IMG/VR virus record: IMGVR_UViG_3300021171_000030
Span: 1-35,969 of that record
Direction: 5' to 3' (one strand)
Source: a virus
DNA: 35,969 nt
The notes under the pieces are model-generated. The model saw only the letters and a program-made list of their open reading frames with translations. It was not told the DNA's origin and searched no databases. Every line of letters starts with the position of its first letter. The stretch's first letter is position 1. The position numbers and the translations under genes are program-made. This document shows positions 1-35,969 of this stretch, one piece after another.

Positions 1-1081
1 TAGAAATTTCTGTTACATCGTATCCTTGACCTTGAACAACTATTCCATTTCCTTGCTGATCTTCCATCATAAAGAAAACTAGAACGTCCATAGTAGCTAT
101 TGAATAAATAGCTGAGCAACCATGATTAATATAAGCTCCTTGTTGCTCTTGAAATGTAAAATCTGCAGCTCCTGTATCAATCCAAACTTCAGTAGTCAGA
201 GCACCTATTAACCAAAGTTCTCTGTGTATTACGGCTAATCCTATAATAGGATCACTAAAACCAGATTTAGCTGCAATATCTAATGGGTCAAAAGCACTAT
301 TTGTGGCATTTACGGTATAAGTAAATCCTGCTCCTGTCCCTCCAATACTAGCTGCTGGAGCTGTTAGAATATCACCTATAAGATAATTTTTACCTGAAGT
401 AGCTATATCAACTGCTGTTACAGCTCCTCCTGTTACTGTTATATCTGCCGTAGCTCCTATACCATTACCACCAGTTAAAGCTACATTATTATAAACAGCA
501 TTTGTATAAGCTGCTCCTCCAACTATAGCACCACCGCTAATACCACTATTGGTAAACATACCAAAATCAGCATTAGAAGCTGATATAAAGAATTGATCTG
601 TTCCTGATCTATTAAAGATAGAAAATGTATCTAGTAAACTAACATAATCAGCAGGATAGAAATTAGGATCATTGATAAATCCTATCTGATTAGTAGCTAA
701 ATCTATAACATATCCATTTTCTCCATCACATAATACAGCAACAATACCATTATCACTAAAATAAACTTGACTTGGAAGATTAGCTATTGCTCCTAAGAAT
801 ATTAAATTAGCGGTTGGTGTTAAAAAATAAACATTTTGGCCAACTACTACAAATGCAGTTCCTGCACTTGTTCTATAAGTAGCTCTTACTTCTCCTACAA
901 AATTAGGAGGAGTAGAGTAAATAGTTGAGCCGGGAGTAGGATAATAAGTAGTAGTAGATGGTGCTTGTGGATCAAGAGTAGCATTTATTTCAGCATACAA
1001 GTTTACGCATTCCTGTCCAGAAGCAATCTTACTTTTGCCAGCATAAGGAGTACTAATTAATTGTACTCTTTTTAATGGCAT
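1..1081 (-). CDS. P22 gp10-like packaged-DNA stabilisation / tail-hub protein (partial, C-terminus off the left edge)
   Basis: The ATG at 1081 opens a frame that runs without a stop to position 1, giving the first 360 residues. The N-terminus (GKSKIASGQECVNLYAEINA, residues 15-34) and the later HRELWLIG, TEVWIDTGAADF and INHGCSA motifs are typical of the P22 gp10 family, which plugs the portal channel after packaging and forms the tail hub above the tailspikes. P22 gp10 is about 470 aa, so roughly a quarter is missing here. Residues about 180-258 look like an inserted beta-rich module: they interrupt the family's usual run into the DPLD motif and are nearly copied in the next gene upstream (gp4-like). 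The start overlaps nothing and lies 3 bases after the stop of the gp4-like gene, so the two are co-transcribed. Family call is confident; the insert is seen directly. Confidence 0.85.
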   Translation of the reverse strand, partial: MPLKRVQLISTPYAGKSKIASGQECVNLYAEINATLDPQAPSTTTYYPTPGSTIYSTPPNFVGEVRATYRTSAGTAFVVVGQNVYFLTPTANLIFLGAIANLPSQVYFSDNGIVAVLCDGENGYVIDLATNQIGFINDPNFYPADYVSLLDTFSIFNRSGTDQFFISASNADFGMFTNSGISGGAIVGGAAYTNAVYNNVALTGGNGIGATADITVTGGAVTAVDIATSGKNYLIGDILTAPAASIGGTGAGFTYTVNATNSAFDPLDIAAKSGFSDPIIGLAVIHRELWLIGALTTEVWIDTGAADFTFQEQQGAYINHGCSAIYSIATMDVLVFFMMEDQQGNGIVVQGQGYDVTEIS

Positions 1082-1084
1082 TAC

Positions 1085-2071
1085 TTATCTCGCATCAGCA
1101 TTGAAAATGTAGAAGGAATTATTGTTATTGAACCTTAGTGCTGGTGGCATCTTGAGTTGAGGTACTTGAATATTAGCCATACGCAAAACATTTAATGCAG
1201 CTCTAGCTAATTTAGTCTGCTCCATATTAACAGGATATTGATACATGCTGGTTAGGCGTCTACATAGATTGTAATGAATAGCTTCTTCATATTCTTCTGG
1301 CATATTAAAAACAGCGTCTAGACTATCAGTAACTTGTGTGACAGTCCAAATAAAACCATTTCCAGTACCACCAATTAAAGCTGGATTTACTGTTAATTCA
1401 TCTCCAATATCATAACCATCACCAGCATTATCTAAAACTACTCCTGTTACAGTATTTCCAGCAACTGTTATAGTAGCTGTAGCTCCAGAACCATAACCAG
1501 TTAAATCTGTGAAAGCTACATTATTATAAACACCATTAGTATAAAGAGCACCACCAGCAGTTATATTTCCAGCTTCAATCTCAATTGTAAATCCAATTGG
1601 TCCTTTAAGAACTAAATGAATTTCATAGGTAGCATCTGGTATCGGCCAAATGTAAACATTCCCATTAGGAAATTTACCATCATAAAAAAAGAATTGTGGC
1701 CAAGAAGCTAATCCTTTTAATTGCACCAAAGCGTAATCCTCATAGCTCCAAATAGGAGATAGAGGAAAACTAACTATCGTGCTAGGACCACTACCAGCAT
1801 TTAATTGTTTAAAATAAGCAGCTTGAATTTTATCAGGTCTAGCAGCATTATAATATTGACCGGGACCAATTGGATTAGATACATTCCCATTACCATTAGC
1901 CTGAATTTCATAAAGATTTGGTACTAACCATCTTTTCTTTTGCCATGCTGCAAGCATACGATGTAGAATTGTAAAACCATCATTAACATCTTCAGCAAGC
2001 AAAGTTTGACCGACGCCTAACACGCCAGCTTCACGCATTGCGAGTGTAATAAAATCGCGTGCAGTACTCAC
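1085..2071 (-). CDS. P22 gp4-like head-completion / DNA stabilisation protein
   Basis: 328 aa. The first 50 residues (ARDFITLAMREAGVLG, then DGFTILHRMLAAWQKKRWLV) match the pattern of the gp4 (P22 tail accessory factor) family, which binds the portal first after packaging and seats gp10. The C-terminal part (MPEEYEEAIHYNLCRRL, residues 257-273) is also family-like. Residues about 171-247 are an insertion rich in G, T and V, starting GGALYTNGVYNNVAFTD, that is closely similar to an insert in the neighbouring gp10-like protein. P22 gp4 is 166 aa; related phage proteins are about 200-250 aa, so the insert explains much of the extra length. The start codon is GTG, immediately after the upstream stop, with GGGG seven bases before it. 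Confidence 0.85.
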   Translation of the reverse strand: MSTARDFITLAMREAGVLGVGQTLLAEDVNDGFTILHRMLAAWQKKRWLVPNLYEIQANGNGNVSNPIGPGQYYNAARPDKIQAAYFKQLNAGSGPSTIVSFPLSPIWSYEDYALVQLKGLASWPQFFFYDGKFPNGNVYIWPIPDATYEIHLVLKGPIGFTIEIEAGNITAGGALYTNGVYNNVAFTDLTGYGSGATATITVAGNTVTGVVLDNAGDGYDIGDELTVNPALIGGTGNGFIWTVTQVTDSLDAVFNMPEEYEEAIHYNLCRRLTSMYQYPVNMEQTKLARAALNVLRMANIQVPQLKMPPALRFNNNNSFYIFNADAR

Positions 2072-2521
2072 TTAGGTTCCCCAACCAGAAGAACCTTTAG
2101 CTTCAGCTTCTGTTTCAGCTTTTATTGCTTCATCAATTTCAACTTGTGTACTCTTGGAAGCATATCCATGAGGAGGATAATTCTTAGCTTTATAACCAGC
2201 AGCTACATATTCCTTGATGGTAGGACCATCATGTTTAAGAGTTGGTTTTTTCCATCCTTCATGAGCAGCTTCAGCTTTAATTTCATGTCCTAAAGCAGCT
2301 TCTTCTTCAGCATTATTTACAATTACTTTTTCACCATCAGGCTTAGTTGCGTAACAAGGATACTTAGTGTGTCCTAGATAATTAATAATATTAGGGTCTT
2401 TACCAAAACCGGGATGAGGATTATCAAGAGTATATTCAATGTGGTTCATGTTATTTTGTCCATCTCCAATTAAATCTTTAACTGGTAATTTGAGGGGAGG
2501 GGGTACTGGAAAACTTAACAT
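2072..2521 (-). CDS. hypothetical protein between coat and gp4-like genes
   Basis: 149 aa, not recognised. It is hydrophilic, begins with a proline-rich stretch (FPVPPPLKLPVKD), has a central GHTKYPCYATKPDGEK segment and an acidic helical tail (EIDEAIKAETEAEA). A GGAG Shine-Dalgarno lies five bases before the ATG. It follows the coat-gene terminator and is directly abutted by the gp4-like gene, so it is likely transcribed with the head-completion genes and may be a minor virion or decoration protein. No membrane segment or signal peptide is visible. Confidence 0.7.
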   Translation of the reverse strand: MLSFPVPPPLKLPVKDLIGDGQNNMNHIEYTLDNPHPGFGKDPNIINYLGHTKYPCYATKPDGEKVIVNNAEEEAALGHEIKAEAAHEGWKKPTLKHDGPTIKEYVAAGYKAKNYPPHGYASKSTQVEIDEAIKAETEAEAKGSSGWGT

Positions 2522-2540
2522 ATATTCTCCATTTTAAATT

Positions 2541-2567
2541 AATTAGGGGATTTTTGATCCCCTAATT
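2541..2567 (-). terminator. intrinsic terminator after the coat gene
   Basis: A perfect 10-bp inverted repeat (AATTAGGGGA / TCCCCTAATT, seven-base loop) lies 17 bases after the coat stop codon. On the minus strand it is followed by an A/T-rich run (AATTTAAAAT) rather than a pure U tract, so it may terminate only partly, allowing a reduced flow into the gp4/gp10-like genes and stabilising the coat mRNA 3' end. Confidence 0.7.
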
Positions 2568-2583
2568 ATTGTATGTTAATCAA

Positions 2584-3828
2584 TCATATCTTATCGCAAA
2601 CACAAACCAACCACTCTGGCCTAATATACTTAAATCCAAATAGTACGTCAACGCGAGTAGCTAACTGATCAGTCAAAGGAAGATAATCAGTTAAAATACG
2701 CATTGATACGCCATCATAATTAGTGCGTGCCGCTTCCTCAACAGCTTTCCTTGGCATAACCAAGTCAGCAGTTGCCATCGTAATAGCCTTTTGCGTGTAA
2801 GCAAGAGACTTACGATAGACAGAGCTAGCAGGAGTAACCAAGACAATAGCAGCACCATTAATAGGAGAACTATCAACAGTCTGATATTGAACTTGAGGAC
2901 CACCAGCAAGGAAGTTTGAAGGAGGGATTAGACCGGGGTAAACCGGAATAGCAAGAGCGCCAGCAGCAACATCAGCAGTCACAACAAATTGCCGCAAGGT
3001 AGCAAGGCTATTCTTGGTCAAACGATTAATAGCATTGACATTAGCAAAAGTGATAATATCACCTTTCTTCAAGGTGCCAGTATCAGCATTGATAACAATG
3101 TTACCACCACCAGTACCAGTAAATTGATTACCACCATTTACAGTACCAGTGCCAGCCCATGAACCTGAAGTATGATTAATCACAGTCTGATCACGGAACC
3201 AACGTCCATAACCAAGACCTGATTTCATTTTACCACTACGGAATTGAGCTGAGATTTCAGGAGTTGGATTAAGCAATCCCTGAAGTGCGGTAGTAGCTCT
3301 TGCATCAGTAGTAGGAGAATTGACAATACGCCTATCATCATCAATAGCACCATTGTCGTCAAGGATAGCATTTGCTTGCAAGAATTGATCAGAGATAGGA
3401 GAGATAATATTTCCAGCTCCATCAGTATTTGCAACCAAGTTACAAACACCACCTTCTGCACCAGCCATAATAGTACCAGCAACTTGCGCACAAAGGTTAT
3501 TGACAATCGGAGCCATAACAAGCTCCGAAAAACGATCAATACTCATAGTACGTTCTGCTGTGGTGTAAGGAGTAGCTACGTTCAACTGTGTAGAAACAGT
3601 TAACGTAGTAAACTGTTGAGTGTTATCCTGAAGCTGCATAGCAGGACCAGAATTAACAATAAAATCAGAAGGCAATCTGATACGCAGAGTATCGCCAATC
3701 TTGGCACCATCTACTGCAAATTGATCATCATATTGCCTATCCATATTCATAATAAAAAGATTACTATTAATGAAAAGCATTACTGCTTCATTAGTAATCA
3801 TGTCCACAGTGAGGTAAGTATTTGCCAT
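2584..3828 (-). CDS. major capsid protein, P22 coat (gp5) type
   Basis: 414 aa from the ATG at 3828 (MANTYLTVDMITNEAVMLF), chosen because a GGGAG site sits nine bases upstream; the open frame extends 29 codons further but those look non-coding. The N-terminus, the GDTLRIRLPSDF segment, the ELVMAPIVNNL helix, and the end (RVDVLFGFKYIRPEWLV) fit P22-type coat proteins (P22 gp5 is 430 aa), HK97-fold shells with an extra insertion domain. It is flanked by the scaffold gene upstream and by hairpins on both sides. A 34-residue piece of its C-terminus has a diverged copy in a small gene at 5492-5734. Confidence in role is high from order and sequence. Confidence 0.9.
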   Translation of the reverse strand: MANTYLTVDMITNEAVMLFINSNLFIMNMDRQYDDQFAVDGAKIGDTLRIRLPSDFIVNSGPAMQLQDNTQQFTTLTVSTQLNVATPYTTAERTMSIDRFSELVMAPIVNNLCAQVAGTIMAGAEGGVCNLVANTDGAGNIISPISDQFLQANAILDDNGAIDDDRRIVNSPTTDARATTALQGLLNPTPEISAQFRSGKMKSGLGYGRWFRDQTVINHTSGSWAGTGTVNGGNQFTGTGGGNIVINADTGTLKKGDIITFANVNAINRLTKNSLATLRQFVVTADVAAGALAIPVYPGLIPPSNFLAGGPQVQYQTVDSSPINGAAIVLVTPASSVYRKSLAYTQKAITMATADLVMPRKAVEEAARTNYDGVSMRILTDYLPLTDQLATRVDVLFGFKYIRPEWLVCVCDKI

Positions 3829-4025
3829 TTCTAAAAGCTCCCGCGCAAAAAGCGCAATTTTAAAATTGATTGTGATGAATATGCAGGGCTTGAGGCTGCA
3901 ATATTTAACAAGCAATCAATGGCCATACCGGACCAAGGCGGGAACTAGAAAGCATGGTTTATCAAGCGAACCAAGAAACGCTATATAGAATATCAGTATT
4001 TTAAAAATTTAGAATTGTAAATAGA
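3829..4025 (-). promoter_or_regulatory. coat gene 5' leader with two small palindromes
   Basis: About 200 bases without a gene between scaffold and coat. It contains a perfect 14-bp palindrome CAATTTTAAAATTG (3855-3868) and a short GCGC-AAAAA-GCGC hairpin (3843-3855) just upstream of the coat ribosome site, suggesting a structured mRNA leader that could affect translation or stability. I could not identify a convincing -35/-10 pair, so a dedicated late promoter is only possible. Confidence 0.35.
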
Positions 4026-4055
4026 AAAGTGTGGGAAAAGTTATCCCCGCACTTT
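4026..4055 (-). terminator. hairpin directly after the scaffold stop codon
   Basis: Ten-base arms (AAAGTGCGGG on the transcript, then CCCACACTTT, one C-A mismatch) enclose a ten-base loop, followed by a TTTTCTATTT run on the minus strand. It begins one base after the scaffold stop and fits an intrinsic terminator. The loop side contains AAAGTTATCCCC, which recurs in a similar post-stop hairpin at 27087-27108. Confidence 0.6.
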
Positions 4056-4056
4056 A

Positions 4057-5004
4057 TTAATATCCCCTATTCTTTCGCAATTGCTCCTGTTGCAATCTAC
4101 GCTTACGAATATATTCCTCAGTACTTTCCTTACCAGTAATGGTATCTGAATTAACATTACCTCTAGGTTTAACAGGTTCACCTTGATTAGGTACTCTGGA
4201 TAAAGCAGGTTTTTTAGGTTTCTTAGCATCAGCAAGCTTATCCGATATCCTTACAATAGCTATCGCAAGCTTTTCAGGACGTTCTTTTAGATCATACAGT
4301 TTTTCAGCTTCATCAATATCATTAGCCATAAAAGCTAGGACTTCAGCACCATTATCCAACTCACTCAAAATGCCAATTAGTCTAGATGGAATTGGCCCTA
4401 GATCATTAGTCATGGAAACTACTTTAGGTGTAAATTCCTTATCAATCTTGGTTGCGTCAGATTGAAGCTTATCGCAAGTTTCATTAAATTCTTTCTGTAA
4501 TCTCTCAAGGTCTTTAGCTGCAATCTTTTCAGCCGCGATAGCATCAGCTCTAGACTGTACTTCAGCCTCAGTTAATTTTTTATCTGGATTAGCTTCTAAC
4601 TGTGCTTTTAGTTTAACTATTTCAGCTTCAGCATTTCGTTGAGCTGCAATAGCCGTATCAATACGCTTTTGCATACGTTCAGTCTTACGAGCTTCCTTAG
4701 CCTTAATTCGTTCATCAGCTTCTTTAGCTTCTCTGGCAGCTTTTTCTTTTGCTGTTTCTTCTTTTTTTTCTATAGAATTACCATCATCATCTAATTCAGG
4801 TTCTTCTTTCTCACCTTCTTCCTCACCTTCAATTTCTTCATCAAGTTCTTCTTCTTTTGGTTCTTCCTCACTTTCCTTTTTAGGAGGATCGCCAACTATT
4901 GTATTTTTGGCAATGGCTTCTCTAGCCTTTTCAATATCAGATTTTTCAGCGTCATAAACCATTAAAGCTTTTAAAGAACCACTATTCATAAATTGTTTAA
5001 GCAT
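4057..5004 (-). CDS. scaffolding protein
   Basis: 315 aa, highly charged and almost entirely helical. Residues 42-85 are extremely acidic (runs of E), followed by about 90 residues of K/R/E/A-rich coiled coil (AREAKEADERIKAKEARKTERMQKRI onward in composition), and the C-terminus is basic (EEYIRKRRLQQEQLRKNRGY). A basic helix-turn-helix-like end that binds the coat is known in P22 gp8 (303 aa). Size, composition and position immediately upstream of the coat gene make scaffold the clear call. The start overlaps the end of the upstream gene by 8 bases. A hairpin follows the stop. The last codons contain a 19-bp sequence repeated at 27350-27368. Confidence 0.85.
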   Translation of the reverse strand: MLKQFMNSGSLKALMVYDAEKSDIEKAREAIAKNTIVGDPPKKESEEEPKEEELDEEIEGEEEGEKEEPELDDDGNSIEKKEETAKEKAAREAKEADERIKAKEARKTERMQKRIDTAIAAQRNAEAEIVKLKAQLEANPDKKLTEAEVQSRADAIAAEKIAAKDLERLQKEFNETCDKLQSDATKIDKEFTPKVVSMTNDLGPIPSRLIGILSELDNGAEVLAFMANDIDEAEKLYDLKERPEKLAIAIVRISDKLADAKKPKKPALSRVPNQGEPVKPRGNVNSDTITGKESTEEYIRKRRLQQEQLRKNRGY

Positions 5005-5266
5005 TTGTATTTACCTTATTAGCTTTTAGCCAAGTTTTAGAAAGGTTATCAAAACTTGTAAATTTAACATCAGGATGTAAATAAGGAGTTAGTAAATCAT
5101 AAATCTCCTTAATTAATTCTTGATCTTTTACTGAATTTAAATTTGAAATAAATTTAATTATTGCATCTTTAGAACCTAGCTTATTTAAAGCTATTTGTAA
5201 ATTATCCAAATCATCTTGAGTTGCCTCTCGAAACTCATCTATATTAATATCATATATTTTAAGCAT
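4997..5266 (-). CDS. hypothetical helical protein
   Basis: 89 aa, acidic, predicted all-helical (FREATQDDLDNLQIALNKLG, later KEIYDLLTPYLHPDVK). Not recognised. It overlaps the scaffold start by 8 bases and follows the next upstream gene by one base, so it is part of the portal-to-scaffold operon. Role in assembly is inferred from position only. Confidence 0.65.
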   Translation of the reverse strand: MLKIYDINIDEFREATQDDLDNLQIALNKLGSKDAIIKFISNLNSVKDQELIKEIYDLLTPYLHPDVKFTSFDNLSKTWLKANKVNTNA

Positions 5267-5267
5267 T

Positions 5268-5495
5268 TTAACTTCTCACTTTCAATTCATTCTCTATTGT
5301 ATCTTTTAATTTTAAAAAATTTGGATTAGGTGGTGGAAATTGCATTTTCTTAACTTTAGCACCTTTAACAGTCCTACTACTAGCAAACATTGATTTAACT
5401 TTATTTCGTTCATCAAGTCTAGATTGCATATGAGCTAAAATTGCTTTTAGCTGCTCAGTTGGAATTTCTCCAAGGTCTTTTCCGTGTAGCTTCAT
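5268..5495 (-). CDS. hypothetical small basic protein
   Basis: 75 aa, basic, with a helix (PTEQLKAILAHMQSRLDERNK) followed by a Lys/Pro-rich patch (KGAKVKKMQFPPPNPNF). Not recognised. Overlaps the upstream gene by 4 bases (ATGA type), indicating translational coupling in the head operon. Confidence 0.6.
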   Translation of the reverse strand: MKLHGKDLGEIPTEQLKAILAHMQSRLDERNKVKSMFASSRTVKGAKVKKMQFPPPNPNFLKLKDTIENELKVRS

Positions 5496-5734
5496 TTAGT
5501 CCAACCAATCCAAAAGCGACGTGAAATAATTGGATTTTTAATTAGTAAAGCGGCAGTTCCTAAAACAACTAATTCTTTTACTCCTATAATAGCTGGAGCT
5601 GAAGGAATATAAATTTCATTGCTAATAATCCATTCAGGTCTAATATGCGTATACCCAAATAAAACATCTAATCTATTAATATGATTATCATCAGCAGGAG
5701 AATATTCAGTTATATTTCGTAATGATATGTTCAT
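5492..5734 (-). CDS. small protein carrying a copy of the coat protein C-terminus
   Basis: 80 aa. Residues 4-37 (SLRNITEYSPADDN, then NRLDVLFGYTHIRPEWII) align without gaps to the last residues of the coat protein (SMRILTDYLPLTDQ, then TRVDVLFGFKYIRPEWLV): about half the positions are identical, including RxDVLFG and IRPEW. DNA similarity is also visible (for example CTAATATRCKTA and CCCAAATA). The remaining 40 residues are hydrophobic (SAPAIIGVKELVVLGTAALLI) and unlike the coat. It is either a remnant of a duplicated coat gene or a functional small protein that reuses a coat strand, for example as a decoration or assembly factor. It lies in an intact, tightly overlapped operon, which argues for expression. 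Confidence 0.65.
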   Translation of the reverse strand: MNISLRNITEYSPADDNHINRLDVLFGYTHIRPEWIISNEIYIPSAPAIIGVKELVVLGTAALLIKNPIISRRFWIGWTK

Positions 5735-5970
5735 TTACCAGCAACTACCTTATTCATAGTTTGCATTTTCTCTTTCGCACATTGCTTTACGTCCCGCATC
5801 AATTCTTTATTTTTCTTGTGACCTTCGGCGCGTTCAATATCACGCAAAGCATCTTCTGCTTTCCACTTACGTTCCCTAGCTTTATCTTCTTTGGAACGTA
5901 TAGCAATGCTAGCTTCTGGAGCTGCTGTCGCTACACCTTCAACAGCCATCTTTAAATTTTTCTTAGCCAT
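5731..5970 (-). CDS. hypothetical helical basic protein
   Basis: 79 aa; starts MAKKNLKMAVEG, then a long charged helix (RSKEDKARERKWKAEDALRD onward). Not recognised. Overlaps both neighbours (4 and 8 bases). Composition is like small assembly or nucleic-acid-binding phage proteins, but no function can be given. Confidence 0.6.
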   Translation of the reverse strand: MAKKNLKMAVEGVATAAPEASIAIRSKEDKARERKWKAEDALRDIERAEGHKKNKELMRDVKQCAKEKMQTMNKVVAGK

Positions 5971-6394
5971 CTAAGACATCCTTTATATTAGGAGTATTAA
6001 TGATCACTGGTAAAGGTTTGACATCATCCTTCTTATATAAAACAGTATTTTCATAAGCAGGTAATCCAGCAGCCTTACCCATCGTATTTAATTGTTCATC
6101 TCCAGTACGCTCAGTAATAGCTTTATAAATGATCTCTTTCTGATCCAGAGGCGTACTGTCACGGCATAAAATTTCCATTAAAGCATGAGTAGCAGCCGGA
6201 ATAAATTTTTCAAGATGAGCTTTAGCAAAAAGTCTTGGATTATTCTTATATTTTAAAAGATTGATTACTTGCCCCTGTAAGCGTGCAACTTTAATTCCAC
6301 TATTTCTAGCAGCGTCAAACCATACACCAGCAAATTCTGCGGCTGTCTTTTCAATAATATTAGTTTCAGGAGTAATAATTTTTAATTTACTCAT
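5963..6394 (-). CDS. hypothetical structural-operon protein
   Basis: 143 aa, soluble and mostly helical (FAGVWFDAARNSGIKVARLQ, then HLEKFIPAATHALMEIL). Not recognised. ATG overlaps the stop of the upstream 52-aa gene (ATGA type). Lies between the portal and scaffold genes; position suggests a virion or assembly role only. Confidence 0.65.
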   Translation of the reverse strand: MSKLKIITPETNIIEKTAAEFAGVWFDAARNSGIKVARLQGQVINLLKYKNNPRLFAKAHLEKFIPAATHALMEILCRDSTPLDQKEIIYKAITERTGDEQLNTMGKAAGLPAYENTVLYKKDDVKPLPVIINTPNIKDVLDG

Positions 6395-6549
6395 TTCTTT
6401 TTCTTCTTCTTTGCTTGCCTCTGCTCTGAATATGCTACAGCTAATGCTTGTACTCTTGATTGCACATGAGGAGACTTGCCAACTTCCTTCATTAGTGCCT
6501 CAACATTCATACGTAATGCTTTCTTGGAAGCTGATTTAATCAGTGGCAT
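6391..6549 (-). CDS. small Lys-rich phage protein (52 aa)
   Basis: Reads MPLIKSASKKALRMNVEALM, continues through QALAVAYSEQRQ and ends in a run of lysines. Small proteins starting MPLIKS-SKKA and ending AIAYS-KR-AKKK are common in podovirus head operons, although their function is unknown. Start overlaps the upstream stop as TAATG and the end overlaps the next gene by 4 bases, so it is clearly translated in the operon despite its size. Confidence 0.75.
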   Translation of the reverse strand: MPLIKSASKKALRMNVEALMKEVGKSPHVQSRVQALAVAYSEQRQAKKKKKK

Positions 6550-9122
6550 TACTTATTCTCCTCAAATGGATCACCTGAAACAGGAGTAAACATATATTTT
6601 CCTGAGAAAAGTGGAAAGCCTTTTAATAGAGCTTTATCTTTTAAAGATTGAGGAAGTTCTATGTAGTGAACAGGCTTACCAGCATTAACTTTTTCTAATA
6701 TTTTATTACGTTGACTAAGAGATAATTCATTAAATGATTTTTGCGATAATCCTCTATTTTTAAGTTCTTCTTCTAAAGAACGTCCAATTTTACCAGAGTT
6801 ATAATGCACCTTCTCTCCAGTAATCTTTTCTAATGCTTTAGGTATGATTTGATCATAGAAACCTTTCATACCTTCACCACCTACTTTAAGATTTTCTCCA
6901 TCTAAATATTGCAATCCTTTAATATCGCTTTTACTTTCTAATAACTTTTTAGCAGCTTCCTTACCAATATAATCAGCTAACTTTTCTTTAGGTACATTCT
7001 CTTCATGTAAAACAGTATTATCATTTTTCTTAGCTTGTAATGTTCCTTTATCACTATAAGAAATATGATCTACTTGCTTACTCAAATCATATCTAGCCGC
7101 TTGTGCTTCTCCGGGTGTCCAACTAAGCCTATCGTAACCCTTTTCAGCAGCTTCCCTAATCATTCGCTTTAATGCTAATGAAGTCCAAGCTTCTGTTTTT
7201 TTGAATGGAGCGTTAGGAACAGCTCTGCCAGCACTTTCAAATTTATTTAATCTATCATTAGCTTCATTAAAAGCAGCTAAATAATCAGCTTTATTAGGCT
7301 TATTTAATTGATGAGCTACAATTGAAGCTTTCTCTTTGTCTATAACTTCTTGTAATAACTTTTCTCTTTCAGGAGCATACCCCTTCTCCCTCCCCTGCTG
7401 ATGCCAATCCGATTGAATTTCTTCTAGGTGTAATGATTTCTTACCTTCAATATTCCTATCATTCATTCTGATATGAGCTAATACATTAGGTTCATCCCAA
7501 TGAGAGGATTTGTAAGAATTAGATTGATAAGGATGCTGCTGATGAAACCTAGCGATAGCTTGTTCTTCAGTTGATCCACTTGAGTATCTACCTTCCCCCG
7601 GCCCAAATACTTCATAGCGCTGATGACCATTCAACATTGATGGTTCAATTCTATAACCAGATGGAAGCTTTGTAGTGTCTACTTTACTAGGCAACGTCAA
7701 AAGCATTTCCCTATAATTACTTGCTCCCGGTAGCTGATAAGAATGATATTTAGTTCCACCTTCTCCACTACCTAAATTATAATCACCTTCAGTAGACCTA
7801 AGTTTATAATAATCTTGAACAGCATCCCAATCAGGATTTCTAGAAGTATGTTGATCTGGAAAATGTTCTCTAAAATCATTAGCAACTCTATCTTGCTGAG
7901 CTGGAGTTAAATCTTTCCAATCTTTAGTACCTTTATTAACTTCCTTTAACTCCACCTTATTATTTTGTAAATGCTGCTGCACTTCTTCCTTAGTAACTAT
8001 ATCCTTACTTTTTTCTTTCAGGAAATCCTTCAATCCAGTCCAATCCATTTCTTCAGGCTTCACTCCCGGCTTATTAGCGAGTGTACCTAACCATTGATCA
8101 CCAGTCATTTTTGCTTGTGGAATAGCATTAACATTATGCTCTACTGCTGAATAGAAAGGTTGTCCTATCTTAGCCATAGCTTCTATTGCAGTTCCCAGTT
8201 TAGAGCTATCAGCGAGCAATGTAGACGTTAATGCTCCATACTTGCCTGCATGTTGATCAATCAATCCTTCCTTAATTGCATAATCCAAAGCTTTTTCTCT
8301 ATCCAAGAATTGCCCCTTGTGGTTCATGAAACCAAAATTAAAATTAGAAATATCTTCACCACTCATAGCTTGCTTATGGAATTCATCAGCTAAGTGAGCT
8401 GGTAAAGCATCTAAGTGTTCACCACCAGCAGGAGCTTTATATATTTTATCGCCATACTTCAAAGCTGGCCTGAGAAATGGTGCAGAGCCTAATGTACCTT
8501 CAGCTCCAGCAGTTAATCCACCAGCCCCACCTAATGATGCCATATCCAAGGTACGACTAATAACTTCTGGATTAGCTATAGTCTCACCTGTATTAGGATC
8601 AGTAATGAATGTAGGCAAGTTACCACTAGCAGCTTCAGGTAATGCTGATAAAGCACTTCTAACAACTTTCTCAGGCCAGAGCTGATAACGCTCCTCGCCA
8701 CTTAAATTTCCTTGCCAAGGTTGACCAGTTTTACCCGGAACAGAACCTCCACTAGCTTGAGCTATCCCTAACTTATCAAAAGCATTCTTTAAAAGTTCTG
8801 GATTATTAACTATATTCTTAGGTAAATTCAAAACATCACTAGTAAATTTCTGATCAAAATCAGAAACACTTTTAGCTCCAGCTTTTAAATTATTATAAAT
8901 ATCAGATAATCTACTCATAAATTGATCAGTCCCCGGTAATCCACCATCAGTAAGGGTACTTTGTGGCGGAATTGGTTCGGGTCTATTATCCTCTAATCTA
9001 GGTTCCCCTTCTTGGCTCATATTCATAATCAAACGCTTGGGAAGAGGTGTATAAATAGGTTCAACCGGCATTATATTGTCCGGCTGTTGATAAGCATCAG
9101 TTAATTGAGCAAGGCTAGGCAA
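6549..9122 (-). CDS. large polyvalent-type phage protein, candidate ejected/virion protein
   Basis: 857 aa. The N-terminal 120 residues are proline-rich and low in structure; the C-terminal half carries motifs that I associate with the phage large polyvalent proteins: SLHLEEIQSDWHQQGREKGY (563-582), EAWTSLALKRMIREAAEKGY (644-663), DRLSWTPGEAQAARYDL (664-680) and VHYIELPQSLKDKALLKGFP (818-837). Such proteins are thought to be delivered with the DNA and to act in the host early in infection. No homologues of the P22 ejection proteins gp7, gp16 or gp20 are visible in the window, so this may fill that slot. The frame begins with TTG at 9122, overlapping the upstream stop by 8 bases; the next ATG (9071) has no ribosome site, so TTG is preferred but not certain. 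Confidence 0.65.
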   Translation of the reverse strand: MPSLAQLTDAYQQPDNIMPVEPIYTPLPKRLIMNMSQEGEPRLEDNRPEPIPPQSTLTDGGLPGTDQFMSRLSDIYNNLKAGAKSVSDFDQKFTSDVLNLPKNIVNNPELLKNAFDKLGIAQASGGSVPGKTGQPWQGNLSGEERYQLWPEKVVRSALSALPEAASGNLPTFITDPNTGETIANPEVISRTLDMASLGGAGGLTAGAEGTLGSAPFLRPALKYGDKIYKAPAGGEHLDALPAHLADEFHKQAMSGEDISNFNFGFMNHKGQFLDREKALDYAIKEGLIDQHAGKYGALTSTLLADSSKLGTAIEAMAKIGQPFYSAVEHNVNAIPQAKMTGDQWLGTLANKPGVKPEEMDWTGLKDFLKEKSKDIVTKEEVQQHLQNNKVELKEVNKGTKDWKDLTPAQQDRVANDFREHFPDQHTSRNPDWDAVQDYYKLRSTEGDYNLGSGEGGTKYHSYQLPGASNYREMLLTLPSKVDTTKLPSGYRIEPSMLNGHQRYEVFGPGEGRYSSGSTEEQAIARFHQQHPYQSNSYKSSHWDEPNVLAHIRMNDRNIEGKKSLHLEEIQSDWHQQGREKGYAPEREKLLQEVIDKEKASIVAHQLNKPNKADYLAAFNEANDRLNKFESAGRAVPNAPFKKTEAWTSLALKRMIREAAEKGYDRLSWTPGEAQAARYDLSKQVDHISYSDKGTLQAKKNDNTVLHEENVPKEKLADYIGKEAAKKLLESKSDIKGLQYLDGENLKVGGEGMKGFYDQIIPKALEKITGEKVHYNSGKIGRSLEEELKNRGLSQKSFNELSLSQRNKILEKVNAGKPVHYIELPQSLKDKALLKGFPLFSGKYMFTPVSGDPFEENK

Positions 9123-9327
9123 TGATTTTTCTCATTTCTTCGTCAGATATTCCTAAACTGCTAGTATAATTTCTAGTACCTCTAAGCTTCTTTTGTGGAA
9201 ATGTAACAAAAGCTCCATTCTCTAATTGTATAGTCCAATAATTATCCCTAGCACAAGCTTCTACAAATATTGCCCTACCATATCCTAAAGGTGTTATTAC
9301 TTCAACCATATCCTTAAATTCAAGCAT
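9115..9327 (-). CDS. small SH3/KOW-like beta protein
   Basis: 70 aa: FKDMVEVITPLGYGRAIFVE, then YWTIQLENGAFVTFPQKKLR. The pattern V-V-TPLG-GRA-F and a second beta pair resembles an SH3-like barrel of the kind that binds nucleic acid or proteins; this is a fold guess only. Start overlaps the upstream stop by one base (TAATG). Confidence 0.6.
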   Translation of the reverse strand: MLEFKDMVEVITPLGYGRAIFVEACARDNYWTIQLENGAFVTFPQKKLRGTRNYTSSLGISDEEMRKIIA

Positions 9328-9794
9328 TATTCAGCCTGTTGTACCTGTAACCATTGTCCATTAGTATTTTGAACATAATGATTACCATCAGGAGCTAATT
9401 GGCTACCCGGAACATCTGGTATACTTGGTAATTGTAATTTATTATTGGGTTCTACTTTATTAAAATAATCCTGCAAATCTTGAGGTTGAAAATTTTGTAA
9501 ATTAGTAGCTCCCGGTTGAAATGTATAGCTACCGTCTTGCTGCTGTTGCCAATTACCACCTTGATTACCATTACCGTTATATTGACTTTGATTAGAAAAA
9601 GTAGGGTGATTTGGTTTTTTAAAAGTATCTGGGTAATGAACACCAGCAGCATTAGGATTAGAGTTAGGATTAGCTTTATACCATCCCTGCATATCATAAT
9701 CATAACTATCAGAAGGCTTAAATTTAGTATTATAGTCAGCCTGCTCTTGAGCATTTAATGGAGTATTATATTGATTAGTTAGATCAGGTTCCAT
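9327..9794 (-). CDS. Gln/Asn-rich portal-associated protein with PDTFKKPNHPTFS motif
   Basis: 155 aa. Contains YDMQGWYKAN (33-42) followed by HYPDTFKKPNHPTFSNQSQY (53-72), a signature common in uncharacterised proteins located next to podovirus portals. The rest is unusually rich in Q and N (five consecutive Q's in WQQQQDG region and NGNGNQGG), with little hydrophobic core, so it is probably extended or disordered. The start overlaps the portal gene by 11 bases. Likely a virion-associated or portal-assembly factor. Confidence 0.7.
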   Translation of the reverse strand: MEPDLTNQYNTPLNAQEQADYNTKFKPSDSYDYDMQGWYKANPNSNPNAAGVHYPDTFKKPNHPTFSNQSQYNGNGNQGGNWQQQQDGSYTFQPGATNLQNFQPQDLQDYFNKVEPNNKLQLPSIPDVPGSQLAPDGNHYVQNTNGQWLQVQQAE

Positions 9795-12153
9795 TAGCTT
9801 GTCTCCATTGATTATGAGCTTTCATATTCAAGGAAGGACTAGGTAAGCTATCCTGACCTTGTTCTGATGCCTCTCCAGCCTCATTAGAAGGCTGCTCAAG
9901 AGAGTTTATAGAAGTGCCACCTTCATGTGGCCCCGGTAAATTAATCAACTCCCCACCGTTCTTTAGAGCTTCCATGACCACTTGCTTAACAAGCGGCTGT
10001 ATCTGCTCTACCGAAATGGCAGGACCAGAGTTCCCCAAAGCTGTAATTCGCTTACTAATACTATCAAAATCAGCTCTAATCTCTTGAATAGCTTCAATAG
10101 TAGCTTCATTACCAGCCATAGCTTCTTTTAAAGTCATATCACGTTCTTTAACAGTTAATTCCCTATTCTTATCATCAAGCTCCTTTTGCTGCTTAGCAAT
10201 AATAGCTAACTGCTGTTCAATCTTATCAGCAGCTTGATGCATCATTTGCTCCTGTTGTGGATTAGGAGCATCACCAAGAATATTTGGCGGAATAATCTTA
10301 CGCCAACGTCTAGCAAGTTCTTGAGCTTCAGGAAAGTCTGCAACTTTCCAAAGAAGATCGCCACCAATATTCATAAATTCTTTATTTTGAGCTGCAATTT
10401 GAGTTAATGCATTAAAAGCTTCTTGCCTTCTAGTTGCAAAACTTGGTCCTGTATCAGATTGAACATCATATGTACCCATATTAGGATTAAATATGACGTG
10501 TACTATCTGCTGCTGATTATCCATTTCAGGTTGGTTATTTTGATCAGGAGGAAGCTTAGTAAATGGAGCTTCTGCATTAGGATCAATCGTCACATTCATA
10601 ATTGTACCATCTTTAGCTTCAATTCTAATGATACGTTGTGTATCATAAACCTTTGGAATAAGGTCTATTAAAATTTTACCTGTCCTTCTGATAGCAATGG
10701 CTTGATTATCAATGAAATGATAAGTTGCTCTATCGCCTTGTCTTTGTCTAGCATTAATAGCTACGCCTGATTTAGCATTTTCATTTTCTCCCATCTGGGC
10801 TTGATATTGACCAGATACCATCATCATTTCTTCTTGAGCAATCTTCATTTGCTCTACATAAGCTGGCGATGCTGCTGGTGGAGCAGGTCTTTGTGGTGGA
10901 GGAATTGGATTTCCTTCATCATCAACATGGTTCCAAGGCAAAAATGAATGATTGGTTGTATTAGCTGTTCGCCAATATTCTTCATATCCCTCAATTGCCT
11001 GACCGGGAGCAAGCCAAGGTACTTTAGTTTGGAGTGCTCCAAATTCAACGTTGGCCGAACTATTCACATTATATATTCGCTGTGGGTCTAAAAGTGCTCT
11101 AGTATGTCCCTTACAATCCCAAATACCATCAATGACTGTTTCAGTACCAACCAACCTAACAATTGGTACAGTTTCACCAAGCCAAGGAGCACGATCAATA
11201 ATAACATTCCCAGCTATCTTAAACCATTCTACATTATTTTTTGTAACCTTTCGTTCCTTATAAGAGCGTTCACTTTCTTTTAAACCTTTTTCTTGTTTCT
11301 TTATTTCATTAAAAATATCTTTAGCTTCTTGTGGTAAATCACTCATATATGCTACAATCTGCTCTCCAGTTGTAGGCATATTAAAACCAACTAATGTTTC
11401 TTTCTTTTGTGATACTCTATAATATTCAGCAACTCTAATAGTATCCTTCTGATACCAACCATCAGACATATTATTAAATACTATAGCTCCTCCAACATCT
11501 TGAAATTCAGGATTTTCAGCTTGATACAAATCCTTTGGAATATTGTCATAAATGAAACCCCATTTAGCATCTGATCCATCTACTTCATTTATGTAAGGAT
11601 CAAGATAAACATTTCTAGGGTCTTTAATTCTTCTGATATAGATTTCATGATCAAATGACATAGAGCTTATTGGTTCTACCATAATTCTCCAATAACCCCA
11701 ACCAGCATTAATTTGAAACACAGAAGCATTATCATAAACATTTTCAGCACTTGAAATATATTCAATATGTCTAACTACTTCCTGAAATACTTGAGCTGCT
11801 TCAAAGCTAGCTGTATCTCCAACAGGTCTAATGTTTACTCCCGGTTTATTCTGCTTCCCATCATTTATAATTTGAAGATTATGTTGTTGAGTTTTATTAA
11901 TTGTTAAACAAGGTCTATTATTTACGATCCTATCTCCAACTACCCAATTATCCCATTGAAACATATTATTGCTATCAGCATTAGCAAATTTTAAATCATA
12001 CTCAAAAAATATTCTAGCTTGAGCTTCCCATTTCTGAGCAATCTCAAAACGCTTCTTAGCTTCTTTAATAATTTCTACATCTTCCTCAGACTGAGGATTA
12101 GGAGCATCAAAGTTAGTAGACCAAGCCATTTTAAAGTGATCCCATCCATCCAC
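9784..12153 (-). CDS. portal protein, P22 type
   Basis: 789 aa (P22 gp1 is 725). The region NRPCLTINKTQQHNLQIIND, VGDTASFEAAQVFQEVVRHI, GWGYWRIMVEP and IKDPRNVYLDPYINEVDGSD matches the core of the P22 portal family; the protein forms the dodecameric vertex ring through which DNA is packaged and ejected. After residue 620 there is a long charged coiled coil (KIEQQLAIIAKQQKELDDKN and on), corresponding to the stem/barrel helices, and then a flexible low-complexity end. The start overlaps the large terminase gene by 23 bases, so packaging ATPase and portal are coupled. Confidence 0.92.
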   Translation of the reverse strand: MDGWDHFKMAWSTNFDAPNPQSEEDVEIIKEAKKRFEIAQKWEAQARIFFEYDLKFANADSNNMFQWDNWVVGDRIVNNRPCLTINKTQQHNLQIINDGKQNKPGVNIRPVGDTASFEAAQVFQEVVRHIEYISSAENVYDNASVFQINAGWGYWRIMVEPISSMSFDHEIYIRRIKDPRNVYLDPYINEVDGSDAKWGFIYDNIPKDLYQAENPEFQDVGGAIVFNNMSDGWYQKDTIRVAEYYRVSQKKETLVGFNMPTTGEQIVAYMSDLPQEAKDIFNEIKKQEKGLKESERSYKERKVTKNNVEWFKIAGNVIIDRAPWLGETVPIVRLVGTETVIDGIWDCKGHTRALLDPQRIYNVNSSANVEFGALQTKVPWLAPGQAIEGYEEYWRTANTTNHSFLPWNHVDDEGNPIPPPQRPAPPAASPAYVEQMKIAQEEMMMVSGQYQAQMGENENAKSGVAINARQRQGDRATYHFIDNQAIAIRRTGKILIDLIPKVYDTQRIIRIEAKDGTIMNVTIDPNAEAPFTKLPPDQNNQPEMDNQQQIVHVIFNPNMGTYDVQSDTGPSFATRRQEAFNALTQIAAQNKEFMNIGGDLLWKVADFPEAQELARRWRKIIPPNILGDAPNPQQEQMMHQAADKIEQQLAIIAKQQKELDDKNRELTVKERDMTLKEAMAGNEATIEAIQEIRADFDSISKRITALGNSGPAISVEQIQPLVKQVVMEALKNGGELINLPGPHEGGTSINSLEQPSNEAGEASEQGQDSLPSPSLNMKAHNQWRQANGT

Positions 12154-13501
12154 GCTGTGTAGGTAAATGTAATACTTTTGCTTCTTTAGGCTTATGCTTA
12201 GTAGCGGCAGTTTCAGTTTTTAAAGATAGAGCAAATGTTTGAAAAGCATCAGCTCCATGTGAGTACGCTGTATCATGGTCAGGTTCTTTACTAAAATTAC
12301 CAGTATCAGGATTAACCTTAAAAGCGTATCTAGATAAACATTGCCAACCATCAGCAGTATTTTCTTCATCAAAATTACAAAATTCAAAAACAGTTCTCAC
12401 CGCATTAATTCCAACTACCTTTTTAGCAGGACGTGGTACAACTATAACTTTAGAATTAGGAAATGCAGCTCTAACTAATTTAGATATTGATCTACTAGCT
12501 AAAGTCTCATTATCAGCATCATGAGGTAAATAATGAGTACCATAATTAAATTTTAATTCTTCCATATATTCAGTGTAATAAGGAATTTTCTTTAATCTAT
12601 TTTCATGATAATGAATTACATTATATTCCATTCCAACTCGCTGAATGAACCAAATAGCTGTTTTATCAGCATGGCCCAAATCCCAAAACGTGTAAACAGG
12701 TCTAGTAGGATCATAATTTACTTTTCCGCGCCTTCCATCTAATAAAGTCTTTTTAATTTCTTCAGCGTATACAGCTCCATCTAATGTTTGCTTTGTGAAA
12801 CCTTCCCACACTTCAAGATATTTTACATGATCGTTGTTCTTTAACAAGATCATTTCTCGCCTTAAATCAGGCGGAAACCACTTATTATCAGAATGATTAA
12901 TCTTAACTACATAAGCATATCGTTCCATCTCTCCTGTTTCTTCATTTTTGATAAAATCAGGAGCATACTTATCTTTTTTAATTATATATCGCTGATAGAC
13001 TTCATCGTCATCCAATTCAGGATTAAAACTAATCCAGACTTCAGGCCCTTTTTTAAATGGTCCTCCTAAATCATTAGGATCATGCTTACCACGAATTGTA
13101 GGCATTAATTTATCAAGTGAATTTTTAGATGTATTATTTGCTTCCTCTAACCAAGCTATGTCAATTTTAGCAAGAGATTTAATTGAATTAATTTTATAAC
13201 GCAATCCAGAAAAAATAAATCTTGAGCCTGTTCTTTTGCAAGTTATAGACTTATCTTTAATATCAAATTCATCTTCTAATCCATATTCAGTTATATAATT
13301 TTCAATTGTCTCTTTGACACTTTCCTCTATAGAGCTTTGTATTTCACGTAAGCAAAGTATTCTTAATTTCATCTTCATTGATAGAATAATTAAAGCAATA
13401 GCAAATCCATCAGTTTTACCGCCACCTCGACCACCATAAGCAATTTTTAATCGAGCTGGTTCGAATAAAAAAGCAAGTTTGTCTAGAAATTCTATTTCCA
13501 T
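12131..13501 (-). CDS. terminase large subunit (DNA-packaging ATPase/nuclease)
   Basis: 456 aa. Walker A GGRGGGKT at 23-30; Walker B IDIAWLEE at 113-120 with the catalytic glutamates; coupling motif ISFNP at 157-161. The C-terminal RNase H-like nuclease has aspartates at WDLG (D274), HDAD (328/330) and GADAF (D418). These are all required motor and nuclease positions, so the protein looks intact. It cuts concatemeric DNA and drives it into the prohead through the portal encoded immediately downstream. The start overlaps the stop of a secreted-type fibre gene, an unusual upstream neighbour; a small terminase is normally there. Confidence 0.95.
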   Translation of the reverse strand: MEIEFLDKLAFLFEPARLKIAYGGRGGGKTDGFAIALIILSMKMKLRILCLREIQSSIEESVKETIENYITEYGLEDEFDIKDKSITCKRTGSRFIFSGLRYKINSIKSLAKIDIAWLEEANNTSKNSLDKLMPTIRGKHDPNDLGGPFKKGPEVWISFNPELDDDEVYQRYIIKKDKYAPDFIKNEETGEMERYAYVVKINHSDNKWFPPDLRREMILLKNNDHVKYLEVWEGFTKQTLDGAVYAEEIKKTLLDGRRGKVNYDPTRPVYTFWDLGHADKTAIWFIQRVGMEYNVIHYHENRLKKIPYYTEYMEELKFNYGTHYLPHDADNETLASRSISKLVRAAFPNSKVIVVPRPAKKVVGINAVRTVFEFCNFDEENTADGWQCLSRYAFKVNPDTGNFSKEPDHDTAYSHGADAFQTFALSLKTETAATKHKPKEAKVLHLPTQRGWMGSL

Positions 13502-15798
13502 TATTGACCAGCGCCAATTAAAGTACGTTGTGGAGTACCACCAGCCGCAATAGGAGCGGCTTTATATGCTACAGCTACAGAGCTAACTGAGTTACTAGAA
13601 TTATTAGCAATACTCCATGTAACACTTTGAGCTGATGTAGTTGCTCCATTATACCAATGAAATAAGCCATTGCCCCATCCAACAGTATTACTATCATCCA
13701 TGCTAGTATTCATTGTCTCTGCAACTGAGACAGTATTAGATGGATTTATATTATAAGTACCAACTCCTCCTGTTCCTGTACCTGCTGTTGTAGTAATGAT
13801 TGTTCCTGCTGAAATACCAGCTCCACTTACTACTTGATTTTGATTTTGAATTGTTCCCCAATTAGGAGCAGATGCTGTTAAAACAGTAGTAGCAATTGTT
13901 GCAGAGAAATTTGCAACAGAAAAAGTAGGAATATCAAATATAGCTCCTGATGGAACGGTTATGCCAGTTGCAGGACCATCGCCAACTTGCAAACATCCTA
14001 TAATTAACTCATTAGCTTGACTTGGTGTTATTGAAGGTTGACTTGCAATAGAATTTACATTATTAGTTGATGTGGTTCCTACTCCAGCAACTACATCAAA
14101 TGGAGAAGTAGCTGCACCAGAAATGTCATAATATACAAGTTGATAAGAACTACCAGTTGTAGCAAAATTTACTGTAAGTGTTCTAGCTGGATTAGCAGTA
14201 GAATTAACTCTATCCCAAGGGCTAGGTTGACCTGCTGTTGTATTTCTCTGTGTCCAAGAAATAGCATCGCTATCTTTTACTGTATTTATAACTGGAGTAG
14301 CTACAGTACTTTCAGGACCAATTATAACAGCTAAATTTCCAGTTGCTGGTATTTCTAATAATGCTGCTGAAGGATTTGTGCTATCCCCAAAATAAAGCAT
14401 TCTATCAATATGAATACCAGCAGGCTTTGATGAACCTTGTGAACCTAAAGCAAGAGCAACAGCAACTATATTATAGGTATCAGTCCCTCCTGTATTAAGA
14501 TAAAAACGTGGATTAATAGCCGCTGATGTAGCTTGTAAATAAAATTCAGAAGCTTTAGGCCAACCTTGTGCTTGTGTCCAACTTATATCAGCATCATTAA
14601 GTGAAAAATTTGTTTCTGGTACTATAAGTGCAGGATTAGTAGTACCAGTAACTGCATCTTCTCCCATATAAGCTAAAACTAAATTTCCACCATTAGAATT
14701 ATTAGCAGTTGGAGTAAATGATCCTGCTGAAATAATACCACCAGTATTTACTGTAGGATTTGTTATCCCATTAGCTAAAGCTGTAATGCCAGTAACTTCT
14801 GTTATCCAAACATGAACAGGAATAATTGCTACAGAACCAAACCCAACTGTAATAGTTTGAGTACCTGTAGTAACGCTAGTCAATACAAAAACTTGTATTG
14901 CCATAGTGCCACCAGTAACTGTTTTAGTACCAGTAGCTCCAGATGCAGGCCAAGTATTAGATTTATTATCAGTAATAGATGGAGTATTACTAATTGGATA
15001 CGAAACTGCTAAAACAAGTACATCTCCAGAAAGTGTTGGATTTGGAAGATTATAAATAAAATTATTACCAGCATCAGAACTAGCAGCAGCTTGACTATTA
15101 CCAGCATACATAACATGCTGAATAATATTAGTAATAGATGCTCCAGCTTGATTTTCAATTAATTCTACTGTAACTGAAACAGAACCACCGGGAGTACCAG
15201 TAGTTGTAGCATTAGTACTAGACCAACCTGAAACTGCACCATTAGTATCATGCCCTGCACACTGATCTGTAGCAGATGTTTCAGAACTTTCATTAGTCAT
15301 ACCACTAGGAGGATTAGCAGCAATAGTATTAGTTAAATTATTAACTCCAACAAATCCTAATACCCATGATGTAGTATCAGCATGAGTCATAGTTAAAGCT
15401 GGAAAATTTATAGTATTAGTAGTTTGTGCAGCAGAGGCACTAGAACCTATATAAAGTGAACTTCCTGTTCCATAACTAGATGATCTATAAACATGACAAA
15501 CTGTAGCAGTAGCGTTAGTCCAAGTACCAGCAGCATCATTAGTTGCTGTTGCAATCTTAAAACCAACTCTCATAGAGCTAGTAGTACCAGTTTTAGTTAT
15601 TATAGATTGAAAACCAGAACCAAGAGCTGGAGTACCTGTAGTAGCACGAAATGCAGCAACTATTAATACATCACCAATAGCATGAGTTGTAAAAGTACAA
15701 GTGTTAGTACCAGTAGAAGTACCAACACGCGAAATTGTAGCTTCGCATGGAACTATTAAAAATAACAATAAAATTAAAGATATTAAGAATTTTTTCAT
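13501..15798 (-). CDS. secreted-type beta-rich surface/fibre protein with repeated domains
   Basis: 765 aa. The N-terminus MKKFLISLILLLFLIVPCEA is a Sec signal peptide (basic n-region, 14-residue hydrophobic core, likely cut after CEA). The remainder is T/S/N/G-rich and organised as about three homologous jelly-roll-like domains of about 200 residues each beginning near GDVLIVAAFR (43), GDVLVLAVSY and GNLAVIIGPE. Residues about 626-699 look like a separate inserted module (VVSGAGISAGTIITT, GTGGVGTYNINPSNTV) of a kind seen in phage tail and bacterial surface proteins. No enzyme motif. Ends by overlapping the TerL start. Probably a receptor-binding or virion-surface protein; why it needs a signal peptide is unclear. 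Confidence 0.65.
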   Translation of the reverse strand: MKKFLISLILLLFLIVPCEATISRVGTSTGTNTCTFTTHAIGDVLIVAAFRATTGTPALGSGFQSIITKTGTTSSMRVGFKIATATNDAAGTWTNATATVCHVYRSSSYGTGSSLYIGSSASAAQTTNTINFPALTMTHADTTSWVLGFVGVNNLTNTIAANPPSGMTNESSETSATDQCAGHDTNGAVSGWSSTNATTTGTPGGSVSVTVELIENQAGASITNIIQHVMYAGNSQAAASSDAGNNFIYNLPNPTLSGDVLVLAVSYPISNTPSITDNKSNTWPASGATGTKTVTGGTMAIQVFVLTSVTTGTQTITVGFGSVAIIPVHVWITEVTGITALANGITNPTVNTGGIISAGSFTPTANNSNGGNLVLAYMGEDAVTGTTNPALIVPETNFSLNDADISWTQAQGWPKASEFYLQATSAAINPRFYLNTGGTDTYNIVAVALALGSQGSSKPAGIHIDRMLYFGDSTNPSAALLEIPATGNLAVIIGPESTVATPVINTVKDSDAISWTQRNTTAGQPSPWDRVNSTANPARTLTVNFATTGSSYQLVYYDISGAATSPFDVVAGVGTTSTNNVNSIASQPSITPSQANELIIGCLQVGDGPATGITVPSGAIFDIPTFSVANFSATIATTVLTASAPNWGTIQNQNQVVSGAGISAGTIITTTAGTGTGGVGTYNINPSNTVSVAETMNTSMDDSNTVGWGNGLFHWYNGATTSAQSVTWSIANNSSNSVSSVAVAYKAAPIAAGGTPQRTLIGAGQ

Positions 15799-18700
15799 TG
15801 TTGTATATAAGTCACATTACCAGCAAGAGCTGTTGTACCACTTTGAATTAAACATATTCCATGGCCGGCTGTAGTAGTTCTAGCAATAGTAGCCCCACCA
15901 TTACCAAGAGTTAAACCACCATTAGCCGCTAAAGACATACCACTAGCAGCAGTTGTGCTACCAATAGCCGCAACTGGAGTACCTGTAGTACAACTTGCTC
16001 CAGTACCGCCAACAAGATTTATAACTGCTGTAGCTCCAGCAACAAGTGAAAACGAACAAATATAAACTTGAGTTGATCCCGATGGAGCAACTAATTGAAC
16101 AGTTCCAGAAGATGTTGCTATAGCAACATTAGTTTTTGTTAATGATTGACATGGATCAGTAGATGTAGAAACTGGTGTCATAGATGCGACACCTTGAACA
16201 GTTACTACGTTACTAGAAGCTGTTCCTGCTGTACCGGGAGCACTACCGGCAATTGTTGCAGTATCTGTAGCTACAGTAACTCTAGGCGTACCAGCTCCTT
16301 GAGCACCAGTACCAGTTGATACAGTAGTTGATCCAATTTGAGCTAATGAGACACCATTAGTAGTTCCTACTGTAGTTTGGTCTATTCCAACTTTACCAAT
16401 AATAGCTGATCCTGCAACTAATGCAGGTAAAGTAGTAATAGAACCTATATTCCAAGTACCGGACTGAATTGCAGAAACAGTATTATTAGCAAAACTACCA
16501 TAAAAAGGAGTACCTGTAATTGTTATAGTACCAGCAGAATATGCTGAAATTCTTGCTCGCAAAGAAGTCAACGCATTTACAGGAATAAGAAATTGTCCGG
16601 TAGTTGTAGTTGTAATTACTGAAGCTCCTCCAGCAATAGGATAAGCTGCAACAGAAAAATATGTGCCTACACTATCAGTGCCTTCAAAATTAATAGTTGT
16701 ACCACCAGAACATGCAACAGAACAATTTACATCTACTAAAGCTGTACTATAATTAGTAACTGTTAAAACTGTACCATTAGCATTTCCAGTTGCTGCACTC
16801 TGCATAGTAGTTGAAGTAGTCGTACCACCTAAAATAGGCCAAGTGCCTGATTGAGCAGCTTGAACAGCTAGTGTACCTGTCCCCACAATTGTAGCATTAA
16901 GATTAGCAGCAGTAGCTTGTGTTACTGCTGTAGTTGATGTTGTATCAAGTACAGCATGTAAATTAGTGCCAGTAGCTTGAGTAACTATATTTGTCCAAGT
17001 ACCAGATTGTGATACAGAAACAGCAGTAGCATTAGAACCTGTATTAGCAAGAGATACCTGTACTGGTGCAGATGATGTTCCTATTTCAGTACCAGAAGCA
17101 TTACGCAAGTTGACAAATCCAGCTCTATTAGCTGTCATTTGCCACATACCTTGTTGTCCATTCGTTAAAGCATTACTGGTAGCTGTTGTTTGAAAAAAAC
17201 CGCCTGTACCTGCAAAAAGCGAAGTACCAGCAGTAAAAGTAGCTTCATCAGCAGTAGATACTCCTGATCCGGAACAGTTAGCACATTGTACATTAAGATT
17301 ATTAGAAGTAGACGCTATTACATTCCCTGACCCATCTACAATTTGCGTCTTTTGAGAAGCATTGGTTTGATTAGCTGATGTAGAAGCTCCAGTAGGTAAA
17401 GACACTGTACCAGAAATATTAGTTATATTCCATGTGCCAGATTGTAAAGCTTTAACTAATAAATTCCCAGCATTATCACATTCAAGAGGAGAACCATTAG
17501 TAGAAGTGATTGTAGTAGGAGAAGTATTAAATTGACAACCTGTCTGAAGCCAATTAGCAGGGGCTGCTACATTCTGTCCAACAGCATCCATAATACCACC
17601 AGCATTACCAACAGTTCTAGTAGTCCATATACCAGATTGAGTAGCTGGAAATACACCACCTGTACCAGTAACAAGCATAGCTGTACCATTAGCTCCAGTA
17701 TTAGCTACTGAAACTTGTACTGGTGTAGATGATGTACCGATTTCTGTACCGCTAGCATTTCTTAAATTAGTAAAAGCAGCACGATTAGCCGTCAACTGCA
17801 ACATACCCTGCTGCCCATTAATCAGAGCATTGTTAGTTGCAGTAGTTTGAAAAAAGCCACCAGTGCCAGCAAATAATGATGTTCCTGCTGTAAACGAGGC
17901 TTCATCAGTTGTACTAACACCAGAACCTGAGCAATTCGCGCATTGAACATTTAAATTATTAGATGTTGATGCAATAACATTACCAGACCCATCAACTATC
18001 TGAGTTTTCTGATTAGCATTAGTCTGATTAGCAGCAGTAGCTGCTCCAGTTGGTAATGAAACAGTTCCCGATACATTTGTAATATTCCAAGTACCAGATT
18101 GAGTAGACGCAAATGTAGTATTACCTATAGAACCTCCAACCTGAAATGGAGAACCTAAAGTAGTATTAATTGTTGTTTGAAGTGCAGAAGTAGCAGCACC
18201 TGTAGGTAGAGATATAGTACCAGCAATATTGTTTATGTTATTTGTTGCTCCTGTCAATTGAGTAGCAAATGTACCAGTCCCGATTACAGTTGCATTTAGA
18301 TTAGATGCTGTCCCTTGAGTTACAGTTACAGTTGACAAAGGAGTTAAAGTAGTAAGCTGAGCTGCTGTCAGAACAACAGGTACAGATGATCCTGCAACTT
18401 GCTGACCAAGAGAATACGGCCAAAAAGTACCAGTTACCGGAAAAGTACCTCCAGTTCCAGTTACAAGCCAAGCTGTAGTATTTGCTGTATTTCCCGGCTG
18501 TACTGTCCACGTACCAGATTGAGTTGAAGCAAAACTACTATTACCAATTGATCCACCAGCTTGAAATGGGGAGCCAAGAGTATTATTAATAGTAGTCAAC
18601 CCAGCCGCAGTAGATGCACCTGTAGGCAAAGGTAAAGAAGTTGCTGAAATAGGTTGTGTAACTCCTGACCCATCTACTTTAACTGCTCCGCTAGAAGAAA

Positions 18701-18881
18701 CAGCCGCGCACTGAGAAGGAGTAGTAGCATCACAAAATAGTTGCTGAGCGTAATTTATACCACCATTTAGTATTGATCCAAATATAGTACCAGAACCTTG
18801 AGTAACATTATAATTAGCAGCAATACTAGCTCCTAAGCCAATACTAATAATAGCAATTGCAGCTAATATAAATTTTTTCAT
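15795..18881 (-). CDS. secreted-type long fibre-like protein with internal duplication
   Basis: 1028 aa. Signal peptide MKKFILAAIAIISIGLGASIA (cut before ANYNV). The body is a chain of short beta repeats with the recurring phrase QSGTWNI/T (at least six times) and SLPTGA, typical of elongated beta-solenoid fibres. A block of about 140 residues from SGTWNITNVSGTVSLPTG to NTGANGTA is repeated almost unchanged (copy 1 at about 17682-18100, copy 2 at about 17025-17445); each copy contains VQCANCSGSG with a C-x-x-C pair. The last 130 residues form a cysteine-containing globular end (CQSLTKTNVAIATSSGTVQL, later GHGICLIQSGT). ATGA overlap with the next gene shows coupling. Likely tail fibre or surface adhesin. 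Confidence 0.65.
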   Translation of the reverse strand: MKKFILAAIAIISIGLGASIAANYNVTQGSGTIFGSILNGGINYAQQLFCDATTPSQCAAVSSSGAVKVDGSGVTQPISATSLPLPTGASTAAGLTTINNTLGSPFQAGGSIGNSSFASTQSGTWTVQPGNTANTTAWLVTGTGGTFPVTGTFWPYSLGQQVAGSSVPVVLTAAQLTTLTPLSTVTVTQGTASNLNATVIGTGTFATQLTGATNNINNIAGTISLPTGAATSALQTTINTTLGSPFQVGGSIGNTTFASTQSGTWNITNVSGTVSLPTGAATAANQTNANQKTQIVDGSGNVIASTSNNLNVQCANCSGSGVSTTDEASFTAGTSLFAGTGGFFQTTATNNALINGQQGMLQLTANRAAFTNLRNASGTEIGTSSTPVQVSVANTGANGTAMLVTGTGGVFPATQSGIWTTRTVGNAGGIMDAVGQNVAAPANWLQTGCQFNTSPTTITSTNGSPLECDNAGNLLVKALQSGTWNITNISGTVSLPTGASTSANQTNASQKTQIVDGSGNVIASTSNNLNVQCANCSGSGVSTADEATFTAGTSLFAGTGGFFQTTATSNALTNGQQGMWQMTANRAGFVNLRNASGTEIGTSSAPVQVSLANTGSNATAVSVSQSGTWTNIVTQATGTNLHAVLDTTSTTAVTQATAANLNATIVGTGTLAVQAAQSGTWPILGGTTTSTTMQSAATGNANGTVLTVTNYSTALVDVNCSVACSGGTTINFEGTDSVGTYFSVAAYPIAGGASVITTTTTGQFLIPVNALTSLRARISAYSAGTITITGTPFYGSFANNTVSAIQSGTWNIGSITTLPALVAGSAIIGKVGIDQTTVGTTNGVSLAQIGSTTVSTGTGAQGAGTPRVTVATDTATIAGSAPGTAGTASSNVVTVQGVASMTPVSTSTDPCQSLTKTNVAIATSSGTVQLVAPSGSTQVYICSFSLVAGATAVINLVGGTGASCTTGTPVAAIGSTTAASGMSLAANGGLTLGNGGATIARTTTAGHGICLIQSGTTALAGNVTYIQQ
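17025..18100 (-). repeat. internal duplication in the 1028-aa fibre-like gene (about 17025-17445 and 17682-18100)
   Basis: Two blocks of about 420 bp encode nearly the same 140 residues (roughly 90% identical by eye), including KTQIVDGSGNVIASTSNNLN and AGTSLFAGTGGFFQTTAT. The DNA differs at many third codon positions (for example TTCTTAAATTAG against TACGCAAGTTGA over the same residues on the plus strand). The spacer between copies holds different QSGTW repeats. Confidence 0.85.
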
Positions 18882-18882
18882 T

Positions 18883-19065
18883 TTAAAAAACCCCTAACAT
18901 GGGTAACGGGCAACCATTAGATAAATCTAATGCTGTACCCGCGCAAGGATCAGGACCAGTAGTGCCACTTTGATTACCAACATGAAGCGTTAGCATATTG
19001 CTAGCGCCAAATGATGAACCTATACCAATCAATAAAATAATTAAAATTTGAAAAATAAATTTCAT
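18883..19065 (-). CDS. small secreted protein
   Basis: 60 aa: signal peptide MKFIFQILIILLIGIGSSFG followed by only about 40 residues (ASNMLTLHVGNQSGTTGPDP and a Cys pair). Not recognised. It lies between two other signal-peptide genes with 1-base gaps, so it belongs to the same operon. The mature part may form one disulphide. Could be a minor surface component or a chaperone-like peptide. Confidence 0.6.
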   Translation of the reverse strand: MKFIFQILIILLIGIGSSFGASNMLTLHVGNQSGTTGPDPCAGTALDLSNGCPLPMLGVF

Positions 19066-19066
19066 G

Positions 19067-19510
19067 CTAGTAGTAATGAATATTTACAATATAAGCGTTT
19101 GCTGCTGGTGCCGTTGCGTCGTTATCTGCAATACCAGTAGTGATACACATTACTATACCATCCCCAAAAGCATCTCCATTAATATTAGATATATTAAATC
19201 CTCCACCACTACTAGAGCTACCAAACGGAATTAAATATCTAACAAAAGGAGTTCCTACACCACAAGTAGCAGAAGCAGCATTATATAATTTAATATAAGC
19301 TAGAGTAGTTCCATTGTTAAAACCATCAATGGAATAAACAGTACCACTTGTAGCTTTTATAACTATAGGAGTAACATTATTAGCTGCAATAACTGATACA
19401 ACTTTAATTTTACTATCAGCTTTAAAGATAGCACTTTGAGCATTTAAAGGAGACGATAGTAGTAAAAATAATCCCAAAACTATACTTATAAATTTTATAA
19501 TCTTTTTCAT
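19067..19510 (-). CDS. secreted-type single-domain beta protein
   Basis: 147 aa. Signal peptide MKKIIKFISIVLGLFLLLSSPLNA, cut before QSAIF. The mature part (ATSGTVYSIDGFNNGTTLAY, IKLYNAASATCGVGTPFVRY, ADNDATAPAANAYIVNIHYY) has the pattern of a small beta-sandwich domain that I recall from many phage and metagenomic phage structural proteins. Two cysteines remain after cleavage. AGGA lies six bases before the ATG, and a terminator sits just upstream, so the four genes from here to TerL may start a separate transcript or depend on readthrough. Confidence 0.65.
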   Translation of the reverse strand: MKKIIKFISIVLGLFLLLSSPLNAQSAIFKADSKIKVVSVIAANNVTPIVIKATSGTVYSIDGFNNGTTLAYIKLYNAASATCGVGTPFVRYLIPFGSSSSGGGFNISNINGDAFGDGIVMCITTGIADNDATAPAANAYIVNIHYY

Positions 19511-19521
19511 TTTAAATCCTA

Positions 19522-19548
19522 AAAAAGAATGCCAGCTCCTTAGCTGGC
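19522..19548 (-). terminator. intrinsic terminator
   Basis: Seven-bp stem GCCAGCT/AGCTGGC with a CCTT loop at 19531-19548, followed on the minus strand by ATTCTTTTTT. It ends the transcript of the 19568-19975 gene; the run of T's merges with the ribosome site of the next gene, so some readthrough is expected. Confidence 0.75.
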
Positions 19549-19567
19549 TAGTTTAGGGAGGACTGTT

Positions 19568-19975
19568 TTAACTTGTAATCCAGCGTTGCCAGAAGCCTTG
19601 CTTGATGCACCTTAGTTTCCAAGAAACCAAAGTAGCCATTGCAACAGCAGCACTAGCCGCAGCAAAAGTATTACCAGCGTTTTGAATTTGATCAGTACCG
19701 TTAGGATAAATGTTAGTGGTATTAAGACTATTATTTAAAACACAAATTTCAGCACCGGGATACGATACTGGTAACCTAGCTCCTGCATTATTTGCAGAAC
19801 CTGATTTAATTTCAATATTCGCAGCATCAATAGCAGCAGCAGCAACCTGAGTAGCTCCTACTGCTGTAATAGATGCAAACGAATTTTGACTATCAGTTAA
19901 ATTATTAACATCAAGACCAGCAATCAACTGTCTGCTAGTCGTATATCTTTGATTTGGTGCTTTAGGGAATGACAT
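19568..19975 (-). CDS. small virion/surface beta protein
   Basis: 135 aa without a signal peptide: MSFPKAPNQRYTTSRQLIAG, a variable middle, then GAEICVLNNSLNTTNIYPNG and VSWKLRCIKQGFWQRW. The pattern of a short beta domain with N-I-Y-P-NG and a C-terminal aromatic tail is like small capsid or tail decoration proteins of marine and gut phages, but this is inference. A GAAAGGA site lies eight bases before the ATG. A strong terminator follows, so it is the last gene of the transcript that includes the jelly-roll protein upstream. Confidence 0.55.
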   Translation of the reverse strand: MSFPKAPNQRYTTSRQLIAGLDVNNLTDSQNSFASITAVGATQVAAAAIDAANIEIKSGSANNAGARLPVSYPGAEICVLNNSLNTTNIYPNGTDQIQNAGNTFAAASAAVAMATLVSWKLRCIKQGFWQRWITS

Positions 19976-20008
19976 GGCTGTAATCCTTTCTGTTACAGGG
20001 TTACAGCT

Positions 20009-21478
20009 CTATGGTTCTGCCGAAGCTGAAATGATACCAGTAGCCGATGACGTACCAAGTTGCATCAAGAAGTTAGCTGTTCCTACAGCAGGTAAAACTG
20101 AAGCAGTAGCAGTCATCATAACACCAGTATTACCCGGTACAGTAACCAAAGTATTAGAATAAGTAGCTAAACCAGCAGCCGCTCCTAGAGTAGTATAAGC
20201 TGTTGATGTAAACAATTGAAACCCATTTGTATATTGCATCGCTGGAGCAATACGCATTGGAACAGGGAAACTAATATTACATACAGCAGCAGTAGTGGAA
20301 GTAGTAGTTGTACAGCTAGTAAATGGGACAGGAGTAACTAGCGATTGATTTTCATATACGAAATAAAGATAACTATATTGATATAGAGCTTCAACTGCTG
20401 CTAATGATCTAGCAACTGCGCTTGGTGCAGTAATACCATTAGGGGTAGTTAAAGTAACTTGAGAAGATTTAGCCTCAAGTTGCATAAAATTCAATTCAAT
20501 ATAATCAGTTGTCACAGCAGTAGTAGCTGTTGGTGTCCAACAAATTGAAACACTAACATTAGTAACTGGAGTAGTGGTAGAAGGAATATTGGTAGGAATG
20601 TTAGCATAAATAGAGTAGCGTGTCCAAGTAGTAGAAGCTGTAATAGTCGCTACACCAGAGGCTAAAGTACCAGTAGTGCCAGCAGAGAAGCCTGAAACTC
20701 CTCTAGTCATATTGGTAGGACCAGCAGAAAGCAAGCCTACGTCACCTAGAGCAAATAACGAGCCATTACCCCCAGCAAAGCCAAGAGTGGCTTGAGTACC
20801 AGCAGTATCAGCAGCAGAACTATAATCAATATTTACAGTAATGTTACCATTAGTAGCAGATTGAGTAGAACCATTAAACTCATAGAATGAGAAAATAGCG
20901 TTATTACCAATCAATGGAGCAGCAGCAGCCTTATCAAGCGTTTGCCCTACACAGACAATACCAGCAGCACCACTTGTAGTTCTAGCAATACGCAAAGCCT
21001 TAGTATTATTCTGACCGGGAATAACGGCAGTTGAAGCAGTGCTATCAATTGTAACAGTAACACCGGCAGCAGGAGCAATAACCCACCACCTATCAGCAGT
21101 CATTACAGCAGCAGTTGGAGATAAAGTAGCAAGAGCTGTAACACCTTTAGCTGTACTCAATCTCTGAGCAAGATTAACGCTCATATCGCCACCAATAATA
21201 CGATTGGTGGCAGTACCAAGAATGCCAGATGGAATTAATACAGTTTGAGGATTTTGACCACTTGGATTACCAGTATCTGCCGGAATAACAGCACCATTAG
21301 GAATAGTGCTAGGACCAGCAGGACTAAACTGATTACAAACACCATTATTACCAAAACTCAAGCAAACATCATTACCCGGATCACCGACAATAGGAAAACC
21401 ATTAAAGGCACCCCCAGCAATTGCTATACCAATAGATGCAGTAAGAGCAGCAGCAGTTAAAGTAAGTTTTTTAAGCAT
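20009..21478 (-). CDS. secreted-type tail-fibre-like jelly-roll protein
   Basis: 489 aa from the ATG at 21478 (MLKKLTLTAAALTASIGIAIA, a clear signal peptide), chosen because AGGAG lies seven bases upstream; an upstream GTG-type extension would bury the signal. The mature part contains TADRWWVIAPAAG, FSFYEFNGSTQ, WTRYSIYANIP, VSICWTPTATTA, FMQLEAKSSQV and then LAAVEALYQYSYLYFVYEN. This order (TaDRW, jelly-roll strands, MQLE, then a Tyr-rich segment) is that of carbohydrate-binding-like modules common at the ends of phage tail fibres. Expected to face the outside of the virion or be exported; the signal peptide is unusual for a fibre. Confidence 0.65.
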   Translation of the reverse strand: MLKKLTLTAAALTASIGIAIAGGAFNGFPIVGDPGNDVCLSFGNNGVCNQFSPAGPSTIPNGAVIPADTGNPSGQNPQTVLIPSGILGTATNRIIGGDMSVNLAQRLSTAKGVTALATLSPTAAVMTADRWWVIAPAAGVTVTIDSTASTAVIPGQNNTKALRIARTTSGAAGIVCVGQTLDKAAAAPLIGNNAIFSFYEFNGSTQSATNGNITVNIDYSSAADTAGTQATLGFAGGNGSLFALGDVGLLSAGPTNMTRGVSGFSAGTTGTLASGVATITASTTWTRYSIYANIPTNIPSTTTPVTNVSVSICWTPTATTAVTTDYIELNFMQLEAKSSQVTLTTPNGITAPSAVARSLAAVEALYQYSYLYFVYENQSLVTPVPFTSCTTTTSTTAAVCNISFPVPMRIAPAMQYTNGFQLFTSTAYTTLGAAAGLATYSNTLVTVPGNTGVMMTATASVLPAVGTANFLMQLGTSSATGIISASAEP

Positions 21479-21512
21479 AACAAGCTCCTTATTTGAAACA
21501 GTTAAAACAGAC

Positions 21513-22184
21513 TTAACGTGAAACCCCACCAACCAATTTTAAATTAATTGGTAATGATCGAATTTCTTTAGCTATTTCTGATTTAACATTTGGAGCTTGG
21601 TCAATCACCTTAGCTACTTCCTTAGCTTCAGGTTTTACAAGCTTGATTGTCAATTCATTATTAGTTATATTTTTAATTGAATTATCTATTTCAACTTTAC
21701 CAGTAAATCCTAAAATATCAGAATACAACTTGTAAGCTGCAACCCTATCCTTAGCTTCAATTGTGGGAACAAGACAACCAAACTTAGGACTTAAAATTTT
21801 TTCCTCGGCCAAGGCGAGCACCTTAGCCGCAAGTTGTTCCCTGTCAAGTGGTGGAGAATTTAATTCTAAAGTTTTTAAATAAATATCTCTAGCTGCAATG
21901 ACGATAGGATCAGCTATCCAATTAAAGCTGATCCATAAAGACTTGCTATTATCATCAGGAAATATCTTACCAGCAGCATCCAATGGATTAGAAACTTTAG
22001 CAAGCTCTATTCCATATAGCTTCTTTAACTTTTCATCAGTCTGGTAAGCTGGTATAGGAGCTTGCTGAATAGCTCCTTTCTGCCAAGGTGACTTAGGATC
22101 AATTTTATCATTCCAGCCACCAGCAGGAGCAAAAACCTCAGGCTTTTCTACAGTGAAGCTATCTGCTGGTGGCGTCCATGACAT
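21513..22184 (-). CDS. candidate terminase small subunit
   Basis: 223 aa from the ATG at 22184 (GAG seven bases upstream); TTG 22196 overlapping the previous stop is an alternative start. Helical middle (KSLWISFNWIADPIVIAARD, REQLAAKVLALAEEKI, EAKDRVAAYKLYSDILGFTG) followed by KVEIDNSIKNITNNELTIKL and VKPE. The transition from a helical domain to a short N-N-E-(I/L)-x-(I/V)-x-(F/L)-V-x-P-E tail is what I recall of small terminases in P22-like phages, which recognise pac DNA and bind the portal side of TerL. No other TerS candidate is visible. If right, TerS and TerL are separated by about 8 kb of fibre-type genes. Confidence 0.5.
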   Translation of the reverse strand: MSWTPPADSFTVEKPEVFAPAGGWNDKIDPKSPWQKGAIQQAPIPAYQTDEKLKKLYGIELAKVSNPLDAAGKIFPDDNSKSLWISFNWIADPIVIAARDIYLKTLELNSPPLDREQLAAKVLALAEEKILSPKFGCLVPTIEAKDRVAAYKLYSDILGFTGKVEIDNSIKNITNNELTIKLVKPEAKEVAKVIDQAPNVKSEIAKEIRSLPINLKLVGGVSR

Positions 22185-22192
22185 ACTCACAC

Positions 22193-22783
22193 TCAATCTA
22201 CACGAATTACCAATACACCATCTGCTTCTGACTTGGTATTTTCAGCAACTAAATCATCTTTTAGTACATGTTTAACAATAAATGAAGGTCCAATAAGCTT
22301 AGGACGTGATACTGAGCTAGCTGAGAGTTTAGGATTACCACTCCCATCTAGAGCAAAGGAACCATCCTTATTTCTAATCCTAGAACGAATAGTAACATTC
22401 TCTAGAACATCATCACCATCTTCATTAAGTTCAGCTTGAGAATTTTGGAGCTTAAATTGTGAAACTTGCCTATGGATGTTATAGGATAGAATATCCATAG
22501 TATTAGGATGCTCTAGAGGTACAAAAAATCCTTGTCCTACAGCCAATCCTTCAAATGGATACAAAAACTCAGTTTTAGTCAATCTGTAATCAGCTTTATC
22601 AATAATCTTGTACTTAGCTCTAGCTTCCTCACCCTTACGCTTTACTTCAGCTTCATTCTTATCAGCTAATTCTTTATTCCTAGCAGCTACTTCTTCAGGA
22701 CTAAGAGGTTTATGTTCATCTACAATAGGACGTGCTTCAGGAATAAAAGGATCAGTTCTAGGTCTATCCAAAACTTCATTCAT
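22193..22783 (-). CDS. hypothetical protein upstream of candidate small terminase
   Basis: 196 aa from the ATG at 22783 (MNEVLDRPRTDPFIPEARPI), preferred because GAAAGGG is eight bases upstream; the frame stays open to a TTG at 22834 without a ribosome site. A charged helix (EEVAARNKELADKNEAEVKR) is followed by a folded part (YPFEGLAVGQGFFVPLEHPN, IHRQVSQFKLQNSQAELN). The YPFEGL-VGQGFFVP segment resembles one in the 23771-24466 protein (YPFADMPIGGSFFS), suggesting a shared small domain. Function unknown. Confidence 0.65.
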   Translation of the reverse strand: MNEVLDRPRTDPFIPEARPIVDEHKPLSPEEVAARNKELADKNEAEVKRKGEEARAKYKIIDKADYRLTKTEFLYPFEGLAVGQGFFVPLEHPNTMDILSYNIHRQVSQFKLQNSQAELNEDGDDVLENVTIRSRIRNKDGSFALDGSGNPKLSASSVSRPKLIGPSFIVKHVLKDDLVAENTKSEADGVLVIRVD

Positions 22784-22861
22784 AGAGGTAGCCCTTTCAT
22801 GCATGAGAGGTGGAAGGGCCATAGCAGAACGCAAAGGAAAATGAAAGTAAAATATTTAAAC

Positions 22862-23065
22862 TCAATTCGATTTTTTTGCATTCTCTAATTTAGCATTATA
22901 CTGTTCGATAATCACATTAATATTATTACTCAATTGCTTTAGAGCTTCCATTGTCATTATAACAGTACCAACTACTTTCATTTCAGAAGGATCAATACCA
23001 TCTAAAAAGATTATTCTAGCATTTTCATTTATGTGAAGCTTAAAACCATTTGTATAAATATTCAT
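22862..23065 (-). CDS. small DUF3467-like protein
   Basis: 67 aa: YTNGFKLHINENARIIFLDG, then VVGTVIMTMEALKQLSNNIN and VIIEQY. The alternation of strands, M-T-x-E-A-x-x-L helix and final I-x-x-Y recalls the small DUF3467 family; weak assignment. Overlaps the KTSC gene start by 4 bases. Confidence 0.55.
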   Translation of the reverse strand: MNIYTNGFKLHINENARIIFLDGIDPSEMKVVGTVIMTMEALKQLSNNINVIIEQYNAKLENAKKSN

Positions 23066-23286
23066 TTCATCACCAATGTATTTTTAATAGTAGCAAAGTA
23101 CTTACCTGCTGATTTACTTGCAACTAAATCATCATATGTTTCTTTTGGAACGTTAACATATGTGTAAGTTCTACCAGTAAGAAAAGTAACAGTTAGCTCC
23201 TTTTCTTTTGTATCATATGAAGCACTAGCTATTGAATCCAAGGATAGGAGAGCTGTACTTTTAAATTCATGAGTTAAGATTGTCAT
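23062..23286 (-). CDS. KTSC-domain protein
   Basis: 74 aa. STALLSLDSIASASYDTKEK, LTVTFLTGRTYTYVNVP and SAGKYFATIKNT follow the KTSC domain pattern (S-x-x-I-x-x-x-x-YD, L-x-V-x-F-x-x-G-x-x-Y-x-Y-x-x-VP, S-x-G-x-x-F). The domain is often found alone in phages or attached to RNA-modifying and repair enzymes; a nucleic-acid-related role is thought likely. It is directly abutted by the next genes in both directions. Confidence 0.75.
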   Translation of the reverse strand: MTILTHEFKSTALLSLDSIASASYDTKEKELTVTFLTGRTYTYVNVPKETYDDLVASKSAGKYFATIKNTLVMK

Positions 23287-23526
23287 TTAAATCCTTTCTG
23301 CTTCTGCATCTATAATAGCAATTGTTTCAATACTACAATGATTAGTTAATGCCCAAAAGCTAAGCCTACCTAAATATTTTCGTTCCTCATAATCACCATA
23401 GTTTAATCGTACCTCAGTAACCACATTATCATTATTGCGTAAATCATATATGATTACTAGAATAGGAAGATTTTTATTTACTTCTTTTAACGGAACATTT
23501 TCAATTCCGCGCTTATATTCAATCAT
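23287..23526 (-). CDS. hypothetical small protein
   Basis: 79 aa, not recognised. A beta-strand core (LPILVIIYDLRNNDNVVTEV) ends with IETIAIIDAEAER. Ends one base before the KTSC start. It begins 25 bases after a strong terminator, so it is probably the first gene of the transcript that leads to the fibre/terminase block, though I see no clear promoter. Confidence 0.55.
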   Translation of the reverse strand: MIEYKRGIENVPLKEVNKNLPILVIIYDLRNNDNVVTEVRLNYGDYEERKYLGRLSFWALTNHCSIETIAIIDAEAERI

Positions 23527-23550
23527 TATACATTCTCACATTAAGAATTA

Positions 23551-23590
23551 AAGAGGGGATTGGATAAGCGAAGATACCCAATCCCCTTTA
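23551..23590 (-). terminator. strong intrinsic terminator
   Basis: Nine-bp perfect stem GGGGATTGG (23555-23563) with CCAATCCCC (23578-23586), extended by an A/T pairing, 14-base loop, followed on the minus strand by TCTTTAATTCTT. Because T's and A's flank both sides it may also work on the other strand. It closes the transcript of the 23771-24466 gene and separates the early block from the late genes. Confidence 0.8.
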
Positions 23591-23770
23591 ATATCAATAC
23601 GTCACCTTGCAATAACTAAAATCAATAGCACGGTTTCCTAGAGTTTGCAACCTCTATTCCCATGCTGTAAGGCCAAAAGTTTTTTCATATATAGGAAACC
23701 TACTAGTGATAAGACTAGCTAGGGAATATATATGTTACAGGGTTATCACGTCCTGCTACTTTATGACCAA
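23591..23770 (-). ncRNA. candidate structured 3' UTR or small RNA
   Basis: About 180 bases with no gene, between the stop of the 231-aa gene and a strong terminator. Inverted repeats seen on the minus strand: GGTTTCCTA with TAGGAAACC (9 bp), TATTCCC with GGGAATA (7 bp, interleaved with the first), CTGTAA with TTACAG, GTGATAA with TTATCAC and a local CTAGT-CTTATC-ACTAG hairpin. The density is far above that in the rest of the window. It does not fit a tRNA. Function unknown; a processed 3' UTR RNA, an antiterminator, or a protein-binding RNA are all possible. Confidence 0.45.
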
Positions 23771-24466
23771 TCACTTAATTCTAGCTACCAACGCTCCATC
23801 TTCTGGCGCTACCCATAAGCCATAAGTCTGACCACCAGTAACCGGACGAATGGTAAATTTACGTTCATAGCTCAATACTGGTAAAGTAACAGTTTCAGTC
23901 TGCTTAGAACCATCAGCATTAAGAATTGCCTTGTGAGACTTCTTATCACGAATAGCCCTAGTAACAGTCTTTTGCGTATCAGTCTCAACTGCATACTTGC
24001 GGTTCTGACTGGATACAGTTGATCCCAATGCCTTAACTGCATCTCCCTTTTTGTGTTCGCTGTTAGCAGAGAAAAATGAACCACCAATAGGCATATCAGC
24101 AAAGGGATACTTGGTAGGAGCACCAGAACCAAACGAATTACCACGCTTCTTAGGCTCAGGTAAGACCACTCCAGTCAGAATAGCATACTTTGAACCTTCG
24201 GTAGCTAGGGCTGTCCATTCAGCAGCTTTACCATTAGCAGCCAAATAAGCTTTAGCATGTTCTGTTGCCTTGGCAGCAGCCTTTGTACCGTCATTAGGAT
24301 CAAGCATAGACGTATTAACCATAATCAAAGGAGGTACATGAGACAACATAGGCTGTCCCTGTATTTGTGAAACATAGTGATGACCACCAGCTTCAGTAGC
24401 TACGACCACCTGAGCAAGCAACTGATGATCTACGCCAGTTACCGCAGTACTCTTAGGCTTAACCAT
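23771..24466 (-). CDS. hypothetical phage protein with YPFADM-FF motif
   Basis: 231 aa. The second half reads KYPFADMPIGGSFFSANSEH, TVSSQNRKYAV, then ERKFTIRPVTGGQTYGLWVA: the pattern of a small phage domain (YPF-x-x-(L/M)-x-x-G-x-SFF, followed by FTIR and a G-x-W-V ending) found next to replication and recombination genes. The N-terminal 100 residues are separate (THQLL region, AKAYLAANGKAAEWTALA). Ribosome site AGAGGA. Its own terminator and structured 3' region suggest a strongly expressed monocistronic gene. A single-strand DNA-binding role is possible but unproven. Confidence 0.6.
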   Translation of the reverse strand: MVKPKSTAVTGVDHQLLAQVVVATEAGGHHYVSQIQGQPMLSHVPPLIMVNTSMLDPNDGTKAAAKATEHAKAYLAANGKAAEWTALATEGSKYAILTGVVLPEPKKRGNSFGSGAPTKYPFADMPIGGSFFSANSEHKKGDAVKALGSTVSSQNRKYAVETDTQKTVTRAIRDKKSHKAILNADGSKQTETVTLPVLSYERKFTIRPVTGGQTYGLWVAPEDGALVARIK

Positions 24467-24499
24467 TATAAATTATCCTCTTATAAAATTTATCAGGGA

Positions 24500-24688
24500 T
24501 TATTCCCTATTCCAATAGTTCTTATTTAATCGCTTCTTGTTATTAGTCAAGTCAAAATCAGGATCATGAATAACAATTTTTCCAGAACATTCTTCTGTGA
24601 GCTTTAACTCTTCAGCAGAACAGACCTTACAAAATTGCACAGCTATATGACCATCCATATAATAGTCAAAAGTGTGTTGCTTAGTCAT
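24500..24688 (-). CDS. small zinc-ribbon-like protein
   Basis: 62 aa: DYYMDGHIAVQFCKVCSAEE then LKLTEECSGK. C-K-V-C plus a following Cys and the conserved HI-VQFCKVCS phrase recall small phage zinc-binding proteins. AAGG lies seven bases before the ATG. Function unknown. Confidence 0.65.
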   Translation of the reverse strand: MTKQHTFDYYMDGHIAVQFCKVCSAEELKLTEECSGKIVIHDPDFDLTNNKKRLNKNYWNRE

Positions 24689-24697
24689 AGTTTTGCC

Positions 24698-24805
24698 TTA
24701 TTTTAATTTCCTAATTTCATTAATTATCATATCTGCACATCTATTAATAATTACCACAAGTATTACAAAATCACTTTGCATAATTACTATATCAACCCAT
24801 GTCAC
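24698..24805 (-). CDS. possible 35-aa membrane peptide (GTG start)
   Basis: MTWVDIVIMQSDFVILVVII then NRCADMIINEIRKLK. The GTG start overlaps the upstream stop as GTGA, the typical coupling in this genome, and the peptide has one hydrophobic segment with a basic end. It fills an otherwise empty 110 bases. Small size and GTG start keep confidence modest. Confidence 0.4.
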   Translation of the reverse strand: MTWVDIVIMQSDFVILVVIINRCADMIINEIRKLK

Positions 24806-25017
24806 TTTGTCATCTCCCTCACAGCTTGCCTAACATATTTAACCGTTTGATAATTAGCTAATCGACTTGGTGTAACTGAAAAAGATGTTTTCCGATATCT
24901 ACCATTGATATAAATTATACCTATAAAACTCTTTTTAGTTTGTAGTAATTCAAATCTTGCTCCTAACCGAATAGCTTCATTTTTAGCTGCTTCTATATGC
25001 TCTAATCGTTTGCTCAT
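24802..25017 (-). CDS. small HicA-like/dsRNA-binding-like protein
   Basis: 71 aa: KNEAIRLGARFELLQTKKSF, IGIIYINGRYRKTSFSVTPS, RLANYQTVKYVRQAVREM. The helix - beta hairpin - S/TPS - N-x-x-x-x-VR-x-x-(V/L)R order resembles a widespread phage protein with HicA-like (double-stranded-RNA-binding type) features; no catalytic His is visible, so toxin activity is not claimed. Overlaps the upstream gene by 4 bases. Confidence 0.55.
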   Translation of the reverse strand: MSKRLEHIEAAKNEAIRLGARFELLQTKKSFIGIIYINGRYRKTSFSVTPSRLANYQTVKYVRQAVREMTK

Positions 25018-25250
25018 ACCTCAATCCCTTTATGCTTTAGATAAGCCATCCATCCCTTACAACGACAATCATAACCATTAGAAGCTTCCCCACACCATGT
25101 AAATTTATCAGGACCGCAGAATGTCCAAATACTACCAATTGCATTAGTCCAACAATCTTGAACTACATTAATTTTAGGAAAATGTTGTTTAACTAAAGCG
25201 TTAACTTCTTTTAATTTATTTCTATATGAAGTAAGATCATGATAAATCAT
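25014..25250 (-). CDS. hypothetical Cys/Trp-rich small protein
   Basis: 78 aa. N-terminal helix (YRNKLKEVNALVKQHFPKI) then DCWTNAIGSIWTFCGPDKFT, WCGEASNGYDCRCKGWMAYL, with six cysteines that could bind a metal. Not recognised. Its ribosome-binding region (GGAGG) is part of a 26-bp sequence repeated in front of the neighbouring 53-aa gene. Confidence 0.6.
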   Translation of the reverse strand: MIYHDLTSYRNKLKEVNALVKQHFPKINVVQDCWTNAIGSIWTFCGPDKFTWCGEASNGYDCRCKGWMAYLKHKGIEV

Positions 25251-25443
25251 TCATCCCTCCTTTAATAATTTTCCTCGTCCTCATTATAATCTGGATGATA
25301 ACACATATTAACCCAATAAAATCCATCCCAATAGTAATCTTCTTCCTCATCATGAGGCGGTTTACCATCATAATGCTTATACCATTGCGAACCGTATTTA
25401 TCTGCCCATTGACGTTTAATCATTCATCCCTCCTTTAATAATT
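25245..25443. repeat. 26-bp direct repeat (25245-25270 and 25418-25443) holding two ribosome sites
   Basis: The same 26 bases, containing AAAGGAGGGATGAATGAT on the minus strand, lie at the start of two successive genes (25014-25250 and 25262-25423). Both copies include the stop-like ATTATTAA, the GGAGG site and the start codon; the two genes use start codons four bases apart in phase of the repeat. Confidence 0.85.
25262..25423 (-). CDS. small acidic, Tyr/Trp-rich protein (53 aa)
   Basis: Begins MIKRQWADKYGSQWYKHYDG and continues DEEEDYYWDGFYWVNMCYHP to an acidic end. The ATG at 25423 is five bases after a perfect GGAGG. Acidic aromatic peptides of this type are often host-takeover or DNA-mimic proteins, but this is speculation. 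Its end and the next gene's start share the 26-bp repeat. Confidence 0.6.
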   Translation of the reverse strand: MIKRQWADKYGSQWYKHYDGKPPHDEEEDYYWDGFYWVNMCYHPDYNEDEENY

Positions 25444-25467
25444 AATGGTGGCATTTGCGCCACCATT
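25444..25467 (-). terminator. hairpin after the ParB-like gene
   Basis: Perfect 9-bp stem AATGGTGGC/GCCACCATT with a six-base loop, followed on the minus strand by AATTATTAAAGG. The U tract is weak, so it is a partial terminator or mRNA end protector. TATAAT (25465-25470, minus strand) overlaps its upstream edge and could be a -10 box, with no good -35. Confidence 0.55.
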
Positions 25468-25482
25468 ATACGCGGGACTAAC

Positions 25483-26298
25483 TCAATAATCAATCTTCTC
25501 CATCAAATCAGCCCATTCATCCTCAGTAAATGAGATAGTAACCATATTCTCAGTATCATCAACACGCTCTGTTGAATAGGCAATAGCTACCAGCTCTTTC
25601 AAATATGCTTTCAAGGATTGCCCCTTTGGAGCTTTTTCAGAACCATTCTCAGTATCCTTTGGCATAGCTCGCTTGCGGCCTTGCTTCTCAGCTATGACAA
25701 CGGCTCCATTCAATTCAGCAACAGTCAAAGCTACATCTTCATTATGCTTCTTATAGCAAGTAAGCACCATACCAGCAGAAGCCTTACCTTCAGCGATAAA
25801 CTTCTGAAGCACTACTGGCAAGCGAAGCAAATCAAGCAACTGACTAACGCGACCACCAGACATACCAGCCTTGGCTGCAATGTCCTTCTGTGCCCATCCA
25901 AGATCAATTAAACGCTTAAAGACCTTGGCTTGCTCAATACCAGTAAGAGGCTTACCTTGATTGTGAACAATCTGGCTAAAAATCCTATCAGCTTCGTTAG
26001 CATGACGGTCCTCAACCATTACCGGGACAGTCTTGATTTCCATCCCTTCCTTGATAAGCTGTTGAACAGCAATCAATCGGCAATGCCCATCAGACACATA
26101 AACAATATCATTCTCTTGATAACAAATCAAAGGCTTCTTAACACCAATCTCTTTAATTGAAGCCTTTAACCCCGCAATATGTTCTGTATTAGCAGGATCA
26201 TCGCTATCCCGACTATTCCAATCAGGCTTGATTTGAATAATAGCCGGGTCTACCCGATACAAATCCGAACGTCCATTTGCAATATCTTTTATGGCCAT
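25483..26298 (-). CDS. ParB/Srx-fold DNA-binding protein
   Basis: 271 aa from the ATG at 26298; the GGAG nine bases upstream lies inside the codons of an alternative first ATG (26313), which itself lacks a ribosome site. The ParB-type N-terminal domain has NSRDSDDPANTEHIAGLKAS, PLICY, then VSDGHCRLIAVQQL in the place of the usual GERR/GHRR box, followed by a helix-turn-helix (GWAQKDIAAKAGMSGGRVSQ). No ParA partner is visible. In phages such lone ParB-like proteins act as regulators, nucleases or CTP-dependent clamps. Preceded by a TTGACA-N17-TAATGA promoter and followed by a hairpin, so it looks monocistronic and well expressed. Confidence 0.8.
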   Translation of the reverse strand: MAIKDIANGRSDLYRVDPAIIQIKPDWNSRDSDDPANTEHIAGLKASIKEIGVKKPLICYQENDIVYVSDGHCRLIAVQQLIKEGMEIKTVPVMVEDRHANEADRIFSQIVHNQGKPLTGIEQAKVFKRLIDLGWAQKDIAAKAGMSGGRVSQLLDLLRLPVVLQKFIAEGKASAGMVLTCYKKHNEDVALTVAELNGAVVIAEKQGRKRAMPKDTENGSEKAPKGQSLKAYLKELVAIAYSTERVDDTENMVTISFTEDEWADLMEKIDY

Positions 26299-26330
26299 TT
26301 TCTTATTCTCCATTTGTTATGACACATTAA

Positions 26331-26359
26331 TCATTAAAGGGATTAGAATTGATTGTCAA
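26331..26359 (-). promoter_or_regulatory. sigma70-type promoter for the ParB-like gene
   Basis: On the minus strand: TTGACA (26354-26359), 17 bases, TAATGA (26331-26336). Perfect -35, fair -10, placed about 30 bases before the ParB-like start. Confidence 0.6.
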
Positions 26360-26363
26360 GCAA

Positions 26364-27071
26364 TTATTTTAACTTTAATTGACCACCAGCCTCAACAGGT
26401 CTATCAAATCTAGCATGATTTCCAGCAGTAAAACCAGCTAGAGCTGATTTTTGATCAATTTGACGCCTAGAAGCATGTCTTTTTGAGAGAATAATACCAT
26501 TTCTAGCTAATTCAGCTTCAATTAGTGCTTTTCTGGACACAGTAAGAGAATTTCCAGTAACTACTTTAGGTTCTTCTGGTGTCAATTCCCTCAACTTTTC
26601 AGCAATTCGATTGGTACACCCCACAACAAAGCTAGCTGAAGTATGATTTGAGTTAGGAATTCCCTTAACAATACGCTGTTTTTGAAATTCGCGCAACGCG
26701 CGCATTATAAACCTTTGTAATGTCTCTAGTAGCCATGTTGCAAAGATAACATCACTCTCTAAACCACAAAAACTAATACCATACTTCTTTCTTGACCCAT
26801 CCCATCCCCGACACCTAGTAAATTTAGCTACAGCAGTACATAAACCATTCTTAATTTCATAAGGATCACTAAAAGCTCCCTTATGAACAGTAGCCTTTTC
26901 CTGCTCTTGAGCTACATTAAGCTCATTTTCATCAATTTCATAAGTAGCCATCAGCTCCCTAGCCTTAGCTAGTGCAGCCATAGCTTCACCTTCAGTACAG
27001 CCATTCTCCATTGTCTTTGAGAGAATAGCCCGTACTCGCTCAAGCATCTTTTTACGGCTATCTGAAGTCAT
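26364..27071 (-). CDS. DUF2786-domain protein
   Basis: 235 aa. The first 50 residues (KMLERVRAILSKTMENGCTE, GEAMAALAKARELMATYEID) are the DUF2786 helical pattern. The remaining part has CTAVAKFTRCRGWD, SFCGLESDVIFATWLLETLQ and a basic end (LSKRHASRRQIDQKSALAGF) typical of its usual phage companion region. Function unknown; generally located with replication/recombination genes. AAAGG lies ahead of the ATG; a hairpin that resembles the one after the scaffold gene lies just upstream. Confidence 0.8.
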   Translation of the reverse strand: MTSDSRKKMLERVRAILSKTMENGCTEGEAMAALAKARELMATYEIDENELNVAQEQEKATVHKGAFSDPYEIKNGLCTAVAKFTRCRGWDGSRKKYGISFCGLESDVIFATWLLETLQRFIMRALREFQKQRIVKGIPNSNHTSASFVVGCTNRIAEKLRELTPEEPKVVTGNSLTVSRKALIEAELARNGIILSKRHASRRQIDQKSALAGFTAGNHARFDRPVEAGGQLKLK

Positions 27072-27086
27072 AGGTCATACCTTTCA

Positions 27087-27108
27087 TGTGAGGAAAGTTA
27101 TCCCCACA
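27087..27108 (-). terminator. post-stop hairpin sharing sequence with the scaffold-gene hairpin
   Basis: TGTGAGG and CCCCACA arms (one mismatch) around AAAGTTAT, lying immediately after the stop codon at 27109. The segment AAAGTTATCCCC is identical to that at 4037-4048 and both are followed by (A/G)CAC. There is no U tract, so attenuation or mRNA protection is more likely than full termination. Confidence 0.4.
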
Positions 27109-27351
27109 CTAACATTTAGTGTATCCTTCTAAAAATGCTTTAGCAGGGCTAAATGATTGATAACCATCAGCATAGAGTACCAAAAAATCACCTTCTATTG
27201 GTCTATAGCGAGTTACCATCTTTTCATATTATTTAGTTAGAAAACTAATAGCATCACTATCTTTAAAATATAAAATAGTTCCTATATCTCCTACTTCAAT
27301 CTTTTGAATTTCAGCAGCATGTACTTTCTTATGACTTACATATTCTTGCAT
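27109..27351 (-). pseudogene. small phage gene interrupted by one in-frame TAA
   Basis: Reading from the ATG at 27351 (AGGGG seven bases upstream): MQEYVSHKKVHAAEIQKIEV, GDIGTILYFKDSDAISFLTK, then TAA at 27229-27231, then in the same frame YEKMVTRYRPIEGDFLVLYA and DGYQSFSPAKAFLEGYTKC, then TAG at 27109. The combined 79 residues match, in order and spacing, the widespread single phage protein of the form (YVSHK-V-A-KI ... KH-P--G-Y-V-Y-DGY-S-SP--AFE-GY). A second ATG (27219) could restart the 36-residue C-terminal half, but with only a weak GAAAAG site overlapping it. So it is a nonsense mutant, a split gene, or a readthrough gene. Confidence 0.7.
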
Positions 27352-27379
27352 TAATATCCCCTATTCTTCTGATATAACC

Positions 27380-27408
27380 TATCTAAACGCTTTAATTATT
27401 AATGTCAA
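27380..27408 (-). promoter_or_regulatory. sigma70-type promoter
   Basis: Minus strand TTGACA (27403-27408), 17 bases, TAGATA (27380-27385), just downstream of the VRR-NUC gene and 29 bases before the interrupted small gene. Confidence 0.6.
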
Positions 27409-27414
27409 GTGGAA

Positions 27415-27843
27415 TTATATTCTATATTCTAAATATTCTATTAATATATCCCTAACTTCTTCCCAATTATAACAAACTTTGCAATAATATCCTACACTTT
27501 CAGCATACGCTCCAAACATGACTTGTTCATCAGTTAACCCACCATTCTTTTGATTACGACGCTTTTCAATCTTCATTTCAATATATAGGCCAGCATATTG
27601 CTCAGCCCATTTAGTTTGAATAGGACATGGTAGAAATATATCCCACACTCCAGACTTGACACCTGTAGCAATTAAATTAGTGGCAGTAGCTATATGTCTG
27701 CTACCACCATTTGGAATAGCATGTAACCATTTAAGAGCTGGATACTTAGCTACATTTATTTGAGCCCAACAAAAAATAGCAGCTTGATTTCCATCCTCAG
27801 AACCTGACTTAGCTAATTGTTCTGGTGTAATCAATTTACTCAT
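27415..27843 (-). CDS. VRR-NUC domain nuclease
   Basis: 142 aa. GNQAAIFCWAQINV, WLHAIPNGGSRH, ATGVKSGVWDIFLP, AGLYIEMKIEKRRN and GGLTDEQVMFGAYAESVGYY follow the VRR-NUC signature of PD-(D/E)xK nucleases, with the active-site residues E17?/Q, D of GVWDI and E-x-K of IEMKIEK. Phage VRR-NUC proteins act on branched DNA or replication intermediates. Overlaps the upstream small membrane gene by 8 bases. Confidence 0.85.
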   Translation of the reverse strand: MSKLITPEQLAKSGSEDGNQAAIFCWAQINVAKYPALKWLHAIPNGGSRHIATATNLIATGVKSGVWDIFLPCPIQTKWAEQYAGLYIEMKIEKRRNQKNGGLTDEQVMFGAYAESVGYYCKVCYNWEEVRDILIEYLEYRI

Positions 27844-27994
27844 TATCTATTTTCCCATACATTAATGGTACATGATTTAATGGCTTACCAGATAATTTAG
27901 GATGCTCAAAATCATAAATTTTATAAGTAAGATTAGCAACCCAAATACCTATAAATAATCCAATGCAAATAAATATTCCTTTAATTATTTTCAT
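27836..27994 (-). CDS. small single-span membrane protein (52 aa)
   Basis: MKIIKGIFICIGLFIGIWVA is a transmembrane segment or uncleaved signal, followed by a 32-residue soluble tail. GGAGAG lies six bases before the ATG, and both ends overlap neighbours (ATGA and 8 bases). Function unknown. Confidence 0.6.
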   Translation of the reverse strand: MKIIKGIFICIGLFIGIWVANLTYKIYDFEHPKLSGKPLNHVPLMYGKIDNE

Positions 27995-28224
27995 TCTCTC
28001 TCCTTTGGCTTCTTAGCTCCATCATCCATCATCATTTTTAAAATATTATATTTAATAATATCCAAGCTTGCGCATATCTGGTAAAGATGGTTACCACCAA
28101 AAGCTATTTCCATCTCAGGCTCACCTTCACCATTAATAAATATAACAGCTATAGCTTTCATTTCATTATCAGCATGAGCTAATACAAGACGCTTAATTAC
28201 TTGATCTATTGATTTATCTATCAT
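27991..28224 (-). CDS. hypothetical small protein
   Basis: 77 aa from the ATG at 28224 (MIDKSIDQVIKRLVLAHADN); the longer open frame upstream overlaps the previous gene in another frame and is not used. Contains MKAIAVIFINGEGEPEMEIA. The pattern of a helix, a strand with V-F-x-NGEG and a second helix is common in small phage proteins. Not recognised. Confidence 0.6.
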   Translation of the reverse strand: MIDKSIDQVIKRLVLAHADNEMKAIAVIFINGEGEPEMEIAFGGNHLYQICASLDIIKYNILKMMMDDGAKKPKERE

Positions 28225-28426
28225 TAGGTTTTGCTTCAATCTGACAACCCCAACCATTAGACATAATAATTTTAGTTGTTCCTCTAGGACAATTATATTG
28301 AGCAGCATCAAATGATTTATTAATCATTATTACCATATATACAATTAAAGCGCAACAACTAATAAACATTATTACCCATACTACGCGTACAATGATTGTA
28401 ATATCATCTATTTTAAATTTACTCAT
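28214..28426 (-). CDS. small membrane protein
   Basis: 70 aa with one or two hydrophobic segments (IIVRVVWVIMFISCCALIVY, MVIMI) followed by a soluble tail with a Cys pair (YNCPRGTTKIIMSNGWGCQI). Not recognised; could be an inner-membrane protein. Overlaps both neighbours by 4-11 bases. Confidence 0.6.
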   Translation of the reverse strand: MSKFKIDDITIIVRVVWVIMFISCCALIVYMVIMINKSFDAAQYNCPRGTTKIIMSNGWGCQIEAKPNDR

Positions 28427-28641
28427 TTACTATCTACCTCTTGAGCATTACCGCTGGGGGCGGGCTGGGCGAGAAGGGCACGGTTGATCTTCTCGATAAG
28501 TGCATACGTTGGACTTTGGGATGAAATAACTCCGATAAATGGGCCCACCGTAACCTGCTTATTCATACCTTCGAGAAATTCACGGCAAGCTTTAAGCGCC
28601 TCCACCGCGCCAGCATTGCCGGACTTTAATTCTTTAATCAT
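28423..28641 (-). CDS. small helical protein with foreign base composition
   Basis: 72 aa: NAGAVEALKACREFLEGMNK, YALIEKINRALLAQPAPSGN. The A-L-x-x-(C/A)REF(L/I)E ... A-L-x-x-(I/V)-x-x-AL order is that of widespread small phage proteins of unknown role. 96 of the 180 bases at 28441-28620 are G or C (53%), against 17 of 60 in the bases just before, and the codons use GCC/GGC/CGG freely, unlike any neighbour. This suggests recent acquisition from a GC-rich phage. Confidence 0.65.
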   Translation of the reverse strand: MIKELKSGNAGAVEALKACREFLEGMNKQVTVGPFIGVISSQSPTYALIEKINRALLAQPAPSGNAQEVDSK

Positions 28642-28826
28642 ACCTTATCCTCACTAACCATTCTTTCAAAAATACCTTGCACTACTTCTGGATCACTATC
28701 AAGCTCCCAAGATAAAGCAGCAAGTACAGCAGCATACAAAGCTTGGTTATGTATTCTAAAAGCATTATGTGGGATAGCTAATAGATTTAAATAAAAATCA
28801 GCTAATAGCTGTTTATGATTTTTCAT
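28638..28826 (-). CDS. hypothetical small helical protein
   Basis: 62 aa: HKQLLADFYLNLLAIPHNAF, RIHNQALYAAVLAALSWELD. Amphipathic helices, no known family. Overlaps the neighbours by 4 and 14 bases. Confidence 0.6.
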   Translation of the reverse strand: MKNHKQLLADFYLNLLAIPHNAFRIHNQALYAAVLAALSWELDSDPEVVQGIFERMVSEDKV

Positions 28827-29010
28827 CAGTCAACATCCTATAAATAACATCAACAGATTGAGTAACAGTTACTCGCATATTACCATCAACACAAATATCA
28901 GTTTGTGCTCCACTAACATCAGTACTAAATGCTTTCTGAAAGTGTGAAATGTGAGAAGTTTCCACATACATTAATGAACCATCAGGACGATTAAGAGCTA
29001 TAAGTTTCAT
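28813..29010 (-). CDS. FlbD-like small beta protein
   Basis: 65 aa: MKLIALNRPDGSLMYVETSH, ISHFQK, DGNMRVTVTQSVDVIYRML. The small strand - H-I - strand - V-x-x-S-x-(D/E)-x-(V/I) arrangement is like FlbD-type small proteins that occur in many phages. The gene at 30350-30580 has the same arrangement, so the two may be distant paralogues. Confidence 0.5.
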   Translation of the reverse strand: MKLIALNRPDGSLMYVETSHISHFQKAFSTDVSGAQTDICVDGNMRVTVTQSVDVIYRMLTDEKS

Positions 29011-29159
29011 GGTTTCCTCTCATCTGAGCAAATAACATAACCATCAACATCAACTTTAACTATAGGAACTTGACCAGTAATAGGTAATACTCCAAAATTA
29101 GTTTGACCAATAGCTGAAACAATCCCAAGTCCTAACATAAATCCAATAAAAAATTTCAT
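29007..29159 (-). CDS. small protein with signal peptide (50 aa)
   Basis: MKFFIGFMLGLGIVSAIGQT is a signal peptide or membrane anchor, followed by NFGVLPITGQVPIVKVDVDG and YVICSDERKP. ATGA overlap with the downstream gene. Too short to assign. Confidence 0.55.
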   Translation of the reverse strand: MKFFIGFMLGLGIVSAIGQTNFGVLPITGQVPIVKVDVDGYVICSDERKP

Positions 29160-29362
29160 TATCCATTCTCCACTACTACATACCTATCAAACTTAGTCAC
29201 CTTAGCATCTGGAAACCATTCCTTGATTTGATCAGCTCTAGTATCTACGCTTTCAGTTCCAATTGCAAACCTTTTATTTTCTTTAAGCATAGTATTTATT
29301 AACCCTTTTAGAACAAGGGAATTATTTCTACGTCTAGAGCTAGTGTAATCTAATATTTTCAT
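29159..29362 (-). CDS. hypothetical small protein
   Basis: 67 aa: begins MKILDYTSSRRRNNSLVLKG, later WFPDAKVTKFDRYVVVENG. Basic N-terminal half and a beta C-terminus; not recognised. Stop and the next start overlap as TAATG. Confidence 0.55.
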   Translation of the reverse strand: MKILDYTSSRRRNNSLVLKGLINTMLKENKRFAIGTESVDTRADQIKEWFPDAKVTKFDRYVVVENG

Positions 29363-29370
29363 TTTTAAAA

Positions 29371-29505
29371 TTATTGAGGACTATGAAAAATAACATGAAT
29401 GCGATAAATGATAAATCTACTCCAACTATCTATTCTTTCAGTATAGCAAAAACCTTGCCATACCGTATCACCAGCTTGATATACATTAAACCAACATTCG
29501 CGCAT
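29371..29505 (-). CDS. small aromatic protein (44 aa)
   Basis: MRECWFNVYQAGDTVWQGFC then YTERIDSWSRFIIYRIHVIF. The start overlaps the upstream stop (TAATG), which supports translation. Not recognised. Confidence 0.5.
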   Translation of the reverse strand: MRECWFNVYQAGDTVWQGFCYTERIDSWSRFIIYRIHVIFHSPQ

Positions 29506-29804
29506 TAAAGTTCACCTATATATATAGCATTAGCCCTAATTAATAATTGATGTTTTTCTTCCATATCTTTAATTTTTGTACCTATTTGTGTCATCTGTTC
29601 TTTATTAAATAATTTATATTTAAGTGGTGCAATATCAGGAGCATTGTGTAGTTCATAGGGAACTTCAAGAATAATAGCCTGCCCACCCGGATTAAGATTA
29701 TTATTAGTAGCTATCTCAAATGCCTGTTTTTCATTAACACCTTCCACTACAGTAGCTCCTAAAAACTCTATATAAGTAGCAAAGCTTATATAATATAAGT
29801 TCAT
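29505..29804 (-). CDS. hypothetical protein
   Basis: 99 aa from the ATG at 29804, which overlaps the upstream stop; AGAGGA lies before it. MNLYYISFATYIEFLGATVV, then NEKQAFEIATNNNLNPGGQA and a helical end. The phrase F-L-GA-VV-G---AF-IA-NNLNPGGQ is seen in small uncharacterised phage proteins. Function unknown. Confidence 0.6.
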   Translation of the reverse strand: MNLYYISFATYIEFLGATVVEGVNEKQAFEIATNNNLNPGGQAIILEVPYELHNAPDIAPLKYKLFNKEQMTQIGTKIKDMEEKHQLLIRANAIYIGEL

Positions 29805-30022
29805 TCTGCTTCCTCTTTCCAACATACATATAAATCTCTAACCTTTTGAAACTTTTGTCTACCTCCCGGATCAGCAGTATAACAATTTAATACTTTTGTT
29901 TTGTAAGCTTGAGTAGTCCAACTAGCATATACACCATTAAATACAAGCAAACAACCTCCTCTTGGTACTAATCTAAGCAACCTACCAACTGATAAGCGTG
30001 TTGATTTAAATCTAGGGCTCAC
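29801..30022 (-). CDS. hypothetical basic protein
   Basis: 73 aa with a GTG start at 30022 that overlaps the upstream stop (GTGA); an ATG 18 bases earlier is an alternative. SPRFKSTRLSVGRLLRLVPR then YTADPGGRQKFQKVRDLYVC. Basic, Arg-rich N-terminus suggests nucleic acid or membrane binding; not recognised. Confidence 0.5.
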   Translation of the reverse strand: MSPRFKSTRLSVGRLLRLVPRGGCLLVFNGVYASWTTQAYKTKVLNCYTADPGGRQKFQKVRDLYVCWKEEAE

Positions 30023-30348
30023 TCTATATCTACCCCACACTTAGCACAATAAGCTTGATAATGATTCTGACCAAATCTAATCTTCCAGTCAGCTTCACTA
30101 GCATTTTTAATCAATGTGGCAAAACTTTTCGTATGCGGATCAAGTACCTCTCCACAAGAGCATTCAAAATAAATATAAGCATTAGGATTGGTATAAGGAT
30201 CATGAGTAGGCACTTTGTTTTTAGCTCTTTCTATAGCTTGTTCATTTTGATAAATTTGATTAATAGTAGTACCTGAATTTGTAGTATTAGGTAGTTCGCT
30301 AGGCCAATCTTTGGTTGGAATAGTCCAACTCGTTTTCCATCCTGTCAT
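30019..30348 (-). CDS. zinc-ribbon-like protein
   Basis: 109 aa. The C-terminal half has FECSCGEVLDPH (C-S-C) and AYCAKCGVDIE (C-x-x-C), separated by about 35 residues, a typical two-knuckle zinc ribbon. The N-terminal half (MTGWKTSWTIPTKDWPSELP) is Trp-rich and unstructured. Function unknown; zinc ribbons in this setting usually bind nucleic acid or RNA polymerase. Confidence 0.6.
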   Translation of the reverse strand: MTGWKTSWTIPTKDWPSELPNTTNSGTTINQIYQNEQAIERAKNKVPTHDPYTNPNAYIYFECSCGEVLDPHTKSFATLIKNASEADWKIRFGQNHYQAYCAKCGVDIE

Positions 30349-30349
30349 C

Positions 30350-30580
30350 TCACTCTCCCACTACTTTCAAATGAGCAATCTTATCACTCCTAACCATCTC
30401 CCATACTTCATCAATAGTTTCTTCTACAAAAAAGAAAGTCTTATCCATTAGTTTAACATGAGTATCCTTACCATTTTCTTTCTTTGAAGGTTCTACAGTT
30501 TGAATAGAAGCTACATTTACCAGTTTAGGGCGAGAGCTGCTATAAGTCAACACTTCAGTAAGCTTTATAATTTTTGTCAT
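30350..30580 (-). CDS. FlbD-like small beta protein
   Basis: 76 aa: KIIKLTEVLTYSSSRPKLVN, VASIQTVEPSKKENGKDTHV, KLMDKTFFFVEETIDEVWEM. Pattern V-N-x-x-x-I-x-x-VEP-S ... V-x-L-x-(D/N)-x-x-x-x-V-x-E-(S/T)-x-(D/E)-E-V as in small phage FlbD-like proteins. Distant relative of the 28813-29010 product. Confidence 0.55.
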   Translation of the reverse strand: MTKIIKLTEVLTYSSSRPKLVNVASIQTVEPSKKENGKDTHVKLMDKTFFFVEETIDEVWEMVRSDKIAHLKVVGE

Positions 30581-30591
30581 GATACGGTATC

Positions 30592-30957
30592 CTATCCAAT
30601 ATTGTTACCAGCCTTAGTCCTACCAGTAGCGTGATTAAGAATATCACCAAGCGTAGCTTCCTGTCCATCAGGAACATCAGCCGAAAACCTATTACGATAC
30701 TTCTCAATAGCTTCCTTGCTTTCCCTCAGCCCTGCTCCAGTAAGAGTACGGTAAGCCTTGATAGCATTAATAAAGCCATCAGGATTAATCATCTGCTTAA
30801 GCAATTCATCAACATGCATACAAGAAGCTTTAGTTTCTTGTACATCAAAATCAATGATATGATTAAATACATCAATTTCATCTTCATTTAAAGTACGATT
30901 AACAATATGAGTAATTATACCAATCAATCGCGCAAATTTAATCTTATCAAGTTTCAT
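30592..30957 (-). CDS. protein with ribosomal L7/L12 C-terminal-like motif
   Basis: 121 aa. Residues 62-87 (INAIKAYRTLTGAGLRESKE, AIEKYR) closely follow the helix-turn-helix pattern of the L7/L12 C-terminal domain (K-x-x-x-IK-x-(V/Y)R-x-x-TG-x-GL-(K/R)E-(A/S)K-x-x-(V/I)E). The N-terminal 60 residues are unrelated to L7/L12, helical and acidic. In ribosomes this face binds translation factors, so the phage protein may contact the host translation machinery; that is inference. It follows a good promoter (31052-31078) and may be an early gene. Confidence 0.65.
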   Translation of the reverse strand: MKLDKIKFARLIGIITHIVNRTLNEDEIDVFNHIIDFDVQETKASCMHVDELLKQMINPDGFINAIKAYRTLTGAGLRESKEAIEKYRNRFSADVPDGQEATLGDILNHATGRTKAGNNIG

Positions 30958-31051
30958 GTTATTCTCCCTTAATAATTAAAACCTCTATGCATCCTGATCA
31001 TGCTGGTCTATCGGTACTTCAATCATTGCTGCATAAAGGTAGTGATTTGCT

Positions 31052-31078
31052 ATTATACGCTTTCTGCTACCACGTCAA
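31052..31078 (-). promoter_or_regulatory. sigma70-type promoter for the L7/L12-like gene
   Basis: Minus strand TTGACG (31073-31078) and TATAAT (31052-31057), spaced 15 bases, shorter than ideal. It overlaps the stop codon of the 55-aa gene and lies about 95 bases before the L7/L12-like start; the leader in between shows no gene. Confidence 0.55.
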
Positions 31079-31242
31079 CCTTTATTATTAATAGCTCTTA
31101 GCTTAACTAAGGCATTCCTATGCTGTTTAGCAAACAAAGCAGCTTCCATCCAATGTTGAGGATCAGAACTTTCAGCTGCTTTAAAATAAGCATCTTCAGC
31201 TATTTTAAACATTTTCTGTTCAAATTCAGCTTCCTGTTGCAT
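31075..31242 (-). CDS. small helical protein (55 aa)
   Basis: MQQEAEFEQKMFKIAEDAYF, KAAESSDPQHWMEAALFAKQ, HRNALVKLRAINNKG. Fully helical; not recognised. GGGAG lies seven bases before the ATG. Overlaps the preceding gene by 17 bases. Confidence 0.6.
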   Translation of the reverse strand: MQQEAEFEQKMFKIAEDAYFKAAESSDPQHWMEAALFAKQHRNALVKLRAINNKG

Positions 31243-31414
31243 CACTAATCTCCCTCTTTACATACTTCCTAACCGGCTTATTAGCTGCTGTGATAGGCTT
31301 AACACCAAAGCGCAGCCGCATATAAAAAGTCATGTAAGGCACACCAGCAGCCTCTGCTGCAAGCCTGATTGACCGATACTGCTTCTTCTTTGATCCCATT
31401 GACACATTCTTCAT
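31226..31414 (-). CDS. small helix-turn-helix protein
   Basis: 62 aa, very basic: KKKQYRSIRLAAEAAGVPYM, TFYMRLRFGVKPITAANKPV. The segment A-A-E-A-A-G-V-P-Y-x-T-F-x-x-R-L-R-x-G is a clear helix-turn-helix of the phage type that recognises DNA. A regulator of the small-gene block is a reasonable inference. Confidence 0.65.
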   Translation of the reverse strand: MKNVSMGSKKKQYRSIRLAAEAAGVPYMTFYMRLRFGVKPITAANKPVRKYVKREISDATGS

Positions 31415-31430
31415 TTGATATTCTCCTATT

Positions 31431-31628
31431 TTAAATTAGGTTAAATCTTGAAGGCATAATCATTGTATTAGCATAAGCAGTAGCTTTAGCTTGATACAAA
31501 ATCCAAGGAGCTATCGCCCAATCATGAATTGGTTTCTCAGTTGTAGTCTTAGAGACGTGATCATAATACTTAACAACATGAGAACAATGATTAGGAGGAA
31601 GTGTTTCAGTAGGAATTTTATAAGTCAT
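31431..31628 (-). CDS. hypothetical small protein
   Basis: 65 aa: PTETLPPNHCSHVVKYYDHV, KPIHDWAIAPWILYQAKATA. His/Tyr/Trp-rich, not recognised. Preceded by a clear promoter (31657-31684) and AGGAGATAGGATA ribosome region, so it is likely expressed as the first gene of its transcript. Confidence 0.55.
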   Translation of the reverse strand: MTYKIPTETLPPNHCSHVVKYYDHVSKTTTEKPIHDWAIAPWILYQAKATAYANTMIMPSRFNLI

Positions 31629-31656
31629 ATCCTATCTCCTCTATTCGCTACATTCT

Positions 31657-31684
31657 CTTATATACGGTTTATTTCTAGTGTCAA
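31657..31684 (-). promoter_or_regulatory. sigma70-type promoter
   Basis: Minus strand TTGACA (31679-31684), 16 bases, TATAAG (31657-31662); about 28 bases before the start of the 65-aa gene at 31628. Confidence 0.65.
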
Positions 31685-31701
31685 GAGTTATTTTTAATTA
31701 T

Positions 31702-31938
31702 TTATGCTAGTTTACCAAGTGATTTACAACGTAAGCAAGGGCACGGTTTAATATCTTTTAATTCTGCTCTTGCTTCCTTTGCTGTAGAGTAAATATGACT
31801 ATGTAAAGCCATATTATGATCATTATTAGGCTCAAAAGCATATCCATAACTTGTCACTACACAAAGTTCATTTTTGGTTTCCCATTCCCATTCCATAACA
31901 CGCTTATCATTTCGCAACCATTTAGGCTTAGTATTCAT
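31702..31938 (-). CDS. hypothetical small protein with C-terminal Cys cluster
   Basis: 78 aa from the ATG at 31938 (GGAGG seven bases upstream; a GTG one codon earlier is possible). MNTKPKWLRNDKRVMEWEWE ... STAKEARAELKDIKPCPCLR, CKSLGKLA. C-P-C-x-x-C at the end could bind metal. Start and upstream stop overlap as TGATG. Confidence 0.6.
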   Translation of the reverse strand: MNTKPKWLRNDKRVMEWEWETKNELCVVTSYGYAFEPNNDHNMALHSHIYSTAKEARAELKDIKPCPCLRCKSLGKLA

Positions 31939-32096
31939 CACTTATCCTCCATCTTATCCCTCAAATCAACAATAGCTTCCATTATAGTTGAACCATACCC
32001 CTCCATTGTATCATTAACAATACAAGGAATAGCTTGCCACTTTCCAGAGCTAAGTTGAGTAACTTCTACATCCATTTCTTCAAAGTGAATAATCAT
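31938..32096 (-). CDS. small HicB-like protein (52 aa)
   Basis: MIIHFEEMDVEVTQLSSGKW, QAIPCIVNDTMEGYGSTIME, AIVDLRDKMEDK. The strand - sGkW-A - GYG-T--EAI--L helix pattern is that of HicB-type antitoxin N-terminal domains, but without the DNA-binding end and with no adjacent HicA, so it may be a stand-alone relative. ATGA overlap with the upstream gene. Confidence 0.55.
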   Translation of the reverse strand: MIIHFEEMDVEVTQLSSGKWQAIPCIVNDTMEGYGSTIMEAIVDLRDKMEDK

Positions 32097-32257
32097 GCTC
32101 GCTCCTTTGAAGTAAATAATTTATCAAGCTGATCCTTATTCATTTTAGCTGCAAACTTTATAGCATTACCCTTCTTTGAGAAAAACTTGAAAAGATGACC
32201 ATTTTCCATCACTCCCCAAAGGCAAACTTCAGGATCATAATAAATTTGATACTTCAT
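32093..32257 (-). CDS. hypothetical small protein (54 aa)
   Basis: MKYQIYYDPEVCLWGVMENG then FFSKKGNAIKFAAKMNKDQL. Short beta hairpin plus a basic helix; not recognised. GGAGAG six bases before the ATG; preceded by promoter 32282-32310. Confidence 0.6.
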   Translation of the reverse strand: MKYQIYYDPEVCLWGVMENGHLFKFFSKKGNAIKFAAKMNKDQLDKLFTSKERA

Positions 32258-32281
32258 ATTTCTCTCCATCTGTTATTTAAT

Positions 32282-32310
32282 AATCTATACGTTCCCATCA
32301 TTAAAGTCAA
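32282..32310 (-). promoter_or_regulatory. sigma70-type promoter
   Basis: Minus strand TTGACT (32305-32310), 17 bases, TAGATT (32282-32287); about 25 bases before the gene starting at 32257. Confidence 0.55.
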
Positions 32311-32345
32311 TAGAATAATTTACCATACTTTTAAATTATGTAGAA

Positions 32346-32591
32346 TTATTTACCATCTAAATATCGCTTTATCCATCTTTGCTTCATTATCTCTAATCGT
32401 CCAATTACTTCTGAAAATATCAATGTTTCACTGGCTCTATCAATCCATCCATTATCTACATGAGCAGCAATAATTATGATTGATCTAAGCTCGCCAGCTT
32501 TAGCTTCGACTAGAGTAGTCTCTAATAATTTAATAATTGAAGCTTGTACTTCTTCATCAGCAGTAGGAGGAGTTACTAGCTTGATAGTCAT
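32346..32591 (-). CDS. hypothetical small phage protein
   Basis: 81 aa: MTIKLVTPPTADEEVQASII, helical middle, then RSIIIIAAHVDNGWIDRASE, LIFSEVIGRLEIMKQRWIKR. The A-x-x-DG/NGW- ... IG-L-x-x-(M/L)K pattern is common among small uncharacterised phage proteins. Start overlaps the upstream stop (TAATG). Confidence 0.65.
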   Translation of the reverse strand: MTIKLVTPPTADEEVQASIIKLLETTLVEAKAGELRSIIIIAAHVDNGWIDRASETLIFSEVIGRLEIMKQRWIKRYLDGK

Positions 32592-32755
32592 TATTTCTTA
32601 TCCTTTCTTTCAAACCAACTGCTAATATGTATTATCAATATACCCACAATCATCAGTGCTGTAATTATACCATAAGGAGCTACCCATTCTAACCAACCTC
32701 CAAGCCAAATGAATATATCACAACAATCAACGCCGTATTGATATTGAGCTATCAT
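32591..32755 (-). CDS. small membrane protein (54 aa)
   Basis: MIAQYQYGVDCCDIFIWLGG, WLEWVAPYGIITALMIVGIL, then a basic tail. One clear transmembrane segment. TAATG and ATGA overlaps at its two ends. Function unknown; could be a holin-size protein but it has only one long span and no lysis partner nearby. Confidence 0.6.
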   Translation of the reverse strand: MIAQYQYGVDCCDIFIWLGGWLEWVAPYGIITALMIVGILIIHISSWFERKDKK

Positions 32756-32907
32756 TTCTTTAGCTTTCTGATTTCTTGAATTGCTTCTGATACATGATAA
32801 TGAGCTAACTCTTCTGCAACTTTAATAGCAGCTTCAATTGCATCATTCCATATTTGTTTTTGTTTTTCAATCTCAAGTTCTTTAATTATCTGCTCTGATG
32901 TTAACAT
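32752..32907 (-). CDS. small helical protein (51 aa)
   Basis: MLTSEQIIKELEIEKQKQIW then NDAIEAAIKVAEELAHYHVS. Fully helical; not recognised. It is the first leftward gene after the regulatory region; GAGGAT lies ahead of its ATG. Confidence 0.6.
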   Translation of the reverse strand: MLTSEQIIKELEIEKQKQIWNDAIEAAIKVAEELAHYHVSEAIQEIRKLKK

Positions 32908-33185
32908 TTAAAATATCCTCACAATTGATTAAATTAAGGGTATAGATTTTTCTAACTGGTTTCTAAGGCGTAAGTTCTTGACTTTATTATATATCTAATA
33001 TATATATATATCTAAGAGAGTTAAGTTGTGTATAACAAGTGTATTACAGGGATTTGGGAAGTGTCCTTTCGAACCTTAGATATTAGTTTTCCTTAGATTT
33101 CGCATAAACTATTGAAAATACATAAGAATTTAAGATTTTAAGCACCTTAGATTTCAGATTTATCTAAGTTTGAAGGATAATTGTA
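32908..33185. promoter_or_regulatory. divergent regulatory region with CTTAGAT iterons; candidate origin or operators
   Basis: No gene. CTTAGAT is present five times: reverse orientation ATCTAAG at 33010-33016 and 33162-33168; forward CCTTAGAT at 33074-33081, 33091-33098 and 33145-33152; a sixth, shorter TCTAAGG is at 32962-32968. The 33146-33168 pair forms an inverted repeat with a nine-base spacer. A 25-base pure A/T tract of TA steps (about 32985-33010) could melt easily. A rightward promoter, TTGACT (32978-32983), 17 bases, TATATA (33001-33006), has the first ATCTAAG box four bases after its -10. So the boxes may be operators, replication iterons or both. Confidence 0.55.
32978..33006 (+). 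promoter_or_regulatory. rightward sigma70-type promoter for the endonuclease VII-like gene
   Basis: TTGACT, 17-base spacer, TATATA on the plus strand, with an ATCTAAG box directly downstream. It leaves a 5' leader of about 170 bases that carries four more boxes before the start at 33186. Confidence 0.5.
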
Positions 33186-33494
33186 ATGATATTTATTCAT
33201 AGAAAAGCTCGCATTCAAAGGCAACTAACAATAAAAGATAAATATGTAAAGCCTAAACCTAAAGAAGTATTGCTTATAAAAGATGATCAAATTGGACGTT
33301 GCGCAATTTGTGAATGTGAATTTCCAAAGGATACAAAACATATTCATGTTGATCATTGTCATAAAACTAATATAATAAGAGGATTTCTTTGCGCAAGTTG
33401 TAATAAAGGACTTGGTTTCTTTAAAGATGATGTTAGAATTTTAGAAAGAGCTATCTCATATTTAAAGCTAGAATATTTTAATCAATTAGTCTAA
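33186..33494 (+). CDS. recombination endonuclease VII-like HNH resolvase
   Basis: 102 aa, the only plus-strand gene. CAICECEFP, then HIHVDHCHKTNIIRGFLCAS, CNKGLGFFKDD and a C-terminal helix match the endonuclease VII (T4 gp49) core: two C-x-x-C zinc knuckles flanking D-H-C-H catalytic residues and N-x-x-(L/I)-G. T4 endonuclease VII cuts branched DNA and helps packaging. Length is close to the short phage versions (about 100-150 aa). GAAGGA lies about nine bases before the ATG. Its last 9 bases overlap the tail of the convergent replication gene, with no terminator between. Confidence 0.85.
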   Translation: MIFIHRKARIQRQLTIKDKYVKPKPKEVLLIKDDQIGRCAICECEFPKDTKHIHVDHCHKTNIIRGFLCASCNKGLGFFKDDVRILERAISYLKLEYFNQLV

Positions 33495-35759
33495 AATACT
33501 CAAATCCTTTACTATAAAACAACGTTGTGAAGTTCCATACTTTTCATTACACCAAATCTTACCTAATTCAGAAACTCTATCGCTATCAACTAAATTCTGA
33601 ATTGTACGTTTAATTGCAATTGTAGCTCCAGCTTTATCATGCTGAAATGCTGTTAATGGAGTAAGCCTTTTATTTAAATAAATATATGGAATTACTTTAT
33701 CGTTATGCATTTTTTCAGATTTAAATTGAAGATACTTCTCAATTCTATTATATGGAAAGCTAATGTAATCTCTAATCATTCTAATAATTTCATTTGCTTG
33801 CTTAACTTCAAAACTATTACTACCAATTTCACCAGCCTCAAAACGTTCTGTTAACGCAGCTATATCACGATGAATTAAATTTATAGCCCAATCTACATAA
33901 CTAGGAATAATTACAGGATTAATCATATTCTCGCCAACAGCAACCAATGCTGATAATTTAAGTACCTTAATGTGTGCTCTATTCCAAAGTTGACGGATAA
34001 CTTCTTTATTAGCACTATTAATGAAATTATCTGAATACTTATCAAAATCGTGAAGAAGCGTAGCAGCATCTTGTGTCTTTTGCACATTGATAACTCTCCT
34101 TGGATTAGAATGATTAACAGTTTCACATTGCGCGGCCAATGCTGCTAGCTTTTCAATAACACTAAAGCTTGGTATAACTTCAGTATGATGCTCATTCAAG
34201 GAGGGGCGATTACCTTTGTATTCAATCAACAGGAAACGCGGTAATAATCCTTCGCTAATCATATCCTCGTTCAATGTTCCATAAAATCTTTCTGGTGTAC
34301 TTTCTCCCAAGATACTGAAAGACGGTGATGGTATAGCAGATGTATTATTAGCTTTGTCTGAATAAACTGAGGCATGTAATATTTCAGTATGACCTGATTT
34401 ATTATACAAATCCAAAAACATACGTCTAAGACTAACTTCCGAACCATTAGCATTTGGACTGCTCATTTGTTGAAGGCGTAAGCCAAATTCACCTAATAGA
34501 CTAATAAATGATTGCGATGTATTACCAAGATATTTAAATAAAGCTGCTCCAGAACTAATTTCAGATGGGCCAATAAAAAAGCTTGAGGTGGGAACCTGCA
34601 TCTTGATAGTTCCCATTAGCTTATTGATACCTGAAGCTGCTGCTTCCTTTCCAGCTCCAGTCATGGCTAGGAGCAGCACATATTGATTTAAACCAGTCCC
34701 TGATACATTGTAGGCACGTCCGGTAATGCCAGCCATCAAAGCTATGGAGGCTGCTAAAGCTACTTCTGGAACAGGGCGAGGCGCAGCAGCATAAATGAAA
34801 CTAGCTATTTCTCCTAATAAGCCGGGAGGCATCTGAATAGTTGAATTGACTAATGGTATATCTACTATTGAACCATTAACTTTAGCTAATTTATCAGATA
34901 ATGCATTTTTCATTCCATCAAAGTCTATTGGTGGAAGCATTCGGTCAAATGACCGTGTAATCATCCCATCAAGATAATCTTTGCGTTTGGCTTTATCTCG
35001 CTTACCCAAGGCTGACGATTGAAATAGCCGTTGAATTTGATTTCTATTTTGCGTGTAAAAAGCAAGCATATCAACATATGCAAGGTCAGCTTCAGATTGA
35101 GACTGGTATAAACCTTGCCATTCTCCCCTATGTAGCAACAAGAACTTATCGCCATTGACGGCACTGGTAGCTTTTCTAATAATTTCTTCATCTGTTCCAT
35201 AATCCTTATCATCTCCTTGAATTAATGGAGGAGGTACTGTACCTCCCATTTGTTCCCACAATTGAGTAAGCAGAGATTGCCGCTCATTAATAATTAATTT
35301 ACCACCATAAACATTACCTGTCATGGTAGCATAACGTTTTGAGCTGTAAATTTCTATCTTGCTTCTACGCCTCCCTGCTGATACATTACCTTTGATAATA
35401 AGATGCAGCCCCATTCCAGAAGGACTAACTTCAGAATAGCTATCAAATTCATTGTATATTTTTAATTGTCGCTGAAGTATTGTGTCATCACCTTCAGCAT
35501 CATCTAAGTCAATGAATGTATAAGGATCATTGTTAGTGAATACAAAGCCAAGGCCACTATAATTTCCAGATGAAAGTATATTAAGACAGTCAGTAAAGCT
35601 AGACCAATGCGCCGGATCAGTGACACTTGCTTTCCACCCATTATATTGATAAGGTGTTTTTGTAAGTTTCTTGGCACCAACATCCTCATATCTCCATACT
35701 ATCCATTGTTTTAATGCGCGCAGCTCTCCCGGTACATTATTGTACAGATTATTAGACAT
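33486..35759 (-). CDS. primase-polymerase / DUF3987-type helicase replication protein
   Basis: 757 aa. Residues 1-170 look like an archaeo-eukaryotic primase (PrimPol) domain: WIVWRYE, TFIDLDDAEG (catalytic acidic pair), SEVSPSGMGLHLIIKG and KIEIYSSKRYATMTGNVY. A middle region (HRGEWQGLYQSQSEADLAYV, RDKAKRKDYLDGMI) is like the helical linker of phage PrimPol proteins such as that of NrS-1. The C-terminal part has AMTGAGKEAA (Walker A) and the helicase-like layout of DUF3987 proteins. It probably primes and unwinds, or copies, phage DNA, since no family A/B polymerase is visible here. Stop overlaps the resolvase gene. Confidence 0.8.
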   Translation of the reverse strand: MSNNLYNNVPGELRALKQWIVWRYEDVGAKKLTKTPYQYNGWKASVTDPAHWSSFTDCLNILSSGNYSGLGFVFTNNDPYTFIDLDDAEGDDTILQRQLKIYNEFDSYSEVSPSGMGLHLIIKGNVSAGRRRSKIEIYSSKRYATMTGNVYGGKLIINERQSLLTQLWEQMGGTVPPPLIQGDDKDYGTDEEIIRKATSAVNGDKFLLLHRGEWQGLYQSQSEADLAYVDMLAFYTQNRNQIQRLFQSSALGKRDKAKRKDYLDGMITRSFDRMLPPIDFDGMKNALSDKLAKVNGSIVDIPLVNSTIQMPPGLLGEIASFIYAAAPRPVPEVALAASIALMAGITGRAYNVSGTGLNQYVLLLAMTGAGKEAAASGINKLMGTIKMQVPTSSFFIGPSEISSGAALFKYLGNTSQSFISLLGEFGLRLQQMSSPNANGSEVSLRRMFLDLYNKSGHTEILHASVYSDKANNTSAIPSPSFSILGESTPERFYGTLNEDMISEGLLPRFLLIEYKGNRPSLNEHHTEVIPSFSVIEKLAALAAQCETVNHSNPRRVINVQKTQDAATLLHDFDKYSDNFINSANKEVIRQLWNRAHIKVLKLSALVAVGENMINPVIIPSYVDWAINLIHRDIAALTERFEAGEIGSNSFEVKQANEIIRMIRDYISFPYNRIEKYLQFKSEKMHNDKVIPYIYLNKRLTPLTAFQHDKAGATIAIKRTIQNLVDSDRVSELGKIWCNEKYGTSQRCFIVKDLSILD

Positions 35760-35777
35760 TAGTTGTGCATTTCAAAT

Positions 35778-35951
35778 TTAAGAATTTAGTTCATTATTAG
35801 CAATGCGAATAATACGCTTGATCACTTGCGCCATTGATAATTTCATCATTAATTTAGTATTGAGATGTATATGTAGTTTCTCTAACATCTCAGCTTCTTC
35901 CCCTACAATGCTCACATTTATTCGCTTTTGTGCAATGTCAGTATCAGTCAT
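35778..35951 (-). CDS. small ribbon-helix-helix-like protein (57 aa)
   Basis: MTDTDIAQKRINVSIVGEEA, EMLEKLHIHLNTKLMMKLSM, AQVIKRIIRIANNELNS. A short strand (RINVSIV) followed by two helices with S-M-A-Q-V-I-K-R is the layout of ribbon-helix-helix DNA-binding proteins. AAGGA eight bases before the ATG; it ends 18 bases before the replication gene starts, so it may regulate that operon or the iteron region. Confidence 0.6.
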   Translation of the reverse strand: MTDTDIAQKRINVSIVGEEAEMLEKLHIHLNTKLMMKLSMAQVIKRIIRIANNELNS

Positions 35952-35969
35952 AATTTTTTTCCTTCCGTG

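Follow-up and report, generated by a model that had tools for sequence, protein, structure and literature searches.

A beta-rich module inserted in two adjacent neck proteins of a P22-type phage is optional, mobile and probably a decorating domain

Why should two neighbouring and otherwise unrelated head-completion proteins of a short-tailed phage carry the same beta-rich module, and how did each come by it? The question is raised by a 35,969-base viral record (IMGVR_UViG_3300021171_000030, positions 1-35,969), the whole of which was analyzed and is called the window here; coordinates given without a contig name are window positions. Family searches identified P22-type head genes in the window, namely coat, portal and terminase. 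The coat protein (2584-3915, minus strand; PF11651, E = 4.9e-36) is given here as the listed ORF, the real start of which is probably 3' of the TTG. The portal protein is encoded at 9784-12153, also on the minus strand (PF16510, E = 1.7e-139).

The first of the two module-bearing proteins, encoded at 2-1081 (minus strand), is a gp10-like packaged-DNA stabilisation or tail hub protein (head closure Hc3) of the beta-propeller type (phrog_578, E = 1e-39). The window edge truncates it to 360 of 567 residues; the full 567 amino acids are present in the identical L003 and L041. Profile comparisons with solved gp10 proteins gave E values of 2e-15 for Pan3, 1.4e-14 for Pam1 and 2.8e-9 for P22, and an AlphaFold2 model of the hub (pLDDT 84) matched Pan3 and P22 gp10 in Foldseek with TM-scores, for the target, of 0.85 and 0.82. 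Both the sequence profiles and the beta-propeller fold place the window hub in the P22 gp10 (Hc3) family. The solved hubs of P22, Pam1 and Pan3 share this fold (TM 0.82-0.85) but, unlike the window hub, they lack the module.

The second protein, a gp4-like head-tail adaptor (Ad3) of 328 residues, is encoded at 1085-2071 on the minus strand. Its C-terminal part matches phrog_637 (E = 6e-10), and a profile match to Sf6 gp7 (E = 1.6e-4) is likewise confined to the C-terminal part. The adaptor model (pLDDT 79) found its best folds among the adaptors of cyanophage A4, SU10 and Pa223, and strands predicted at residues 53-156 correspond to an extra, SU10/T7-like beta domain between the helical parts. 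In SU10 and T7 this adaptor domain docks the long tail fibres, whereas P22 and Sf6 adaptors are without it (PMC9509320). The window adaptor thus has a helical core like that of P22 gp4 and Sf6 gp7 together with a beta domain like that of SU10/T7-type adaptors. Because this domain is absent from P22 gp4 and Sf6 gp7, we regard the protein as a relative intermediate to the SU10 type rather than a plain gp4; the predicted strands and the SU10-type best folds set it apart from P22/Sf6-type adaptors, which have no fibre-dock beta domain. The initial annotation had described the flanks of the module as continuous gp10 and gp4 families, and the phrog_578 and phrog_637 assignments, with the profile and Foldseek matches, agree with this. 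The gp4 label itself is right as to family but not as to type, since the window protein is larger than P22 gp4 and resembles adaptors of the SU10/T7 type, with their extra beta domain.

Module copy 1 lies at 296-541 (minus strand; hub residues 181-262) and copy 2 at 1322-1579 (minus strand; adaptor residues 165-250). A shared module had been reported at hub residues of about 180-258 and adaptor residues of about 171-247; it is present and in frame at both places, and its length can now be refined to about 82-86 residues. Aligned on their own, the copies show 60% identity across 72 columns (E = 1e-19). Their local alignment score of 193 lies 148 above the mean of 2000 shuffles (mean 45, sd 8, maximum 81), which rules out a chance similarity due to low complexity. 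Once the modules are taken out, the hub and the adaptor score 28 against a shuffle mean of 33, no better than shuffled sequence, in keeping with the proposal that they are otherwise unlike. Searched in all six frames, the full record of 35,969 bases yielded exactly these two copies. An assembly artefact is ruled out by L003 and L004, independent contigs of other metagenomes that carry both proteins at 100% identity.

Read from the whole-protein models, the module is predicted to consist of six strands and a short helix. In copy 1, where pLDDT is 79-92 (AlphaFold2), the predicted strands are at residues 181-188, 195-201, 211-217, 220-228 and 238-240, followed by a helix at 243-246 and a strand at 254-260. 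In copy 2 they are at 164-172, 180-189, 198-204, 207-215 and 225-228, with the helix at 230-233 and the last strand at 241-248. The models thus predict the same order of elements in both, with the short helix set between the fifth and the sixth strand. The hub blade is predicted to have strands at 144-150, 153-158 and 163-167 and then at 264-271, and the module breaks the hairpin joining the third and fourth of these. In the adaptor, the module is predicted to stand between the final strand of the dock-like beta domain and the helix with which the helical core resumes.

The module was thought at the outset to have been added to each host, and relatives with an empty site, which exist for both proteins, bear this out. 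An alignment of 36 distinct gp10 sequences has a clean gap at the module site. The empty allele reads ...YTLLTTTG followed by AFDPLDIAAK..., and the filled allele ...YGMLTNSA, the module and then AFDPLDIAAK.... The gp10 site is empty in 15 of 27 relatives, the gap falling exactly at the site of copy 1. For gp4, an empty site was found in L033, L085 and Pseudomonas phage PAE2; the homologues from L033 and PAE2, which are 54% and 42% identical to the window adaptor, show the gap opposite copy 2. PAE2 has the gene order of the window, and both of its genes (238 and 473 residues) are without the module. Among 39 distinct phages with both genes, 14 carry the module in both, 21 in gp4 only, one (L085) in gp10 only and three in neither, carriers being somewhat over-sampled in this set because one of the six contig-search patterns falls within the module. 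The adaptor copy is accordingly present in 35 of the 39.

The gp10 copy comes and goes. On a backbone tree of 27 phages, from which the modules were removed, its state changes at least 6 times (8 by parsimony); sister pairs are often unlike in gp10 state, and a topology that unites all carriers in one clade is rejected (p-AU 1e-48). The association between this state and the flanking sequence reaches no further than about 10 residues from the junction. In some gp10 proteins the copies are multiplied: L009 has about two, L072 about three and L090 four. The hub copies in L090 (4519-6996) and L072 (4329-6287) are tandem or nested, a copy-number expansion at one loop.

Searches with the module alone had been suggested, and their outcome was divided. 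Pfam has no model that matches either copy, Ig-like models included, NCBIfam has none that matches either host protein, and none of the carbohydrate-binding families in the two databases matches the module. No PDB chain matched the module profile significantly, nor did any of the solved adaptor chains compared with it. No published name for the module was found in the literature searched, which covered few subscription papers. The scan of viral contigs, by contrast, yielded at least 445 confirmed relatives; its query was a gp10-centred module alignment, a mixed gp4 and gp10 alignment being too variable, and the copies in the phage collection were recovered with whole-protein queries. Among the matches listed are a family of SU10-type adaptors (PF24175, E = 6e-18) and virion proteins of phrog_3287, in which the module occupies residues 109-184, 309-384, 157-234 or 510-583. 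Contractile sheaths that carry at least two copies are also among them, as is one major tail protein. In annotated cyanophage records the module occurs in gp7 baseplate proteins and in further virion proteins. Four siblings of the window phage have a third copy in a tail fibre or spike gene beyond the ejection genes; these carriers have the collar domain PF07484, and one has a beta-helix. When the adaptor model was compared with BFVD, short and tight matches were obtained (87-95 columns, rmsd 1.6-2.4 A, 31-39% identity), fibre-type proteins included, which we infer to be matches of module to module in the predicted structures.

The family extends beyond phages. A 3,297-residue protein of Mucilaginibacter (L145:3-9896) has a CHU_C/T9SS sorting domain and eight copies of the module; its Ig-like Pfam matches fall outside these copies. 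A module that is optional and mobile, that is found in many virion proteins and in fibres, and that is arrayed in tandem in a secreted bacterial protein shows the pattern of a decoration domain. The proposal of an added, mobile and decorating domain is supported by the empty sites, by the toggling in gp10 and by the recurrence in many virion proteins. Giant proteins with seven or eight copies are encoded in both L145 and L147 (2658-10172; Mucilaginibacter). Several of their copies pair by position in a tree of modules, so that the arrays look old and stable.

What such a domain does at the neck is a matter of weighing alternatives. On balance we lean towards the explanation that the loop-inserted copies decorate the exterior of the particle, the likely purpose being weak, multivalent adhesion to the host. 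Each of the two neck proteins of this short-tailed P22-type phage bears, in a loop of its conserved fold, one copy of what would be a self-folding beta-rich domain. The domain belongs to a large family whose members occupy loops of phage virion proteins of many kinds, in the style of Ig-like domains. By homology, the adaptor copy would adjoin the beta domain that docks the tail fibres in SU10 and T7, and the hub copy would sit in a propeller blade, at its outer hairpin. In SU10 the dock domain is peripheral, and the blade far from the axis has a fibre-dock loop at its edge (PMC9509320), which suggests that both copies are exposed on the outside. They would then face outward in rings of about 12 and 6 copies. 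This homology favours projection of the modules outward from the neck; the adaptor site could instead be turned towards the portal or towards the hub. By adhering weakly and at many points to the host surface, probably to its glycans, the modules would help the short tail to reach its receptor, and we infer that the module has a role in host binding.

Second to adhesion we place a cementing or docking role, in which the modules would bind neighbouring parts of the virion and stabilise the neck or help to seat fibres or spikes. We consider this rather doubtful as the general explanation. The adaptor copy does adjoin the SU10/T7-like dock domain, its presence in nearly all of the phages is what a structural need predicts, and for the extra domains of sheath proteins a stabilising role has been proposed besides adhesion (PMC9230969). 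The nearly fixed gp4 copy thus suggests a structural role at that site. Nevertheless, homologous adaptors do without the module in PAE2 and L033, and also in L085, the gp10 copy toggles freely, and the diversity of the carriers argues against any single partner surface.

A near-neutral passenger, tolerated by virion loops, spread by illegitimate recombination and of no important function, would account for the repeated gain and loss in gp10, for the variation in gp10 copy number (1, about 2, about 3 or 4) and for the varying insertion sites in phrog_3287. A passenger would not be expected to conserve many Gly, Tyr, Asp and Val positions among copies that are otherwise about 45% identical, to persist as the gp4 copy in nearly the whole clade, or to keep the reading frame in every case, and we regard this explanation as improbable. 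Near the bottom of the ranking comes an interlock, suggested in the initial annotation, in which the two copies would pair and so lock the adaptor and hub rings together. The hosts do form adjacent rings in P22, and 14 phages have the module in both. We consider an interlock very unlikely because either protein can carry the module alone, as 22 of the phages with both genes show (21 gp4-only and one gp10-only), three more having neither; moreover, the gp4 and gp10 copies of one phage do not vary in step, and further copies are found at a distance from the neck, in sheaths and fibres.

The two copies had also been attributed to gene conversion between the two genes. Conversion would make copies in the same phage more alike than copies in different phages. 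In ten distinct phages, the mean identity of gp4 to gp10 modules is 0.460 within phages and 0.453 between them (p = 0.23), and in a larger set that includes near-duplicates it is 0.462 and 0.463 (p = 0.58), so that these comparisons give no support to upkeep of the copies by conversion. A tree of 92 modules places 22 of the 23 gp4 copies in one group (SH-aLRT 88) and has the gp10 copies scattered among modules of other proteins; this tree, built on a short alignment, is poorly resolved and does not reject a joint gp4 and gp10 clade. The window copies do share an identical tract of 21 nucleotides, which has a chance of about 0.007 given the proteins and exceeds the expectation from codon usage, but a longer identical word, of 25 nucleotides, is common to the window gp4 module and the gp10 of a different phage, L008. 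That intragenomic gene conversion made and maintains the two copies is thus the least probable of the explanations, although an occasional short exchange between gp4 and gp10 modules is possible. As to the gp4 insertion, SU10-type adaptor carriers have the module after a similar strand, with the motif P-x-P-x-x-x-Y-x-h-x-L. Without the module, the window-type and SU10-type adaptor backbones show no significant alignment (hhalign E = 0.11). We considered both a site shared by descent with the SU10-type carriers and a parallel insertion.

The promiscuous behaviour of decoration domains is already known. Phage Ig-like domains are also small, beta-rich, optional and horizontally mobile, according to Fraser et al. 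(2006) as cited in PMC9230969 and PMC6949934, and on the same account they occur promiscuously among unrelated virion proteins with a proposed role in weak adhesion to the host surface; the ligands proposed are surface carbohydrates (PMC9230969). The module shares their optionality and their promiscuity among unrelated virion proteins. It differs in having no Ig-like Pfam match and in its position in loops of two adjacent neck proteins. In 936 lactococcal phages, carbohydrate-binding modules (CBMs) occur in the neck passage structure, the major tail protein and Dit, and two of these have been shown to bind the host (PMC6669499). They too are optional domains of neck and tail proteins, but they are recognised folds, and those at the neck are on collar fibres, whereas the present module is unnamed and is carried by core head-completion rings. 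BACON repeats of crAss-like phages are also single or tandem beta-domains common to phages and Bacteroidota surface proteins (PMC6949934); no match to BACON (PF13004) was found in the modules or in the tandem protein L145, and no sequence relation between the two was found.

What appears to be new is a family unnamed in Pfam and NCBIfam, its insertion in loops of two core proteins that adjoin each other at the neck, and the frequency with which it is gained and lost at these sites. More tentatively, the module may be an unnamed, virosphere-wide adhesion domain that can be plugged into loops of almost every ring of the virion (adaptor, hub, sheath, tail tube, baseplate or fibre) and that also occurs in tandem in secreted Bacteroidota proteins. 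If so, phages would tune their affinity for the host surface through copies of the module at tolerant loops of the core machinery, and not through fibres alone. Head-completion proteins are usually seen as mere conserved plumbing. Among the close relatives compared here, however, one or both of them may have or lack an optional domain that is cleanly inserted in frame, and the presence or absence of the module is a natural experiment on what such decorations do. The results also point to a sizeable family of domains, as yet missing from Pfam and NCBIfam, that is common in virion proteins of cyanophages and environmental phages.

Several other genes of the window and its relatives were noted. 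An 857-residue protein encoded at 6549-9122 (minus strand) is endolysin-like at residues 537-734 (phrog_7348); its gene is near the portal gene and has no obvious lysis cassette around it. A ParB-like protein (25483-26313, minus strand; PF17762, E = 1.3e-7; PF02195, E = 0.003) is encoded alongside the P22-type head genes. The 757-residue product of 33486-35759 (minus strand) has a domain similar to the HBD of the NrS-1 polymerase (PF22763, E = 5e-8) and is probably a replication protein of the primase-polymerase type. In the sibling phage G001, an aspartyl/asparaginyl beta-hydroxylase-like protein (L158:11722-12300, minus strand; PF05118, E = 1.2e-11) is encoded inside the virion gene block, with gp10 on one side and the ejection genes on the other, and may possibly modify some virion protein.
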